DNA from: Nitrososphaeria archaeon
GTDB lineage: Archaea > Thermoproteota > Nitrososphaeria > Nitrososphaerales > Nitrosopumilaceae
Length of the DNA stretch: 47,128 bases
Assembly (NCBI GenBank): GCA_010028495.1
Contig: RHCX01000003.1
Coordinates: 1-47,128, forward strand
Direction of reading: 5' to 3'
The position numbers and the translations under genes were made by a program. This document shows positions 1 to 47,128 of the stretch, one piece after another. The notes under the pieces were generated by a model, which was given only the letters and a program-made list of their open reading frames with translations, searched no databases and was not told the origin of the DNA. Each line of letters opens with the position of its first letter. The stretch's first letter is position 1.

Positions 1-194
1 CACGGCATTATTCTGATTTTTTGATTATTTCTGATTCTCTTTATTTTTCCAGTGGTCTTCATTGTCTGAACAAGAATTGTATTATCTGAAATCATAAACC
101 ATACCGGGGTCTGAACGGCTTGTCCGTTTTTCTTGTAGGTCTCCAAATTGACATACTTGTGTTTCTCTAGAATAGCTAAACTATCCAAGTCCAT
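1..194 (-). CDS. PPOX-class (pyridoxamine 5'-phosphate oxidase fold / F420-dependent-like) protein, N-terminal fragment cut by window edge
   Basis: Reverse-complement translation from ATG at 194: MDLDSLAILEKHKYVNLETYKKNGQAVQTPVWFMISDNTILVQTMKTTGKIKRIRNNQKIRIMP; the TPVWF...GKIKRIRNN pattern is typical of the family. Not in the ORF track because it runs off the edge. Confidence 0.75.
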   Translation of the reverse strand, partial: MDLDSLAILEKHKYVNLETYKKNGQAVQTPVWFMISDNTILVQTMKTTGKIKRIRNNQKIRIMP

Positions 195-256
195 CACGAT
201 GTGGTATAGCGATCAATTATTTTAGTATACCAAATCTCAACAGACTTAAATAGAAT

Positions 257-1552
257 TTGGAATCAGGGATCTCGATCAGATTGGTTCAGGCAGATCCATT
301 CAAGAATGCACTAAAACAACTAGATGATGCTTGCTCAATTCTAAAAATTGACAAAGGCACTAGGGACTATCTTGCAGAGCCAAACAAAGTCTTACGTGTA
401 AAGCTTCCAGTGAAAATGGACAACGGAAAAATCCGAACGTTCATTGGATTTAGAAGCCAGCACAACAACGATCGCGGTCCATACAAGGGCGGAATCAGAT
501 ACTTTGATCCAGAAGGCGGAGTCGATTACATGGAAAAGGAAGTCAAGGCGTTATCGTCTTGGATGACTTGGAAATGCGCAGTAGTAGATGTTCCACTGGG
601 TGGGGGAAAAGGCGGAATTTTCGTCAATCCTAAAAAAGAAAAGCTATCTGAAGGCGAACTTGAAAGACTAACTAGAAGATTTGCGTTTGCAATCGCTGAG
701 ATAATCGGCCCAAAAAAAGACATTCCTGCACCTGACGTGTACACGACTGGCAAGGAAATGTCTCAGATAATGGATGTTTACAGCAAACTCTCTGGCATGG
801 GAAATGAGCCGGGAGTAATTACTGGAAAACCACTATCGCTTGGAGGCTCCCTTGCAAGAAACGTTGCAACAGGTCTTGGATGCGCATACTGTGTCCGCGA
901 AGCTGCAAAGACAATCGGCCTAAAACTAAAGGGCGCGAAGGTTGTCATTCAGGGATACGGTAACGCAGGAACATTTACTGCAGAATACCTAGAAAAAATG
1001 GGCGCTAAAGTAATCGCAGTAAGTGACACCAAGGGTTCAATTATCAATCCAAACGGATTGGACTCCAAAAAGGTCCTCGAGTTCAAGAACAAGACTGGCT
1101 CCGTAGTCGGTTATCCGGGAAGCAAGAAAATCACAACTGAACAACTACTAACCACAAAATGCGACATTTTGATTCCAGCAGCGCTGGAAAACCAAATCAA
1201 CGCATCGATTGCAAAAAAACTCCAATGCAAAATCATTGGCGAAGCTGCAAATGGCCCAACAATGCCGGAAGCAGACCCAATCATCTACCAGAAAAAGATA
1301 ATTGTCATTCCAGACATATTGGCAAACTCTGGTGGTGTTTGCATATCATACTTGGAGTGGGTGCAAAACAACATGGGCTACTATTGGTCATTTGACGAAG
1401 TAGCAAAAAAAATGGAAGACCACATCACACGTGGATTCCGCGACACACTTGCACTGTCCAAAAAACACAAAATCGACATGCGACGCGCAGCAATGGTTCT
1501 GGCAGTTGGTAGAGTTGTTGAAGCATTCAAAGCAAAAGGCCTCTGGCCATAA
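257..1552 (+). CDS. gdhA: Glutamate dehydrogenase (Glu/Leu/Phe/Val dehydrogenase family)
   Basis: GPYKGGIRYFDPEGGVDYMEKEVKALSSWMTWKCAVVDVPLGGGKGG, catalytic-lysine region, and C-terminal Rossmann motif GYGNAGTFTAEYL; TTG start. Confidence 0.95.
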   Translation: MESGISIRLVQADPFKNALKQLDDACSILKIDKGTRDYLAEPNKVLRVKLPVKMDNGKIRTFIGFRSQHNNDRGPYKGGIRYFDPEGGVDYMEKEVKALSSWMTWKCAVVDVPLGGGKGGIFVNPKKEKLSEGELERLTRRFAFAIAEIIGPKKDIPAPDVYTTGKEMSQIMDVYSKLSGMGNEPGVITGKPLSLGGSLARNVATGLGCAYCVREAAKTIGLKLKGAKVVIQGYGNAGTFTAEYLEKMGAKVIAVSDTKGSIINPNGLDSKKVLEFKNKTGSVVGYPGSKKITTEQLLTTKCDILIPAALENQINASIAKKLQCKIIGEAANGPTMPEADPIIYQKKIIVIPDILANSGGVCISYLEWVQNNMGYYWSFDEVAKKMEDHITRGFRDTLALSKKHKIDMRRAAMVLAVGRVVEAFKAKGLWP

Positions 1553-1600
1553 ATTTTCCATTTTTATCATTAAAATTATGCCTAATTTACTGCCTAGTTA

Positions 1601-2119
1601 ATGGCAAATAAGCACACCATAGTGGTGGTCATATCTATAATTATAATTGCAGGCTCTTTGGGATATTCATCTGTAAACGCAATATCCAATCACGGACTAG
1701 AATTTTCTTGGCCTGGGAAATCATTCAATTTTCTTTCTGTAATGACTGACAAGACAGTTAAAGTGTGTAATCCATCCGATCTACCTGCTAGTTTTTCCAA
1801 GTATTCATTTACAATATTCTATGATGGCAAAGAGCTTGGCACATACAGCACAGGCCATGGCGGATTGTCCCCGCATAGCAGTGGTGTTGTGTTTGGCAAG
1901 TTTGATTCCAAGGATGATAGGATTGCCAATCTGTTTTTTGCATTTTTTGACACGGAAAATGGCGGAACGGATGTTACACGAATCAACACCGACAAAATCA
2001 AGGTAAAGACTACACTAGAGAGCACAATACTTTGGGTGGTGCCACATGTTGTAACACATGAATATGACGGAGCAGAATTTGTGAACATGATAAACAAGGC
2101 GTCTAACTGTGAAAAGTAA
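1601..2119 (+). CDS. Hypothetical secreted or membrane-anchored protein
   Basis: N-terminal hydrophobic segment (HTIVVVISIIIIAGSLGYSSVNA); no recognised domain. Confidence 0.6.
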   Translation: MANKHTIVVVISIIIIAGSLGYSSVNAISNHGLEFSWPGKSFNFLSVMTDKTVKVCNPSDLPASFSKYSFTIFYDGKELGTYSTGHGGLSPHSSGVVFGKFDSKDDRIANLFFAFFDTENGGTDVTRINTDKIKVKTTLESTILWVVPHVVTHEYDGAEFVNMINKASNCEK

Positions 2120-2803
2120 ATGCCTGATGTTTTAGTAATAAAAAACGCAAGGCTGGAAGGTCCAGGAACAATAGGAGAACTTTTAGAATCTGACGGATAC
2201 TCGTTGGATATAGTTTCGGCAAAAAAAGAAAAGATTCCAAAACTTGATCATGCGATGGTTTTGGTTTTAGGTGCACCAGAAAGTGCAAACGATGAACATC
2301 AATACCTCAAAGACGAGCTTGCATTGATTAGAGATGCAACGCAAAAAAATATTCCAGTATTAGGAGTCTGTCTTGGCTCGCAGCTCATAGCAAAAGCATT
2401 TGGGGCCAGAGTTTATCCTGGACCAAAAAAAGAAATCGGATTCTACCATGATATTATTCCAGACAAGACTGCAAAATCGAGCCTGTTTTCAGGCTTGACC
2501 AGTCCGTTTTCGGTATTTCACTGGCATGGCGATACATTTGACATTCCAAAAGGTGCACAAAGATTGGCTTATTCCGAATTGTATAATCAAGCATTCCAGT
2601 ATGGAACTGCGATTGGAGTACAATTTCATTTTGAGGTGGATTCTGATACGATAAAATCTTGGCTTGATAACACCACAGAAAATCTGAATTTATCGTATAT
2701 TGATCCAAAAAAGATCCGATCGGAAATAGACGGCAATATCGACACAATCCAAAAAAACATGAAATTATTTTACAAAAACTTCAAGTCAGAATTCAAACTT
2801 TGA
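2120..2803 (+). CDS. Class I glutamine amidotransferase (GMP synthase GATase-like)
   Basis: Nucleophile motif PVLGVCLGSQLIA, and GVQFHFEVD with catalytic His-x-Glu; start directly abuts the upstream stop (TAAATG). Confidence 0.85.
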   Translation: MPDVLVIKNARLEGPGTIGELLESDGYSLDIVSAKKEKIPKLDHAMVLVLGAPESANDEHQYLKDELALIRDATQKNIPVLGVCLGSQLIAKAFGARVYPGPKKEIGFYHDIIPDKTAKSSLFSGLTSPFSVFHWHGDTFDIPKGAQRLAYSELYNQAFQYGTAIGVQFHFEVDSDTIKSWLDNTTENLNLSYIDPKKIRSEIDGNIDTIQKNMKLFYKNFKSEFKL

Positions 2804-2845
2804 CACAAATTTAATATACAGAACGAGGGTGTTCCCGATCACGTT

Positions 2846-4960
2846 ATGAAATCAACTCAGAAAATTTTCGATGAAACAATGAAGACAGACCACAAGGTTA
2901 TCACCGAGGATGTCTCTAAATCAATTCTAAAAGCATACGGCGTCAAAGTCCCACCATATGCACTAGCAAAGACTGCAAAAGATGCAGTCAAGGCATCCAA
3001 GAAAATTGGATTCCCACTAGTAATGAAAATTGTTTCCCCGCAAATTCTACACAAAACAGATGCGGGCGGAGTAAAGGTTGGAGTTGCAAACGCAAAAGAA
3101 GTCAAAAAGACATTTGATACTATTATTAAAAATGTGAAAAAATACGACAAGAAAGCCGAGATCAAAGGAGTCCTATTGGAGAAAATGGTTCCAAAAGGAG
3201 TCGAGATGATTGTCGGACTGCAAGTCGATCCGCAATTTGGCCCTGTTATTATGGCCGGCCTTGGCGGTGTAATGACTGAAGTCTTCAAAGACGTAGCATG
3301 GAGAATGCTGCCGATTACAATGGCTGACGCAAAATCCATGATTGAAGAACTAAAGTCATCAAAATTATTCAAGGGCTTTAGAGGCTCAGCACCAATTGAT
3401 CTGAATATGCTTGCAAAGGCACTAGTTCAGATTGGCCAAATCGGCGTGGACAATGCATCCCATGTCAACAGCATCGACTTTAATCCAATAGTGGTGTATC
3501 CGAAATCCTACTTTGTTGTTGATGCAAAGATAATCCTTGCAAAAGAGGTAAACCCCAACGCAATATCCAAGGCAACACCAAATGCAGAGTTTATGGAGAA
3601 GTTCTTTACTCCTGCATCGGTTGCACTGGTTGGTGCATCTGCAACACCTGGCAAAGTCGGAAATTCTGTACTTGATTCTCTTGCAAAACACGACTACAAG
3701 GGTACAGTATATCCAATTAATCCAAAGTCTGAGGAAATACTTGGAGTAAAATGCTATCCATCAATTGAGGCAATACCGGGAAGCGTAGACCTGGTAGTGG
3801 TTTGCGTTGATCTGTCCGTTACGCCACCAGTGCTGGAATCATGCGCAAAGAAGGGAATCCATAATGTCGTTATTGTATCCGGCGGAGGAAAGGAGCTTGG
3901 CGGAGAGCGTGCAGCATACGAAGCCCAAGTCAAAGAATTATCAGAAAAGCACAAAATCAGAATTATTGGTCCAAACTGCATTGGAATGTTCAATGCGGCA
4001 AACAGACTAGACTGTGCATTCCAAGGACAAGAAAGAATGGTCAGAGCAAAACTTGGAAATGTCGCACTGTTGTCACAATCTGGAACAATGGGAATCAGCT
4101 TCCTAGAATCTGCTGACTCGTTTGGTTTATCCAAAATGGTCAGCTATGGAAACCGTTCAGATGTAGATGAAGCAGACATGATCTGGTATCTAGCATCAGA
4201 CCCACAAACCAAAGTAATAGCATTATACGTAGAAGGCTTTGGAGATGGACGCAAGTTCGTCGAGACTGCCAAAAAAGTAATGGCTGAAAAGAAAAAACCA
4301 GTCGTTATCTGGAAGAGCGGAAGAACTGAGGCAGGTGCAAAGCAGGCAGCCTCTCACACCGGCTCACTTGGAGGCTCCAACGCTATCATCATGGGGGCAT
4401 TCAAGCAAGCAGGAATCATCTCAGTTGAAAGCTACCAAGAACTGGTGGCAGTCACAAAAGCACTTGCATGGCAACCAGCTGCAAAGGGCAACAAGGTTGC
4501 AATGTGTAGCAACGGTGCAGGTCCAATGATTGGAGGTATAGACCAGTTTGAAAGACTCGGACTAAAACTAGCAACAATCTCTCCAAAGATCCTAGACGAG
4601 ATGAAAGCACACTTTCCACCAACCTATGTCATCGGCAAGGGCAATCCAGCAGATGTCACCGGCGGCGCAAACGCAGAAGACTATCGTTATACGATAGAAA
4701 AATTCTACGAGGAAAACGACGTAGATGTTGTTATGCCTTGGTTTGTATTCCAAGACGATCCTCTGGAAGAGACAATCATCCAACACCTGGCTAATTTCTC
4801 AAAGCAACAGAAAAAGCCACTATTGGTAGGCGGAAACGGCGGTCCATACACGAAGAAGATCTCAGCACTAATCGAAAAAGAAGGCGTGCCAGTCTATGAT
4901 GATCTTAGAGACTGGACGGCAGCTGCATCTGCACTTGCTCAATGGGGCAAGCACCTCTAA
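2846..4960 (+). CDS. ADP-forming acyl-CoA synthetase, probable 3-hydroxypropionyl-CoA synthetase of the HP/HB cycle
   Basis: Fused ATP-grasp and CoA-binding/succinyl-CoA-ligase-like domains ([47 protein letters not shown]); adjacency to the enoyl-CoA hydratase matches my recollection of the Nitrosopumilus maritimus Nmar_1309/1308 pair. Confidence 0.85.
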
Positions 4961-4994
4961 ACATTTATTTCAAGTGTGAATTTTTCCTAGAATC

Positions 4995-5756
4995 ATGGCT
5001 TTAGTTACGACTTCAAAATCAAACGGAATTGCTATCGTCAAAATCAACAGACCTGACAAGCTAAATGCAATGAACATGGATGTTGCAAGAGAACTCGTTT
5101 CTGTATTTACACAACTAGACACAGACAATGATGTCAAAGTAATCATTCTGACTGGAGAAGGCGAAAAGGCATTCTCTGCAGGTGCAGACATTGAATACAT
5201 GTCAAAGATATCTGCAGATGAGTCAGTCGAATACGCAAAACTTGGACAGCTGGTAACAAACACAATAGAGCTGGTATCCAAGCCGACAATTGCAGCAGTC
5301 AATGGATTTGCATTGGGCGGAGGATGTGAAGTTGCAATGTCTTGTGATATCAGAATTGCAGCAGACACTGCTCGCATGGGTCAACCAGAAGTAACAATAG
5401 GCATTCCACCGGGATGGGGAGGAACCCAAAGACTGATGAGAATTGTGGGAATTGCAAAGGCAAAGGAACTTGTCTACACTGGCAAAATGATTAAAGCTGA
5501 TGAGGCAGAAAAAATCGGTCTTGTCAATCAGGTCGTACCGTTGGCATCGCTGATGGAGGAAACCATGAAAATGGCAAACCAGATAGCTGCAAATTCCGTT
5601 TCCGGAGTAAAAATGTCCAAAATAGCAATCAACAAGGGACGCAACGCAGATCTCGACACTGGCCTTGGAATCGAGCTTTTAGCATGGAGAAACTGCTTTA
5701 CCGATCCAGACCGAGAGCAACGAATGACTGCATTTGTAAACAAGTCCAAAAAATAA
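4995..5756 (+). CDS. Enoyl-CoA hydratase family; probable crotonyl-CoA hydratase / 3-hydroxypropionyl-CoA dehydratase
   Basis: Crotonase signatures [11 protein letters not shown] and [23 protein letters not shown]; neighbour of the 3HP-CoA synthetase. Confidence 0.9.
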
Positions 5757-5824
5757 GCTATACCTAATCTTTTCTTTATTCCTAGTATCATAAAGGTGAA
5801 AAGCTTATTATAATTTGGAACGAC

Positions 5825-6184
5825 TTGCACATCATGGCAACTGAACAAACACAAAAACTCGTAACAATCACTCCAAAAGCAGCGGAGAAGATTACCGAGT
5901 TCATGAAAGAGGAAGCAGAAAAGCCAGAATACCTTCGAGTTTATGTTCAAGGCGGCGGATGCTCAGGTCTTTCCTATGGAATGGGATTTGAGGCAAAGCC
6001 AGAAGAAGACGACACAGTCATCGTCGAGCAAGGCGTCAAACTACTAGTTGACAGCTATTCCCAAGAACACCTCAAGGGAGCAAACATCGACTACATCGAG
6101 TCTCTAATGGGATCTGGATTCAAGATTAACAATCCAAATGTTACAAAATCCTGCTCATGCGGACACTCATTCAGCACAGAATAA
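5825..6184 (+). CDS. HesB/IscA-family iron-sulfur cluster assembly protein
   Basis: VYVQGGGCSGLSYGMGFE and C-terminal SCSCGHSF cysteines. Confidence 0.92.
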   Translation: MHIMATEQTQKLVTITPKAAEKITEFMKEEAEKPEYLRVYVQGGGCSGLSYGMGFEAKPEEDDTVIVEQGVKLLVDSYSQEHLKGANIDYIESLMGSGFKINNPNVTKSCSCGHSFSTE

Positions 6185-6276
6185 ACTCTTCATTTTCTCA
6201 TTTTTGTAATTTTTTCAAGCGTAGATCATCATAAGCACTTATATCTGTGATTTGGCAGACTAAGCTATTGATCTTT

Positions 6277-6282
6277 AGGAGG
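6277..6282 (+). promoter_or_regulatory. Shine-Dalgarno-like AGGAGG upstream of dnaG TTG start
   Basis: AGGAGG ends 11 nt upstream of the TTG at 6294. Confidence 0.6.
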
Positions 6283-6293
6283 AATGTTCTCAA

Positions 6294-7442
6294 TTGCCAC
6301 AAACAGGAATTGTCAAGTATCACGTTAAGCTATCCTTTGAAGTTGATGGACTTGTTGAGAGAGCAGACATCATAGGCGCAATCTTTGGCCAGACCGAAGG
6401 TCTGTTAGGCCCAGAGATGAACCTAAATGAGCTCCAACGTCTATCAAAAGTAGGAAGAATAGAAGTAACTGCTACTAGTACTACAAACACCACTAAAGGC
6501 GATGCACTAATTCCAATGTCGACAGACGTTGATACTGCCTCGCTGATAGCGGCCGCAATTGAAAGTATTGACAAGGTAGGTCCATTTGACTGCAAGTTCA
6601 AGCTTACCGCAATTGAAGATGTCCGTGCCACAAAAAAGGACGACATTATCAAGCGCGCAAAAGAGATCAAGCAGCAATGGGCAACAAAGACCATTTCAGA
6701 AGGCGAAACAATGCTCAAAGACATCCACGATGGAACCTCTACTTCTGGTAAACTAACCACATTTGGTAGGGGAAAACTCCCATGCGGACAAGGAGTCTTT
6801 GAATCTCCATGGATTATCCTAGTTGAGGGAAGAGCAGACGTAATCAATCTATTACGTGCTGGAATCGACAACTCACTTGCCATCGATGGCGCACGAATCG
6901 ACGAATCAATCCGAGAATTGTGCGACCAAAAGGACAAGATTGTCGCATTCTTGGACGGAGACAGAGCGGGCGGATTCATTCTCAAGGAGCTCAAAAGCGT
7001 AGTCGACATCGACGTCGTTCACAGAGCACCAGAGGGAGTTGAAGTCGAAGAGCTCACGCCGCAACAAATAGCGGATATACTCAGACCAACAATCGAGGAA
7101 ATGAATAATCCAAAGGCAAAGCCAACCATTTCTGATCCAACCGACAAGCCAATGGCAGAGATTGCAGAAAAGACATTTGCAAAAATAAATGAAACACTAG
7201 AAGCAATCGGCCTGGACTCGAGCAGAAACGAGGTCTTTAAGGTTCCAATATCGGAGCTTGTCTCAAAACTTTCAGTTCAATCCGGAATAAAATATCTGAT
7301 ACTTGACGGAATTGTGACACAGAGATTGGTAGATGGTGCAAAGCAAGCAGGCATCGAGTGTGTAATAGGACACCGAGTAGCCAACCTGACTAACAAGGAC
7401 GGAATTGCTTTGAAGACATTTACTGAACTCGGCGTCGCTTAA
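6294..7442 (+). CDS. dnaG: Archaeal DnaG-like primase (toprim)
   Basis: Toprim motifs ILVEGRADVINLLRAG and VAFLDGDRAG; archaeal DnaG N-terminus KYHVKLSFEVDGLVERADIIGAIFGQTEGLLG. Confidence 0.95.
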   Translation: MPQTGIVKYHVKLSFEVDGLVERADIIGAIFGQTEGLLGPEMNLNELQRLSKVGRIEVTATSTTNTTKGDALIPMSTDVDTASLIAAAIESIDKVGPFDCKFKLTAIEDVRATKKDDIIKRAKEIKQQWATKTISEGETMLKDIHDGTSTSGKLTTFGRGKLPCGQGVFESPWIILVEGRADVINLLRAGIDNSLAIDGARIDESIRELCDQKDKIVAFLDGDRAGGFILKELKSVVDIDVVHRAPEGVEVEELTPQQIADILRPTIEEMNNPKAKPTISDPTDKPMAEIAEKTFAKINETLEAIGLDSSRNEVFKVPISELVSKLSVQSGIKYLILDGIVTQRLVDGAKQAGIECVIGHRVANLTNKDGIALKTFTELGVA

Positions 7443-7478
7443 GAAAGAGTCTTTAACTCTTTTTTCTCTTTTATTTTT

Positions 7479-8156
7479 ATGTCCGAGCTGAAAATCCAGC
7501 ATCTTATCACACTTACTGAATTATTGTCCAAAGGCGCTAGGCACAACTATGTTGGTATTACCACATCGACACTTGGCAAAAAAATTGGCAAGTCCCAACA
7601 AGCTGCATCAAAACATCTATTGGAATTGGAAGAAGGCGGATTTATCCACAGAATAATGTCGGGCAGAAAAGTATCTGTAAAACTAACACAAAAGGGACAT
7701 GATCAAATCTCTGATATGTACAATTTGCTAAAGAATAGCTTGGAATCAATTCCATCTGCAATTGTACTTGATGGGACTCTAGTTGCAGGAATGGGTGAGG
7801 GCAAATACTACATGTCGCTCAAGGGATATACAAAACAATTCAAGGAAAAAATCGGATACATTCCGTTTCCCGGAACACTAAATGTCAAGCTGAACAAAAA
7901 AGAGCAAGTGGAATCACTTCACCAGCTGAACAATATCGAGGCGGCAAAAGTCGAAGGATTCTCAGATGGCAAAAGAACCTACGGATGGGTCAAGTGCTTT
8001 GCATGCAAGATTAATGGTAAGGTTGATGCGCAGCTTATCTTGCTAGAAAGAACTCATCATGATCTATCAACAATTGAATTAATATCGAAATTTGAGATTC
8101 GCAAAAAACTTGGACTCAAAAACGGCTCTGCAATGTCGATTAAGATTCAGATTTAG
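7479..8156 (+). CDS. ribK: CTP-dependent riboflavin kinase (DUF120) with N-terminal winged HTH
   Basis: LDGTLVAGMGEGKYYMSLKGYTKQFKEKIGYIPFPGTLNVKL; N-terminal HTH IGKSQQAASKHLLELEEGGFI. Confidence 0.9.
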   Translation: MSELKIQHLITLTELLSKGARHNYVGITTSTLGKKIGKSQQAASKHLLELEEGGFIHRIMSGRKVSVKLTQKGHDQISDMYNLLKNSLESIPSAIVLDGTLVAGMGEGKYYMSLKGYTKQFKEKIGYIPFPGTLNVKLNKKEQVESLHQLNNIEAAKVEGFSDGKRTYGWVKCFACKINGKVDAQLILLERTHHDLSTIELISKFEIRKKLGLKNGSAMSIKIQI

Positions 8157-8767
8157 ATTCCGTGTAGTGCTTCGCCATATTCTTTTTCTATTTTGGAGCT
8201 GGAAAACTCAGGAATCGGCGATTGCAATCTTGCGACTCTGACGTTTAGGTCTATATTCTTACATCCATCAGTGATGAATTTTTCCTGGTGCACCTGATCA
8301 TAACCCAATGCGATAATATCTGGTCTGACCTTTGACACTGTCTTGAAGATATCGCCATCGTTACCAATGAGGCACAAATCTACTACCTGAAGGGAATTGA
8401 TTAGCTCTTGGCGTTGCTCTTCGGAATGCAACGGATGTCTTTTTTTCATGCGTACGGCTGTATTTCCAGTAGCAATAACGACAACTAGGACATCGCCTAG
8501 GGCTTTTGCCGCATTGAGCGTGTAGATGTGGCCTGGGTGAATAATATCAAAGACACCTCCTGCAAGAACCACATGTAGAGTAGTTCTACCGAAGTCTGTT
8601 AGGGTGTTATTTTCTGTTACCATGAGATTTTTTTTCAGATTTGCAATTCTTTCATTGATGTATGATTCCGAAAGATTTGTCTTTTTGATTATGTTTTCAA
8701 TGAGATCTTCTTTTGTGAACTGGCAGGCAAACATCGATGCCAGAATTTTTTTGTCTATTACATCCAA
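8153..8767 (-). CDS. ribL: FAD synthetase (cytidylyltransferase-like) with N-terminal HTH-like extension
   Basis: VVLAGGVFDIIHPGHIYTLNAAKALGDVLVVVIA (HxGH nucleotidylyltransferase); convergent with ribK. Confidence 0.85.
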   Translation of the reverse strand: MDVIDKKILASMFACQFTKEDLIENIIKKTNLSESYINERIANLKKNLMVTENNTLTDFGRTTLHVVLAGGVFDIIHPGHIYTLNAAKALGDVLVVVIATGNTAVRMKKRHPLHSEEQRQELINSLQVVDLCLIGNDGDIFKTVSKVRPDIIALGYDQVHQEKFITDGCKNIDLNVRVARLQSPIPEFSSSKIEKEYGEALHGI

Positions 8768-8804
8768 TGCATCAATTCTGCAGTGGCGTGGCTTTTAATT
8801 TGTT

Positions 8805-9836
8805 CTATAGTTCCGGCTCTATCCCCTTGGCAATTCGCAAGGCATCAACTAGACCATCTGCATATCCGATAGATAATATGGCAAGCTCATCCTGGCCTTG
8901 CGAATAGAATCTCTCTGCATCCTTGATGTACAAGTCTGCATTTTCCAAAACACTGGCAAATTCCTTGGAATCTTTGTAGTGCGGTGTTATTTGGTCCAGT
9001 GCACGCCGTACCATTGGGATGTATTTTTTCATCATTTGTGCAGATATCTTTTCTATTTTTGGAGTATTGTCTTCTGGCGGATTGATACAATTAGCTAGTA
9101 CCTTTAGCGCATCGGATTCCGTGAAATGCATTATGCCGGGTATGATTATTGTGTGCGGCGGTGCACCAAAGTCCACATTTAATGCTGAAAATTTTCCGGC
9201 AATGATTTTTTGATTAGCCTCTCCAATTCTTGATGCTACAATTCCGTATGTTTCTCCGGAAAAGACCTTTCTTGCTTGCTCTTTTTCCTGCTCTAGCAGG
9301 CTTGATATTGCATCCTTTGGATCCAAAAAGAAGTTCTTGTTTTGATTCCATTCTAATAGTACAATGGTGTGGTTGCCCAGCTTGAGATTCTCAAATATTG
9401 TGTAATATGCAGTGGCCGATGGGATTCCGCTCATTATTGTTACCGTTTTTCCAACTTTGTAAAAGTGCAGACCGCACTCGCCAATCAAAGATGTTATGGC
9501 AGATGATGCGTGAATTGTATCGGTTTTAGTGCCGTCTTGTATTGCTCGGACCCGCAATTCTATATGCGTAGTTGCAATGTACGGGTCGCCATATGATAAT
9601 AATGCAACGGTATTGGTTTTTGCAACTTCGAGAATTTCTTTGCCGTCTTCAACTAGCCACCTTGGAGCTAGTCTGAACTGTCCCTTGGTTAATTGCTGGA
9701 GAAATTTTGTCTGGTCTTCCGACATGGGACTGGTAAACTGCTCAAAATACACAATATCTGATTCTGAGATTATCTTACGGGATTTTTCTGATATTGCATC
9801 CGGGCCGCCAATTCCTAGGCCGACAAACCAGAGCAT
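8805..9836 (-). CDS. dphB: Diphthine synthase (SAM-dependent) fused to a C-terminal DUF357-like helical domain
   Basis: N-terminal tetrapyrrole-methylase fold MLWFVGLGIGGPDAIS...LLSYGDPYIATTH; C-terminal ~88 aa KIEKISAQMMKKYIPMVRRALDQITPHYKDSKEFASVLENADLYIKDAERFYSQGQDELAILSIGYADGLVDALRIAKG. Confidence 0.88.
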   Translation of the reverse strand: MLWFVGLGIGGPDAISEKSRKIISESDIVYFEQFTSPMSEDQTKFLQQLTKGQFRLAPRWLVEDGKEILEVAKTNTVALLSYGDPYIATTHIELRVRAIQDGTKTDTIHASSAITSLIGECGLHFYKVGKTVTIMSGIPSATAYYTIFENLKLGNHTIVLLEWNQNKNFFLDPKDAISSLLEQEKEQARKVFSGETYGIVASRIGEANQKIIAGKFSALNVDFGAPPHTIIIPGIMHFTESDALKVLANCINPPEDNTPKIEKISAQMMKKYIPMVRRALDQITPHYKDSKEFASVLENADLYIKDAERFYSQGQDELAILSIGYADGLVDALRIAKGIEPEL

Positions 9837-10966
9837 TACTTGTCGGTTCTAGAATCGTGCAGTCGTTTTAGATGGTTCAGCATATTTCGGATTACCTCGA
9901 TTCCTCTGAGGTATTCATTCATCGATACCTTTTCGTCTATTGTATGCGATGCATGAGGATCTCCTGGACCATATGTCACTACTGGGATGTTCCACAGAGT
10001 ACCGATAATGTTCATGTCTCCGGTTCCAGTCTTTCTGATCAATGCAGGTCGCTTGTGCTCTACATCCATTACCCCTAATGTGAATGCCCGAACTAGGGGC
10101 GAGTTCATTGGCGCCTCAAACGGTTCTGTTTCGTCTATAACAGAATAGACTGCCTCTACCTGCTGCTTTATTGCCAGCTCGGATACTTTGGTTGAGATTT
10201 TCTCGCCTACAGATTTGCAGTTTAGTGTGACTGGAATTCTGATATCAATTATGGTGTTGCATTCTTTTGGGGTGACGTTGTGGCTGTCTCCTCCCTTGAT
10301 TTCTGTAATAGTGGCAGTTAGCATCATTCCCTTGGATTGGCCTTCCTGGTTTTCCTCAAGGGATTTTTTGAGCTCGCTTGTAAACTTCATGGACTCTTCT
10401 ATTGCATTTCTTGCAAGCCATGGCGCGGATGCATGTGCAGAATCACCCACATTGATTTTGAGATTGATTGCAATTCTTCCTTTGTATGCTATAGTGACAT
10501 TTGTGATTCCTGATGGCTCGCCAAAAACTGCATAGTCGATGTCTAGCTTTTGCTTTGCCAGGTTTTTGATTCCAGTTGCATTTCCTTCTTCATCAACAGC
10601 TCCGACAAAGATTATTGTTCCGTTGTGTCTGTGGACCGTGGACGCTGCCAAAAGCATTGCCATTAGTGGTGCCTTGGCATCAGACGCACCTCTTCCATAT
10701 AGAAAATCACCTTCCTTTCTTACTTTGACCTTACCTGGTACAGTATCCATGTGACCACAAAGCAAAACTCGAGGAGAACCAGAGCCTATAGTTGCAATCA
10801 GGTTTCCTACTTCATCTATTTTGATATTTTCAAATCCTAAATCATCGCACTTGTCTGCCAGAAATTCTGCCATTGGCTTTTCAGCTAGCGATGGTGTGTA
10901 GAGTCGCAATGCCTTTTCCAGCATTTTGATTGAAAACCTTGGTGTAACTGTAAATGACGAGTCCAT
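9836..10966 (-). CDS. lysK: LysW-lysine/ornithine hydrolase (M20 deacetylase family)
   Basis: LLCGHMDTVPGKV, GRGASDAKAPL, DEEGNATG, MNIIGTLWNIPVVTYGPGDPHASHTIDEKV; stop overlaps dphB start (TAATG). Confidence 0.9.
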   Translation of the reverse strand: MDSSFTVTPRFSIKMLEKALRLYTPSLAEKPMAEFLADKCDDLGFENIKIDEVGNLIATIGSGSPRVLLCGHMDTVPGKVKVRKEGDFLYGRGASDAKAPLMAMLLAASTVHRHNGTIIFVGAVDEEGNATGIKNLAKQKLDIDYAVFGEPSGITNVTIAYKGRIAINLKINVGDSAHASAPWLARNAIEESMKFTSELKKSLEENQEGQSKGMMLTATITEIKGGDSHNVTPKECNTIIDIRIPVTLNCKSVGEKISTKVSELAIKQQVEAVYSVIDETEPFEAPMNSPLVRAFTLGVMDVEHKRPALIRKTGTGDMNIIGTLWNIPVVTYGPGDPHASHTIDEKVSMNEYLRGIEVIRNMLNHLKRLHDSRTDK

Positions 10967-10969
10967 TTT

Positions 10970-11815
10970 TTATTTTCCTGATTTAACTGCGTATTCTAAA
11001 ATCTTTCCAGCTATGTTTACGCCTGTCACTCGTGCTACATTTCTGTATTCGGTGGTGTTGTTTATTTCATGTACTACTAAGCCGCGTTCTTTGCTTTCCA
11101 TCAGATCGATTCCTACAATTTGCCCTTGGACACATTTTCTTGCCTTGATGCAGATTTCTTCGAGTTCTGGTGTTATCTTGCATATCTCGGCCGTTCCACC
11201 AAGGTGAGTGTTTGTCTTCCAGTTTTCTGTAGTGGAGTTGCGGTATATTGCTCCTACTACATCGTCACCAATTACAATGGCTCGAATGTCCCTTGGAGGC
11301 CTTTGGACAAACTCTTCCATGTAGTGAATTTGGTAAATTGGATACATTTTTTCTCGCTCTTCTATGATTCCTTCGGCTGACTCTCTATTGTTTAGTCTCT
11401 GTACCATTCTTCCCCAGCTTCCTACGGTCGGCTTGATTACTTTGGGATAGCCCATTTTGTCTAAAGCATCTAAAGCGGAATCTTTGGAAAATGCCACACT
11501 AACATATGGCGTTTCAATTCCTGCGTTTTTGAGCAACATATGCGTGAATAATTTATTTCCTGCATAGACTCCGCAGTACAAATTGTTAATGACATTTGCA
11601 CCCATTCCTTCTAGCGCTGCAGTTGCGTGCAAGTTCCTGTAGTAGCTGACGCATCTTTGCAGTACCGTGTGGTATTGGGATTTTTTATCAACATCTAGTA
11701 CAAGATTCTTACAGTCTACCATCTCGATTTTAATGCCGAGCTTGTCGGCAGCTTCGGTGAGTGCTTTTTCTTCAGGTCGAACAGTATCGTAGAGAATCGT
11801 TATCGGGTGGCTCAC
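10970..11815 (-). CDS. lysX: LysW-alpha-aminoadipate ligase (RimK/ATP-grasp)
   Basis: ATP-grasp signatures KPTVGSWGRMVQ and HEINNTTEYRN; GTG start overlaps lysW stop (GTGA); adjacent to lysW and homocitrate synthase. Confidence 0.88.
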   Translation of the reverse strand: MSHPITILYDTVRPEEKALTEAADKLGIKIEMVDCKNLVLDVDKKSQYHTVLQRCVSYYRNLHATAALEGMGANVINNLYCGVYAGNKLFTHMLLKNAGIETPYVSVAFSKDSALDALDKMGYPKVIKPTVGSWGRMVQRLNNRESAEGIIEEREKMYPIYQIHYMEEFVQRPPRDIRAIVIGDDVVGAIYRNSTTENWKTNTHLGGTAEICKITPELEEICIKARKCVQGQIVGIDLMESKERGLVVHEINNTTEYRNVARVTGVNIAGKILEYAVKSGK

Positions 11816-11979
11816 TGGCCCCAGTCCTCTCCGACGCTTTGAGCTGGTTTTAGCCCAAATCCGCCTGAGGATTTGATTATCTCAAAGCTTGCTCCGCAAT
11901 CGGGACAAGTTACCAATTCGCCTTCTACGGCATCACTTGGAATTGAAATATCTGAATCACATTCAGCACATTTTGCCAT
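11812..11979 (-). CDS. lysW: Amino-group carrier protein LysW (lysine-cluster copy) with non-canonical C-terminal Gln
   Basis: MAKCAECDSDISIPSDAVEGELVTCPDCGASFEI...SVGEDWGQ; two CxxC zinc-binding pairs. Terminal codons read GTC GGA GAG GAC TGG GGC CAG TGA. Start trimmed to ATG at 11979. Confidence 0.9.
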   Translation of the reverse strand: MAKCAECDSDISIPSDAVEGELVTCPDCGASFEIIKSSGGFGLKPAQSVGEDWGQ

Positions 11980-11980
11980 G

Positions 11981-13177
11981 TTAATCCTTACTGTCCTTAG
12001 CATCATTAATTATCTTTCTTTCAAGCTTGTTATCCAGTGGGATTTCCAATAGGTCGCCCATTCTGAGGTTTTTAAGACCTGCAGCGACTGCTTTTGCTTG
12101 GTTGTCGTCTTTTGGCAGTCCTAGCAAAGACATGAGATATGCCGAGCCGCTTTTACCAGCTAGCTCCCCGAATACTATTCTTCGTCTATTGCCAACTACT
12201 CTTGGTGGGATTGGCTCGTAAGCTGCCGGATTTCTTAGTATGGCTGCCAAGTGGGTTCCAGCCTTGTGCTTGTATGCTGTTGGTCCAACTATTGGCTTGG
12301 AGTCATATGGTGGAATGTGTGTGTATTCTTCGATCATTCTGGATAGGTCAGTTAACATGTCTAGTCTGAAATCATTTGGTGACTTGTACAGATACGTCAT
12401 GGCTACTGCCACTTCTGCTAGTGAGGGAATACCTGTTCTTTCTCCGATGCCGTCTATTGTGGTGTGGATTTGCTCAGCTCCGGCATCTATTCCTGCAAAT
12501 GCGTTTGCAACTGCCAGGCCAATATCATTATGACAGTGAACATCTAGTGGCACTTTGATCTTTTCTTTAACCATTTTAACGAAATTGAACATGCCTTTGG
12601 GTCGCATAATTCCTACGGTGTCTGGGAGACTGATTCTGTCGACTCCGGCTTCTTCGATTGCCTTGCATACTTTGAGCAAAAACTCTGGGTCTGCACGCGA
12701 GCCGTCCTCTACAGTAAATCTCATCTTTAGTCCGTGTGATTTTGCATACTCTACAGTTTCTACAGCACGTCTGAGTGCTTCTTCTCGCGTGATTCTGAGC
12801 TTGTCCTTCATGTGGATATCAGATATGCCAAGATATGTTGCGGTCCATTTTGGATCACACTTTAGCGCAACATCGACGTCTTCTTTTAGTGCACGAACAT
12901 GTGCAACAATGTCTGCTTTGAGGCCTTGTTTGATTATGGTTTTAGTTGCCTCAAAATGATCTTCAGATACTACTGGCGAGATTTCAATTTGGTCTACGCC
13001 AAAATAATCAAGCATCCATGCTATCTGGATTCTTTGCTTGTTGGTAAATGTAACACCTGGGTGCTGCTCTCCCTCTCGTAGAGTGCTATCCAGCACGCGG
13101 ATTCTTTTTGGTTTTTTGTCGTACTCGTTGTGCAAATGCGCGTAATAATTTGGGTCGTTCAATGTTAGAGAAATCAA
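11981..13177 (-). CDS. Homocitrate synthase (LeuA-like family)
   Basis: RVLDSTLREGEQHPGVTF, PLDVHCHNDIGLAVANAFAGIDAGAEQIHTTIDGIGERTG; head of lysW-lysX-lysK operon; TTG start, possibly a later TTG at 13162. Confidence 0.88.
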   Translation of the reverse strand: MISLTLNDPNYYAHLHNEYDKKPKRIRVLDSTLREGEQHPGVTFTNKQRIQIAWMLDYFGVDQIEISPVVSEDHFEATKTIIKQGLKADIVAHVRALKEDVDVALKCDPKWTATYLGISDIHMKDKLRITREEALRRAVETVEYAKSHGLKMRFTVEDGSRADPEFLLKVCKAIEEAGVDRISLPDTVGIMRPKGMFNFVKMVKEKIKVPLDVHCHNDIGLAVANAFAGIDAGAEQIHTTIDGIGERTGIPSLAEVAVAMTYLYKSPNDFRLDMLTDLSRMIEEYTHIPPYDSKPIVGPTAYKHKAGTHLAAILRNPAAYEPIPPRVVGNRRRIVFGELAGKSGSAYLMSLLGLPKDDNQAKAVAAGLKNLRMGDLLEIPLDNKLERKIINDAKDSKD

Positions 13178-13190
13178 GCCGGAATACTTG

Positions 13191-13201
13191 ATATAAACAT
13201 A
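13191..13201 (-). promoter_or_regulatory. Putative TATA element of homocitrate synthase/lysW operon
   Basis: Minus-strand ATGTTTATATC immediately upstream of the ORF. Confidence 0.45.
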
Positions 13202-13242
13202 TTCGTACTAGAAACGGCACAAATCAGAGAAAAGTGTAGTGA

Positions 13243-13262
13243 TTTTCGGCTAAAAACGAAAA
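13243..13262. promoter_or_regulatory. Inverted repeat TTTTCG-N8-CGAAAA, candidate operator upstream of the lysine cluster
   Basis: Seen directly in the intergenic region between the Lrp/AsnC gene and homocitrate synthase. Confidence 0.4.
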
Positions 13263-13281
13263 AAGTGATTCGAATTTCGTC

Positions 13282-13701
13282 TTACGTTACTTCGCGCAGA
13301 ATTATCACAGTGTTGGTATCAGATACGCCTTGAACTTTTCTTAGTGCGTCAATTGCCAGATTTATCTCTGTGATGTTTGGAGATGAAATCACAACTGCAA
13401 TATCGTATTGACCAGTGATCTCGTAGACTGTCTTTACTCCGTCTAGTTTTGTTAATCGTGCTGAAACCTTGGATGTGTCCATGGATGACTCCACTGATAT
13501 CAGAACAATTGCTTTTGTTGCATTTTGTTCGCCTATCTCAATTGTGAATTTTTTGATAATCTGATTGTCAGTGAGATTTTTGACTCGACGTCTTACTGCG
13601 GATTCTGAAAGTTTGAGCTTTTTGCCGATATCTACAAAGGACTCTCTGGAATCATCTCTTAGAATTCTTAGGATTTCGTCGTCTACTTTATCCTTGTACA
13701 T
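13282..13701 (-). CDS. Lrp/AsnC-family transcriptional regulator (LysM-like by context)
   Basis: N-terminal HTH DEILRILRDDSRESFVDIGKKLKLSESAVRRRVKNL and C-terminal RAM domain; overlaps the end of argD/lysJ by 14 nt. Confidence 0.88.
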   Translation of the reverse strand: MYKDKVDDEILRILRDDSRESFVDIGKKLKLSESAVRRRVKNLTDNQIIKKFTIEIGEQNATKAIVLISVESSMDTSKVSARLTKLDGVKTVYEITGQYDIAVVISSPNITEINLAIDALRKVQGVSDTNTVIILREVT

Positions 13702-14715
13702 TCTTTCTTCTTTCAGATTCCTTGGTAAATAACTTATCGAGAATTTCCAAGACTTTGGTTATCTCAACCTCGGTCATCACTAGGGGTGGCAAGAATCGCA
13801 GTATGTTTCTGCCAGAATATAGCAGCAGAACGCCTTCTTGGATGCCGTCCATGAGAATATCCTTAACCTCGAACTTCATCTCTACACCAATCATCATTCC
13901 TTTTCCTCGGACCTCTCGGATAATACTGTGTTTTTCTTTTAGCTTTTCTAATCCATCCATAAAGAACTTGCCAACCTTTGCTGCGTTGTCGACTAGTCCG
14001 TCTTGTGTTAGGGCTTGGATAGTAGCAATGCCAGCTGCACAAGACAATGGGTTTCCGCCAAATGTTGACGAGTGCTCACCCTTGCTCATTGCCGCCAAAA
14101 TGTCGGGTCTTGTCAAAGTAGCACTCATTGGCACACCGCCTGCAATTCCTTTAGCTAGGCAAATGATATCTGGCGTCGTATTCCAGTGATCACACGCCCA
14201 CATTTTTCCAGTTCTGCCCAATCCGGCCTGGATTTCGTCAAAGATTAGAAGAATTCCGCGCTCATCGCATAATTTTCTGACATCCTGTAGAAATCCTGGA
14301 GGAGATACATTGATTCCGCTTTCTCCCTGAATTGGCTCCATTATCACAAATGCAGTATCAGAGTCGATTTTTTCTCGCAAAGATGCAATGTCGCCAAATG
14401 GCGAGAATGCAACTTTTTCCACCAACGGCATGAATGCCTTTCTGTATTTTGGATTGAACGTAACTGATAATGATCCCAAGGATTTTCCGTGGTATGATCC
14501 GTTCATTGCAATCATTCCAGATTTGTTTTGTCTAATTGTGCTTTTAGAGCTGCAACAACTCGAGGGTTTCTGTGACCAACTAGAGCGACTCCGTATCCAC
14601 CCATACAGTCCAAGTATTCTCGTCCGTTGATGTCGTAGAGTTTTACTCCCTCGCCGCGTTCTATTGTGACTGGGAATCTTTGGTACATGTTGCCCAGGTA
14701 ACTGTCTTCAGTCAT
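13688..14715 (-). pseudogene. argD: Acetylornithine/LysW-gamma-L-lysine aminotransferase, interrupted: N-terminal 14512-14715 and C-terminal 13688-14515 pieces, missing about 50 aa
   Basis: N part MTEDSYLGNMYQRFPVTIERGEGVKLYDINGREYLDCMGGYGVALVGHRNPRVVAALKAQLDK; C part MIAMNGSYHGKSLGSLSVTFNP...IFDEIQAGLGRTGKM...; frames differ and the region normally holding the PLP-phosphate-binding Ser/Thr-Gly-Thr segment is absent. Confidence 0.8.
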
Positions 14716-15513
14716 TTTGTAATCACCGTGCATTTTGTGTGAGATATTGCAGACGATACTGGGTTTTCTCGCTGGCCGTTGCCAATTAGTGCTTCTTTTA
14801 CACCCATATCTAGCGCTTCAGTTGCAGCTAGTATCTTCTTTTCCATTCCAAATCCAACCTTTGGTCGAATCTCTTTGGCTTCAGCATTTGTTAGTTTTTC
14901 TACCAACTTGTCGTTCATTAGCAGGCCGTCCACATTAGTAATGAATAGAATTTTGTCGCTCTGGATTGCCCCTGCAACATTTGCAGCTGCTCGGTCTCCA
15001 TCTATGTTCAGCATGTCAAATTCCTTGCTTACTGCTATTGGGGAGATGACCGGTGTGTATCCTTTTTCTAGTAATAATTTTAGCAATTCTCCGTTTTACC
15101 TTGGTTACCTTGCCTGTATAGCCGCCATCGATTATCTGCTTTCTTCCCTTGTCGTTTACTATTACCAACTTTTCCTTTCTTTCTGCCAAAAATATCTGGC
15201 CGTCAATTCCTGACAATCCTATGGCATTGATGCCGTGTTTTTGCAACATCTGTACAATGGCTTTGTTGATTTTGCCGGACATTACCATCGTGAATATCTC
15301 TGCAGTTTCCTTGTCGGTGTATCTTGATTTGATTCCACCAGGCGATACTACAAACTTTGGCTCCTTACCTAATAGTTCACAGGTTCTGGTTACCTCTTTT
15401 CCTCCACCATGCACAAGAATTACTCCTTCTTGTTCTGCAACTTTTTTGATATCAGTAATGGTGGATGGATGAAGGTTTTCGACGACGCTTCCGCCGATTT
15501 TGATTGTAATCAT
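14712..15513 (-). pseudogene. argB: LysW-aminoadipate/glutamate kinase (acetylglutamate kinase family), frameshifted near 15095
   Basis: 15016-15513 (KIGGSVVENLHP...VHGGGKEV...GGYTGKVTKV) and 14712-15086 (LLKLLLEKGYTPVISPIAVSKEFDMLNIDGDRAAANVAG) join if one A is removed from GTAAAACGGAGAA (restores V-N-G-E-L-L-K). Confidence 0.85.
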
Positions 15514-15517
15514 TTTT

Positions 15518-16573
15518 TTAAACTGGGGTTAGCGGCGAATACTTGAGGCCGTCCATCTCATCAAAGCCTGCCATGATGTTCATGTTTTGTATGGCAGAGC
15601 CTGCGGCGCCCTTCATTAGGTTATCAGATGCAGATAATGCAACTAGTCTGTGATTGTCTTCATCAATGTCAAATCCGATGTCACAAAAGTTGGAACCAAC
15701 TACGAACTTTGGATCTGGGAACTTGTATAGGCCCTTTTTGTCACGGATTAGTCTGATGAATCTCTCATCTTTGTACATTTCACGGTACATCTTCCACAAT
15801 TCAATTTCGGTAACCTCTCTTGTGAGAAATGTGTGATTTGTACACAAGATTCCTCGAACAATATCCACAGCATGTGGACTCATTGATACTTTGATTGGTT
15901 TTCCTGCAATCTCTGATAGTTCTTGCTCAATCTCTCCGGTATGTCTGTGCTTTGCTGGCTTGTATGGTCTAATGACACCAGAACGCATTGCGTGGTGTGT
16001 GCCTGCCACACTGCCTGCTCCAGCACCTGAAGAGCCAATTTTAGAATCTACTATAATATGTTCAGTATCGATAATGTTGTTTTTCACTAGTGGAGCTATT
16101 GCCAGCATTGAGGTTACTGCCATGCATCCCGGACACGATACTAGTTGAGCATTTCTGATCTTCTCTCTGTGCAGTTCTGGTACGCCAAAGACTGATTTTG
16201 CCAGGTATTCTGGGTGTGGGTGCTCCCATCCGTACCATTTTACATATGCGTCCTTGTTGTGCAATCTATAATCCGCTGATAAATCAACAACTTTGAGGCC
16301 TCTATCGTACAGTGCTTTTACTATCTCAGTTGCTGTTCCATGTGGAACTGCAGTGAAAACCAAGTCGCACTTGTCTGATATTTTATCATAGTCTAATTCT
16401 GAAAATGTTAACTCTGTAAATCCTTTAAGTGCTGGTTGGACTCGATGCAAGTACTCTCCTACATACTGTCTTGAGGTAACTTGGGTGATCTCTACTTTTG
16501 GATGAGTGACCAATAATCGTAGCATTTCTCCTCCAACATAACCGGATGCTCCGATGACTCCTACACGTAACAT
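15518..16573 (-). CDS. argC: N-acetyl-gamma-glutamyl-phosphate / LysW-aminoadipyl-phosphate reductase
   Basis: MLRVGVIGASGYVGGEMLRLLVTHP; catalytic Cys VSCPGCMAVTSMLAI; start trimmed to ATG at 16573. Confidence 0.92.
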   Translation of the reverse strand: MLRVGVIGASGYVGGEMLRLLVTHPKVEITQVTSRQYVGEYLHRVQPALKGFTELTFSELDYDKISDKCDLVFTAVPHGTATEIVKALYDRGLKVVDLSADYRLHNKDAYVKWYGWEHPHPEYLAKSVFGVPELHREKIRNAQLVSCPGCMAVTSMLAIAPLVKNNIIDTEHIIVDSKIGSSGAGAGSVAGTHHAMRSGVIRPYKPAKHRHTGEIEQELSEIAGKPIKVSMSPHAVDIVRGILCTNHTFLTREVTEIELWKMYREMYKDERFIRLIRDKKGLYKFPDPKFVVGSNFCDIGFDIDEDNHRLVALSASDNLMKGAAGSAIQNMNIMAGFDEMDGLKYSPLTPV

Positions 16574-16651
16574 GTTCCTACAATGTAGGCGGTATAATTT
16601 ATTGTATTCTGCATCAGAAAAAAATTTATTCAATTTCATATAGTTCAGTTT

Positions 16652-16906
16652 TTGTTGGCAAAATCCGATCGCGATTTGGTAAAAAAACGAAAAGCTGACT
16701 ATAACCGAAGCCGCTACAAAAAAGACCCGGCATTCAAGGAGAAAGTAAAAGAATCGTACAGAAAATGGTATGCTAAAAACAAAAAATCCGTAATCGAGAG
16801 AATCTCAAAAAATCGCCAGAAAAACCATTCAGATTATCTGCAATATCAAAAAGAGCACTATCGATATCTGAAATATAGAAGAAAGTATGCTTCAAAAAGT
16901 GGTTAG
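16652..16906 (+). CDS. Small Lys/Arg/Tyr-rich basic protein of unknown function
   Basis: 84 aa highly basic; YNRSRYKKDPAFKEKVKESYRKWYAKNKKSVIERISKNRQKNHSDYLQYQKEHYRYLKYRRKYA; ends 2 nt from argX stop, TTG start. Confidence 0.5.
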   Translation: MLAKSDRDLVKKRKADYNRSRYKKDPAFKEKVKESYRKWYAKNKKSVIERISKNRQKNHSDYLQYQKEHYRYLKYRRKYASKSG

Positions 16907-16908
16907 AA

Positions 16909-17766
16909 CTATTTTCTAATTTGAGAAACTGCGAATTTTACCATTTCTTGTGGAATATTTTTCTTGGCAACTCTTGCCAATCCTTTGAATTCAACGGTGT
17001 TATTCACTTCATGGCATACTAGACCACGAGCTTTGTCCTCCATCAGATCAATTCCGAGGATTCCGCCGCCTACAGCTTTTGATGCTTTGAGGCAAATGTC
17101 TTCTACCTCTTTAGTAATCTCGCACAATTCTGGGTCTCCACCTAATGCAATGTTTGTCTTGAAATCTCCTTGAGATTTTCTGTACATTGCAGCTATGACC
17201 TGGTCGCCCACAGTTATTGCGCGTATGTCACGTGGTGGTCTGTCAATCATTTCTTGTAAATAGTAAATTCTGTCATGTGAGCCGTCCTGGATATCGCGCA
17301 TCTCTATGATTGCCTCGGTAGTATCCTTATCTCGCAATGGCATCACACCACGACCCCAACTTCCAATGACTGGTTTTATCACAATTGGATAGCCAACTTT
17401 GTTTATCAAATTCATTGCTTCTTCGGAAGAAAATGCAAAGTATGTCTTTGGTGTAGGAACACCGGCTTTTTTCAACAACAACGATGTGACCATTTTGTTT
17501 CCGCAATTGTCAGCAACTTTGTGGGAATTAATCACTGGAATATCTAAAAATTCTAAACAAGAGGTAAAGTGCAAGCCTCGAAAATAGCTGACACATCTTT
17601 CTAGGACAACGTCGCCAACTTGTACATCGGCGCGTTTGCTTTCTGTGCTTAACTGGGTTATCTTTGCATCCAGCATTATTGTATCGTGACCAAGTGTGTT
17701 TGAGGCATCTTGGAGCATCTTCTCTTCTAGCCTTATTCGGTCAAAGACGATACAAAACTTGGACAA
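16909..17766 (-). CDS. argX: LysX paralogue, probable LysW-glutamate ligase ArgX
   Basis: RimK ATP-grasp (KPVIGSWGRGVMPL, HEVNNTVEFKG) next to lysW copy 2 and argG. Confidence 0.82.
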   Translation of the reverse strand: MSKFCIVFDRIRLEEKMLQDASNTLGHDTIMLDAKITQLSTESKRADVQVGDVVLERCVSYFRGLHFTSCLEFLDIPVINSHKVADNCGNKMVTSLLLKKAGVPTPKTYFAFSSEEAMNLINKVGYPIVIKPVIGSWGRGVMPLRDKDTTEAIIEMRDIQDGSHDRIYYLQEMIDRPPRDIRAITVGDQVIAAMYRKSQGDFKTNIALGGDPELCEITKEVEDICLKASKAVGGGILGIDLMEDKARGLVCHEVNNTVEFKGLARVAKKNIPQEMVKFAVSQIRK

Positions 17767-17934
17767 CTATTCTCCCCAGTCTTCGCCTACGCTTTCTGCA
17801 GGTTTCAGTGATACGTTTGAGCCGCTTTTAGTTGCGATTTCAAAGTCTGCGCCACATTCTGGGCAAGAGACTATCTCTCCAACTGCTGCATCATCCGGGA
17901 TGTTGATTCCTGCGTCACATTCTAAACAATTCAT
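17767..17934 (-). CDS. lysW: Amino-group carrier protein LysW, arginine-cluster copy, canonical EDWGE C-terminus
   Basis: MNCLECDAGINIPDDAAVGEIVSCPECGADFEIATKSGSNVSLKPAESVGEDWGE. Confidence 0.93.
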   Translation of the reverse strand: MNCLECDAGINIPDDAAVGEIVSCPECGADFEIATKSGSNVSLKPAESVGEDWGE

Positions 17935-17945
17935 TACGATCCTTC

Positions 17946-18983
17946 TCACCTCTTGTTTGATAATTTATTAGCTTCTGTTGTTTGCAATCCCCACAATTCC
18001 ACAAATCCTGTTGCCTTTCTTTGATCAAAGGCAGAGCCCTTGCCGTAGGTTGCAATGTCATGACTATACAAAGAGTACTTGGATTTTCTTCCAACTACTC
18101 GGAAGCTTCCTTTGTACAGTTTTAGCTTTACAGTTCCAGTCACTGTTTTTTGGGACTGGTCGATGAACTTGTCCAGATCACGCTTTAGTGGGTCTTGCCA
18201 CAAACCGGAATAGGCAAGCCATGTCCATTCTTGGTCTACTAGACTCTTGAACTTGTTTTGGTGTTTAGTGTGGACCATTTTTTCTAAATCGGAATGTGCT
18301 TCTATCAGGCATAGAGCGGCTGGGGTCTCGTATTCAATTTCTAGATATCTTGCCTTGTCTGGTAGATTCTTTGTTTTTACCCAGATGAATGCATCCTCTG
18401 GCGGTTCATTGTATGGGTCTTCTAGGTTTCCGCCTTCTATGGCTCTGCCCCAAAGGTTTTGATCAATTGAAAATTTCTTTGATACTGAATCGATTGGAAT
18501 TCCGTGCTTGTTTGCAAATTCTAATTCTGTCGTTCTGTCTAGGTTTAGGTCTCTGATTGGCGCAATAATTGGGAGATTGGAACCAGAACCAAATGTTACA
18601 TCAAATCTTACCTGATCGTTTCCTTTGCCTGTGCAGCCATGTGCCAGTGCATCGACTTTTTCTTTCTTTGCAATTTCCAGAACCTTCTGTGCAATTAGTG
18701 GCCTAGCTAGCGAAGTTGCTAAACAGTATTTGTTTTGGTATAGTGCGTTTGCCTTGATTGAAGGATGGATGAAATCCTCGACAAACTCTTTTTTCGCATC
18801 TATATTGTAATGGCGTAGTACACCGAGATTCTTTGCTTTGGCTGCAATTTTTTTCTGGTCGCTTCCCTCACCTACATCTATGGTAACAGTGATGACATCC
18901 ATACGATGTTTTTCTTGTAGGTATTTGATTACAACTGAGGTGTCCAGTCCACCAGAAAAAGCAAGTACTGCCTTTTGTTTCAT
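17946..18983 (-). CDS. argG: Argininosuccinate synthase
   Basis: MKQKAVLAFSGGLDTSVVIKYLQEK, AHGCTGKGNDQVRFD; start trimmed to ATG at 18983 (ORF extends to 19142). Confidence 0.95.
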   Translation of the reverse strand: MKQKAVLAFSGGLDTSVVIKYLQEKHRMDVITVTIDVGEGSDQKKIAAKAKNLGVLRHYNIDAKKEFVEDFIHPSIKANALYQNKYCLATSLARPLIAQKVLEIAKKEKVDALAHGCTGKGNDQVRFDVTFGSGSNLPIIAPIRDLNLDRTTELEFANKHGIPIDSVSKKFSIDQNLWGRAIEGGNLEDPYNEPPEDAFIWVKTKNLPDKARYLEIEYETPAALCLIEAHSDLEKMVHTKHQNKFKSLVDQEWTWLAYSGLWQDPLKRDLDKFIDQSQKTVTGTVKLKLYKGSFRVVGRKSKYSLYSHDIATYGKGSAFDQRKATGFVELWGLQTTEANKLSNKR

Positions 18984-19153
18984 TAGAGCTTTTCCGTTAA
19001 ATGATTTGCATTTATCCTTTTTGCTGATCGAATTTTGGAATCTCAAAAAATTTTTCATTCTAAGAATTTGGAAAAAATTTCGAGCCACGACATTAGCTAA
19101 AGCTGAAGCTAAATTCCGATCAATATTTAACCGAATTTTCATAACGCTGTTTT

Positions 19154-20167
19154 ATGAAAATCCTGCCTTTAGCTGGTGTTGCAGCTTTGGCAGTCATTGT
19201 TATTTTGGTAGTTTTGAGCGTGATTTCGCCTTCAGAATCCGACAAAAACCAGGTCAGAGTGGTGTTTTTTGCAAACATCTCACATGCCGTACCTATTGTG
19301 GGTATAGAAAATGGGTACTTTGCCGATCAGCTTGGCGACACACAAATCAAGACAAGAATTGTCGATAGCGGCCCAGAAGCAATAGAGGCCTTATTTGCAA
19401 ATTCCGCAGACTTGGCGTATGCCGGACCTGCACCCTTTGTCAACGGTTATGTCAAATCTGGCGGCCAAGGAATCAAGATTCTATCTGGCGCGGCGTTCAA
19501 CGGAGCAAGCTTTGTGGTGCAACCAGATTCTGGAATTGTCCAACCATCTGATTTAGCTGGCAAAAAAATCGCGGCTCCGTTTGTTGGAAACACACAGGAC
19601 GTCTCTCTGAGGAATTATCTGACACAAAACGGACTGCAATCGGCAGAAAAAGGAGGCAATGTCATTATCTATAATATTGCAAATGCGGAAATTAATACAA
19701 TATTTGCCAAAAAGGAAATCGACGCTGCCTGGGTTCCAGAGCCTACTGCTACAATGTTAGTTGATAATCTTGGCGGAAAACGGCTGTTCCAAGAACAAGA
19801 TCTTTGGCCGAATAAAAAATTCCCGTCAGTTGTATTGATTGGACGTGCTGACTACATCCAAAAGCATCCGGATATTGTACAAAAATGGCTAGTTGCTAAT
19901 CAGCAAGCAATCAATTGGATTAATCAAAATCCTGATCAGACAGAATCGATTTACATCAAATTCTATAAAATACATACCGGCAAGACACTAAAGCCAAACA
20001 TTGTCCATGATTCGTTTTCCAATATTGTCTATTCTTCGGATATTGATGCCAAATCAATCAAGATTTTTGCCGAGCGTGCGTATTCCTTGGGGTATCTTGG
20101 CAGAAACGGCTACAATCTGGATGACATTTATGCAAAGGCTGCGGAGGCTAGTCCATGGCAAAACTAG
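19154..20167 (+). CDS. ABC transporter substrate-binding protein (SsuA/NMT1-like; nitrate/sulfonate/taurine class)
   Basis: N-terminal TM anchor, NISHAVPIVGIENGYFADQLG..., AFVGNTQDVSLRNYL...; followed by ATPase and permease. Confidence 0.85.
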   Translation: MKILPLAGVAALAVIVILVVLSVISPSESDKNQVRVVFFANISHAVPIVGIENGYFADQLGDTQIKTRIVDSGPEAIEALFANSADLAYAGPAPFVNGYVKSGGQGIKILSGAAFNGASFVVQPDSGIVQPSDLAGKKIAAPFVGNTQDVSLRNYLTQNGLQSAEKGGNVIIYNIANAEINTIFAKKEIDAAWVPEPTATMLVDNLGGKRLFQEQDLWPNKKFPSVVLIGRADYIQKHPDIVQKWLVANQQAINWINQNPDQTESIYIKFYKIHTGKTLKPNIVHDSFSNIVYSSDIDAKSIKIFAERAYSLGYLGRNGYNLDDIYAKAAEASPWQN

Positions 20168-20925
20168 AAGCACAAAATATTGTAAAGTACTTTGAGCATG
20201 ACGGCAAGCCGCTCAAGGCACTTGGCGGAGTAAGCTTTACCGTAGAAGATGGCGACTTTGTATGCTTGGTTGGCCCATCTGGATGCGGCAAGTCCACGTT
20301 TCTGAGAATAGCTGCAGGATTGCAAAAGCCTGACGAAGGCCAAATTCTACTAGATAACAGACCGATTACAAAAACAGGACCTGACAGAATAATGGTATTC
20401 CAAGAAGGTGCACTGTTTCCGTGGTTAAAGGTTCGCGACAATGTTGAATTTGGATTAAAGATTGCAGGAATTCCTGAATCTGAAAGGCGAGAGATATCTG
20501 ACAGATATCTGGACATGATGCAGCTATCAAAATTTGCCAATTCGTATACGTATCAGCTGTCTACTGGAATGAGACAAAGAGTTGCAATAGCTCGAGCACT
20601 TGTAATGGATCCTGAGATTTTACTAATGGATGAGCCGTTTGCTGCTTTGGATGCGCAGACTAGGGATTTGTTATTGGTAGAAATGCAAATGATCTGGCAG
20701 AAAACAAAAAAGACCATAATATTTGTCACACATAGTATAGCAGAATCTACTATTTTGGGTAACAAGGTTGTAGTGTTTACTCATCGACCGTCAACTATTA
20801 AAAAAATAATTCCTATTGATCACAAACGACCAAGATTGGTGGATGACGAAGCTCTGATTCCGTACCAAAAAGAGATCTCGGCATTGTTGCGACCTGAGGT
20901 CAAGGCAACGGAGGAAACATCATGA
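20155..20925 (+). CDS. ABC transporter ATP-binding protein (SsuB/TauB-like)
   Basis: Walker A GPSGCGKST, signature LSTGMRQRVAIARAL, Walker B ILLMDEPFAALD. Confidence 0.93.
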   Translation: MAKLEAQNIVKYFEHDGKPLKALGGVSFTVEDGDFVCLVGPSGCGKSTFLRIAAGLQKPDEGQILLDNRPITKTGPDRIMVFQEGALFPWLKVRDNVEFGLKIAGIPESERREISDRYLDMMQLSKFANSYTYQLSTGMRQRVAIARALVMDPEILLMDEPFAALDAQTRDLLLVEMQMIWQKTKKTIIFVTHSIAESTILGNKVVVFTHRPSTIKKIIPIDHKRPRLVDDEALIPYQKEISALLRPEVKATEETS

Positions 20926-21680
20926 AGATAAATTCTATCGGCAAAAAAATTGCATTCTACGTGGGTATTGTGGCGGTATGGCAGATACTGTCGTCTGCAA
21001 ATATTTGGCCAAATAGCGTCTTTCCCAGTCCATATGATGTGGGGCAGGACTTGTGGTTTGGAGCTATTGATGGCACATTGTGGATTGGTATTGGTACTAG
21101 TCTTTGGAGGCTGGCAGCTGGCTTTACAATTGCAGCTATAGGTGGTATTGCGCTTGGAATACTGATGGCACGAGTTAAGACGGTAAATGAAACCATTGGC
21201 TCTATTGTACTGGGATTGCAGTCTATACCTTCTGTTGCATGGGCTCCATTGGCCATAGTCTGGTTTGGATTGACTGATGCAGGAATTATTTTTGTTACCG
21301 TGGCAGGAGCTCTGTTTGCGGTTACTATCAATACTTACACTGGCGTCAAGAGCATCAATCCTGACTTTATTGCAGCTGCTCAGAACATGGGTGCCAAAGG
21401 CGAGCAGCTTGTGACCAAGGTCTTAATTCCAGCTGCGTTTCCATATCTGATCACTGGATTCAAACAAGGTTGGGCATTTGGATGGCGTGGTGTTATTGGT
21501 GCGGAACTGTTGTTTTCATTTTTGGGTCTTGGATTCTTGCTAAATGTTGGACGACAGCTGTCTGATGTATCTCAGGTGATTTCTATGATGCTAGTTATTA
21601 TGATAATTGGAATTGTCATTGACGGTCTTATCTTTAAGAGATTAGAGGATAAGGTAATGGCTAGATGGGGATTAAGATAA
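20922..21680 (+). CDS. ABC transporter permease (SsuC/TauC-like)
   Basis: Multi-TM; EAA-like loop AAAQNMGAKGEQLVTKVLIPAAFPYLITGFKQGWAFGWRGVIGAELL; ATGA overlap with ATPase. Confidence 0.9.
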   Translation: MKINSIGKKIAFYVGIVAVWQILSSANIWPNSVFPSPYDVGQDLWFGAIDGTLWIGIGTSLWRLAAGFTIAAIGGIALGILMARVKTVNETIGSIVLGLQSIPSVAWAPLAIVWFGLTDAGIIFVTVAGALFAVTINTYTGVKSINPDFIAAAQNMGAKGEQLVTKVLIPAAFPYLITGFKQGWAFGWRGVIGAELLFSFLGLGFLLNVGRQLSDVSQVISMMLVIMIIGIVIDGLIFKRLEDKVMARWGLR

Positions 21681-21706
21681 TTAATTTTAGAATATATCAA
21701 TAGTGA

Positions 21707-22798
21707 TTATTTCTTAATCTTCAATGACACCAAAAATGCAATAATGCAAATCCCAACGGCAAAATACATCACAGCAGATTCCTTGTACCAAAATGCAATG
21801 CTTCCGGCAACTACAGGACCTATCACATTTGCAATGGATATAGTAGAATTGAACACGCCAGTAGAAGTCGACTTTGGATTGTTCTCCATTAGATGAATGC
21901 TTCCACCAATGTACAAAAACGCCCAAGTAATTCCAACCAAAGCCATGCAGGGAATCGCCATCCACCAGCTATTCATTACAGCCATTCCTGCGAATACAAA
22001 TACGGTCAGACCAATACCGATTTTGAATTTTGTAACGTCTTTCATTGTTATCTTGCCTGCCATCAGATTCATCAAGACAAAGGCAGATGCGGTATTGGCA
22101 ATGTACACAATAGACACCTCATACAACTTTGCGCCAAATACCTGAGTCAGCACCAATGGCAAAATAGTCCAAACCGAAGTAGCCCCAATATGCCGTAACA
22201 AAAGAGACAAAAACAGATACTTGTTTCGTATAATGACTTTTTTCGTGGCGCCTGATTCTACTTCTTTCTGCATGGTATAATGCGGTAACCTAAAAGAAAA
22301 TGCAAGGCCTACCAAAAACAAGCCCGCACTAATCAGAAATATTGTTTTTTCGTTATTTGCAATACCGGCAGCTACAATTCCTGCCATCCATCCTAGGGCA
22401 TGAAATGATATCACGGATGCGACCTTGGACTTGTCCTTGCCTGATTCATAGGTATACGCAAGCATTGCAGGAACCATCATGCCAGATGCAACACCTGCTC
22501 CCAGTCTGACCAAAAGCAGGTAAAATGAATTGTCCGCGATGTAATGCAGGCCAAACATCACTGCACAGCTGACAAATCCTATTCGGATAAACGTCAGACG
22601 AACTCCTTTGGCATCCGATATTCTGCCAAAGTACAGACTGGACAAAATCTGTGCCAAAAAGAATGAAGCAATCGTCAAGCCAACTTCAAAGATATTGCTA
22701 GTCAATGACTGAGCCAAAATGGGCATGAAAACGTACACTATAGAAACCCCAGAATGCTGGAAAAATGTCGCACCACGTAGTAAGTTGTTTATCTGCAT
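21707..22798 (-). CDS. MFS transporter
   Basis: 12-TM-like hydrophobicity; YFGRISDAKGVRLTFIRIGF MFS loop. Confidence 0.8.
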   Translation of the reverse strand: MQINNLLRGATFFQHSGVSIVYVFMPILAQSLTSNIFEVGLTIASFFLAQILSSLYFGRISDAKGVRLTFIRIGFVSCAVMFGLHYIADNSFYLLLVRLGAGVASGMMVPAMLAYTYESGKDKSKVASVISFHALGWMAGIVAAGIANNEKTIFLISAGLFLVGLAFSFRLPHYTMQKEVESGATKKVIIRNKYLFLSLLLRHIGATSVWTILPLVLTQVFGAKLYEVSIVYIANTASAFVLMNLMAGKITMKDVTKFKIGIGLTVFVFAGMAVMNSWWMAIPCMALVGITWAFLYIGGSIHLMENNPKSTSTGVFNSTISIANVIGPVVAGSIAFWYKESAVMYFAVGICIIAFLVSLKIKK

Positions 22799-22841
22799 GA
22801 AACGCTTGGATTCAAAATCTGATTAATTTAATTCAAAGTGA

Positions 22842-25364
22842 CTAGGTCACAAAATATTCCGCATCTGGATGATGCACAACTATAGCTGCAGTGGACTGTT
22901 CTGGTATGATTTGGCCCGCTTCTGTAAGTGTCATGCCAGATTTTGTAGGATCTATTAGCTTCCATACCAAATGGTGCTGTGAAACATCTGGGCAGCTTGG
23001 ATAACCCCATGAATATCTAAGGCCTTTCTTGCCTATTTTCAACTCTTGGCGTATTTTTTCATTAATCATTTCAGCCATTGCTTCTGCAGTTTCCACTGCC
23101 AAGCCGTGTAGATAGTAAGCATCAGTGTATCTGTCCTCTTTGTTCCATTTGTCGATTATTTCCTGGACTTTATTTCCTACTGTAACAGACTGGAATGCAA
23201 CAATATCATTTTGGCCAAAATAATCGGACAGGCAAAGATGCTTGCTCTGCGAAGACCTTGGAAAATCAAACTCTACTTGGCCGTTTGGACCATCGACTAA
23301 CAGTTTTCTGTCTTTACCGTGACATGTGAAATAACCATAGACTGCCCTTGGCTCAAAGAGTTTCTCATCAATTACCTTTTTCTTCCATTCTTCGAATAAT
23401 TTTTCGCCTTCAATATCCGCATTTTCAAGGCCACGTCCTCGAAGACCCCATGACAACACAAAGAGCGATTTTTTGGACAAATGTTTCCATATTTCTTGCA
23501 GATCAAAATCCTTTGGCTCTAGTCGTATCGACTTGTTCAGTATTGGTGCAACTGGCGGCGTGACCGGCTTTACATCGGATCGTGGCAGCTCGTCCTGTGA
23601 TTTTTCAATTTTAGTCTCCTTCCAAGACTCTACTTTGGATTTCCAATCTTGGATAAACTGGGTTTTCTCAGATGATACAAGTCTATCCATTGTCTTTAGG
23701 CCATCAAACATTGTCTTGCAGTAAAACACGCCGTGTGGATAAATGGAGCCCTCCTTTGCAATTCGATTAATGTAATTAGAGTTGATTGCAGCACCGCCAC
23801 ACAACACAGGAATTTCTATCTTGTTTTCTCGTGCAAATTCCACAAAGACCTGCATCTGCTTTGATGTAGATACTAGTAATGCAGACAAGCCAATCGCATT
23901 TGGCTTTACCTCGTTGATTTTCTCTACAAACTTTTGCAGAGGAACTTGTTTTCCAAGATCGTAAACGGTATAGCCGTTATTTTCAAATATTGTCTTGACC
24001 AAGTTTTTGCCAATATCGTGCACATCCCCGTATACAGTGCCAAGTACCAGCTTGCCCTTACTCGTGCCCTCTTCCTTTAGCAGATATTTTTCTAATTCAA
24101 CAACTGATGCCTTCATACATTCGGCAGATTTGAGAACAAACGGCAAAATCAGCTCACCCGCGCCAAACTTGTCACCGACTTCCTTCATTGCTGGTAGCAG
24201 ATCGTCGTTTAGCGTGGCAATTGCAGCATCATGAGTTGTCTCTTTTGGAGCATTGATGACTAGCTTGCCGTCTTTTTCAGACACAATGTTTTTCTGGTTT
24301 ATTTTCTCAGCTATGGCAGATACTACATCATTTTCAATTCCCTCCTTGAGTCTATTCACAATTCTAAAATTGGCACGTTTTCCAGCAGGCCAGCTTGGGT
24401 CAACTTCGACTTTCTTAGTGCTAGTAACCTGTGCGCCAAACTTTTCAAAATGAGCAATCACTTCTGCCAAAGCATTTGGGTGCGTATTGAATATCAAATC
24501 CTCTACTATTTTGCGCTCATGAGAATCAATTTCCGTGTAAGGCACTATCTCCTTGGCATTTACTATGGCAGAGTCAAGGCCTGCTTTGACAGCATGATAC
24601 AAAAATACTGAATTTAGAATCTTGCGAGCAGCTGGAGCAAGACCGAACGAAATGTTGCTTAGACCTAGCGTGGTAAATGCATTTGGAAATCTCTTCTTAA
24701 CTAGTCTAATTCCTTCTAGTGTATTCTTACCTGCATCCAAAAATTCTGACTCACCCGTTGCCAGTGTAAATGTCAGAACATCAAAGACATACTGGTCTTC
24801 GCGCAAGCCATATTTTTTTCCAGTCTCATACAATAATTCTGCAGTCTCTACTTTTTCTTGCGGAGTCTTTGCCATGCCTTTTGGGCCAATGCAAAGCGCA
24901 ATTGCAGGCAAACCATATTTTGCCATGATTGGTGCAAGCTTGTGAAATCGAGAGCCATCACCTTCAAGATTAATCGAGTTTATCATTGGCTTGCCAGGGA
25001 TTTGATCAACTGATGATTCTATTACACTAGGATCAGTAGAATCAATCACTAATGGGGCATCTATTTCTAAAGATAATCTCTTTACCAATTTTTTCATAAA
25101 GTCTAATTCGTCAGCTCTTTCAGTAGTTGCAACGCAGACATCAATACAATGCGCGCCGTCTTCTACTTGGTTTCGAGCCAAGTCAATCAAGCCATCAAAG
25201 TCATCTGACAACACCATCTGCTTTGCCTTTTTGGAGCCCTGCGTGTTCAACCTCTCGCCGATTATCATTGGCGCAGGCTCTTGTCGCAGTTCTACTGCCT
25301 TTAGTGCGGAGCTAACCCTTGGCGTTTTCATCGTATGTTGTGGCATTTTGTAAATATATGACAC
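22842..25364 (-). CDS. metH: Cobalamin-dependent methionine synthase lacking the homocysteine-binding domain (pterin, B12 and activation domains)
   Basis: IGERLNTQGSKKAKQMV (pterin), VYGDVHDIGKNLVKTIFENNGY (DxHxxG B12 motif), C-terminal activation domain GKKGLRYSWGYPSCPDVSQH. Confidence 0.9.
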   Translation of the reverse strand: MSYIYKMPQHTMKTPRVSSALKAVELRQEPAPMIIGERLNTQGSKKAKQMVLSDDFDGLIDLARNQVEDGAHCIDVCVATTERADELDFMKKLVKRLSLEIDAPLVIDSTDPSVIESSVDQIPGKPMINSINLEGDGSRFHKLAPIMAKYGLPAIALCIGPKGMAKTPQEKVETAELLYETGKKYGLREDQYVFDVLTFTLATGESEFLDAGKNTLEGIRLVKKRFPNAFTTLGLSNISFGLAPAARKILNSVFLYHAVKAGLDSAIVNAKEIVPYTEIDSHERKIVEDLIFNTHPNALAEVIAHFEKFGAQVTSTKKVEVDPSWPAGKRANFRIVNRLKEGIENDVVSAIAEKINQKNIVSEKDGKLVINAPKETTHDAAIATLNDDLLPAMKEVGDKFGAGELILPFVLKSAECMKASVVELEKYLLKEEGTSKGKLVLGTVYGDVHDIGKNLVKTIFENNGYTVYDLGKQVPLQKFVEKINEVKPNAIGLSALLVSTSKQMQVFVEFARENKIEIPVLCGGAAINSNYINRIAKEGSIYPHGVFYCKTMFDGLKTMDRLVSSEKTQFIQDWKSKVESWKETKIEKSQDELPRSDVKPVTPPVAPILNKSIRLEPKDFDLQEIWKHLSKKSLFVLSWGLRGRGLENADIEGEKLFEEWKKKVIDEKLFEPRAVYGYFTCHGKDRKLLVDGPNGQVEFDFPRSSQSKHLCLSDYFGQNDIVAFQSVTVGNKVQEIIDKWNKEDRYTDAYYLHGLAVETAEAMAEMINEKIRQELKIGKKGLRYSWGYPSCPDVSQHHLVWKLIDPTKSGMTLTEAGQIIPEQSTAAIVVHHPDAEYFVT

Positions 25365-25414
25365 TTTTTCTATTTTTGACCCTCTGATTAGGCGTGTTTT
25401 TCAATATGTAGACT

Positions 25415-25660
25415 ATGTATTTTTGTCAAAAAAGGACACAAACAAATCCAAATAATACTTTTAATCCAGTCGGAGTTTCCTACTTTGATATAGACTACAT
25501 GTCGGGCAAAGCCTATGATAATAGAGATATTGTTACAATTCGCTACAAATTCGAAGGACTGAAAGAAGAAACGATCCAGTGTACATATTTCCAGTACAAA
25601 AATCTCAAGGATCTACCCGACATGGAAATATGTGAGATAATAAAAAATGAATCAGAATAG
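25415..25660 (+). CDS. Small hypothetical protein (likely start ATG 25499)
   Basis: ORF in intergenic gap; MSGKAYDNRDIVTIRYKFEGLKEETIQCTYFQYKNLKDLPDMEICEIIKNESE. Confidence 0.45.
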   Translation: MYFCQKRTQTNPNNTFNPVGVSYFDIDYMSGKAYDNRDIVTIRYKFEGLKEETIQCTYFQYKNLKDLPDMEICEIIKNESE

Positions 25661-25662
25661 AA

Positions 25663-25944
25663 TTATTCAGACATCTTTTTGACAAAATCCGAAATCAGAT
25701 CATCGCTAAATGTTACTGTCTTGTCGTCGACGAGTGTTTTGATTTTTTGCCAGTCTGCGCGAGTCATCTTTTTTGTCTGCATCAAACCTGCAGTCACCAA
25801 GATGTTCAGTACAACTGAAAGACTCCAAGTTTGGTCAGTCTTTTCGATTAGTCGTGCCTGAATTCTTCGCACCTTTGTCTCTATTTCCTTTTCCAATGTT
25901 ATGCTTTTCTTGCTTTTTGGAACTGACTTTGGTGTTGCTGTCAT
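25663..25944 (-). CDS. Hypothetical small protein
   Basis: 93 aa, KKSITLEKEIETKVRRIQARLIEKTDQTWSLSVVLNILVTAGLM; ribbon-helix-helix-like N-terminus possible but not certain. Confidence 0.55.
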   Translation of the reverse strand: MTATPKSVPKSKKSITLEKEIETKVRRIQARLIEKTDQTWSLSVVLNILVTAGLMQTKKMTRADWQKIKTLVDDKTVTFSDDLISDFVKKMSE

Positions 25945-26073
25945 GTTGCCATTCTATGTTCTGAATATAAAAATCCCATCTGCCAAATTTGGAAAAGTCA
26001 CGCTCTACTCTGTTGTGATAGTACTAATGAACAACACAAGAGTTTTTTTATCAGATGCAACATCTACAGGCAA

Positions 26074-26793
26074 ATGCAGTTTCAGATTCTCAAAGACCCG
26101 ATGAGTATACTAGAGGTCCATATGAGCAAAGGCGAATCAATAATTGCAGAGGCAGGTGCCTTGGTCTATCTCAAAGGAGACATAGAAATCAAGACCAAAA
26201 TGCGTGCAAACGTGCTCAAAACAGTCAAGGTTTCTTTTTTGGGAAGCGAGTCATTCTTTGTAAACGAGTATATTGCGAAAGAAGATGGGTGCTCACTGGG
26301 ATTAACAGGTCCGCCGGTTGGCGATATTGTGGAAATCCCAATAACACCAAATGACGGCTATATTGTGCAGTCAGGATCATACATCGCATCAACTCCTGGC
26401 GTTGAAATTGACACAAAATGGCAGGGCTTTACAAAAGGAATTTTTGGCTCGGAGTTTTTCATGTTAAAGGTTACTGGTGCTGGCAAAGTGTTCTGCAACG
26501 TCTATGGCGGTGTGATCCAAAAACAGCTTGCTCAAGGCGAGCAGCTGACCCTGGACAATTATCATCTGGTAGCATTGACACTGAATTCCGAATACAAGGT
26601 CACCAAATTCGGTGGACTAAAGAGTACAATACTTGGCGGCGAAGGACTGGTCACTCAGATAATGGGTCCAGCAACGATTTATTTCCAAACCAAAAACCTC
26701 AAAGAGCTTATTGATCTGCTTGGTGTACGAAACACCCAGTCCGAAACTCAGGGAAATAACTTCTCTGTAGGTGGATTCAAGTTCGGCTTTTAG
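26074..26793 (+). CDS. AIM24 / TIGR00266 family protein
   Basis: MQFQILKDPMSILEVHMSKGESIIAEAGALVYLKGDIEIKTKM...GLTGPPVGDIVEIPI...YIVQSGSYIASTPGVEIDTKWQGF. Confidence 0.88.
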   Translation: MQFQILKDPMSILEVHMSKGESIIAEAGALVYLKGDIEIKTKMRANVLKTVKVSFLGSESFFVNEYIAKEDGCSLGLTGPPVGDIVEIPITPNDGYIVQSGSYIASTPGVEIDTKWQGFTKGIFGSEFFMLKVTGAGKVFCNVYGGVIQKQLAQGEQLTLDNYHLVALTLNSEYKVTKFGGLKSTILGGEGLVTQIMGPATIYFQTKNLKELIDLLGVRNTQSETQGNNFSVGGFKFGF

Positions 26794-27727
26794 AATCTAT
26801 AACTTTTCGCAGAGCAGCTATATGTGAAGGATTTGTCCCACAACATCCGCCAATTATTCTGACTTGTTTGTACTTTGAGATAAAATCGCCCAACACATCT
26901 GACATTTTTTCCGGCGTCATCTTGTACACGGCGTGACCTCCCTCGTTTTCTGGCATGCCAGCATTTGGCACTACAAGCAAATTCAGATCGTTTTGCTCAT
27001 TTAACCACTGAACACTGGATGTCATTTCTATGGGTCCTGTGGAGCAGTTCAGACCAAAAATGTCAATTCCCATATCAGATACTGTGGTATATGCAGCCTG
27101 GACGTTTGTCCCAAGAAGCATTTTTCCGTACTGATCCAGTGTAACATTTGCAATCAGCGGAGTTTTCTTTGTTTTTTTCATTGCCTCATGGGCTCCTTCT
27201 ATTGCAAGCTTTACCTCCAAAATATCTTGACTTGTTTCTATGAGTAACGCATCAACCCCTCCCAAAATCAAGCCTTCAGCTTGCAATGCATATGCCTCTC
27301 GGATTTTTTCCAGAGGAATCTGCCCCAAGTCAGGATCGTTGGAGCTTGGCAAAAATCCTGTAGGACCCATACTTCCTACGACATATCGTGGTTTGTCAGA
27401 AAATTCTGAAGCAACACTGACTGCAAGCTCGGCAATTTTTCTATTCATCTCTACGGTTTTATCGCCAAATCCATATTCGTCTAGCTTCAATTTGTTAGAG
27501 CCAAACGAGTTTGTCTCGATGCAGTCGGCGCCAGCTTCCAGATAACTGCGATGAATTTTTTTGATCCAGTCTGGTCTGGTCAAAACAAGTCCGTCGTTGA
27601 ATCCATCTTTTCCATCCGGAAAGTCCTCACTTTTTGGGTCGAATTTCTGGATTTCAGTTCCCATTGCCCCGTCAAACAGCAGAATCTTTTCTTTTATGGC
27701 ATCAAGAAAACTAGGTTTTTGCGCCAT
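26777..27727 (-). CDS. Homocysteine S-methyltransferase domain protein (detached MetH N-terminal module)
   Basis: ILLFDGAMGTEIQKF...GADCIETNSFGSNKLKL; zinc-ligand motifs FGLNCSTGP and IIGGCCGTNPSHI. Confidence 0.92.
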   Translation of the reverse strand: MAQKPSFLDAIKEKILLFDGAMGTEIQKFDPKSEDFPDGKDGFNDGLVLTRPDWIKKIHRSYLEAGADCIETNSFGSNKLKLDEYGFGDKTVEMNRKIAELAVSVASEFSDKPRYVVGSMGPTGFLPSSNDPDLGQIPLEKIREAYALQAEGLILGGVDALLIETSQDILEVKLAIEGAHEAMKKTKKTPLIANVTLDQYGKMLLGTNVQAAYTTVSDMGIDIFGLNCSTGPIEMTSSVQWLNEQNDLNLLVVPNAGMPENEGGHAVYKMTPEKMSDVLGDFISKYKQVRIIGGCCGTNPSHIAALRKVIDSKSRT

Positions 27728-27740
27728 GATACTTTGGATG

Positions 27741-28511
27741 TTATTTTCTTTTTAATCCTTTAAACTGCGACAGAACTTTGACTGATGCCTTAAAGTCGTT
27801 TGGTGATGTAATCAGTATGTCTTTGGCAGACTTGTGAATCTCTACTATGAAATCTGTAATAATTTCCTGGTATTGCGCAAAGTCCAGATTCAGCATCTTG
27901 GCAGAATTGGCGTTTTTTACAGATGGAATCATCACACATGGAATAACCTTGAACCCTTGAGGCTTTAGCTTGTCCACCAGCCTGTGAACCTGATCTGGCG
28001 ACTGGATGACCTGGGTCACAAATCCTGTTGGCTCGGCATCAATTTTTTTCTGGATCTTATCAAAATCTGGATGTGCAGAAACTGACAGGTAAAAGTCCAG
28101 ATTTTTTCCAAAGCCCTGTTTTGTAAAATGTTTGACTACCTCGCTTGGTACAAGCTTGGAGTCTTTGGGGCCTGCCGGTGGCTCGTCGCCTTTTAGTATT
28201 AGCAAACCATCTAATCCTAACAAAATTGCATCATACACAGATTGCGTCAGAGCGGTTATGTTTCTGTCACGGACCCGCAAACTAGCAGTAATGTCCAATT
28301 TAGAATTGGTATCGCGAATCATGGCGCCTGTAGTAATTGGAGAAATCCTTGGAATACCTAAAACAGAATCCGTAAGGTGTATACCATTACAGTATTTGGC
28401 CGCAGTTGCTATTCTTTTTTCCACTTTTACAAGCAATCCCTTGACCTGTTTGTGCGACAATACTCCGTCCTGGATTACCCGCGGCGGATTTATCTCGTAT
28501 CTAATGCTCAT
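27741..28511 (-). CDS. metF: Methylenetetrahydrofolate (or tetrahydropterin) reductase family
   Basis: YEINPPRVIQDG; LILKGDEPPAGPKDS; QVIQSPDQVHRLVDKLKPQGFKVIPCVMI; directly upstream of the homocysteine methyltransferase gene. Confidence 0.8.
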   Translation of the reverse strand: MSIRYEINPPRVIQDGVLSHKQVKGLLVKVEKRIATAAKYCNGIHLTDSVLGIPRISPITTGAMIRDTNSKLDITASLRVRDRNITALTQSVYDAILLGLDGLLILKGDEPPAGPKDSKLVPSEVVKHFTKQGFGKNLDFYLSVSAHPDFDKIQKKIDAEPTGFVTQVIQSPDQVHRLVDKLKPQGFKVIPCVMIPSVKNANSAKMLNLDFAQYQEIITDFIVEIHKSAKDILITSPNDFKASVKVLSQFKGLKRK

Positions 28512-28584
28512 CTGTAATTCAATGATTTTGTTGATTAATAACCTTTGAAGGAATAATGATAAAGCTGGATTACCAAATTATACC

Positions 28585-29139
28585 ATGAACGGGCCGGTCA
28601 AAAAAATCCTCACAACCGATATCATTCCGCATTTAGACAACACACACGCAAAACATGCAGCCGTTCTGATTGTGATTTATGATCCCGACTACAAAATAAT
28701 CATGACGCAAAAACCAATCACAATGCAACAGCACGCAGGTGAGATATCGTTTCCAGGGGGCAAAATCGATGCAGACGATGACGACTTGCTGGAAACAGCG
28801 CTAAGGGAAACTCAGGAAGAGATAGGATTAACAGTATCAAGAGATAATGTTGTAGGCCAGTTAAAACCAGTCCAGACAAGAAATTCTGGCTATACCATCA
28901 TACCGTTTGTTGCAGTGCTAGATGAAATAATGCCGCTAAATCCAAACTCCGAAGTAGATGAAATTCTCCACATCCCAATCATACCTCTACTCAAAACACT
29001 AGATGATGACGATGATCCAGAGCACAGATCATTGTTTGAAGCATACAAGCTCACATACCAGAACAAGCTGATTTGGGGCGCATCTGCTAGAATGCTAAAA
29101 CAAATCGCAGATGTTTTCAGACAGCACCAACTAATCTAA
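28585..29139 (+). CDS. NUDIX hydrolase (CoA pyrophosphatase-like)
   Basis: Nudix box GGKIDADDDDLLETALRETQEEIGL; QHAGEISFPGGK. Confidence 0.93.
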   Translation: MNGPVKKILTTDIIPHLDNTHAKHAAVLIVIYDPDYKIIMTQKPITMQQHAGEISFPGGKIDADDDDLLETALRETQEEIGLTVSRDNVVGQLKPVQTRNSGYTIIPFVAVLDEIMPLNPNSEVDEILHIPIIPLLKTLDDDDDPEHRSLFEAYKLTYQNKLIWGASARMLKQIADVFRQHQLI

Positions 29140-29183
29140 ACAGCCAGATTCATTTAAAAAGAGGTTAAAATGCCTCAATTTTC

Positions 29184-29342
29184 ATGGCGGCAAGAAAGCA
29201 TTCTGGACGCAAAATCCGACTTCAAAAGAAGCAAAAGCAGAATTCTGCAGTACCAGCATGGATTATCCTTAAAACCAAAAGACAGGTCCGTTCAAATCCA
29301 AAGCGACGAGCTTGGAGACAGACAGATGTGGAGGTAGGATAG
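29184..29342 (+). CDS. rpl39e: Ribosomal protein L39e (below ORF-track size cutoff)
   Basis: Manual translation MAARKHSGRKIRLQKKQKQNSAVPAWIILKTKRQVRSNPKRRAWRQTDVEVG*; P-x-W-...-RRxWR signature, followed by L31e. Confidence 0.92.
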   Translation: MAARKHSGRKIRLQKKQKQNSAVPAWIILKTKRQVRSNPKRRAWRQTDVEVG

Positions 29343-29343
29343 A

Positions 29344-29802
29344 TTGTCGCAAGAAGCAGAGCGCGTTTATACTATAAACCTAGGTAAGGTCTGGCTTTCA
29401 CCAAACAACCAGCGAGCAAAAAGAGCAATCAACATGATTCGCGAATTTGCAGAACACCACATGAAGACAGGTCAAATCAAAATTGATCAAGATTTGTCAC
29501 ATGCAGTATGGGCACAAGGAATTCGTAGCCCACCAAGAAAAATCCGAGTGAGAATGGCAAAGACAGATGACGGCTATGTCATGGTGTCACCATATCTAGA
29601 CGAGGAAAAGCCAAAGGCTACTGCAAAAGAGGAAAAGAAAGAGGCCAAAAAAGAAGAAAAGAAAGCAGACAAAAAAACAGAAGAAAAACCAGCAAAGAAA
29701 GAAGAAGAGAAAAAGGCAGAACCAAAAAAAGAGGAAAAGAAACCAGCCAAAAAGGAAGAGAAAAAGGCCGAGGCAAAAAAGCCAGCAAAGAAGTCTAAAT
29801 AA
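29344..29802 (+). CDS. rpl31e: Ribosomal protein L31e with long Lys/Glu/Ala/Pro-rich C-terminal tail
   Basis: VYTINLGKVWLSPNNQRAKRAINMIREFAEHHMK; tail from about aa 90. Confidence 0.92.
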   Translation: MSQEAERVYTINLGKVWLSPNNQRAKRAINMIREFAEHHMKTGQIKIDQDLSHAVWAQGIRSPPRKIRVRMAKTDDGYVMVSPYLDEEKPKATAKEEKKEAKKEEKKADKKTEEKPAKKEEEKKAEPKKEEKKPAKKEEKKAEAKKPAKKSK

Positions 29803-30079
29803 CTTTCTAGAACTTTATCAAAAATATCTAATTCGCATTGTTTGTTCTTTTGGAATAATCTTATCTAGTCGACTTGATGTTTTGAACTGAGTAAAAATCA
29901 AAGAATTTACATTTCATGAGTTGAATCTTTGAAAATGTTTTTTGGCCCAGTTATGGTGTGATTTTACGCATGACCATCAAAAATCCTGACTAGTTAGACC
30001 AGTTTGCAATTATACAAATTCTTGTTTTTTGTGCAAATATAATCGAAGAAAATATTGCAAAATATCTGAGACAGAAAAT

Positions 30080-31024
30080 TTATTCTAATTGATATAATTC
30101 AATTCCAGTCTTGATGGAAGATTCTGGAACATCCCAGTCTAACATATTTTCTTTTGGAATCATTCCAAGCGGATCATAGGAATCAAATTTCAGAGTTCCA
30201 GTAACAGAGCTCACCATTACAACTTGGGACTTGTCGCCTTGGGTTGTAGCCAATGATACGCCGGTGTTGTTCTCATTAAAGATACCAGAAATTGTGTTCA
30301 CCGCGGCATTTATCTTGCCTACGGAAACATTGTCGGAGCCAAATACATACAGCATTGTTTTTTTGACAGAACTTGGAGGAGCATCCTCGTATAACATTTG
30401 GATTGACTCGCGCAATGATGCCTCGATGTCTTTTTCATTTTTGCTAGTTGATAGAATATTGATATCATCAGATATGGATGATGCCGCAAGCGAATTGACC
30501 ACATACATTACTGCGTGGTTTGTAATGTCGTAGCATCTTGATACAGTCAAGTCAGGATTTGCCTCCAATAATGCATCATTATCAATAACAATAGTAGAAT
30601 CAGAGCTAGCCCGGAGTCGCTTCAATGAAACTCCAGATAAGAACAGTTTCTCTTTTTCAAATCTAAACGGCATTATTCCAAATGACAAGACTCGCTTGTT
30701 TTCCTCCTTGGCTACTGTTGCAACCAAAGGAGACACGGCACAGCCTGACTTGCCCGCTAGATTGGCAAAGATTACAATCGTGTTGTAGTTTGCAAATTTG
30801 TCGCGAATCTTGTACATTGACTTTTGAGCCTCTGCCCTAATCAGGTATGCGGATGGGTTGACATAGGATTCTGCATGAATTTTGATGTCATGATGGGAGC
30901 TCAGATCATTGCTGTCATGGCTGATTGCAAAAACGTCTGCTCCAATCAAGGAGGCTGCATTGTTAGCCATCTTGGCTCCTGCGCCACCTATTCCGACCAA
31001 AAGGACGGGCTGTACAAAGTCCAT
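30080..31024 (-). CDS. ftsZ: Divergent FtsZ/tubulin-family protein with degenerate GTP-binding signature
   Basis: VGIGGAGAKMANNA...VFAISHD and PLVATVAKEENKRVLSFGIMPFRFEKEKLFLSGVSLKRLRASSDSTIVIDNDALLE align with the FtsZ Rossmann/T4 region; GGGTGT/SG replaced by LAGKSGC; start trimmed to ATG at 31024. Confidence 0.8.
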   Translation of the reverse strand: MDFVQPVLLVGIGGAGAKMANNAASLIGADVFAISHDSNDLSSHHDIKIHAESYVNPSAYLIRAEAQKSMYKIRDKFANYNTIVIFANLAGKSGCAVSPLVATVAKEENKRVLSFGIMPFRFEKEKLFLSGVSLKRLRASSDSTIVIDNDALLEANPDLTVSRCYDITNHAVMYVVNSLAASSISDDINILSTSKNEKDIEASLRESIQMLYEDAPPSSVKKTMLYVFGSDNVSVGKINAAVNTISGIFNENNTGVSLATTQGDKSQVVMVSSVTGTLKFDSYDPLGMIPKENMLDWDVPESSIKTGIELYQLE

Positions 31025-31094
31025 GTGAGTCTCTCGCAAAATTCGATAAAAAACCTTCTTACTTAATTTTGATCAAAACTCCGATCTAAAACTT

Positions 31095-32363
31095 TTAGCT
31101 TGAAATTGTACCGTACAGTCCGTGGTTTGTTGCACGGGTTATAGTGACTCGCACTTTATCCCCAACTTTGACTGGTTCCTCTACGAAAACCGGCTTGTAG
31201 GCAAAGTTTCTTCCTCGTATGGCATCGTCTGTCTGCTCATCAAATAATACTGTGCCAGTCCAACCGATCCATTCCTGGTTGTTTTGCAGCGAAATCTTGT
31301 TTATGATATCAAATAACTTCTTGGAGCGATTCTTTACCTCAGCGACTGGAATTTGAACCATCTCGGCAGCCGGAGTTCCCGGCCTTTGGCTATACCTGGA
31401 TAGATTCACGACATCCGGCTTGGTCTCTTTGATCAGATTCACAGTATCCTCAAAGTCTTCTTGTGTTTCTCCTGGGAATCCAACTATGACATCCGTGGAT
31501 ATCGTAAATCTTGGGAATCTTGTGCGTACTCGATTCACAATGTCTCGAAATGTCTCTGCAGTGTGTCCACGCTTCATCTCGTGCAGTATTTTGTTGCTAC
31601 CAGACTGTACAGGTACGTGCAAGAACTTGAAGACTTTATCATTTTCAAATGACTTTACCAAATCCGTTTTGATCTTTGGCATGTACATTGGATTCATCAT
31701 GCCGACTCGTATCATGAAATCCTGCGGAATCTCGGAGACTTTGTTTACAAGTTCCGGCAGACTAGTTCCAATATCCAAACCGTAGCATCCGTTGTCAGTT
31801 GATGTGAGCCAGACCTCTTTGCATCCTTCTTTGATCTCTTGCGTTACCTGGCGAACGATATCTCCTAATCGATAAGACTGCAGATCACCACGCGCAAGCT
31901 TGGTCTGGCAAAATGTGCACTCACTCATGCAGCCGGATGCAATTTCAACAATCCCAACCACAGGATTGAGCCTGACTTTGGGCAGGCCAGTCTTGGTAAC
32001 ATCTGAATCTTCAATCTCTATTCTCTTTTTGCCTTGTAAAGTAGTATCAATGATTTGCAAAGTTTTGCCAATAGAGTTTGGCCCCAAAAGGCTTGCATTT
32101 GGAGAAAATTTTTGCACAGACTTTGGCTCTGCCTTTGCCAAACATCCAGCTACTATCAGAGGTTTTGACTTTAATCGCTTGATCCTGTTTACCATCTTGT
32201 TTGCAGTTGCATCTTTGACAGAACATGTCACTATCAAATTCAGATCCGCATCGCGGGAACTTTCTGCTAAAGAGTGGCCGCCATTTACTATTAACCCAGA
32301 GATCATTTCGGCATCCGCAAAACTTGCAGAGCAACCGTAGGACTCAACCCAGATTTTTGCCAT
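31095..32363 (-). CDS. tRNA (t6A37) methylthiotransferase, MiaB/e-MtaB-like radical SAM
   Basis: YGCSASFADAEMISG; radical SAM CMSECTFCQTKLARG; TRAM-like C-terminus. Confidence 0.92.
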   Translation of the reverse strand: MAKIWVESYGCSASFADAEMISGLIVNGGHSLAESSRDADLNLIVTCSVKDATANKMVNRIKRLKSKPLIVAGCLAKAEPKSVQKFSPNASLLGPNSIGKTLQIIDTTLQGKKRIEIEDSDVTKTGLPKVRLNPVVGIVEIASGCMSECTFCQTKLARGDLQSYRLGDIVRQVTQEIKEGCKEVWLTSTDNGCYGLDIGTSLPELVNKVSEIPQDFMIRVGMMNPMYMPKIKTDLVKSFENDKVFKFLHVPVQSGSNKILHEMKRGHTAETFRDIVNRVRTRFPRFTISTDVIVGFPGETQEDFEDTVNLIKETKPDVVNLSRYSQRPGTPAAEMVQIPVAEVKNRSKKLFDIINKISLQNNQEWIGWTGTVLFDEQTDDAIRGRNFAYKPVFVEEPVKVGDKVRVTITRATNHGLYGTISS

Positions 32364-32364
32364 A

Positions 32365-33759
32365 TTACTTGAATAATGCGTTGACTTCTCTGTCAGAGAG
32401 CAGCTTTTGCTCTAGTACCAGTTCTCGAATTGTTTTTCCAGTCTTTAGCGATTCCTTGAACAGATCAGCGGATTTTTGATAGCCAATTTTTGGCGCAAGC
32501 AAAGTAACAATGACTGGGCTTTTTTCGATGTTTTGTCGCAGTCGTTCCTCGTTTGCAGTCAGACCATCTATGAGATTCTTGGAAAATATTGGCAGGAAAT
32601 TTTTGAGCATGTCTGTAGAATCCAGTACTGCCTTTAGCATTCCTGGCAACATCACATTCAGCTCAAACTGTCCACCTTGGGATGCGTTTGCAACAGCAGT
32701 ATCATTTCCTATTACACTAAAGCAGATCATGTTGAGGCATTCTGCCAGTGATGGATTGACTTTTCCAGGCATGATAGAAGAGCCCGCATGCACTGCTGGT
32801 ATGCCGAGCTCGGACAAACCAGCGATTGGTCCTGATGCCATTAGTCGAATATCGTTTGCGATTTTGTTTAGTTCAAGTGCGAGATTTCTAATTGCTCCAG
32901 AAACATTTGCGACTGCAAACTTGGACTGCAATGCATGTTGCATGTCTGGCTCTGGTTTTAGTTTGAGGCCGGAAATCTTTGCCAGCTCTGCAATTGCAAT
33001 TTTTCGGTATCCTTTTGGTGTGTTTGCGCCGTTGCCGACTGCACCGTTGCCGACTGCAGTTCCTCCAAGGCCTACCAGTTCTAATTCTTTAATTGCAAGT
33101 GTAATTGCATTCTTTGCTTTTGTAATTGATGTGACATATGCGGCAAACTCACTGCCCAGTGTTACTGGTAGAGCATCCATGAGGTGAGTCCTTCCAATTT
33201 TTTTGTATCCGGAAAACTCTTTTGTCTTTCTGCTTAACGATTTAATCAAAATATCGACTGCTGGCATCATCTCTTTTAGGTTCAACAAAATAGCTACATG
33301 CATCGCAGTTGGAAATGTATCATTGCTGGACTGGGACATGTTTACATGATCATTTGGATGCAAAAACTCGTTTTGTCCCTTTTTCTTGCCCATTATTTCC
33401 AGTGCGACATTACAAATTACCTCATTAGAGTTCATGTTGAATGCAGTTCCTGCACCGGAATTGATCTCTTCTATCACAAAGCCTTCCTGGTATTTTCCTG
33501 CCAGAATTTTGTCGCAGGCGGAAATTATTGCGGTACCGAGTTTTTTGTCAATTGTCTTGCATTGAATATTGGCAACTGCAGCAGAGCGTTTTATCATGAC
33601 AAATGCCGAGATTAAGTGCTTGTGGGATTTTCTACCGGTGACATGGTATTGCTGGATGGCTCGACCGGTAAATGCACCATAATACGCATCTGAAGGGATC
33701 TTGACTTCCCCTAAAGAATCTCGGTCAATTCTGTATTCCAACAATGATTTCAAATCCAA
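32365..33759 (-). CDS. Class II fumarase / aspartate ammonia-lyase superfamily enzyme
   Basis: GSSIMPGKVNP signature; HPNDHVNMSQSSNDTFPTAMH; specificity ambiguous (DAYYGAFTGRAIQ... is aspartase-like). Confidence 0.88.
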   Translation of the reverse strand: MDLKSLLEYRIDRDSLGEVKIPSDAYYGAFTGRAIQQYHVTGRKSHKHLISAFVMIKRSAAVANIQCKTIDKKLGTAIISACDKILAGKYQEGFVIEEINSGAGTAFNMNSNEVICNVALEIMGKKKGQNEFLHPNDHVNMSQSSNDTFPTAMHVAILLNLKEMMPAVDILIKSLSRKTKEFSGYKKIGRTHLMDALPVTLGSEFAAYVTSITKAKNAITLAIKELELVGLGGTAVGNGAVGNGANTPKGYRKIAIAELAKISGLKLKPEPDMQHALQSKFAVANVSGAIRNLALELNKIANDIRLMASGPIAGLSELGIPAVHAGSSIMPGKVNPSLAECLNMICFSVIGNDTAVANASQGGQFELNVMLPGMLKAVLDSTDMLKNFLPIFSKNLIDGLTANEERLRQNIEKSPVIVTLLAPKIGYQKSADLFKESLKTGKTIRELVLEQKLLSDREVNALFK

Positions 33760-33821
33760 CTAAAATAAATTCCCAGCGAAACAGACTGTAAAAATTACAA
33801 AGTCGCCTGAAAATAAAAGGA

Positions 33822-33833
33822 ATTATTATATAG
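33822..33833 (+). promoter_or_regulatory. TATA-box of nirK promoter
   Basis: ATTATTATATAG centred about 28 nt upstream of the nirK ATG, consistent with a leaderless or near-leaderless transcript. Confidence 0.55.
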
Positions 33834-33855
33834 GCTGGTCGAAGTCCCAAACTCA

Positions 33856-35199
33856 ATGAATAAGCGTTACAGTATGCTATTTTCCGTTACAGCAGTAGCG
33901 GTATTGGCAGCAACCTTATTCGGAAGCACATACACACAATCCCAAGTTGTCGGTTCAACACTGACTTCTTCAAGCAGCATGTCTCAAACTATCCACGAAA
34001 TGGGTGGTCTGAAACTTGTCATGCCACAGGCATTTGCTTCACTTGACTGTGACAAAATTGAAGAGGGAAGAAATGTAGTTAGCTTTGATCTTTACGCAAG
34101 AAGCGCTGACCTCCCAGTAATGGGTGGAAAGACCTACAAAGCCATGACTTTTAGCGGCCAAGTCCCAGGACCAACCCTCAGAGTCACACAAGGCGATGTC
34201 GTAATGATGACACTAACCATTCCAGAAGATGAACCAACTCCACACGGAAACGACATGCATGCATCTCAGATGCATTCTGGACCATTCGGCAAAGTATTGC
34301 CAGGACAGTCCAGAACATACTGCTATGTAGCCGAAGTACCTGGCACTTTCAAGTACCACTGCTCTGGCGTTGACATTGCAGGAATGGATCAACATGTATT
34401 GTCTGGCATGTACGGTATGACAATTGTTGACCCAATCAAGGGTTACAAACCATTATCTGTTGACAAGACAGCAGTCGAAAACGGCGCAGTCAAAATTGAC
34501 AGAAAGTCATATTCCGCAGATGCACGCGAATTCACACTTCAATACAACCAGCTATATCTGGATGATGAAGGTGGATACGACCAAAGCAAAATGTTCAAAC
34601 ACGAAACAACCTACACAGTTGTAAACGGTATGTCATTTGGTTACGTTCCAAACGCAAACCACAACAAACTCATCAAGGGAGATGCAAACAAAAACATCTT
34701 CGTAGTCCAACCATGGAACGGCGATGAGCTCAAACAATACCAATCACAACTATTGTTCGTTGAGACAGGCCAACACGTGAGAATTTTCATTGAGAACCAA
34801 GGAAATGAACCAGTGTTCTGGCATGTAGTGGGTGAAATTATTGACCGTGTTACACAGGGCAACGTTGTACAAGCAAAGGGCACTGAAACATACGAGATTG
34901 GTGGTTCACAAGGCGCAATCATGGATATCGTCTTTGACGAACCAGGAGTTTACGCAGCAGTTAACCACGACTATGCAGCAATCTTCACAGGTGCAGCATC
35001 AATCTTTGTTGCAGGAGATCCATTTGGTCTAAACGAGCAATTGGGCACCAATGCAGCATCCTACGCAGACCTCTTAGGAAACCCAAGCGATGCAGTCCCA
35101 CCAATGGGCAAAAACTCACTTGAGCATCCAAAGATTAACTTGCACGGATTGTACACCGATGAACGTGCTGACGAATTAAAGTCAGAGCTAGGACTCTAA
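33856..35199 (+). CDS. nirK: AOA-type copper nitrite reductase (multicopper oxidase family)
   Basis: Signal peptide; cupredoxin FSGQVPGPTLRVTQGDVVMMTL; Cu ligands MHASQMHSGPFG, TFKYHCSGVDIAGMDQHVLSGMYGMTIVDP. Confidence 0.9.
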   Translation: MNKRYSMLFSVTAVAVLAATLFGSTYTQSQVVGSTLTSSSSMSQTIHEMGGLKLVMPQAFASLDCDKIEEGRNVVSFDLYARSADLPVMGGKTYKAMTFSGQVPGPTLRVTQGDVVMMTLTIPEDEPTPHGNDMHASQMHSGPFGKVLPGQSRTYCYVAEVPGTFKYHCSGVDIAGMDQHVLSGMYGMTIVDPIKGYKPLSVDKTAVENGAVKIDRKSYSADAREFTLQYNQLYLDDEGGYDQSKMFKHETTYTVVNGMSFGYVPNANHNKLIKGDANKNIFVVQPWNGDELKQYQSQLLFVETGQHVRIFIENQGNEPVFWHVVGEIIDRVTQGNVVQAKGTETYEIGGSQGAIMDIVFDEPGVYAAVNHDYAAIFTGAASIFVAGDPFGLNEQLGTNAASYADLLGNPSDAVPPMGKNSLEHPKINLHGLYTDERADELKSELGL

Positions 35200-35266
35200 A
35201 CCCTACTTTCTTCTTTTTGTATTTTTAGTAAATGATTATATTCAGTATTTCAAGAGCAAAACTCAA

Positions 35267-36199
35267 ATGAGTTTTTCCGACAAAGTTTTGGTCTGTGATC
35301 AGGTTGATGCTGTTCTAATTGATATTCTTAAGAAAAACGGCCTTGCAGTAACATATGAGCCACAAATAACTCCGGAGGACTTGGCAAAAAAGATAGGTGA
35401 TTTTGAAATTATTGTAGTCCGAAGCAGAACTACCATAACAAAAGATCTGGTGGAAAAAGCTACCAAATGCAAAATTATGGCACGAGTTGGAGTCGGCCTT
35501 GACAATATTGATACCAAGACTGCCAAGGAAAAAAACATTCGAGTAATCAACGCAGTTGAAGGCGCAATGAATGCCGTAGCTGAATTGGTAATCGGATTGA
35601 TGCTTTCAATGGCACGTGACATCCCACGAGCAGACAGGGAACTGCGCAACAACAACTGGATAAAAAAGGAGCTCATGGGAACCGAACTTGCAGGAAAATA
35701 TCTTGGCATTGTTGGATTAGGCAACATAGGAAAAAGACTGGCAAGACTAGCACGAGCACTAAACATGAATATTATTGGATATGATGTTGTACCGATTGAT
35801 ACAGAATTTGCAAAAGAAGTAGGCTTGATGAAGGCAGACTTGGATACACTGTTGCAAAGTGCTGACTATGTTTCATTACATGTTCCATTGTTGGATAGCA
35901 CAAAAAATCTCATCAACGCACAGCGTATGTCAACAATGAAAAAGACTGCAAGAATAATCAACACCTCGCGTGGAGGCACTGTTGATGAAAATGCACTATA
36001 TGAGGCACTGAAATCTGGAAATCTTGGCGGCGCAGCACTGGATGTATTTGAAAAAGAGCCGGCAATTGGCAATAAGCTGATCAGTCTGCCAAACTTTATT
36101 GCAACACCGCACATTGGCGCGCAAACAAAAGAGGCTCAATCGCTAGCTGCACACGTCATTGGCGAAAAAATAATCCAGATTTTACGTGGCGTAATCTAG
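35267..36199 (+). CDS. serA: D-3-phosphoglycerate dehydrogenase (D-2-hydroxyacid dehydrogenase family)
   Basis: Rossmann GIVGLGNIGKRLARLARALNMNIIGYD; LHVPLLDSTKNLINAQRMSTMKKTARIINTSRGGTVDENALYEAL. Confidence 0.9.
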   Translation: MSFSDKVLVCDQVDAVLIDILKKNGLAVTYEPQITPEDLAKKIGDFEIIVVRSRTTITKDLVEKATKCKIMARVGVGLDNIDTKTAKEKNIRVINAVEGAMNAVAELVIGLMLSMARDIPRADRELRNNNWIKKELMGTELAGKYLGIVGLGNIGKRLARLARALNMNIIGYDVVPIDTEFAKEVGLMKADLDTLLQSADYVSLHVPLLDSTKNLINAQRMSTMKKTARIINTSRGGTVDENALYEALKSGNLGGAALDVFEKEPAIGNKLISLPNFIATPHIGAQTKEAQSLAAHVIGEKIIQILRGVI

Positions 36200-36386
36200 A
36201 TATCCACCGGCGCGGTCTTGCGTACACTTGTTCTGATGAATCTGTGTCATTTTTGACCAAACTGTGGCAATAAAATTCACCCAGCAATTTATCATAAATT
36301 TCAGAAAAGTCATCTTGATTTGAGCACAAGAACAGGTATCGTATTGAATAAACAGTTAATACAGAATTTAGGAATGATAATCTAAA

Positions 36387-37250
36387 ATGAAACTGATTCT
36401 TGCCTTCACACTGATGTCCATTGGAATGATTCTACCGAGCGCGTTTGCATCCACTGCATCCGTTACAGTAAACGGAGTTACCCACGATGTACAATATGAG
36501 GCAACAAATCTGGCAGTCGATGATCTGAGCGCAGACACGTCTACTGCGACAATTTCAGTCGTTGTCACCACAGAAGCAATAGACGGCACTCTGACTATTA
36601 CATTTGATAGAAACTTCTTTGATTCAAAGACAGGCAATGTAGACGATGAATTTTTGGTATTACTAGATGGCGGCCAAGACGTCACACCGATAGAGGAAAA
36701 GACAGACACCTCAAGAACTCTAACAATTACAGTTCCATCGGGAACAAATTCTGTTGATATTGTATCTTTGGGAACAACCAACTTTGGATCTGGTGCTCCG
36801 GCAGAAACACCTGCAGAGACTCCATCTGAAACTCCAACCGAAACCCCAACAGAGACTCCTACAGAAGAGCCAGCAACTCCAACTACACAATGTGGCGAAG
36901 GAACTGTATTTGATGAACAATCAAACTCTTGCGTTGTAGAGGCAGCCCCACCAGAACCGATACCATCTGAGGTTCCAGCACAAGTGGAAGAACCAGTACT
37001 GGATCAAGCACCGACACAACAATGCGGTGAAGGAACAGTACTCAAAGACGGACAATGTGTGCTGGATGAGACCTGTGGAGCAGGAACAATACTAAAGGAT
37101 GGACAATGTGTAGTAGACAATACCACAACATCGACTCCTAGCGGTGGCGGAACACAATTCATAGTTGCCCTAGTCGGAGGATTCATTGTGGCATTTGTTA
37201 TAATGATAATTCTCTGGGCAATCGGCAAAGCCGGTAGAAGCAAGAACTAG
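36387..37250 (+). CDS. Secreted, C-terminally anchored surface protein with ETP-rich linker and Cys-repeat (CGxGTxxxxGQCV) segment
   Basis: Signal peptide MKLILAFTLMSIGMILPSAFA; PAETPSETPTETPTETPTEEPATP; CGEGTVFDEQSNSCV/CGEGTVLKDGQCV/CGAGTILKDGQCV; terminal TM + KAGRSKN. Confidence 0.75.
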   Translation: MKLILAFTLMSIGMILPSAFASTASVTVNGVTHDVQYEATNLAVDDLSADTSTATISVVVTTEAIDGTLTITFDRNFFDSKTGNVDDEFLVLLDGGQDVTPIEEKTDTSRTLTITVPSGTNSVDIVSLGTTNFGSGAPAETPAETPSETPTETPTETPTEEPATPTTQCGEGTVFDEQSNSCVVEAAPPEPIPSEVPAQVEEPVLDQAPTQQCGEGTVLKDGQCVLDETCGAGTILKDGQCVVDNTTTSTPSGGGTQFIVALVGGFIVAFVIMIILWAIGKAGRSKN

Positions 37251-37843
37251 GGCTTTACTATTTTCTGGTCCACCAGATACTGTAAACCTTTGATGAATTC
37301 CGAGTCGCTTATTTTTTGAGCTGACCACAGAACTCCATTTGATTTGAACCATTTTGGAATGATGGTATTGTCAGTTAGTGCCTGATCTATCTTGATTATC
37401 TTTTTGTCAACTAGGAACTTGAAAAAGATCTTGTCTGTGATAGAACCGTCCGCCCATTTGGGAATGACTGTGACGCTTCCTACTGGGAGAACGGGCCTGC
37501 CATCATCTACTAGCTGAAATGATGACGTCGATGTGGAACCGTTGTAATCTATTTGGAGCTGGTATTTTCCTGGCTTGAAGACTTCAATGTTAAAGGGAGA
37601 CGGTGCAGTAATTGTCGTAGTTTGGTTCTTTATTGGAATTGGTATTGCACTTGACTTTATTCCCTGCGTATCGGTGATGTGCAGCATCGCCGTTTTTCCT
37701 GTTATTTTGGATACTGTGATGACAAATGCCAAGTGATCGCCATAGTTGTATGTCTGCTTTGTCGGTTTGATGCTGAACTGATCCGCATTGGCAACCGGCA
37801 ATGCAAACATTGCAATCAAAAGCAAAATCACTATGCCCTTCAT
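37247..37843 (-). CDS. Secreted protein with tandem C-terminal IPxW repeat module
   Basis: Signal peptide MKGIVILLLIAMFALPVANA at ATG 37843; repeats VIPKWADGSITDKIFFKFLVDKKII and IIPKWFKS...ISDSEFIKGLQYLVDQKIVKP. Confidence 0.7.
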   Translation of the reverse strand: MKGIVILLLIAMFALPVANADQFSIKPTKQTYNYGDHLAFVITVSKITGKTAMLHITDTQGIKSSAIPIPIKNQTTTITAPSPFNIEVFKPGKYQLQIDYNGSTSTSSFQLVDDGRPVLPVGSVTVIPKWADGSITDKIFFKFLVDKKIIKIDQALTDNTIIPKWFKSNGVLWSAQKISDSEFIKGLQYLVDQKIVKP

Positions 37844-38044
37844 GTCTGGTTGCGGTCTAGTTGTGCAAAAAAAGATTCCTATGGTTTTGTATGCGATACG
37901 CTTAATCATATCGTAAATGTACATCCACTGAACGAACAGTTCCTGCGGGTGAAAATAACCCTAGGTGAATTCTGACACTCGCAGACAATTTTTGTGCCCA
38001 AAATCCAACTTACGCATATTAAGGGGGAAAAAATAGTTGCGTTA

Positions 38045-38494
38045 ATGCTTACCGCACAAGATCAAGTATGGCTAAAACACTGGCAGCAAAACTCACCAGA
38101 GATAAGAAAGAATGCCATCGAATGGAGGAAACAACCAGCTTTTCGCAGAGTCGATAAACCTAGCAGAATTGCCAAGGCGAGACGATTAGGCTACAAGGCA
38201 AAACAAGGAATCATTGTGGTAAGAGCTCGTGTTGGTACTGGCGGTATGAGACGACAAAGACCAGTAGCCGGAAGACGACAAAAACACCTTGGTGTTACTC
38301 GAATAAAGGCGGACATTAACATGCAGCAGGTAGCAGAAAACAGAACCAAAGAACTATACAAGAACATGAAAATGCTTGGCTCGTACTTTTTGTACAAGGA
38401 CGGATTCCACTATTGGTTTGAAGTGATCCTAGCAGACAAGGCACACCCGAGAGTAACCAAAGACAAAGAGCTAAGAAAACGAGTCCTTGCATAA
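38045..38494 (+). CDS. rpl15e: Ribosomal protein L15e
   Basis: PAFRRVDKPSRIAKARRLGYKAKQGIIVVRARVGTGGMRRQRPVAGRRQKHLGV; start trimmed to ATG at 38045. Confidence 0.93.
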   Translation: MLTAQDQVWLKHWQQNSPEIRKNAIEWRKQPAFRRVDKPSRIAKARRLGYKAKQGIIVVRARVGTGGMRRQRPVAGRRQKHLGVTRIKADINMQQVAENRTKELYKNMKMLGSYFLYKDGFHYWFEVILADKAHPRVTKDKELRKRVLA

Positions 38495-39032
38495 ATTGAA
38501 AATAATTCTAGCGTTATTGTTATCTGTGATGATTCTCCCCGCATTTGCAGAACCTCTATCTGATAGAACTGGACTAAAAACAAACTTTCCAATTACGGTT
38601 GACTCTGGCACATATACCGTTGAAATCACTGCAAACTTTGATGTTAGAGACGTGGCGTTTAAGGAAAACAATTTGGTCTTTGAGATAAACAGCAGCCTCA
38701 ACAACAATCTGGGAGAAATACAAATCCCAAATGAAATAACAAGTGGCAATCTGACATTTTCACTTGATGGACAAACAATATCCCCAAAGATATTGCACAA
38801 TGAAAGAATCTCGTTTGTTACACTACAGTTCCCAGGAAACGGAACCCACACACTTGATATCACAAGCGACTATGTTCCAAAACAATCTACAATCACAGAA
38901 AACACAACAACTCAAACCTCTACAGTTGATCATTCTAATGACACATTGATAATAATTGCAGTAGTTGGGATTATAATCGCAGGAGCCGCGGCAACTAGTA
39001 TGGCAGTTTATTTCAAAAGAAAAAAAGCCTAG
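38487..39032 (+). CDS. Secreted/membrane-anchored hypothetical protein (start TTG 38487 or 38496)
   Basis: Signal peptide KLKIILALLLSVMILPAFA, beta-rich body, C-terminal TM IIIAVVGIIIAGAAATSMAVYF + KRKKA. Confidence 0.7.
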   Translation: MHKLKIILALLLSVMILPAFAEPLSDRTGLKTNFPITVDSGTYTVEITANFDVRDVAFKENNLVFEINSSLNNNLGEIQIPNEITSGNLTFSLDGQTISPKILHNERISFVTLQFPGNGTHTLDITSDYVPKQSTITENTTTQTSTVDHSNDTLIIIAVVGIIIAGAAATSMAVYFKRKKA

Positions 39033-39691
39033 CCTTCGTGCAATAATTCTTCAATCAGAGACTCGATATGTCCTGACTGGCCAAACGAGACATCGCGCAA
39101 GACTCCCTTTCTATCCACTAGTATGGTAGATGGCGTGCCTCGAAGCTGGTACTTGTCAAATGTGCCTGCGGAATATTCCTTTGACATCATGTATTGCTCT
39201 ACGCGTGCAATGATCTGCTTTTTGTAATCTTCTGGCTGCGCATCAAAATCTGGCAATTGCGATTTGATGAATTCCATTACTGCCTGCGGTGATGGCTTGC
39301 CAGTTACTTTGACCAAATTATCCATTGCTAATGGGAATGGAATTTTGTATGGCAGCTTGCCGTCAGAGCTTTTGCCGTACATCGAAAGCGCTTTTTTTGT
39401 CTCTCCGATTGTCTCGCCTGTCTTTGCTAGTAATTCTAAATTCTCTGGAGTGTTTTTATCAAAATCCTCAAACGCAGTTGCTATTCCCAAAACTCGCACG
39501 CCTTGGTCCTTATACTTGTTGTAAATGTTGATTGCTTCTGGAATTCCATACAGGAAGCATCCCGGGCAATTTACCTGAAATACTTCCACTAGAACAATAT
39601 GATCTTTTTCCTGATCAAAGTTGGTCGGCATTCCCTGGACCCATTTTGAGGTCTCAAAGTTTGGCGCCTTTTGGCCTATCTGCACTGACAT
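39029..39691 (-). CDS. Thioredoxin-fold redox protein (TlpA/AhpC-TSA-like) with CPGC active site
   Basis: IGQKAPNFETSKWV...VLVEVFQVNCPGCFLYGIPEA...RGTPSTILVDRKGVLRD. Confidence 0.85.
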   Translation of the reverse strand: MSVQIGQKAPNFETSKWVQGMPTNFDQEKDHIVLVEVFQVNCPGCFLYGIPEAINIYNKYKDQGVRVLGIATAFEDFDKNTPENLELLAKTGETIGETKKALSMYGKSSDGKLPYKIPFPLAMDNLVKVTGKPSPQAVMEFIKSQLPDFDAQPEDYKKQIIARVEQYMMSKEYSAGTFDKYQLRGTPSTILVDRKGVLRDVSFGQSGHIESLIEELLHEG

Positions 39692-39775
39692 CTAATGTTG
39701 TTTTGTTCGGATTTGTTATAAAATCTAATTGTATCATATAACAATAATATAGCAGCCAGCAAATTCGCAGATCAA

Positions 39776-40264
39776 ATGGATGTGATCCCGGAAAAAAGAC
39801 TAGCGCTGTTTGCAGAAATGGAAGACAGATACGAAAGAAAGGACGTCGACTATTTCGTAGGTCTGCTAAATAATGACGATTATGTAATACGAACCAGAGC
39901 GACATGCATTCTAGTTGACTTTGGCGGCGAGGACAAGATTCCCTACATCGCCAAAGTTCTCAAAAATGACGACAACGAGCTGGTAAGACACGAGGCCGCA
40001 TTTTCGCTAGGCCAAATGGGGTATAGAAGTGCAATTCCTCATCTGGAAGATGCAACATCCAACGATCCAAGCATGTTTGTACGCCATGAGGCAGCAATCG
40101 CACTCGGCGTGGTTGGTGCAAAAGAGGCAATCCCAACTTTGACCAAGGCGTTATCAGATCCTAGCGAGCCTGTTGTGGAATCCGCCATTGTAGCATTGTC
40201 CAATTTGCAATTCATGGACAAGCTATCAAAGAACGAAAAATTCGCAAAGCTGACCGGCGGCTAA
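39776..40264 (+). CDS. HEAT-repeat protein
   Basis: DDNELVRHEAAFSLGQMGYRSAIPHLEDA / PSMFVRHEAAIALGVVGAKEAIPTLTKAL repeats. Confidence 0.9.
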   Translation: MDVIPEKRLALFAEMEDRYERKDVDYFVGLLNNDDYVIRTRATCILVDFGGEDKIPYIAKVLKNDDNELVRHEAAFSLGQMGYRSAIPHLEDATSNDPSMFVRHEAAIALGVVGAKEAIPTLTKALSDPSEPVVESAIVALSNLQFMDKLSKNEKFAKLTGG

Positions 40265-42342
40265 AGCAGGGCTACTTGAGTTCCTTCAGGACTTGATTCG
40301 AATCTGTAAATTTTCTCAACCGATGAATCCTCAAAGATTTCTGCATCATGTGTTATTATTAAAAACTGGATTGGAGTTGCACCACTAGAGACATCAGTCA
40401 ACTGTGATAATACCCGCACCAAAGACCTCCTCCTTTCACTATCCAAGTGCGTTGTTGGCTCATCCAATATGACAAAGTTCAGATTTGATGATCCTAGCAA
40501 GTGAGCCATTCCGAGTCGCAATGCAAGTGCAACACTTACCTGCTCTCCGCCAGAAAGCGAATCAATGTCGATTATGGTATTTTTGGAATAACACGTAATG
40601 GATATTTCACGAGTTTTTTCTGCGAGTGTAATTCTGTGGATTTTTGTGTTTAGCATTTCAAGATATTCGGATGCCTTTGCAGATATTGTGAACAATGCCC
40701 ATGATCTAAGACTTGTGGCTACTGGTCCGTCTCGATTGTAGATGTTGTCCTGGATTTCATCCAGTCTTGCAACAAATTCCTTTACTCTATCAAGCTCGCC
40801 AAGTATCGAGTTTAGTTCTGTTATTCTTTGTGCAGCATGTGTTATTTTTTGCGTAATCGCTCCGTATTCCTGGTCTATTTTACTGAGTTGCATTTTTGTT
40901 AATTCAAGATTTGATTTCAGCTTGGAAAATTCCGCAGGATCAAATCCAGATATTTCTGATTGGAGCTTTTCGATTTTTTCGTATAATGCTTTTGCATGTG
41001 AGTCTATCTCTGATGCCTGCAAAAGACCCGAAGTTGTAGTGAGTACAGGAATCTTTGAGATCTGCACCTTTTGTGACTCCACCTCTTGGATTAGAGCACT
41101 TAGCTGCTCTGGCTTTTGAATAGAATGGGCATCAAGTGTTGCTTTTGCCGCAGTAGCCTTTTTGCTCTGCTCTAAGAATTGTTTTTCTTCTTGGGATAAT
41201 TGTAGTCGTGATTGCTCTAAAATTTGGATTTCGGATTTTATTTTCTCCTGTTCTTCTTTGATGTGCTCTGTCTGAAATACTGGTTTTAGCTTATCTACAT
41301 GAGAGTCGCATACAGGGCATTTGCCATCTTGGAGCTGAAGTTTTTTTGCAAGCTCTGCATGCTCTAGAAGAACCGCCTTTTTTGTCTGCAACTCGGCCGT
41401 TTTTCTTACAATGTTTTCAATTTCAGTCTTGATTGTTTGCAGCTTGTAATCCAAATCATCTTTTTTTAATGCAACATCAAAACAGCTTCGGCAGTCGTGA
41501 ATTTTTCGCTCTTTTTCTGTTATGGTTCTCTGAATGTATACAATTGCATCCTTGACGTATTTTGCAAATTCAGATTTTCTTTCCTCTATTTGTTTTACAG
41601 TTATTTCTTTTGAAGATTCCGAGCTAAATTTCTCTTGGAGTGTCTGAAGTTCTTGCAATTTTGTCTCTTTCTTGTATTCCAGTTCTGTTTTTTGCGGCTC
41701 GGCTGACTTGATCTCTAATTCTTTTTGTTCTACTTCCTTTCGCAGTATCGGAATATGTGTATCATCATAGCCGAACTTTTGGTAAATTGACTGGCGAAAC
41801 GATTTTTGCACAACTTTGAGATTCTCTGATGCCAAGTCAAGCTTGTCGATTCCAATTATGGCATTGAGCAGTTCCTTGAACTCTTTTGGCTTTGCCTTGA
41901 TTATTGCTCCAAGCTCGCCCTGCTGTACAATTGATGCGACCTTTAGCTTTTGAAAGTCAAGGCCTAGTGTGGACTCTATTTCATGTGTGGTGGACTCGCC
42001 AAACTGCTTGCGCTCGCCTGCAGAGCGCATTATTTCTTGTCCGTTTTGCAATTCTACAAACTGCGCAGAAAGGGTTCCCTTGGAGTCTATCTTGCGTGTT
42101 GCCTCATAGGTCTTGTTTTTTGATGTGAATTTTACCTTGACAAATGCCTGGGATGCACCCCTTCGAATGAGGCTCTTGTTTGACTTTCTGGTATGCTCGC
42201 CAAACAATGCAAAGGTAATGGCGTCAATTATGCTGGATTTGCCTGCCCCGTTGTGCCCGACAAAGACGGTAACTCCATCCTCAAAATCGAGTTTTGTTTC
42301 TGAATGCGAGATGAAATTACCAAGTTCGATTGAGGTGATCAT
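40261..42342 (-). CDS. rad50: DNA double-strand break repair ATPase Rad50
   Basis: Walker A GHNGAGKSSIIDAITFALFGEH; CPVC zinc hook; signature LSGGEQVSVALALRLGMA; Walker B FVILDEPTTHLD. Confidence 0.95.
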   Translation of the reverse strand: MITSIELGNFISHSETKLDFEDGVTVFVGHNGAGKSSIIDAITFALFGEHTRKSNKSLIRRGASQAFVKVKFTSKNKTYEATRKIDSKGTLSAQFVELQNGQEIMRSAGERKQFGESTTHEIESTLGLDFQKLKVASIVQQGELGAIIKAKPKEFKELLNAIIGIDKLDLASENLKVVQKSFRQSIYQKFGYDDTHIPILRKEVEQKELEIKSAEPQKTELEYKKETKLQELQTLQEKFSSESSKEITVKQIEERKSEFAKYVKDAIVYIQRTITEKERKIHDCRSCFDVALKKDDLDYKLQTIKTEIENIVRKTAELQTKKAVLLEHAELAKKLQLQDGKCPVCDSHVDKLKPVFQTEHIKEEQEKIKSEIQILEQSRLQLSQEEKQFLEQSKKATAAKATLDAHSIQKPEQLSALIQEVESQKVQISKIPVLTTTSGLLQASEIDSHAKALYEKIEKLQSEISGFDPAEFSKLKSNLELTKMQLSKIDQEYGAITQKITHAAQRITELNSILGELDRVKEFVARLDEIQDNIYNRDGPVATSLRSWALFTISAKASEYLEMLNTKIHRITLAEKTREISITCYSKNTIIDIDSLSGGEQVSVALALRLGMAHLLGSSNLNFVILDEPTTHLDSERRRSLVRVLSQLTDVSSGATPIQFLIITHDAEIFEDSSVEKIYRFESSPEGTQVALL

Positions 42343-43475
42343 TTCTTGAACCTCTCAAATTCTTCTAGAATAGCTTGTTCAGCCTCTTTAATTTTATTTG
42401 TAGATAATAACGGCAGCAATTCCTGGATTGCAAATGCTGCCTTTTCGTTTGTTCCAAGATAGTTTGATGCAAGCTTGAATAATTCATCATCAATACTTGA
42501 TGGTCTTTCCAGCATTACCATTCCGTTTGATTCATCTTCTTGGACTATCTTCCAAGTATAGTGTAAAGTGTATGGTGCTAATCTTGAGATCTGCGTCTGG
42601 ATTATCTCGGATTCTATTTCTTTGCCATGAATTTTTAATTCCACAATTGGCTTTTTTGCATAGCCTGATATTTTTTCCAGCACCTTTGTGATTGATTCTG
42701 ACAGACTTTGATATTCTATCTTGTCTGAGAATTGTGGTCGTGTATCGAGCTTTATCCAGTTTGGCTTTGCCTCACTTGATGAAATGTCTACTTCGTAGAA
42801 TCCTTTCTGAGTTTCCTTGATTCCTTCACTGGTGGTCATCTCTATTGATCCTGGATATGCCACAGGTCCGCCAAGATGCGAGAACTGTTTTAGGAATTTG
42901 TCATGAAGATGTCCCATCGCGTAATATGTGAAATTCTTTGGCAGATCAGTTGATGCAAGCTCGCCTGCATACTGGTTTATCTCTGCAATCCCTTGATGCA
43001 TTACCAGTATTTTATGCCCTGAATGCTGTGCAGCGATTTTGTCTATCTCGGCAAATTTCTCCAAGTACTGCGACATTTCGCCGCGACGAATCTTGTCAAA
43101 TCCTGCAATGAGCACGCCTTTGTGAATCACTGGCTTGCCTTGGCCGACATATTTTGAGAATCCTAAATTGTGATATACATATGGTATTGGGGCAGAGCGC
43201 ACTCGTGAAATGTCGTGCTCGCCAAGCACAAAAAACGAGTCAATTCCTTCTTGCTTTAGTCGCTTCAATGCGTTTGCCATTTGTAAAATTGCAGTGCCGG
43301 ATGGATTTGGCACGTGAAAGATATCTCCTGCAAATATTACAAAATCGACATGGTCTTTGATTGATGTCTCTATGGATTCATTAAACACAGAATATACATC
43401 ATCTTCTCGTTCTTGCAGGCCGTATTGGGTCAGGCCCAAATGCGTATCTGAGATGTGCGAAAAGATCATTTTCAA
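42339..43475 (-). CDS. mre11: DNA double-strand break repair nuclease Mre11
   Basis: FSHISDTHLGLTQYG, VIFAGDIFHVPNPSG, LGEHD, AMGHLHDK phosphoesterase motifs. Confidence 0.95.
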   Translation of the reverse strand: MKMIFSHISDTHLGLTQYGLQEREDDVYSVFNESIETSIKDHVDFVIFAGDIFHVPNPSGTAILQMANALKRLKQEGIDSFFVLGEHDISRVRSAPIPYVYHNLGFSKYVGQGKPVIHKGVLIAGFDKIRRGEMSQYLEKFAEIDKIAAQHSGHKILVMHQGIAEINQYAGELASTDLPKNFTYYAMGHLHDKFLKQFSHLGGPVAYPGSIEMTTSEGIKETQKGFYEVDISSSEAKPNWIKLDTRPQFSDKIEYQSLSESITKVLEKISGYAKKPIVELKIHGKEIESEIIQTQISRLAPYTLHYTWKIVQEDESNGMVMLERPSSIDDELFKLASNYLGTNEKAAFAIQELLPLLSTNKIKEAEQAILEEFERFKK

Positions 43476-44998
43476 TCAAGTAACAGATCTTTTTGTATTA
43501 ATCCTTGCGTGGACTCGGTCGCAATTTTTTCAAACTTTTTTGCAGACTTCCATTCTGATATTGCGTTCTTGTCAGAGCCAATGGGCTTGTCCTTTACCTC
43601 TTCGATGTGAACTATGGCGGGCAGATTCACCCACTGTCCGACCATTACTGCATCTCCTACGTTTAGCGATGTAAGTTGATTTATCAGATCATGGGATATG
43701 GACTCGGCAGCTGCCGTTATCTGTCTCTGGTCATCTTCTTGCACTATTTTCATTACTGCCAAAGAGCCCATCTGTGATAATACATTGGGGTCGATATTTC
43801 GAGGTCTTTGAGATACTATGCAGAGTCCGAGGCCGAATTTGCGTCCCTCCCTTGCTATTTTTGCAGCCCAGTATTTTGTATGGGTGTCTTCACCTTTTGG
43901 AATGAATACATGGGCCTCCTCAATTATGACAAAAACTGGAGACTCGAATCTGTATCTGTGGGAGGACTTGCTTTTTGCACTTTTTGCCAATAACGCAGAT
44001 TTTCTATCCGTCAATAATTCCTGGAAGTAATATGCAAGCGCTACATTTGCCTGCTTTTCTGACAATTCAGAAATGTTGAGAACGTTTACCTTGCCTTGTT
44101 TTATCAGGCCTAGGGGATCCATGATATCTGGGTCCAAAACATCGGCAAATCTGTGCCTGGCATCGTCTATTTTGTCCCGGACTCGGTCTGCAGAATGTCT
44201 ATCATCCTTTCTTTCCGGATTTGCGCCAATCATCTCCACGTTGTGGTCCAGAGTATCCCAGAAATTCTGGGCTTCTTTGACGTCTGGGGTAAATGCCAAT
44301 CTCAAAATTCTCTGCTGAATGTCTGCATTTTCTCTGATTTCTAAAACGTCAGATAGGGTATTTGCATCCAACAGTCTTGGGTTTATCTTTGCATCAATTA
44401 CATTAATTCCAGGAATATGCAAGTCAGCATAATCATTATGATAGTCAAAAATTATCAAGGTTCCATCTAGTGTCGAGATTTGTTTTGCTAATAACGACAC
44501 TAGATTGCTTTTTCCCATTCCAGTCATTGCTAATATTCCCAAGTGACGCGAAACTATTCTGTTCAGATTGACTTTGGCTTCAATTTGAGAATTACGCAGC
44601 AAGCTTCCAATTTTTACCCATTCGTCTTTTTGCGGCGCAAAAATATTCCCCAGATCATCCTTGGTTGCAGACAAAATCGCAGTTCCGGGAATCGGTGGAA
44701 TTGCGGGCAACACTACTACGCTTTTTTGTAGCTGTGCTAAATAACCCAAAATTCCAATCTTTGCGGTATAACTTTTGTCGCGGGAGTTTATGTCTGCTAT
44801 CTCTTTTGATTCGATTGCCTCATCAAAATTATGAATGTCAGTCAATGCCGCGCTTGTGACAAATGATCTTTCAACTAGGCCAAGTATTTTGCCATCTTGC
44901 GAATCAATTATGACATATTCCCCAACAGACAAAGGACGTGATGTCTGCGCAGTTACAGTTGTCGGCTTGGATTCTCCAATAACTACTCCAAGTGTCAT
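43472..44998 (-). CDS. herA: HerA-type DNA translocase/helicase
   Basis: N-terminal HAS-barrel; Walker A ILAMTGMGKSNLVSLLAK; Walker B PVFVIIEEAHVFIP; start trimmed to ATG at 44998; overlaps mre11. Confidence 0.93.
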   Translation of the reverse strand: MTLGVVIGESKPTTVTAQTSRPLSVGEYVIIDSQDGKILGLVERSFVTSAALTDIHNFDEAIESKEIADINSRDKSYTAKIGILGYLAQLQKSVVVLPAIPPIPGTAILSATKDDLGNIFAPQKDEWVKIGSLLRNSQIEAKVNLNRIVSRHLGILAMTGMGKSNLVSLLAKQISTLDGTLIIFDYHNDYADLHIPGINVIDAKINPRLLDANTLSDVLEIRENADIQQRILRLAFTPDVKEAQNFWDTLDHNVEMIGANPERKDDRHSADRVRDKIDDARHRFADVLDPDIMDPLGLIKQGKVNVLNISELSEKQANVALAYYFQELLTDRKSALLAKSAKSKSSHRYRFESPVFVIIEEAHVFIPKGEDTHTKYWAAKIAREGRKFGLGLCIVSQRPRNIDPNVLSQMGSLAVMKIVQEDDQRQITAAAESISHDLINQLTSLNVGDAVMVGQWVNLPAIVHIEEVKDKPIGSDKNAISEWKSAKKFEKIATESTQGLIQKDLLLD

Positions 44999-45111
44999 GG
45001 TATAATCCCCAAAGGCATTAGAAAAAACTAGTTTGCTGTGATAAATAAATTCCAAGATTTGCTTGGCATTGACTATAGTCTAGTGTTTGATATTGCAATA
45101 ATTTACGCATG

Positions 45112-45126
45112 ATGTAAAAATTACAT
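45112..45126. promoter_or_regulatory. Inverted repeat ATGTAA-AAA-TTACAT in herA/45233 divergent intergenic region
   Basis: Direct sequence reading; perfect 6-bp arms. Confidence 0.35.
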
Positions 45127-45232
45127 ATTTTAGTGCTTTTGTGTTCGAAAATCGGTAATGGATCATATAATTATTACAATTTTTCAATTTTGAAACCGAT
45201 AATCTTAAAAATATTAGTTACATACCGTACTA

Positions 45233-46030
45233 GTGCTACAATACCCAGACACTATAGTTGCAACAACTGTCGAGGACAAGGTAGCAAAGAAACTGTTCAA
45301 GCACATAGAGTCTTTTGGTCTAGAGTGCAAGCTCATTCCGGATGGCATGATGGATTTCGAATATGATTATCCGAGATCTTCTCTTGATGGTCCTGCCCCC
45401 GGAATTGCAAGCAGAGGCGTGATCAAAGTAACCGGTGATATCGATTACATTGATCTGCTCAAAAGAAAAACAGTAACAAAAAGTGAGTTTGCCCCAGGTG
45501 GAATGTATGGGATGGGCGTTGCAGAAGGAACAATGTGGAAGCTACGCTTTTTTTTATCATTCCCGTCAGAATACGAACTTGGACCGCTAAACTTTGGAAC
45601 CTTGACCAAGGTTCTCAAAGGACGACTCCACTCTAAAGTCGATGATTTCATTTGGAGCGGATATGGCAAGCTCACAACCCTTCCACCGGGACTGGTTGCG
45701 GATGATGTAATCGGCGTACTAAATGCAGACAAAAAACTGCATGATCTAATGATGCATGCTTTGCTAAAAGAGCAGGTGATAACCGTATCGACATATACTC
45801 CAAAAGCCAAAGTCAACTATGACATTTCGCAGATAGTCAAAGACGACTCTTACTGGTACAAGTACAAGCCGAAAAAGGAATCCCATGCGAAAATACTCAT
45901 CACATCGGAATGGAAGTCGCAAAAAGACATCATGCTGGACAGAGAAACTTTGGAGGCTTATAGCAGAATAGCGACAAACCTCAAAGGTATAGTAGAAAAG
46001 CTACGATACCATCTAATAAAGAAAGACTAG
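45233..46030 (+). CDS. Conserved-looking archaeal protein of unknown function
   Basis: 265 aa intact GTG-start ORF with dense regular coding context; no family recognised. Confidence 0.65.
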   Translation: MLQYPDTIVATTVEDKVAKKLFKHIESFGLECKLIPDGMMDFEYDYPRSSLDGPAPGIASRGVIKVTGDIDYIDLLKRKTVTKSEFAPGGMYGMGVAEGTMWKLRFFLSFPSEYELGPLNFGTLTKVLKGRLHSKVDDFIWSGYGKLTTLPPGLVADDVIGVLNADKKLHDLMMHALLKEQVITVSTYTPKAKVNYDISQIVKDDSYWYKYKPKKESHAKILITSEWKSQKDIMLDRETLEAYSRIATNLKGIVEKLRYHLIKKD

Positions 46031-47073
46031 GCGTCTTTTACAAACATTCTTTCCATTACTGTACTGGCTGGAATTTGCTGTTCCACTGCATATGATATGG
46101 CTGCTAGATTTCTTATCTCAAAGTCAAGTAGTCTTGTTACTGCAACTACGGTTGAAAAGCTGAAAATATGCACAAACTGTGTGTGCATGCTTTTGTAAAT
46201 TGCCATCTCGAAGGCACGCTCAAACTTGGATATCGCATCAATTGGGTTTTCGTCCTGAGGAACAATCTCCTTGTATTTGGTACTGAGCAGCTCGTTTAGG
46301 GTGTTTCGTATGGAGTCTGCAGAAATCATCCTGGAAAGTATTTCCTTTGAGGGACCGGATCCTTGCGGCACAAGCAGATTTTGTATCTGGTTTTCATCCA
46401 AATTCCAAAACTTGCCCCTCAAAACCGACATTATATTGTAAAAGTCTATCTCTGCGCCACATACCGCATGTACAGAAAGATCGTTTGTACTTTTTACAGA
46501 GCGGCTCAAATTCTGATAATATAGTTTGTCAAAATACAAGTCCAGCATCTGCATCTGTTTTTTCTCATTGTATGAGGCAGCTGCCTTTTCTACTTCATGT
46601 CCAAGTGAGATTCCCTTTAGCGAGTTTACTGCCTCATCAAAGTCCTTGGCAACAAGTGCCTTCACTGTAACGTCTCGCTCTTTGATGAGTTCTTCCGCAC
46701 GAAGGCTAATTGCGGATTCTATCTGTTCCTGAGTTTTACCAAGAATTTTTCCCTTTAGAATTATTTTGAGATTTTTCAAAATGAATCTGGCATAATATGC
46801 AACAAGTATGCTAGAACCACCAGATGCGCGAATCATGGTGTCATGTCGTTCTGCCTGTCTGTCTCGTAATGCGAGCTCAATTTTACCTGCAGTTAATGGC
46901 TTGACTATTTTTGAGACTGAATCGTTGTATGATGTGTTCTTTAGTCTGGTGAGAAGCTCATCGAGGTCTCGCGACTCTGCTAACGTTTGGAAATCTTGTT
47001 TTGTCATAAGCTTACCCTTTATGGCGCGAGCCTTGACGCCGGCATAAACAAGCAATGATGCAGAACCCATCAA
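46027..47073 (-). CDS. atpC: A-type/V-type ATP synthase subunit C
   Basis: VYAGVKARAIKGKLMTKQDFQTLAESRDLDELLTRLKNTSY ... LLDFEIRNLAAISYAVEQQIP, typical V-ATPase subunit d/C family. Confidence 0.88.
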   Translation of the reverse strand: MMGSASLLVYAGVKARAIKGKLMTKQDFQTLAESRDLDELLTRLKNTSYNDSVSKIVKPLTAGKIELALRDRQAERHDTMIRASGGSSILVAYYARFILKNLKIILKGKILGKTQEQIESAISLRAEELIKERDVTVKALVAKDFDEAVNSLKGISLGHEVEKAAASYNEKKQMQMLDLYFDKLYYQNLSRSVKSTNDLSVHAVCGAEIDFYNIMSVLRGKFWNLDENQIQNLLVPQGSGPSKEILSRMISADSIRNTLNELLSTKYKEIVPQDENPIDAISKFERAFEMAIYKSMHTQFVHIFSFSTVVAVTRLLDFEIRNLAAISYAVEQQIPASTVMERMFVKDA

Positions 47074-47128
47074 ACCGACTCGTTTTGAGACCTTAATGTC
47101 TTTTATTAAAATGGAATTAATTCAATAA

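Follow-up and report, generated by a model that had tools for sequence, protein, structure and literature searches.

The window, i.e., the whole 47,128-nucleotide stretch of DNA that was analysed (contig RHCX01000003.1 of a Nitrosopumilaceae assembly), contains two genes for the carrier protein LysW, one in a lysine cluster and one on the arginine side, together with the ligases and shared enzymes that act on the carrier. The features of the locus are as follows:

9836-10966, minus strand: lysK, M20 hydrolase freeing Lys or Orn from LysW and, by inference, a candidate LysW-Gln deamidase (TIGR01902 268.7 bits, above cut-off; PF01546, PF07687)
10970-11815, minus strand: lysX, ATP-grasp ligase (AAA type from context and a WKTNT motif) with the GSWGR tail-recognition motif (TIGR02144 318.5 bits, above cut-off)
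11812-11979, minus strand: lysW, lysine-cluster carrier of 55 aa with an EDWGQ end (NF041070 89.7 bits, PF21344 45.6 bits)
11815-11817, minus strand: Gln codon CAG at the end of this lysW, where classical LysW has a Glu codon, GAG or GAA (from the sequence; C is the first base in 80 of 83 lysine-type orthologues)
11981-13177, minus strand: homocitrate synthase-like gene (isopropylmalate/homocitrate synthase family), immediately upstream of lysW (TIGR02146 387.6 bits, slightly below the cut-off of 413.6)
13688-14733, minus strand: lysJ aminotransferase, frame broken (intact homologue in L170, the locus of a soil Nitrosocosmicus genome discussed below)
14712-15513, minus strand: lysZ kinase, in two frames in the window assembly (intact homologue in L170)
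15518-16639, minus strand: lysY/argC reductase of the shared cluster (from the translation; same gene order in L170)
16909-17766, minus strand: argX, second LysX-family ligase, after the second lysW and argG (TIGR02144 308 bits)
17767-17934, minus strand: second lysW, arginine side, 55 aa with an EDWGE end (curated models including NF041070, 89.0 bits)
17946-19142, minus strand: argG (argininosuccinate synthase) ORF, real start probably internal (from the translation)

Two genes of the shared cluster are defective in this assembly. A 1-nt insertion near position 15,095 splits the frame of lysZ, which is single and intact in relatives, and most probably arose in the sequencing or assembly of the window MAG; lysJ lacks ~154 nt compared with five relatives, which breaks its frame and reflects either a misassembly or a genuine deletion. 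Because the conclusions rest on other genomes, they are untouched by these defects.

The lysine-cluster lysW encodes MAKCAECDSDISIPSDAVEGELVTCPDCGASFEIIKSSGGFGLKPAQSVGEDWGQ followed by a stop, and its 3' codons are GAG GAC TGG GGC CAG TGA, while the second lysW, which lies between argG (the marker used to assign LysW copies to the arginine side) and argX, ends GGA GAA TAG; the positions and terminal codons given for both copies by an earlier reading of the sequence alone (hereafter the sequence-only reading) are correct. The lysW and lysX genes overlap in CAGTGA, the last base of CAG being the first base of the lysX start codon GTG, so that the third base of CAG is constrained and its C is free. 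The overlap was considered as a cause of the terminal Gln and rejected, since the C is unconstrained and CAA or CAG precedes TAA or TAG elsewhere without any overlap.

Apart from its last residue, the lysine-cluster protein has the features of the LysW/ArgW family. Its scores exceed the family cut-offs of both curated models (89.7 versus 75 bits for NF041070; 45.6 versus 27 bits for PF21344), the former of which also matches the second copy (89.0 bits), and it retains the zinc-ligand cysteines (CAEC and CPDC) as well as the EDWG tail. Its gene stands in an operon with a GSWGR-bearing LysX and the shared LysZ, LysY, LysJ and LysK, of which lysZ and lysJ are the two broken in the window. The C-terminal Glu encoded by the family is replaced by an encoded Gln, and the protein is therefore classed as a family variant rather than as a classical member; a Gln-ending LysW is a variant of the known carrier system and does not constitute a new system.

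The terminal Gln is widely conserved amongst close relatives. EDWGQ encoded with CAG is present in all 30 of the best homologues from a search of 101 relatives, each from a separate genome, and the Gly codon preceding it varies amongst them (GGA, GGC, GGG or GGT). When the LysW adjoining each non-identical ligase with 60% or more identity to the window LysX was read, 80 of the 83 lysine-type orthologues of Nitrosopumilaceae, complete genomes included, ended in Gln, whereas the sequence-only reading had named Glu in orthologues as the outcome that would refute it; the three exceptions, with GAG, belong to a single Nitrosopumilus subclade. Carriers of EDWGQ include named isolates or cultures such as Ca. 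Nitrosotenuis chungbukensis and Ca. Nitrosotalea devanaterra. Within family f1 the C of CAG changed once versus at least 12 times for the neighbouring Gly wobble position, a contrast that constitutes weak evidence because only one of the three possible changes at that C yields Glu and all three Gly-wobble changes are silent. A preference for Gln over Glu within f1 is thus weakly indicated, and strong selection for Gln inside the family was rejected as an explanation on the same grounds.

Across the phylum, both endings are common. Amongst 398 genomes spread over 163 genera, EDWGQ followed by a stop was found in 87 genomes (25 genera) and EDWGE followed by a stop in 246. A profile search of all fetched loci yielded 156 distinct LysW sequences (a set mostly fetched by homology rather than by ending, and centred on this phylum), of which 82 end in Glu, 74 in Gln and none otherwise. 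In a phylogeny of 128 LysX/ArgX sequences, the end of the partner LysW switched between Glu and Gln at least 12 times, with eight switches forced by well-supported branches. The lysine copy carries Gln in most of families f1 and f8; a soil Nitrososphaerales clade (L128-L135) has the reverse assignment, with Gln on the arginine copy (CAA or CAG before TAG) and Glu on the lysine copy; and both copies end in Gln in three genomes (G081, G455 and G031). Even a single genus can contain both states, as in G222 (L179), which matches Ignicoccus hospitalis and has Gln, versus its congener G184 (L180), which has Glu. From this free interchange over the phylum, Glu and Gln look nearly equivalent. Several other residues are one base change away from a Glu codon, yet only Glu and Gln occur at the end, indicating that a side chain with a gamma-carbonyl is conserved; the lack of any residue without one is expected if the final chemistry takes place at a gamma-carboxylate.

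LysX and ArgX join their substrate to the side-chain carboxylate of the C-terminal Glu of LysW, and LysK normally hydrolyses the gamma-amide that joins Lys or Orn to the same C-terminal residue. The distribution of endings points to a working Gln-ending LysW that is probably deamidated to Glu ahead of loading. LysW would be made as an EDWGQ pro-form, its C-terminal side-chain amide would be hydrolysed to give the canonical EDWGE tail, and LysX or ArgX would then load the gamma-carboxylate of the deamidated protein; the later steps would proceed via LysZ, LysY, LysJ and LysK as known, with the Glu form of the carrier being recycled. Deamidation first was one option of the sequence-only reading and is the best remaining explanation, but the enzyme known for such a reaction, Dop/PafA (PF03136), had no match in any of the 16 genomes searched (the control match in Corynebacterium glutamicum was recovered) and was rejected as the LysW-Gln deamidase. 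The neighbourhood of lysW in Ignicoccus hospitalis contained nothing suggestive of a deamidase gene, the neighbours being acetyl-CoA acyltransferase, a LysX-family ligase and CarA. The likeliest candidate would be LysK, encoded two genes downstream of lysW, because it normally hydrolyses the gamma-amide of that very residue, releasing Lys or Orn where deamidation would release ammonia, a parallel to Dop. LysK scored above cut-off (TIGR01902) in 14 of 14 genomes searched; it cleaves the finished gamma-amide, and its role as a deamidase is hypothetical, as is the use of ammonia as a leaving group in a pocket that normally recognises an amino acid. A role for LysK, which falls within the deamidation reading, is on balance somewhat less likely than not. 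A literature search limited to non-subscription papers returned no mention of EDWGQ or LysW deamidation, and neither biochemistry nor proteomics nor genetics of a Gln-ending LysW.

The partner enzymes do not change with the ending of the carrier. The tail-binding motif GSWGR is present in every LysX of the set, including partners of Gln-ending LysW (the motif was also used to select LysX, but the LysW that lack such a neighbour are few and mostly lie at contig ends), and 44 of 45 near-invariant LysX positions share the major residue when the partner ends in Gln. No LysX residue tracks the switch (best column, 3.3 of 8 independent pairs) and no LysK residue tracks Gln (best, 2.3 of 5 pairs), the power of these comparisons being modest with eight forced pairs for LysX and five for LysK. 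The constancy of LysX and LysK is expected if Gln is converted to Glu before the ligase acts, through an activity common to all these cells, and a LysX that somehow tolerates Gln would be just as consistent with the lack of covariation. The sequence-only reading had raised the idea of a deamidation-gated carrier, which is not supported by the repeated interchange of Glu and Gln without a covarying LysX or LysK residue; that pattern resembles equivalence more than regulation, and regulation through deamidation is possible.

LysX and ArgX could instead act directly on the Gln form and place the substrate on the C-terminal alpha-carboxylate, making deamidation unnecessary. Relatives of LysX in the RimK ATP-grasp superfamily, such as RimK, MptN and CofF, add glutamate to alpha-carboxylates, and a terminal Gln leaves the alpha-carboxylate free. 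Such chemistry is nevertheless unlikely: it gives no reason for termini restricted to Glu and Gln in 156 sequences, it predicts co-evolving residues in the LysX tail pocket, where none was found, and it demands that the downstream enzymes, which are common to the Glu-ending carrier in the same cell, accept two geometries.

The sequence-only reading had also proposed that the Gln copy is inactive and that the EDWGE copy serves both pathways. The proposal could hold in the window genome, which does have a Glu-ending copy, as do most members of its family alongside one Gln-ending copy, and in the passage of PMC10433800 that cites it, a single Sulfolobus LysW serves both ligases. As a general account, the proposal fails on nine genomes from several lineages in which a single LysW passes the Pfam cut-off and ends in Gln (G067, G098 and G420; G222; G108; G115; G213 and G236; G219). 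Each of the nine has two LysX/ArgX ligases (the second ligase of G213 lying slightly below the cut-off, at 275.2 versus 275.6 bits) and LysK, and lacks ArgJ; none has DapA or LysA above cut-off. Matches below cut-off are LysA-like in the Nitrosocosmicus-like genomes and DapA-like in four of the other single-Gln genomes. A LysA-like decarboxylase of 236-248 bits (cut-off 297.9), with no accompanying DapA match, occurs in G067, G098, G420, G081 and G455.

Two of the nine match named autotrophs. G067, which contains locus L170, matches Ca. Nitrosocosmicus franklandus C13, which has a closed genome of 2,836,447 bases and was isolated in inorganic medium, where it grows autotrophically on bicarbonate (PMC6776761). 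In L170 (positions 3900-4010) the arginine-side lysW has been cleanly lost, with argG overlapping argX, leaving two ligases and, in the order HCS-LysW(Q)-LysX-LysK, a sole carrier. G222 matches Ignicoccus hospitalis, an autotroph with a genome of 1,297,538 bp (PMC2614490) whose lysine synthesis is predicted to proceed via aminoadipate. In a haloarchaeal carrier, exchange of the terminal Glu for Ala (E54A) abolishes arginine synthesis and causes Arg auxotrophy (PMC10433800), and an idle Gln-ending carrier would therefore bar these autotrophs from inorganic medium. Judging from autotrophy and the absence of known alternatives, the Gln-ending carrier must function alone in single-LysW genomes. 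An inactive or regulatory Gln copy, with the EDWGE copy carrying both lysine and arginine synthesis, is accordingly very improbable: the single-Gln genomes and G081, G455 and G031 have no Glu-ending copy at all, the Gln/Glu assignment is swapped in the soil clade, and Gln-ending copies retain the zinc ligands, the EDWG tail and the operon with lysX.

An alternative source of Glu at the CAG codon is translation itself. Archaea generally make Gln-tRNA indirectly, through amidation of Glu-tRNA(Gln) by GatDE, and incomplete amidation would yield a small Glu-ending fraction, of which little would be needed because LysW is recycled by LysK. There is only a slim chance that this is the explanation, given that mischarged Glu-tRNA(Gln) is normally kept out of translation and that a Gln form that is mostly dead weight fits poorly with at least 12 switches, with its long retention and with its becoming fixed as the only carrier. 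Finally, a sequencing or assembly error at 11815-11817 has a negligible probability despite the imperfect assembly evident from lysZ and lysJ, since the same CAG is found in the nearest MAG (G011) and in the complete genomes G008, G012 and G013 and 80 of 83 orthologues agree, and the single-base error or private mutation offered by the sequence-only reading is further contradicted by the recurrence of Gln in unrelated lineages.

The LysW pathway is taught as requiring a genome-encoded C-terminal Glu. Gln replaces this Glu in the lysine copy of almost all sampled Nitrosopumilaceae, which are abundant ammonia oxidisers, and in soil Nitrosocosmicus and Ignicoccus; some of these organisms encode no further carrier. 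Either the pathway has a missing maturation step, which deamidation before loading would supply, or the chemistry of the ligase differs from what has been assumed. The ending EDWGE is thus an unsafe criterion for recognising a functional LysW, and Ignicoccus hospitalis (Gln) and its congener G184 (Glu) provide a natural pair for comparison.

Compared with the classical LysW/ArgW carriers ending in EDWGE (Thermus, Sulfolobus, Thermococcus and Natrinema), the Gln-ending proteins share the family, the four Cys, the EDWG motif, LysX/ArgX with GSWGR and the operon neighbours, and differ in a terminal Gln whose side chain is not activatable as encoded; every LysW of solved structure ends in Glu. LysW-like carriers on plasmids of Streptomyces and Bacillota likewise have a lysW adjoining a RimK-type ligase or ArgC, but all six of these plasmid-borne bacterial LysW end in WGE and their neighbourhoods differ from the argG/homocitrate synthase-lysW-lysX context. 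A LysW carrier on the Staphylococcus epidermidis plasmid NZ_CP043848.1 (L238, 33368-33538) stands with a RimK-type ligase and likely belongs to a small biosynthetic cluster.

The closest functional parallel is the Pup-GGQ/Dop/PafA system of actinobacteria, in which a small protein also ends in Gln or Glu depending on the species and the gamma-carboxylate is the attachment site used by the ligase. LysW shows the same alternation of Gln and Glu among lineages, its attachment role being taken from its family. The proteins themselves are unrelated, LysW being a zinc ribbon and LysX an ATP-grasp enzyme; Pup serves in tagging and LysW in amino-acid synthesis, the deamidation of LysW is a proposal, and the PF03136 enzyme is absent from all 16 genomes searched. 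Dop deamidates Pup-GGQ first and also hydrolyses the finished Pup isopeptide, i.e., it depupylates (PMC3511204), and the LysW side likewise has an enzyme that cleaves a gamma-amide, LysK (14 of 14 genomes). If true, a deamidated LysW would represent a parallel to Pup/Dop built from unrelated proteins; tentatively, and by this analogy, LysW in archaeal lysine and arginine synthesis could be a second, independently evolved instance of a ribosomally made carrier whose encoded C-terminal Gln is turned into the attachment Glu by deamidation, with LysK moonlighting as the deamidase.
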